A stretch of 9,275 nucleotides of DNA from Desulfobacterales bacterium (GTDB lineage: Bacteria > Desulfobacterota > Desulfobacteria > Desulfobacterales > JAFDCJ01), in the NCBI GenBank assembly GCA_020345785.1, contig CP070771.1, positions 858,357 through 867,631 of the forward strand, written 5' to 3'. Positions within the stretch are counted from its first letter, which is position 1. Each line of letters starts with the position of its first letter. Shown here in pieces: positions 1-9,275 of the stretch. The notes below the pieces were generated by a model that was not told the DNA's origin, did no database searches, and saw only the letters and a list, made by a program, of their open reading frames with translations. The position numbers and the translations under genes are program-made.

Positions 1-705
1 GAAAATCAAACCGAATGCCAGTGCAGCGTCGCGCACGGCGATTAAAATTTCCCGTCCTTTGGCTTTGTCCTCGGATCGTTCCAGTGCCGGACCCATTTCC
101 GGTTGGAAATAGCACCTGACGCCGATGTAGATCATAAACATCCCGGACATGATCAGACCGGGAATAATACCGCCCGCAAACATCTTTCCGATGGAGGTAT
201 TGGTCACCGAAGCAAAAACGATCATGGGAATGGAGGGCGGGATGAGAATTCCCATGCCGCCGCCGGCCATAACCGAGCCCAGCGCCAGGTGCCTGTTATA
301 GCCGCGCGAGAGCATCGGCGGAATCGCCACCGTCCCGGCAGTCATGATTCCGGCGCCGATGATACCCACCATGGCCCCCATAATCGAACAGACAATGATC
401 ACACCGATGGCCAGCCCGCCGCGGATGCGGCCCATGAGCACATGGATGGCGTGGAACATCGCCTCTCCCAAACCGGAGTTCAGCAGGATCTGCCCCATGA
501 AGATAAACAGGGGTAAGGCCAGCAGAATGAAGCTGGAAATACCGCTCATGGCTGTCGGCGGAATGATATTAAATGATTGCGGTCCCCAAGTGAGCAGGCC
601 AAACAACATCGCCACGCCGCCCAAAGCAAAGCCGACCGGCGCCCCCATGGCAAAGATCAGAAGCACCGCTAAAAATAAGAGAATTGTTAACAGCCCGATA
701 CTCAT
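1..705 (-). CDS. dctM: TRAP transporter large permease DctM, partial (3' end outside window)
   Basis: Reading the minus strand from the ATG at 705-703 gives 235 open codons to the window edge, so this is the N-terminal half of a protein whose family is usually about 425-435 residues. It is the ion-coupled (normally Na+) membrane subunit that moves substrate delivered by DctP across the inner membrane. Visible family marks are the hydrophobic start MSIGLLTILLF, GAPVGFALGG (residues 21-30), a GAG-containing loop near 117-119, GILIPPSIPMI (152-162) and AGGIIPG (177-183), all typical of the DctM/TRAP large-permease family. A charged loop around 201-219 separates membrane segments. Its ATG overlaps the dctQ stop as ATGA, indicating translational coupling; a weak AGGGA lies about 10 bases before the start. 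The substrate cannot be inferred from this subunit. Confidence 0.95.
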   Translation of the reverse strand, partial: MSIGLLTILLFLAVLLIFAMGAPVGFALGGVAMLFGLLTWGPQSFNIIPPTAMSGISSFILLALPLFIFMGQILLNSGLGEAMFHAIHVLMGRIRGGLAIGVIIVCSIMGAMVGIIGAGIMTAGTVAIPPMLSRGYNRHLALGSVMAGGGMGILIPPSIPMIVFASVTNTSIGKMFAGGIIPGLIMSGMFMIYIGVRCYFQPEMGPALERSEDKAKGREILIAVRDAALAFGLIF

Positions 706-1217
706 GCGTCCAGTTCCCTGTTCGTGACCGCAAGGTAGAGACTCCGAATCCAATTGGCCAGACCTTGAAGAAATAAGAGACCTGCCCCGACGGGAATCAT
801 GAGTTTGAAATGGCCGATGGGCGGCCCCCATAAAGTGGCGGTTGCCTCTCCGCCTCTTATGGCATCAATGGCATTCTCCCATCCATAAATGATCACCAGA
901 GCAATGAAAAAGAAGAACAGCAAACCCGTGATGACGTCCAGCACCGCCCTGCCGCGGGGCGACAACCGCGTATAAATCAGATCGACATTGATGTGCTCCT
1001 TGTTTCTGAGCGCATACGCCCCGCCCAGCAGACCGGTGTAGCCGAACATAAAGATGGCGGTATCGTAGGCCCATATGGTCGGGTGGTTGAAAACATACCG
1101 GGCCACGACCTCAATGGCCAGAACCACCACCATGGCCGGCATCAGAACGCTCACCAAAAGGCCACAGACCTCGCTCAAACGATCCACGGCACGTAGCACG
1201 ACTTTAAAGAATTGCAT
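702..1217 (-). CDS. dctQ: TRAP transporter small permease DctQ
   Basis: This 171-residue protein is the four-helix membrane subunit that pairs with DctM in the inner membrane. Hydrophobic segments lie at about residues 18-39, 52-70, 92-112 (with a FFFFIALVII stretch) and 136-157, the normal DctQ arrangement and length. The family-like EVVARYVFN after helix 1 and the EHINVDL loop after helix 2 (about 74-80) are present. The gene sits between dctP and dctM and ends in an ATGA overlap with dctM. The 23 bases before its ATG contain no convincing Shine-Dalgarno sequence, only GATAGATAG, and a strong hairpin lies just upstream. Translation may therefore be weak, consistent with TRAP systems needing far less membrane protein than binding protein; that last point is inference. 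Confidence 0.93.
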   Translation of the reverse strand: MQFFKVVLRAVDRLSEVCGLLVSVLMPAMVVVLAIEVVARYVFNHPTIWAYDTAIFMFGYTGLLGGAYALRNKEHINVDLIYTRLSPRGRAVLDVITGLLFFFFIALVIIYGWENAIDAIRGGEATATLWGPPIGHFKLMIPVGAGLLFLQGLANWIRSLYLAVTNRELDA

Positions 1218-1228
1218 TGCTGCGCTAT

Positions 1229-1266
1229 CTATCTTTGATAGAACCGGCTCCGCATGGAGCCGGTTC
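1229..1266 (-). other. Intercistronic hairpin between dctP and dctQ
   Basis: A perfect 11-base-pair stem with a 4-base loop occupies 1241-1266 (arms GAACCGGCTCC and GGAGCCGGTTC). A smaller palindrome CTATC-TTT-GATAG at 1229-1241 adjoins it. On the transcribed minus strand the large stem is followed by TATCAAAG rather than a T-run, so it is not a classical Rho-independent terminator for dctP. The TTTT flank lies on the plus-strand side only. A likely role is to protect the dctP message 3' end or dampen expression of dctQM, as is common for hairpins between a binding-protein gene and its permease genes. The structure is seen; the role is inferred. Confidence 0.7.
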
Positions 1267-1289
1267 TTTTGAAAGTATGATCCAAGTAA

Positions 1290-2318
1290 TCAGCGGCCGA
1301 GTTTTTTCATGAAAGCATCCTGCGCGTCCAAAAGTTCCTTGGAATATTTATCCTTGGCAGCATACTCCGGCCAAATCTTTTTGCCGGCTTCCTGCCACTT
1401 GGCCGCATCTTCAGGCGAGGGAGCAGGACTCCACGTCAAACCGCCGTCGATCATCTCCTGCAGAGCGGCCTTTTCCCACATCAAAGACTTGATTCGCATG
1501 TCAACGCCGGCCCAATTGCCGGCCGTCAGAAGGATTTTCTGCAAATCTTCAGGCAGCTTCTTCCATGCGTTCATATTGACGATAAACGGCGCCACCTGGC
1601 TGCCGGTGAGCGGTAAGGGATACAGATACTTGGCCTGCTCGTGCCATTTACCGTCTCTGAAGTCGATCAGGTTGGAGCCGCAAGTTGCATCGATAACCCC
1701 GGTCGCCAAACTGGTGTACGTCTCGGCAAACGCCATCGTTACCGGAGACATACCGAACTGTTGCATGACTTTGCCGTAAGCCCCCACACCTCTGATTTTC
1801 AATCCCTTTAAATCATCCAACGCGTTGATCGGCTTTTTGGTCAGCATGTAGGTGGCAGGTTGGTAGAATGGACTCAGCCAAAAGACACCATAGGCGGCAT
1901 AGGCATCCCTGAGGACCCTATCCCAGCCCGACTCCTGGAAAAGCGCTACCAGTTCAAGAAACTGGTCAGGCCCCCCGGGAAGGCCGAGTTCTACAATGCC
2001 GGCAGGCAATTCACCGGCATGCAGGGCCTGGTAAGGGGAACCCATCTCCACCAAACCCGATCTTGTGGCGGAGAGAACCTCGGTGGCCGGCACCCCTTCA
2101 CCGTCATAGACCATGGTGATGGTTAATTGGCCCTCTGACATCGCCTTGACATTGTCGCAAAAGGCTTCATAAACTTCACCAAAGGCGGTTCCTCGCGGAT
2201 ACAGGGTTGCCATTCTCCACTTGAACGATTTCTCAGCGGACATAACCGGCATCGCAATGACCGTCATCATGATAACCAGGAAAATCATGACCGATGACCT
2301 TAGCAAAATTCTCTTCAT
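1290..2318 (-). CDS. dctP: TRAP transporter periplasmic solute-binding protein DctP
   Basis: This 342-residue protein captures a (usually carboxylate) substrate in the periplasm and passes it to DctQM. An N-terminal signal peptide is clear: MKRILLRSS, a hydrophobic core to about residue 25, and a likely cleavage near MSA/EK (28/29). The mature protein shows the DctP pattern: MATLYPRGTAFGEVYEAF near residues 36-53, LKGLKIRG (170-177) with the arginine (R176) that normally pairs with the substrate carboxylate, then the AETYTSLATGVIDA region (198-211). Length fits the family. An excellent ribosome site (GGAGG, 8 bases before ATG) supports the start and high expression. The gene is first in the dctPQM operon and is divergent from the GntR-type regulator. 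R176 favours an organic acid, but the exact ligand is not readable. Confidence 0.95.
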   Translation of the reverse strand: MKRILLRSSVMIFLVIMMTVIAMPVMSAEKSFKWRMATLYPRGTAFGEVYEAFCDNVKAMSEGQLTITMVYDGEGVPATEVLSATRSGLVEMGSPYQALHAGELPAGIVELGLPGGPDQFLELVALFQESGWDRVLRDAYAAYGVFWLSPFYQPATYMLTKKPINALDDLKGLKIRGVGAYGKVMQQFGMSPVTMAFAETYTSLATGVIDATCGSNLIDFRDGKWHEQAKYLYPLPLTGSQVAPFIVNMNAWKKLPEDLQKILLTAGNWAGVDMRIKSLMWEKAALQEMIDGGLTWSPAPSPEDAAKWQEAGKKIWPEYAAKDKYSKELLDAQDAFMKKLGR

Positions 2319-2326
2319 TTTTTTTT

Positions 2327-2331
2327 CCTCC
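2327..2331 (-). promoter_or_regulatory. Ribosome binding site of dctP
   Basis: Plus-strand CCTCC is GGAGG on the transcribed strand, followed by eight A residues and then ATG. This perfect Shine-Dalgarno fixes the dctP start and contrasts with the poor site before dctQ. Confidence 0.85.
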
Positions 2332-2388
2332 TTTGCTTAGGAATAAAGACAACTAAAATTAAACGCCCCTCGAATCACAAATGATTAA

Positions 2389-2401
2389 AGATGTTACATC
2401 T
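2389..2401. promoter_or_regulatory. Palindromic candidate operator in the dctP promoter
   Basis: AGATGT-T-ACATCT is a perfect 13-base palindrome with one central base. It overlaps the predicted -10 and start of the dctP promoter, where a bound repressor would block transcription. Its GT-n-AC core resembles the GT...AC symmetry of many GntR/FCD operators, so the divergent regulator at 2655-3854 is the natural candidate to bind it. The palindrome is seen; the binding partner is inferred. Confidence 0.45.
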
Positions 2402-2426
2402 ATATAGTAAAAATTTTGTTTGTCAA
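2399..2426 (-). promoter_or_regulatory. Candidate sigma70 promoter for dctPQM
   Basis: On the minus strand there is a perfect TTGACA (2426-2421), a 16-base AT-rich spacer, and TATAGA (2404-2399) as the -10 element. Transcription would start near 2390, giving a leader of about 70 bases. The candidate operator palindrome at 2389-2401 overlaps the -10 element. Found by eye; no transcription-start data. Confidence 0.6.
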
Positions 2427-2584
2427 GAAAAAATCGATTGATCGTTTCAAATGCTATTGCCGGCGCAGACGGCGAACCGCAAGAGTAAAATTAAGCCGAT
2501 GATTTTATACAATATATTTTATTCGTTAGCAAGGTCGAACGGCAAAAATTTAAGTTTCATTTTTAAATATTTGTTGAAATAATA

Positions 2585-2613
2585 TTGACATTGAATCGCA
2601 ACTAAATTATAAA
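2585..2613 (+). promoter_or_regulatory. Sigma70-type promoter for the GntR-fusion regulator
   Basis: TTGACA (2585-2590), a 17-base spacer and TATAAA (2608-2613) match the sigma70 consensus at 11 of 12 positions with ideal spacing. Transcription would start near 2620, leaving a leader of about 35 bases before the ATG at 2655. The rest of the 2319-2654 spacer is AT-rich apart from a GC-rich patch at about 2459-2481 containing GCCG...CGGC, and no gene is seen in it. Confidence 0.65.
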
Positions 2614-2632
2614 TATACATTCTTTTAGCGGT

Positions 2633-2647
2633 AATTTTCGGAAAATT
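2633..2647. promoter_or_regulatory. Palindrome in the regulator's leader
   Basis: AATTTTC-G-GAAAATT is a perfect 15-base palindrome (7-base arms, one central base). It extends to GTAA...TTTAC if one bulged base is allowed. It sits between the predicted transcription start and the ATG at 2655, so it could be an autoregulatory operator. The one-base centre makes an RNA hairpin unlikely. No recognisable Shine-Dalgarno lies here; the nearest GGA is at 2640-2642, 12 bases before the ATG. Confidence 0.35.
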
Positions 2648-2654
2648 TACGTTT

Positions 2655-3854
2655 ATGCAAATAAAATATGGCCTACAAATGACAACTAATGATGCCACAG
2701 ATAATCGAGGAACGAGGCCAATTGCTGATGTGAAAACCGTTGCCAAATTGAGACAGATTCTGCGTGGTAAACCTCGTGATCTTCTCCTGTTTGATCTGGC
2801 GATCCAAACCGGCGTGGGCATCAATCATTTAATTAGACTGAAGGTTAAAGACTTGCTGGATTTGGCGGTGGGTGCGCCATTGCCTTTTGCGGATTCCCCA
2901 AAGGAGGCTGCAGCGGAACACGTGCTGAATCAGCAGTGCTATGATACTTTCCGCTGGTATTTAAAAATGGTCCATCCGGCCCCGGATGACTATCTGTTCC
3001 CCTCCCGTAAAGGGGGTGGACCGCTTAATCTAACCAGCGCCTCTCATATGATTAAAAAATGGTTTAACGATGCCCACATTGAAGGCTTGTCCGGTGCCAG
3101 ATCATTGAAAAAAACTTGGCAGGTATTTTACCGCACCGGCAGCCAGGTCAACACCGATATTGCCGAGAAAATGGATCCAACCCGAATCCTCAAACCCGTC
3201 GAAACAAAGACGGTTCAGGAAGTCGTTTACCAGGAATTGTTTCAGGCAATTATTTCCGGCCGAATACCTCCGGGTGAGAAGCTGGTCACAGATAAAATCG
3301 CCAATCGCATGAATGTCAGCCCCATGCCGGTCCGTGACGCCTTATACCGACTTCAGGCGGCTGGCTTTATTTCAACCCGCCGAAAAATAGGAAGCATCGT
3401 CAATGAGCTCTCACCGGAAAATCTGGAAGAGATTACCGAAATCCGGCTTGCGCTTGAACCCATGGCAGCCAGCAAAGCTGCCGTGAACCCCGGCAGAAAA
3501 ACGCTGAAACGTCTGGAAGATTTGCATGCGGCATTCCTCACTGCCAGGGCCGACCACAATATCGAGGCTTTTCTCTCAATTAATCGGGAATTTCACCATA
3601 CGATATACCGGGAAGCCGATATGCCCATCCTTTTACCCATCATCGATGGGTTATGGGGCAGGATCAGTCCTTATCTGCATATTCTGATGAAGGAACAAGA
3701 CTATTCAGGTTCGGAATGGGCGATAAAAACCCATGAAGGCATGTTAAACGGGATGAGATCAGGTAAACCGGACAAGGTCGTCAAATATGTTAAAGCCGAT
3801 CTTACCAAAGCCGCCCAGGCGTTGATGAATATGTTTGCCCGGATGAGAAATTGA
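2655..3854 (+). CDS. GntR/FCD transcriptional regulator with N-terminal degenerate tyrosine-recombinase-like domain
   Basis: This 399-residue protein has two parts. Residues about 183-251 are a GntR winged helix (VVYQELFQAIISGRIPPGEKL, then VSPMPVRDALYRLQAAGF). Residues about 253-395 are an FCD ligand domain of VanR-like type, with NREFHHTIY (H314) and THEGMLNGMRSG (H360) as likely metal or ligand positions. Ordinary family members are about 220-240 residues. Here residues about 25-176 precede the wHTH and resemble a phage-integrase/XerCD catalytic domain: DLLLFDLAIQTGVGINHLIRLKVKDL (42-67), DDYLFPSRKGGGPL (111-124) and GARSLKKTWQVFYRTG (147-162). Box I arginine is G55, the box II H-x-x-R is R149-x-x-K152, the next His is F158, and no nucleophilic tyrosine follows, so recombinase activity is not expected. 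The ATG at 2679 is an alternative start. It is divergent from dctPQM and probably regulates it (inference). Confidence 0.85.
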   Translation: MQIKYGLQMTTNDATDNRGTRPIADVKTVAKLRQILRGKPRDLLLFDLAIQTGVGINHLIRLKVKDLLDLAVGAPLPFADSPKEAAAEHVLNQQCYDTFRWYLKMVHPAPDDYLFPSRKGGGPLNLTSASHMIKKWFNDAHIEGLSGARSLKKTWQVFYRTGSQVNTDIAEKMDPTRILKPVETKTVQEVVYQELFQAIISGRIPPGEKLVTDKIANRMNVSPMPVRDALYRLQAAGFISTRRKIGSIVNELSPENLEEITEIRLALEPMAASKAAVNPGRKTLKRLEDLHAAFLTARADHNIEAFLSINREFHHTIYREADMPILLPIIDGLWGRISPYLHILMKEQDYSGSEWAIKTHEGMLNGMRSGKPDKVVKYVKADLTKAAQALMNMFARMRN

Positions 3855-3897
3855 TGCTTTCCGAATGGTCGTATAAAACTTGGCCTGGACCGGACAG

Positions 3898-4115
3898 CGA
3901 ACCGCAGAATATCGAACCGCAGAATGTCGAAGGGTGGTTTCGCATTGCTCAGTCCTGTTGAAATAGTGATGAGTGCTGAGGACTGAGCGTGTTGCCGGTT
4001 GGATCGTCCGAATTCTATTCAACTCAGTCCTCAGTTCTCGTTACTCAGTCCTGATGTATGTCATTCCTTCGAAATTCGACATTCGATATTTCACGCCTTG
4101 GCGTGATTCGATATT
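3898..4115. repeat. Complex intergenic repeat region with tandem, direct and nested inverted repeats
   Basis: A 15-base unit CGAACCGCAGAAT(A/G)T occurs twice in tandem (3898-3927). CTCAGTCCT occurs at 3948-3956, 4023-4031 and 4044-4052, and inverted at 3979-3987; the first and inverted copies form a perfect 10-base stem, GCTCAGTCCT/AGGACTGAGC (3947-3956 with 3979-3988). Outside this, AATATCGAA (3908-3916) and GAATGTCGAA (3922-3931) are mirrored by TTCGATATT (4082-4090, repeated at 4107-4115) and TTCGACATTC (4075-4084). A small hairpin CACGCC-TT-GGCGTG (4092-4105) separates the two TTCGATATT copies, with a T6 run at 4119-4124 beyond. The block lies between convergent genes and has no credible coding frame. 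It is probably a dispersed genomic repeat element or remnant. Confidence 0.6.
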
Positions 4116-4145
4116 CGCTTTTTTAGAGTTTCTTTTTTAATCAGA

Positions 4146-4172
4146 CCGGCCGTTGTTTTGGCTTGCGGCCGG
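4146..4172. other. GC-rich hairpin in the convergent spacer
   Basis: CCGGCCG (4146-4152) pairs with CGGCCGG (4166-4172) around a 13-base loop. It lies between the regulator and the aminotransferase, downstream of both. No T-run follows on either strand, so it is not called as a terminator. Confidence 0.4.
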
Positions 4173-4180
4173 GCTGCCTG

Positions 4181-4209
4181 CCCCCCAAAGCCCGAAAGGC
4201 GAAGGGGGG
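4181..4209. other. C6/G6 hairpin downstream of the aminotransferase gene
   Basis: CCCCCC (4181-4186) pairs with GGGGGG (4204-4209), with an inner GCC-CGAAA-GGC stem. It lies 35 bases beyond the aminotransferase stop. With the neighbouring 4146-4172 hairpin it could halt or protect transcripts from the minus strand, but there is no T-tail, so termination is only a possibility. Confidence 0.4.
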
Positions 4210-4243
4210 ACACCTGACATCGCGAGTTTTCGACAGCATGTTC

Positions 4244-5569
4244 TCAGCCAGAGGCCGCCAGGCGCCTGATGACACGATCAGCGCAGCCTAAGGCCTTATC
4301 TACATCTTCTTCGGTTACAGCGGCTGAAATAAACCATCTACCGCCTCTTACCAGTAAAACACCTTCCTCGGCCATTTGTTTTTCAAACCGGCTTTGTATC
4401 TTCCAATCTATCTCATGCAGGTCATGAGGCGTATAGGCAACATCTTTGTCGACAACCAAAAAAACAAACACGCCGGTCGGTCCTTGAACCAGCGCAGGCA
4501 GTCCATGTTTGCGAGCAATCTGTTTTAAACCATCCATTAATCTCTTTTGAACGGCAATTATTTTTTTATAGACCGCACCATTGTCTCTTTCAAGGATGGT
4601 GAGAGTGGCCAATGCAGCTGCCAACCCGACTGGATATCCATTGAAAGTGCCGGCGCCAAGCACCCGCCTTTCGTAGAGCATATCCATGATGGTTCGTTTG
4701 CCTGCCACCGCCCCCAAGGGAATTCCGCCGGCCAACGATTTGCCGAAGGTACTGAGGTCGGGCGTTATTCCAAACAACCCCTGAGCGCTGTTGAGTCCCA
4801 CCCGGAAGCCGGTTTGCACTTCGTCGAAACACAGGACGACGTCGTGCTGTCGGCAGAGATCCCGCACTTTTTCAAGATAACCCGGTCGCGGCGGACAACA
4901 TCCATAATTTAGAAGAATGGGTTCCATCAGGACCATCGCCACTTCATCGCCATAGGATTCCAAAACCCGGGCCAATGCATCCGCATCGTTCCACGGCAGT
5001 TTGAAAGACTCCTCGACGGTGCCGGAGTAGACGCCTTCAGAACCCATAGGGTCTGTATGCGGGCGCAAGGCAAATGGTCTGCCCGCGGGGCTCGGGTCAA
5101 CGGCACCGCCCAGCACGTTATCCAGCCAGCCGTGGTAGTGTCCGTCGAAGCGGATAAACCGCGGGCGGTTGGTGTAAGCCCGCGCCAACCTGATGGCAAG
5201 CTGCACAGCCTCGGTCCCTGCCAGGCAGAAGCGAACCTGCTCGGCGCAGGGAACACACCGGACAAACTTTTCGGCCAGTTCCACCTCGATCGTGGTTCTA
5301 AAATCTCCGGTTGAAAGATAAATCAGCTGATCCAGTTGATCCTTCAAAGCCCGACTGTATTCCTGGTTGCCGTGCCCCAGCATGCCGGGACCATAACCGC
5401 AAACAAAATCGATATACTCATTACCGTCAACATCCCAAAGTTTTGCACCCTGTCCACGTTCGATAAATAAGGGTTTTACCCGTGCCGGTGCCCTGAGATT
5501 GCTGTGAGGCCCCGGCATGTATTGTTGTGCTCGATCGAACAACTTTAGGCTTTTTTCCAGTGAAAACAT
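4244..5569 (-). CDS. Class-III PLP-dependent aminotransferase, glutamate-1-semialdehyde aminomutase-like
   Basis: This 441-residue cytosolic PLP enzyme belongs to aminotransferase class III and resembles glutamate-1-semialdehyde 2,1-aminomutase. Numbered from the start chosen here: LAGTEAVQLAIRLARA (about 116-131) and GHYHGW (143-148) bind the cofactor; FDEVQTGFRVG (248-258) carries the PLP-nitrogen aspartate D249; TFGKSLAGGIPLGA (274-287) carries the Schiff-base lysine K277; GTFNGYPVGLAA (307-318) follows. The frame is open up to 5653, but GAGGAGG sits 9 bases before the ATG at 5569, and the longer form would overlap the upstream ligase gene, so 5569 is preferred. The ligase stop is 34 bases upstream, indicating one operon. 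Since the neighbours are CoA ligases rather than haem genes, a catabolic amino-group transfer or mutase role is more likely than haem synthesis (inference). Confidence 0.88.
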   Translation of the reverse strand: MFSLEKSLKLFDRAQQYMPGPHSNLRAPARVKPLFIERGQGAKLWDVDGNEYIDFVCGYGPGMLGHGNQEYSRALKDQLDQLIYLSTGDFRTTIEVELAEKFVRCVPCAEQVRFCLAGTEAVQLAIRLARAYTNRPRFIRFDGHYHGWLDNVLGGAVDPSPAGRPFALRPHTDPMGSEGVYSGTVEESFKLPWNDADALARVLESYGDEVAMVLMEPILLNYGCCPPRPGYLEKVRDLCRQHDVVLCFDEVQTGFRVGLNSAQGLFGITPDLSTFGKSLAGGIPLGAVAGKRTIMDMLYERRVLGAGTFNGYPVGLAAALATLTILERDNGAVYKKIIAVQKRLMDGLKQIARKHGLPALVQGPTGVFVFLVVDKDVAYTPHDLHEIDWKIQSRFEKQMAEEGVLLVRGGRWFISAAVTEEDVDKALGCADRVIRRLAASG

Positions 5570-5578
5570 AATTTGACG

Positions 5579-5585
5579 CCTCCTC
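5579..5585 (-). promoter_or_regulatory. Ribosome binding site deciding the aminotransferase start
   Basis: The transcribed strand reads GAGGAGG followed by CGTCAAATT and ATG (5569). This near-perfect site in the 34-base gap after the ligase stop favours the MFSLEKSLKLF start over the in-frame start 28 codons further upstream. Confidence 0.85.
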
Positions 5586-5603
5586 AATTTACCAAGATGA
5601 AAA

Positions 5604-7166
5604 TCATGTTTTGAGCTTAAACCCCGCCTTATCCCGGTCCCAGGTTGCTTCACTGACTGTTTTCAAATCTCTCTTGAGAATCTTGGATGTTTCGGTTCTG
5701 GGAAACTCATCGATGAATTCCACGTATCTTGGAATCATAAAATAGGCCATCTTATCTTGGCAGAATTCCAGCACTTCCGCCGGCGCAAGCGACATACCGG
5801 GCTTTAGTCGCAGCACCACCTTTAAATCTTCATCGCCTAGGTCCGAAGGGATCCCGACAGCGGCACATTCCAGAACTTTGGGATGCGTGTTGATAATTGA
5901 TTCCACCTCGTGGGAGGAAATGTTTTCTCCCCGTCTTCTAATACAGTCTTTCTTGCGGTCGACAAAATAAAGATAACCGTCTGCATCCAAATAGCCGAAA
6001 TCGCCGGTGTGAAACCAAAGGTTTCGCCAGGCGTCAACCGTTTCGTGGGGTGCATTGTAGTATTTTTGCATCATGATGTGCGACCTCTTTGGCCGCAAAA
6101 CGATTTCACCTACTTCGTCAGCCGCCAACTCGCGGTCATTTTCGTCGAAAATCTTTACCTCAACATCTTTCACTGGTCGTCCGCAGGTACCGGGACGACT
6201 GTGCCTGTCCTTGGGAGAGCAGCAACTAATCGGCTCGATCTCGGTCATACCATATTCGTCTGTAATGGTAACGTTGAATCTTTTTTCAAAAGCCCGGTGA
6301 ATGGACTTGGGGGGGTGTCCGACCACAATGCGCCGCAAGCAATTGTCGGCGTCTTTTGGTTGGGGCGCCTGTTTATAAAGCAGTTCAATCATAACTGCGA
6401 AACCACCGGTCAGGGTAGCATTATATTTGCTGATGTCGCTCCAAAATGTGCTGAGACTGAATCGCTTGACCAGGGCCATGGCACTGCCGCTTACCAGACA
6501 ACTCATCAGGATAACGCCGGCACCCACTATATGAAACAGCGGAAACCAGCAGTAAAAAATGTCACCGGGCCGCATATCAAGACTGTCCGCAACGTTTTGT
6601 CCGCACCACACATATTGGTTGTTGGGCTGGAGCACTCCCTTGGACATCCCGGTAGTGCCGGAGGTATACATGATTGCCATGGGGTCGTAGGGGTTGATTT
6701 TGCAGTCGGGAGCGGATGGTGAACCGCTAAGCAAATTGCGATATGGAATTTTCTCCAGCATCAGATCGGCGGGTTGCTCATCATCGCAGCAAACAATCAG
6801 GGTATGGAGCTTTTTTTGCTGAAAATGACTGTTTTTGACGTATTCAACATACCCTTTTTCCGCCACCATCACCTTAGCGTCGGCGGTATCAATCATGTGC
6901 GCCAGAACAGGCCCCCGGTGGCTTGTATTGATCGGGACGGCAATGGCACCTATTTTAGATAAACCAAACCATGTGTAAAGCCACTCCAGGCAATTCTCCA
7001 TAAAGATGATGACGCGATCGCCTTTAATTACCCCCATCTCTAAAAACGAATTGGCTATCCGATTGGCCAACGAGTTCATCTGTTCGAAGCTGACGGTTTG
7101 ATCTTCGTAGATGACAAAAGGCGTGGAAGCAAATACTCGAGCGGCCCGTTCCAGATACATTGCCAC
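5604..7166 (-). CDS. CaiC-like AMP-forming acyl-CoA synthetase/ligase
   Basis: This is a 520-residue member of the ANL adenylating superfamily, which activates a carboxylic acid with ATP to an acyl-adenylate and then a CoA thioester. Motifs in order: P-loop YTSGTTGMSKG (167-177), PLFHIVGAG (209-217), DEYGMTE (303-309), WFHTGD (384-389), hinge DRKKDCIRRRGENIS (403-417) and the C-terminal catalytic lysine in TETSKILKRD (491-500; K495). FHTGD and IRRRGENISSHEVE resemble crotonobetaine/carnitine-CoA ligase (CaiC-like) proteins, but the substrate is not fixed by this. The TSK replaces the more usual TGK. The start is uncertain: 7166 is GTG, an ATG follows two codons later (7160), and neither has a close Shine-Dalgarno; a GAAAGGAG lies about 42 bases upstream. 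It precedes the aminotransferase in one operon. Confidence 0.9.
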   Translation of the reverse strand: MAMYLERAARVFASTPFVIYEDQTVSFEQMNSLANRIANSFLEMGVIKGDRVIIFMENCLEWLYTWFGLSKIGAIAVPINTSHRGPVLAHMIDTADAKVMVAEKGYVEYVKNSHFQQKKLHTLIVCCDDEQPADLMLEKIPYRNLLSGSPSAPDCKINPYDPMAIMYTSGTTGMSKGVLQPNNQYVWCGQNVADSLDMRPGDIFYCWFPLFHIVGAGVILMSCLVSGSAMALVKRFSLSTFWSDISKYNATLTGGFAVMIELLYKQAPQPKDADNCLRRIVVGHPPKSIHRAFEKRFNVTITDEYGMTEIEPISCCSPKDRHSRPGTCGRPVKDVEVKIFDENDRELAADEVGEIVLRPKRSHIMMQKYYNAPHETVDAWRNLWFHTGDFGYLDADGYLYFVDRKKDCIRRRGENISSHEVESIINTHPKVLECAAVGIPSDLGDEDLKVVLRLKPGMSLAPAEVLEFCQDKMAYFMIPRYVEFIDEFPRTETSKILKRDLKTVSEATWDRDKAGFKLKT

Positions 7167-7208
7167 TGTATTTTGATCATTATTGTTTTGATTATTGATA
7201 ACGCGTCA

Positions 7209-7216
7209 CTCCTTTC
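7209..7216 (-). promoter_or_regulatory. Displaced Shine-Dalgarno-like sequence upstream of the CaiC-like ligase
   Basis: GAAAGGAG on the minus strand is the only good ribosome-site match before the ligase, yet it is about 42 bases from the GTG start. Reading back in frame, a TGA at about 7204-7206 closes the frame, and no ATG lies between it and the GTG. An out-of-frame ATG at 7180 follows it at 28 bases. It may be fortuitous, or mark a small leader or a start-region indel. Confidence 0.3.
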
Positions 7217-7248
7217 AGTTACACCAGCAGGGCTGGGGATAGGAGGAA

Positions 7249-7265
7249 GGCCCCTGGAAGGGGCC
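7249..7265 (-). other. Hairpin between the two CoA ligase genes
   Basis: GGCCCC (7249-7254) and GGGGCC (7260-7265) form a perfect 6-base stem with a 5-base loop in the 167-base gap. On the transcribed strand it is followed by TTCCTCCTATCCC, too poor in T for a clear Rho-independent terminator. It could attenuate transcription from the upstream ligase into the ligase-aminotransferase pair. The T8 run at 7290-7297 lies on the upstream side of the stem for this strand. Confidence 0.4.
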
Positions 7266-7333
7266 GGTATCAAGTATGAGCCATAAGCTTTTTTTTATAA
7301 GATTGAAAACCTGGTTCTCTGGGCCAAGAGTTT

Positions 7334-8974
7334 TTAATCAGCCTTGGCCTTACGCTGAATCTCCAGCTTCTTCAACTCCCGGCGCATTATTTTGCCGGTG
7401 GCGGTCATGGGCAGTTCCTTGACGAATTCGACTTCCCGGGGATATTCGTGGGCGGCCAGCCGCTTCTTGACAAAGGTCTTGATATCTTCGGCAACCTCCG
7501 GTCCCGGTGTCACACCCGCTTTGGGCACGACAAAGGCTTTGACAATCTCGGTGCGCACCGCATCCGGACTGCCGATCACCGCCACCATCGCCACGGCCGA
7601 ATGTTTCATCAGGCAGTCTTCGATTTCAGCCGGTCCGATACGGTAACCAGCACTGGTGATGACATCATCCTTGCGGCCGTGGAACCAGAAATAGCCGTCG
7701 CCGTCCTTTTTGGCCAGATCCCCGGTCAACAGCCAATCCCCGATAAATTTTTTGCGCGTGGCCTCCGGGTTGTCCCAGTATTCCAAAAACATCACCGGAT
7801 CGGGTCGCTTAACGGCGATTTCACCGACCGTTCCTTGCGGCGCCGGATTGCCCTTTTCATCGACAACATCGACGATATGGCCCGGGACCGCGCGGCCCAT
7901 GGACCCGGGCCGGATTTCCATAATTTCGGCACAGCAGCCCACGATGAGATTGCACTCGGTTTGACCATAGAATTCGTTGATGGTCAGTCCCATCACTTCC
8001 CTGCCCCAATCGAGCAGCTCCTCGCCCAGGGTTTCTCCGCCGCTGCCGATACTGCGCATGGCGTAGCTGTGGCGACGTTGCGGATCCTGGACCTGACGCA
8101 TCAGCTTCAAGGCCGTCGGCGGCATAAAGGCATTGCGAATCCCGTATCGGGCGATAAGATGAAAGGCCTTTTCGGGGTCGAATTTTCTGGCCCGATGGGC
8201 CAGCACGGGAATGCCGTGATGCCAGCTGGGGAAAAGGACATCGATGAGTCCGCCGATCCAGGCCCAGTCTGCCGGCGTCCAGAAAAAATCGTCTTCGCGG
8301 GGGAAAAAATTATGAGGAAATTCAACCCCCGGTAAATGCCCCAGAAGCGTGCGATGGGCGTGCAGGGCACCTTTGGGAGGGCCGGTGGTACCGGAGGTGT
8401 AAATGATAAGGGCCGGATCATCGGCCCTTGTTTTGACCGGCGTAAAATCAGGTGATCCCTTCGCGAGCATCTCTCTGAAATCCAGCACCTTCGAAGGTCT
8501 TTCGCCGCCGGTCACCGCAACGATCTGAAGGTGAGGCAAATTGGGCCAGATTTCCAATACTTTTGGCAAATTGGCCTCATCCGTCACAATGGCTTTGGCC
8601 TGACTGTTTTCCAGGCGATACGCCAGGGCATCGGTGCCGAAAAGGGTAAACAGCGGAATGGCGATGGCGCCGATTTTATAGGCGGCAATGTGACTGAGGG
8701 CGGTTTGAGGACATTGCGGCAGCAGAATCCCGAACCGATCACCCGCATCAAGACCGCAGGCTTTAAGACCATTGGCCAGTCGGTTGGAAAGTCGTTTGAG
8801 ATCCCAGAACGTGTATTTTTCGACCTGGCCGTTTTCATCCTCGTAAATCAACGCCAGGCGGTAGCGCTGCCGGGCCCATTTATCACATATATCCACGCCG
8901 ATATTGTAGTCGTCGGGAACTTCCCAGCGAAATGAATCATACACCTCACGATAGTTTCGGCCGGATTTTAACAT
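7334..8974 (-). CDS. AMP-forming acyl-CoA synthetase, acetyl/medium-chain (AcsA/ACSM-like)
   Basis: This 546-residue cytosolic enzyme makes acyl-CoA from a carboxylate, ATP and CoA. It belongs to the acetyl-CoA synthetase-like side of the ANL superfamily, distinct from the neighbouring CaiC-like ligase. Motifs: P-loop YTSGTTGPPKG (192-202), FWTPADWAWIGGL (231-243), NEFYGQTE (333-340), WLLTGD (414-419), hinge RKDDVITSAGYRIGPAEIE (434-452) and catalytic K528 in TATGKIMRREL (524-534). All core residues are intact and the length is full. GGAGG lies 7 bases before the ATG at 8974 and supports this start. The tail is Lys-rich (LKKLEIQRKAKAD). FWTPADWAWIGGL and SAGYRIGPAEIE are typical of short/medium-chain or branched acyl-CoA synthetases; the substrate is unknown. 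It may head the minus-strand set continuing into the ligase and aminotransferase genes. Confidence 0.93.
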   Translation of the reverse strand: MLKSGRNYREVYDSFRWEVPDDYNIGVDICDKWARQRYRLALIYEDENGQVEKYTFWDLKRLSNRLANGLKACGLDAGDRFGILLPQCPQTALSHIAAYKIGAIAIPLFTLFGTDALAYRLENSQAKAIVTDEANLPKVLEIWPNLPHLQIVAVTGGERPSKVLDFREMLAKGSPDFTPVKTRADDPALIIYTSGTTGPPKGALHAHRTLLGHLPGVEFPHNFFPREDDFFWTPADWAWIGGLIDVLFPSWHHGIPVLAHRARKFDPEKAFHLIARYGIRNAFMPPTALKLMRQVQDPQRRHSYAMRSIGSGGETLGEELLDWGREVMGLTINEFYGQTECNLIVGCCAEIMEIRPGSMGRAVPGHIVDVVDEKGNPAPQGTVGEIAVKRPDPVMFLEYWDNPEATRKKFIGDWLLTGDLAKKDGDGYFWFHGRKDDVITSAGYRIGPAEIEDCLMKHSAVAMVAVIGSPDAVRTEIVKAFVVPKAGVTPGPEVAEDIKTFVKKRLAAHEYPREVEFVKELPMTATGKIMRRELKKLEIQRKAKAD

Positions 8975-8981
8975 TCTAGTT

Positions 8982-8986
8982 CCTCC
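8982..8986 (-). promoter_or_regulatory. Ribosome binding site of the acyl-CoA synthetase gene
   Basis: The minus strand reads GGAGG, then AACTAGA and ATG (8974). Spacing of 7 bases is ideal and fixes the start. Confidence 0.85.
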
Positions 8987-9017
8987 GCTCTGATTAGGTT
9001 AAATGAAAAAATTTTGC

Positions 9018-9041
9018 CACAAAGGCACAAAGATACAAAGG
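9018..9041. repeat. Three tandem 8-base CACAAAGG-type repeats
   Basis: CACAAAGG, CACAAAGA and TACAAAGG run head to tail. A related pair, CACAGAG (9152-9158) and CCCAGAG (9161-9167), occurs further along. Such 7-9-base CACAAAG/CACAGAG runs recur in spacers of many bacterial genomes. No function is claimed. Confidence 0.5.
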
Positions 9042-9055
9042 CTATAACTGAGGCC

Positions 9056-9085
9056 CTTACTGCTAGTAAGTTCTAAACTTTTTAG
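9056..9085. promoter_or_regulatory. Two adjacent palindromes upstream of the acyl-CoA synthetase gene
   Basis: CTTACT-GCT-AGTAAG (9056-9070) has perfect 6-base arms, and CTAAA-CTT-TTTAG (9073-9085) has perfect 5-base arms; their centres are 16 bases apart. They lie about 80-110 bases before the start, where a promoter for this gene would be expected. A weak minus-strand TTGAGC with TTTAGA at 17-base spacing overlaps the second palindrome. They are candidate operators only. Confidence 0.3.
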
Positions 9086-9178
9086 ACATATTTGGCTCAA
9101 TTGCGGATGAATATTGCAGCAAAATGATTTCACCACCCGCTGCGCTCGAGGCACAGAGAACCCAGAGGGCGTTTATTC

Positions 9179-9212
9179 TTTTCCTTTGCCGGGAGACGAC
9201 GGCAAAGGAAAA
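9179..9212. repeat. Perfect 13-base inverted repeat near the window end
   Basis: TTTTCCTTTGCCG (9179-9191) and CGGCAAAGGAAAA (9200-9212) are perfect reverse complements around an 8-base loop. The arms begin with T4 and end with A4, the reverse of a Rho-independent terminator on either strand, so this is listed as an inverted repeat. The rest of 8975-9275 has no credible gene. Confidence 0.55.
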
Positions 9213-9275
9213 ATACCGTCGATAGCTGACAAATTTGGGGATTGAACTATTCTGACTGCCCGCAGGACTTAGACT

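What the first reader, a model, noticed from the sequence alone, without database searches (positions are those of the whole stretch)
2655..3854. GntR/FCD regulator fused to an inactivated tyrosine-recombinase-like domain
A normal GntR wHTH and VanR-like FCD domain (about residues 183-395) is preceded, in one uninterrupted frame, by about 150 residues that follow the tyrosine-recombinase catalytic fold: LLLFDLAIQTG..., LFPSRKG..., GARSLKKTW.... Every catalytic position that can be aligned is changed (box I Arg to G55; H-x-x-R to R149-x-x-K152; next His to F158; no C-terminal Tyr). This suggests a recombinase domain recruited as an extra DNA-binding or oligomerisation module of a metabolic repressor. 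I do not know a described family with this architecture, and alignment by eye at this divergence can mislead.
Basis: partly seen in the sequence, partly recalled or inferred. Interest (0 to 1): 0.72.

Follow-up and report, generated by a model that had tools for sequence, protein, structure and literature searches.

The report
Metabolic repressor carrying dead recombinase domain
This gene encodes a bacterial metabolite-sensing gene regulator whose front end is a DNA-cutting recombinase domain that has lost its cutting residues and now appears to serve as an extra part of the regulator, in a family with more than a hundred known members.

The parts
2679..3854 (+). likely coding sequence of the fused regulator (391 aa from Met9; the longest ATG frame starts at 2655)
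   Evidence: 12 of 12 other printed close homologues start with MTT at this point
2709..3161 (+). tyrosine-recombinase-fold catalytic-type domain (residues 19-169), catalytic residues lost, C-terminal His and Tyr helices missing
   Evidence: fold; profiles; homology to stand-alone recombinases:
2817..2819 (+). codon for Gly55 at the position of the box-I catalytic Arg
   Evidence: alignment
3003..3011 (+). Ser117-Arg118-Lys119 loop, kept in 98, 95 and 97% of 119 fused proteins
3099..3110 (+). Arg149...Lys152 at the positions of the catalytic H-x-x-R
3162..3206 (+). linker (residues 170-184) in place of the His and Tyr helices
   Evidence: pLDDT under 50 at 163-173; dN/dS 1.13 for residues 159-184 in the one close pair
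3207..3404 (+). GntR winged-helix DNA-binding domain (residues 185-250)
3417..3830 (+). FCD ligand-sensing and dimerisation domain (residues 255-392)
2585..2613 (+). promoter-like TTGACA-17-TATAAA before the regulator gene (consensus match only, by eye; not listed by the scan, whose finds did not exceed shuffles)
   Evidence: sequence; scan
2503..2512 (.). candidate wHTH site TTTTATACAA (weak)
2611..2620 (.). candidate wHTH site AAATATACAT overlapping the -10 box (weak)
   Evidence: compared with the Atu1419 operator in PMC7797058
1290..2318 (-). divergent TRAP transporter solute-binding gene (DctP), likely target (inferred from position)
702..1217 (-). TRAP transporter DctQ
1..831 (-). TRAP transporter DctM, cut by the window end
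4244..5653 (-). class-III aminotransferase, glutamate-1-semialdehyde-aminomutase-like, convergent

Best explanation
The protein is a metabolite-responsive McbR/VanR-type GntR-FCD regulator that acquired, most simply by one ancestral gene fusion, the catalytic-type domain of a short tyrosine recombinase. The recombinase part lost its active site and its last two helices but kept its fold and a basic character (shown by sequence and model). It most likely works by holding DNA beside the winged-helix operator (inferred): the FCD domain dimerises the protein and senses a small molecule, the winged helices bind a site in the 2319-2678 spacer, and the two recombinase-fold domains, on flexible linkers, clamp flanking or distant DNA without cutting it, strengthening or bending the repression complex at the divergent TRAP-transporter promoter. 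Ligand binding to FCD releases it.
Against: No binding data. The box-I Arg and second Arg, which contact phosphates in active recombinases (recalled), are often lost, so DNA affinity may be weak. No shared operator motif was firmly found: similarity of 11 spacers to three overlapping VanR-type patterns is only mildly above random sequences (7, 14 and 8 of 200 as good), and palindromes exceed expectation in 6 and fall below it in 5 of 11 spacers. Inter-domain placement in the model is unsure (pTM 0.58). Two unfused members in the C-clade show the domain can be absent. Some neighbours do not fit the catabolic theme (multihaem cytochrome, sulfatase).
Confidence: 0.58

Rival explanations
1. The dead recombinase domain is a protein-protein module: recombinase domains assemble into cyclic tetramers (recalled), so it would join two FCD dimers into a tetramer and loop DNA between two winged-helix sites without itself contacting DNA.
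For: Catalytic residues are lost while core positions such as L43-F46 and W136 are kept. A VanR-type relative, Atu1419, is a tetramer that loops DNA between two palindromes 190 bp apart (PMC7797058, passages). Two weak candidate sites lie about 108 bp apart in the spacer.
Against: The C-terminal helix that recombinases pass to their neighbour (recalled) is in the missing part; the domain stays strongly basic (+9) with a conserved S-R-K loop.
Confidence: 0.27
2. The N-domain is a decaying remnant of a fusion without a present role.
For: Catalytic residues vary freely; two members of the C-clade lack the domain; four degenerate N-only records lie beside fused relatives in the N tree.
Against: N-domain identity equals that of FCD over 7021 pairs, dN/dS 0.23 in one pair, Arg41 kept in 119 of 119 and Trp136 in 99%, confident fold.
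Confidence: 0.06
3. The domain still acts on DNA, nicking or joining strands with a new active site, or with help of an active stand-alone recombinase in the same cell.
For: The domain is common in the same order in some form (61 of 291 genomes); at least one genome (G051) holds a fused and two further, roughly 205-residue frames with it.
Against: No Tyr in 119 of 119, no H-x-x-R His in 118 of 119. Only 8 of 291 genomes carry a fused form; pairing with stand-alone genes was not tested genome by genome.
Confidence: 0.03
4. Local sequencing or assembly error joined two genes.
For: Odd architecture; one relative (L033) looks frame-broken.
Against: 118 of the 119 listed homologues other than the window's own record share it, including records whose longest contigs are 2.6 and 6.5 Mb (P0040, P0099) and five loci in four named genome records.
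Confidence: 0.01

Closest known systems
E. coli McbR (YncC) and other VanR-type GntR/FCD regulators (Atu1419, PmiR)
   Different: Here about 170 residues of recombinase fold precede the winged helix; the McbR chain (212 residues) matches from its residue 9 on
Short stand-alone tyrosine recombinases (about 185-210 aa, no core-binding domain; PHROG 216) in Desulfobacterota and Bacillus records
   Same: Clear sequence homology of the N-domain (6.6e-42 for P0130; PHROG 216 matches both), shared PRDLLLF, LFKSRKG and LRKTW stretches
   Different: They keep R-K-H-R-H-Y (101 of 120 listed); the fused domain has lost it and is cut short
MrpR, master repressor of prophage SPbeta (PMC10516654); also a chain of the SroF-Sar complex of phage phi3T
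   Different: MrpR is a phage repressor in which the recombinase fold is the regulator; the paper's text has no mention of GntR
TnsF target selector of Tn6022-like transposons (PMC10293859, passages)
   Same: Inactivated tyrosine recombinase domain in a protein used for target-site selection
   Different: Transposon targeting protein with zinc fingers, not a metabolite-responsive regulator
Crypton-derived DUF3504/Gcr1-type eukaryotic genes (PMC3212892, passages)
   Same: Dead tyrosine recombinase domain within transcription regulators that often carry another DNA-binding domain
   Different: Eukaryotic, other partner domains; independent origin presumed, not tested

Membership tests
GntR superfamily, FCD group (VanR/McbR-like) | GntR winged helix above Pfam cut-off | tested here: met
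   52.9 bits against 27
GntR superfamily, FCD group (VanR/McbR-like) | FCD domain above Pfam cut-off and FCD fold | tested here: met
GntR superfamily, FCD group (VanR/McbR-like) | ligand-controlled operator binding | not testable with these tools
   no experiment
Tyrosine recombinases | catalytic-domain fold | tested here: met
Tyrosine recombinases | Pfam Phage_integrase cut-off | tested here: not met
   24.8 bits against 27.1 for residues 1-183
Tyrosine recombinases | catalytic R-K-H-R-(H/W)-Y | tested here: not met
   window G55, P82, R149, K152, then K172 in the linker (not reliably aligned) and no Tyr; 0 of 119 fused proteins keep the set, 0 the Tyr
Tyrosine recombinases | strand cleavage and exchange | not testable with these tools
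   no experiment
MrpR-type recombinase-fold repressors | recombinase fold with lost catalytic residues | tested here: met
MrpR-type recombinase-fold repressors | about 100 further residues before the matching part, and no other regulator domain after it | tested here: not met
   the MrpR chain matches from its residue 103; here about 20 residues precede the domain and wHTH-FCD follows
TnsF target selectors | N-terminal zinc fingers with recombinase domain | tested here: not met
   no zinc-finger row up to E 1; about 20 residues precede the domain
Crypton-derived DUF3504 genes | DUF3504 profile match | tested here: inconclusive
   no DUF3504 row in the Pfam scan up to E 1, but filters drop weak matches

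The most novel reading that the evidence does not exclude
A recombinase synapse reused for gene control: FCD dimers carry dead recombinase domains that pair two DNA segments as in a recombination synapse, but never cut, so the metabolite signal opens and closes a DNA loop. The same short domain was recruited at least twice (GntR-FCD and PAS-LuxR), which makes it a general add-on module for bacterial transcription factors.
Probability: 0.22. Interest if true: 0.82.

Novelty: new variant of a known kind. Interest (0 to 1): 0.62.

Why it matters
Domesticated recombinases are known as a phage repressor, transposon target selectors and eukaryotic regulators; this family shows the same route inside what look like ordinary bacterial metabolic regulators, with over a hundred natural variants, intact stand-alone relatives for comparison and a second regulator type carrying the same domain. 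It gives a natural series for asking what a recombinase fold still does once catalysis is gone, and it warns that an 'integrase' domain label on such genes need not mean recombination.

Tried and rejected
Own genome: none is held, so the host is unknown; homologue records name Desulfobacterales, Desulfatiglandaceae and Thermodesulfobacteriota.

Results against or weak: a single-sequence PDB search with residues 1-183 found nothing up to E 1; NCBIfam's best recombinase row for them is far below its cut-off (23.6 of 220 bits). Operator search: palindrome counts exceed expectation in 6 of 11 spacers and fall below in 5, with no common motif; three overlapping VanR-type patterns gave 7, 14 and 8 of 200 random sets as good (Markov-sampled controls, no correction for trying three). 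The first pattern is from PMC7797058, the others are my own variants. Promoter-like scan finds did not exceed shuffles.

Counting limits: the beta2-beta3 Lys (32 of 119) lies in a loop that aligns poorly, and the second-His column (4 of 119) falls in the linker, so both are rough. One apparent further fusion (L092, 377-residue frame) and L069 (346-residue frame) are stop-to-stop frames whose first part I could not assign; not counted. The catalytic strings for L064-L067 came from wrongly chosen stretches and were redone. PADLOC: no match for the window protein.

Rows dropped: P0002 (window's own shorter record) and P0108 (269 aa, lacks most of the N-domain) from the fused set; the remaining set is P0001 plus 118 others, taken by length of at least 330 aa. 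One search compares with 106 of 120 stand-alone records that keep the Tyr; the other 14 include truncated or degenerate fused-type records. Trees used thinned sets (50 of 119 fused and 30 of 106 stand-alone; 40 of 119 fused and 37 unfused); bootstraps had not settled and many forks are open. Listed homologues are 120 of 219 and 120 of 283. Of the neighbour genes I scanned 29 that I picked.

Papers: ten searches. Five aimed at this architecture: 41, 46 and 71 found no paper; 47 and 64 listed three papers, which I did not open. Three sought precedents (42, 52, 65), one McbR (66), one the PAS-LuxR fusion (84, no paper). The library is open-access only, and MrpR itself was missed by these searches, so absence there is weak evidence. 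PMC10293859, PMC3212892, PMC7797058: passages seen; PMC10516654: abstract and passages (its DOI was recalled after the fold match named MrpR); PMC13343897: abstract only.

Full report
What is there. The frame at 2655-3854 (+) is open and codes for 399 residues. Its likely start is Met9 at 2679, because 12 of 12 other close homologues whose start was printed begin there; the public record of the window's own protein starts at residue 26. Pfam finds GntR (189-249) and FCD (259-381) well above cut-off and Phage_integrase (39-143) just below it. PHROG 216, an integrase family, matches residues 12-155 at 2.3e-11.

Its catalytic set is gone. The same profile finds 283 proteins of similar length (120 listed). 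Of these 120, 101 carry R-K-H-R-H-Y and 106 keep the Tyr. Of 119 fused proteins, Arg-I remains in 31, Lys in 32 (rough), the H-x-x-R His in 1, Arg-II in 59, the second His column in 4 (not reliably aligned) and Tyr in 0; none has the set. The helices carrying the second His and the Tyr have no counterpart; a poorly ordered linker follows.

It is under constraint. Over 7021 pairs of fused proteins mean identity is 43% in the N-domain, 54% in wHTH and 42% in FCD, and N and C identities correlate at 0.86. In the only close pair with DNA at hand (L028/L029, 83%), dN/dS is 0.23 for N, 0.05 for wHTH, 0.21 for FCD and 1.13 for the linker. Arg41 is kept in 119 of 119, Trp136 in 99%, Ser117, Arg118 and Lys119 in 95-98%. 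Net charge over the domain averages +9 in fused proteins (+9 in the window) and +13 in stand-alone ones over the same columns.

Origin. On the N-domain tree the 50 fused rows, with four degenerate N-only records among them, form one side of a branch (100/99) against 30 intact stand-alone rows and two rows from L006 (Gastranaerophilales) and L007 (uncultured bacterium); because of those four records the label 'fused' needs 5 changes. On the C-part tree the 40 fused rows form one clade (100/99) that also holds two unfused regulators, L013 and L024. No N-domain remnant was found beside these two. One ancestral fusion with some later losses is the simplest reading; the root was not inferred.

Distribution. 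Fused forms: 8 of 291 genomes of the order of G004 (titled Desulfobacterales) at E 1e-60, one of them (G162) partial and apparently frame-broken; 1 of 395 in a phylum sample at 1e-85, namely G004 itself; 1 of 52 in the class of G002 (titled SAR324 cluster), with three copies. The N-domain in any form at 1e-12: 61 of 291.

Neighbours. In the window: TRAP DctP, DctQ and DctM genes divergent; convergent, a class-III aminotransferase and two acyl-CoA ligases. In 12 other loci I scanned 29 picked neighbours: class-IV aminotransferase (2 loci), class-III aminotransferase (1), amino-acid or peptide ABC binding proteins (3), other ABC parts, proline dehydrogenase with aspartate-dehydrogenase and TctA genes, DAP-epimerase type, ornithine cyclodeaminase type, aconitase X, URO-D type, and MTTB methyltransferases in at least 4 of 12. 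Others do not fit so plainly: a thiamine-diphosphate enzyme and a D-Ala-ligase-type gene (L029), a multihaem cytochrome (L003), a zinc alcohol dehydrogenase (L030), a sulfatase and an oxidoreductase (L032), and one nearest neighbour without any Pfam match (L028). This fits, on the whole, local regulators of transport and amine or amino-acid catabolism. E. coli McbR binds dihydrofolate (PMC13343897, abstract), and the MTTB association makes one-carbon compounds reasonable ligands to test; that is speculation.

How it probably works. Shown: architecture, homology, loss of the catalytic set, constraint. Inferred: repression of the divergent transporter operon; ligand release; DNA binding by the N-domain. 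The last rests on charge, the kept loop and MrpR, a recombinase-fold protein that lost recombination and represses by binding DNA (PMC10516654, abstract and passages). The main rival is a protein-bridging role.

A second regulator type. Five frames in three genomes of the same order (G038, G194, G238) carry the same short recombinase domain before one or two PAS domains; four of five also show a GerE/LuxR helix-turn-helix match (L064, cut at the contig end, does not). None of the five has the full catalytic set (in L065 the Lys is an alignment gap), but all keep Arg-II, His-II and Tyr. They keep the C-terminal helices that the GntR-FCD clade lacks, so this looks like a separate recruitment; they were not placed in a tree.

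Novelty. Dead recombinases in regulation are known (MrpR, TnsF, Crypton genes), and FCD regulators are a standard family. The combination was not found in five aimed searches of an open-access library; three papers listed there were not opened. I rate it a new variant of a known kind.

Noticed in passing
L064:3-1808 (-), L065:1879-3774 (+), L066:1258-2802 (+), L067:1596-3515 (+), L068:1422-3377 (-): Short tyrosine-recombinase domain fused to one or two PAS domains and (four of five) a LuxR-type helix-turn-helix; none shows the full catalytic set but all keep the Tyr.
   Followed up: partly
L007:7634-8197, 8880-9545, 9989-10516 (+): Three stand-alone short recombinase genes in a row in an uncultured bacterium: two with intact R-K-H-R-H-Y and one without (N-L-A-R-Q-F); the same degenerate type occurs in Gastranaerophilales L006:9959-10513. 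A possible dead partner or regulator of active recombinases.
   Followed up: partly
L025:5766-6344: Stand-alone short recombinase gene in the G004 genome, apparently broken by an insertion with an IS3-like transposase frame beside it; the IS3 label is by eye.
   Followed up: no
L026:12843-14276, L028:4650-6062, L030:12009-13460, L033:3322-6200: MTTB (trimethylamine/betaine methyltransferase family) genes near the fused regulators in at least 4 of 12 loci, hinting at one-carbon or betaine substrates.
   Followed up: partly
L026:14623-15294 (+) and L026:6894-8030 (-): An unfused close relative of the C-part lies about 6.6 kb from a fused regulator in the same genome; no N-domain remnant was found beside it.
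   Followed up: partly
L033:8318-9327 (+): A fused regulator copy split over two frames; pseudogene or sequence error, not resolved.
   Followed up: no
window 4244-8974 (-): Aminotransferase, a carnitine-CoA-ligase-like enzyme (PRK06155-like) and an acetyl-CoA-synthetase-like enzyme in one convergent cluster; the substrate is not clear.
   Followed up: no
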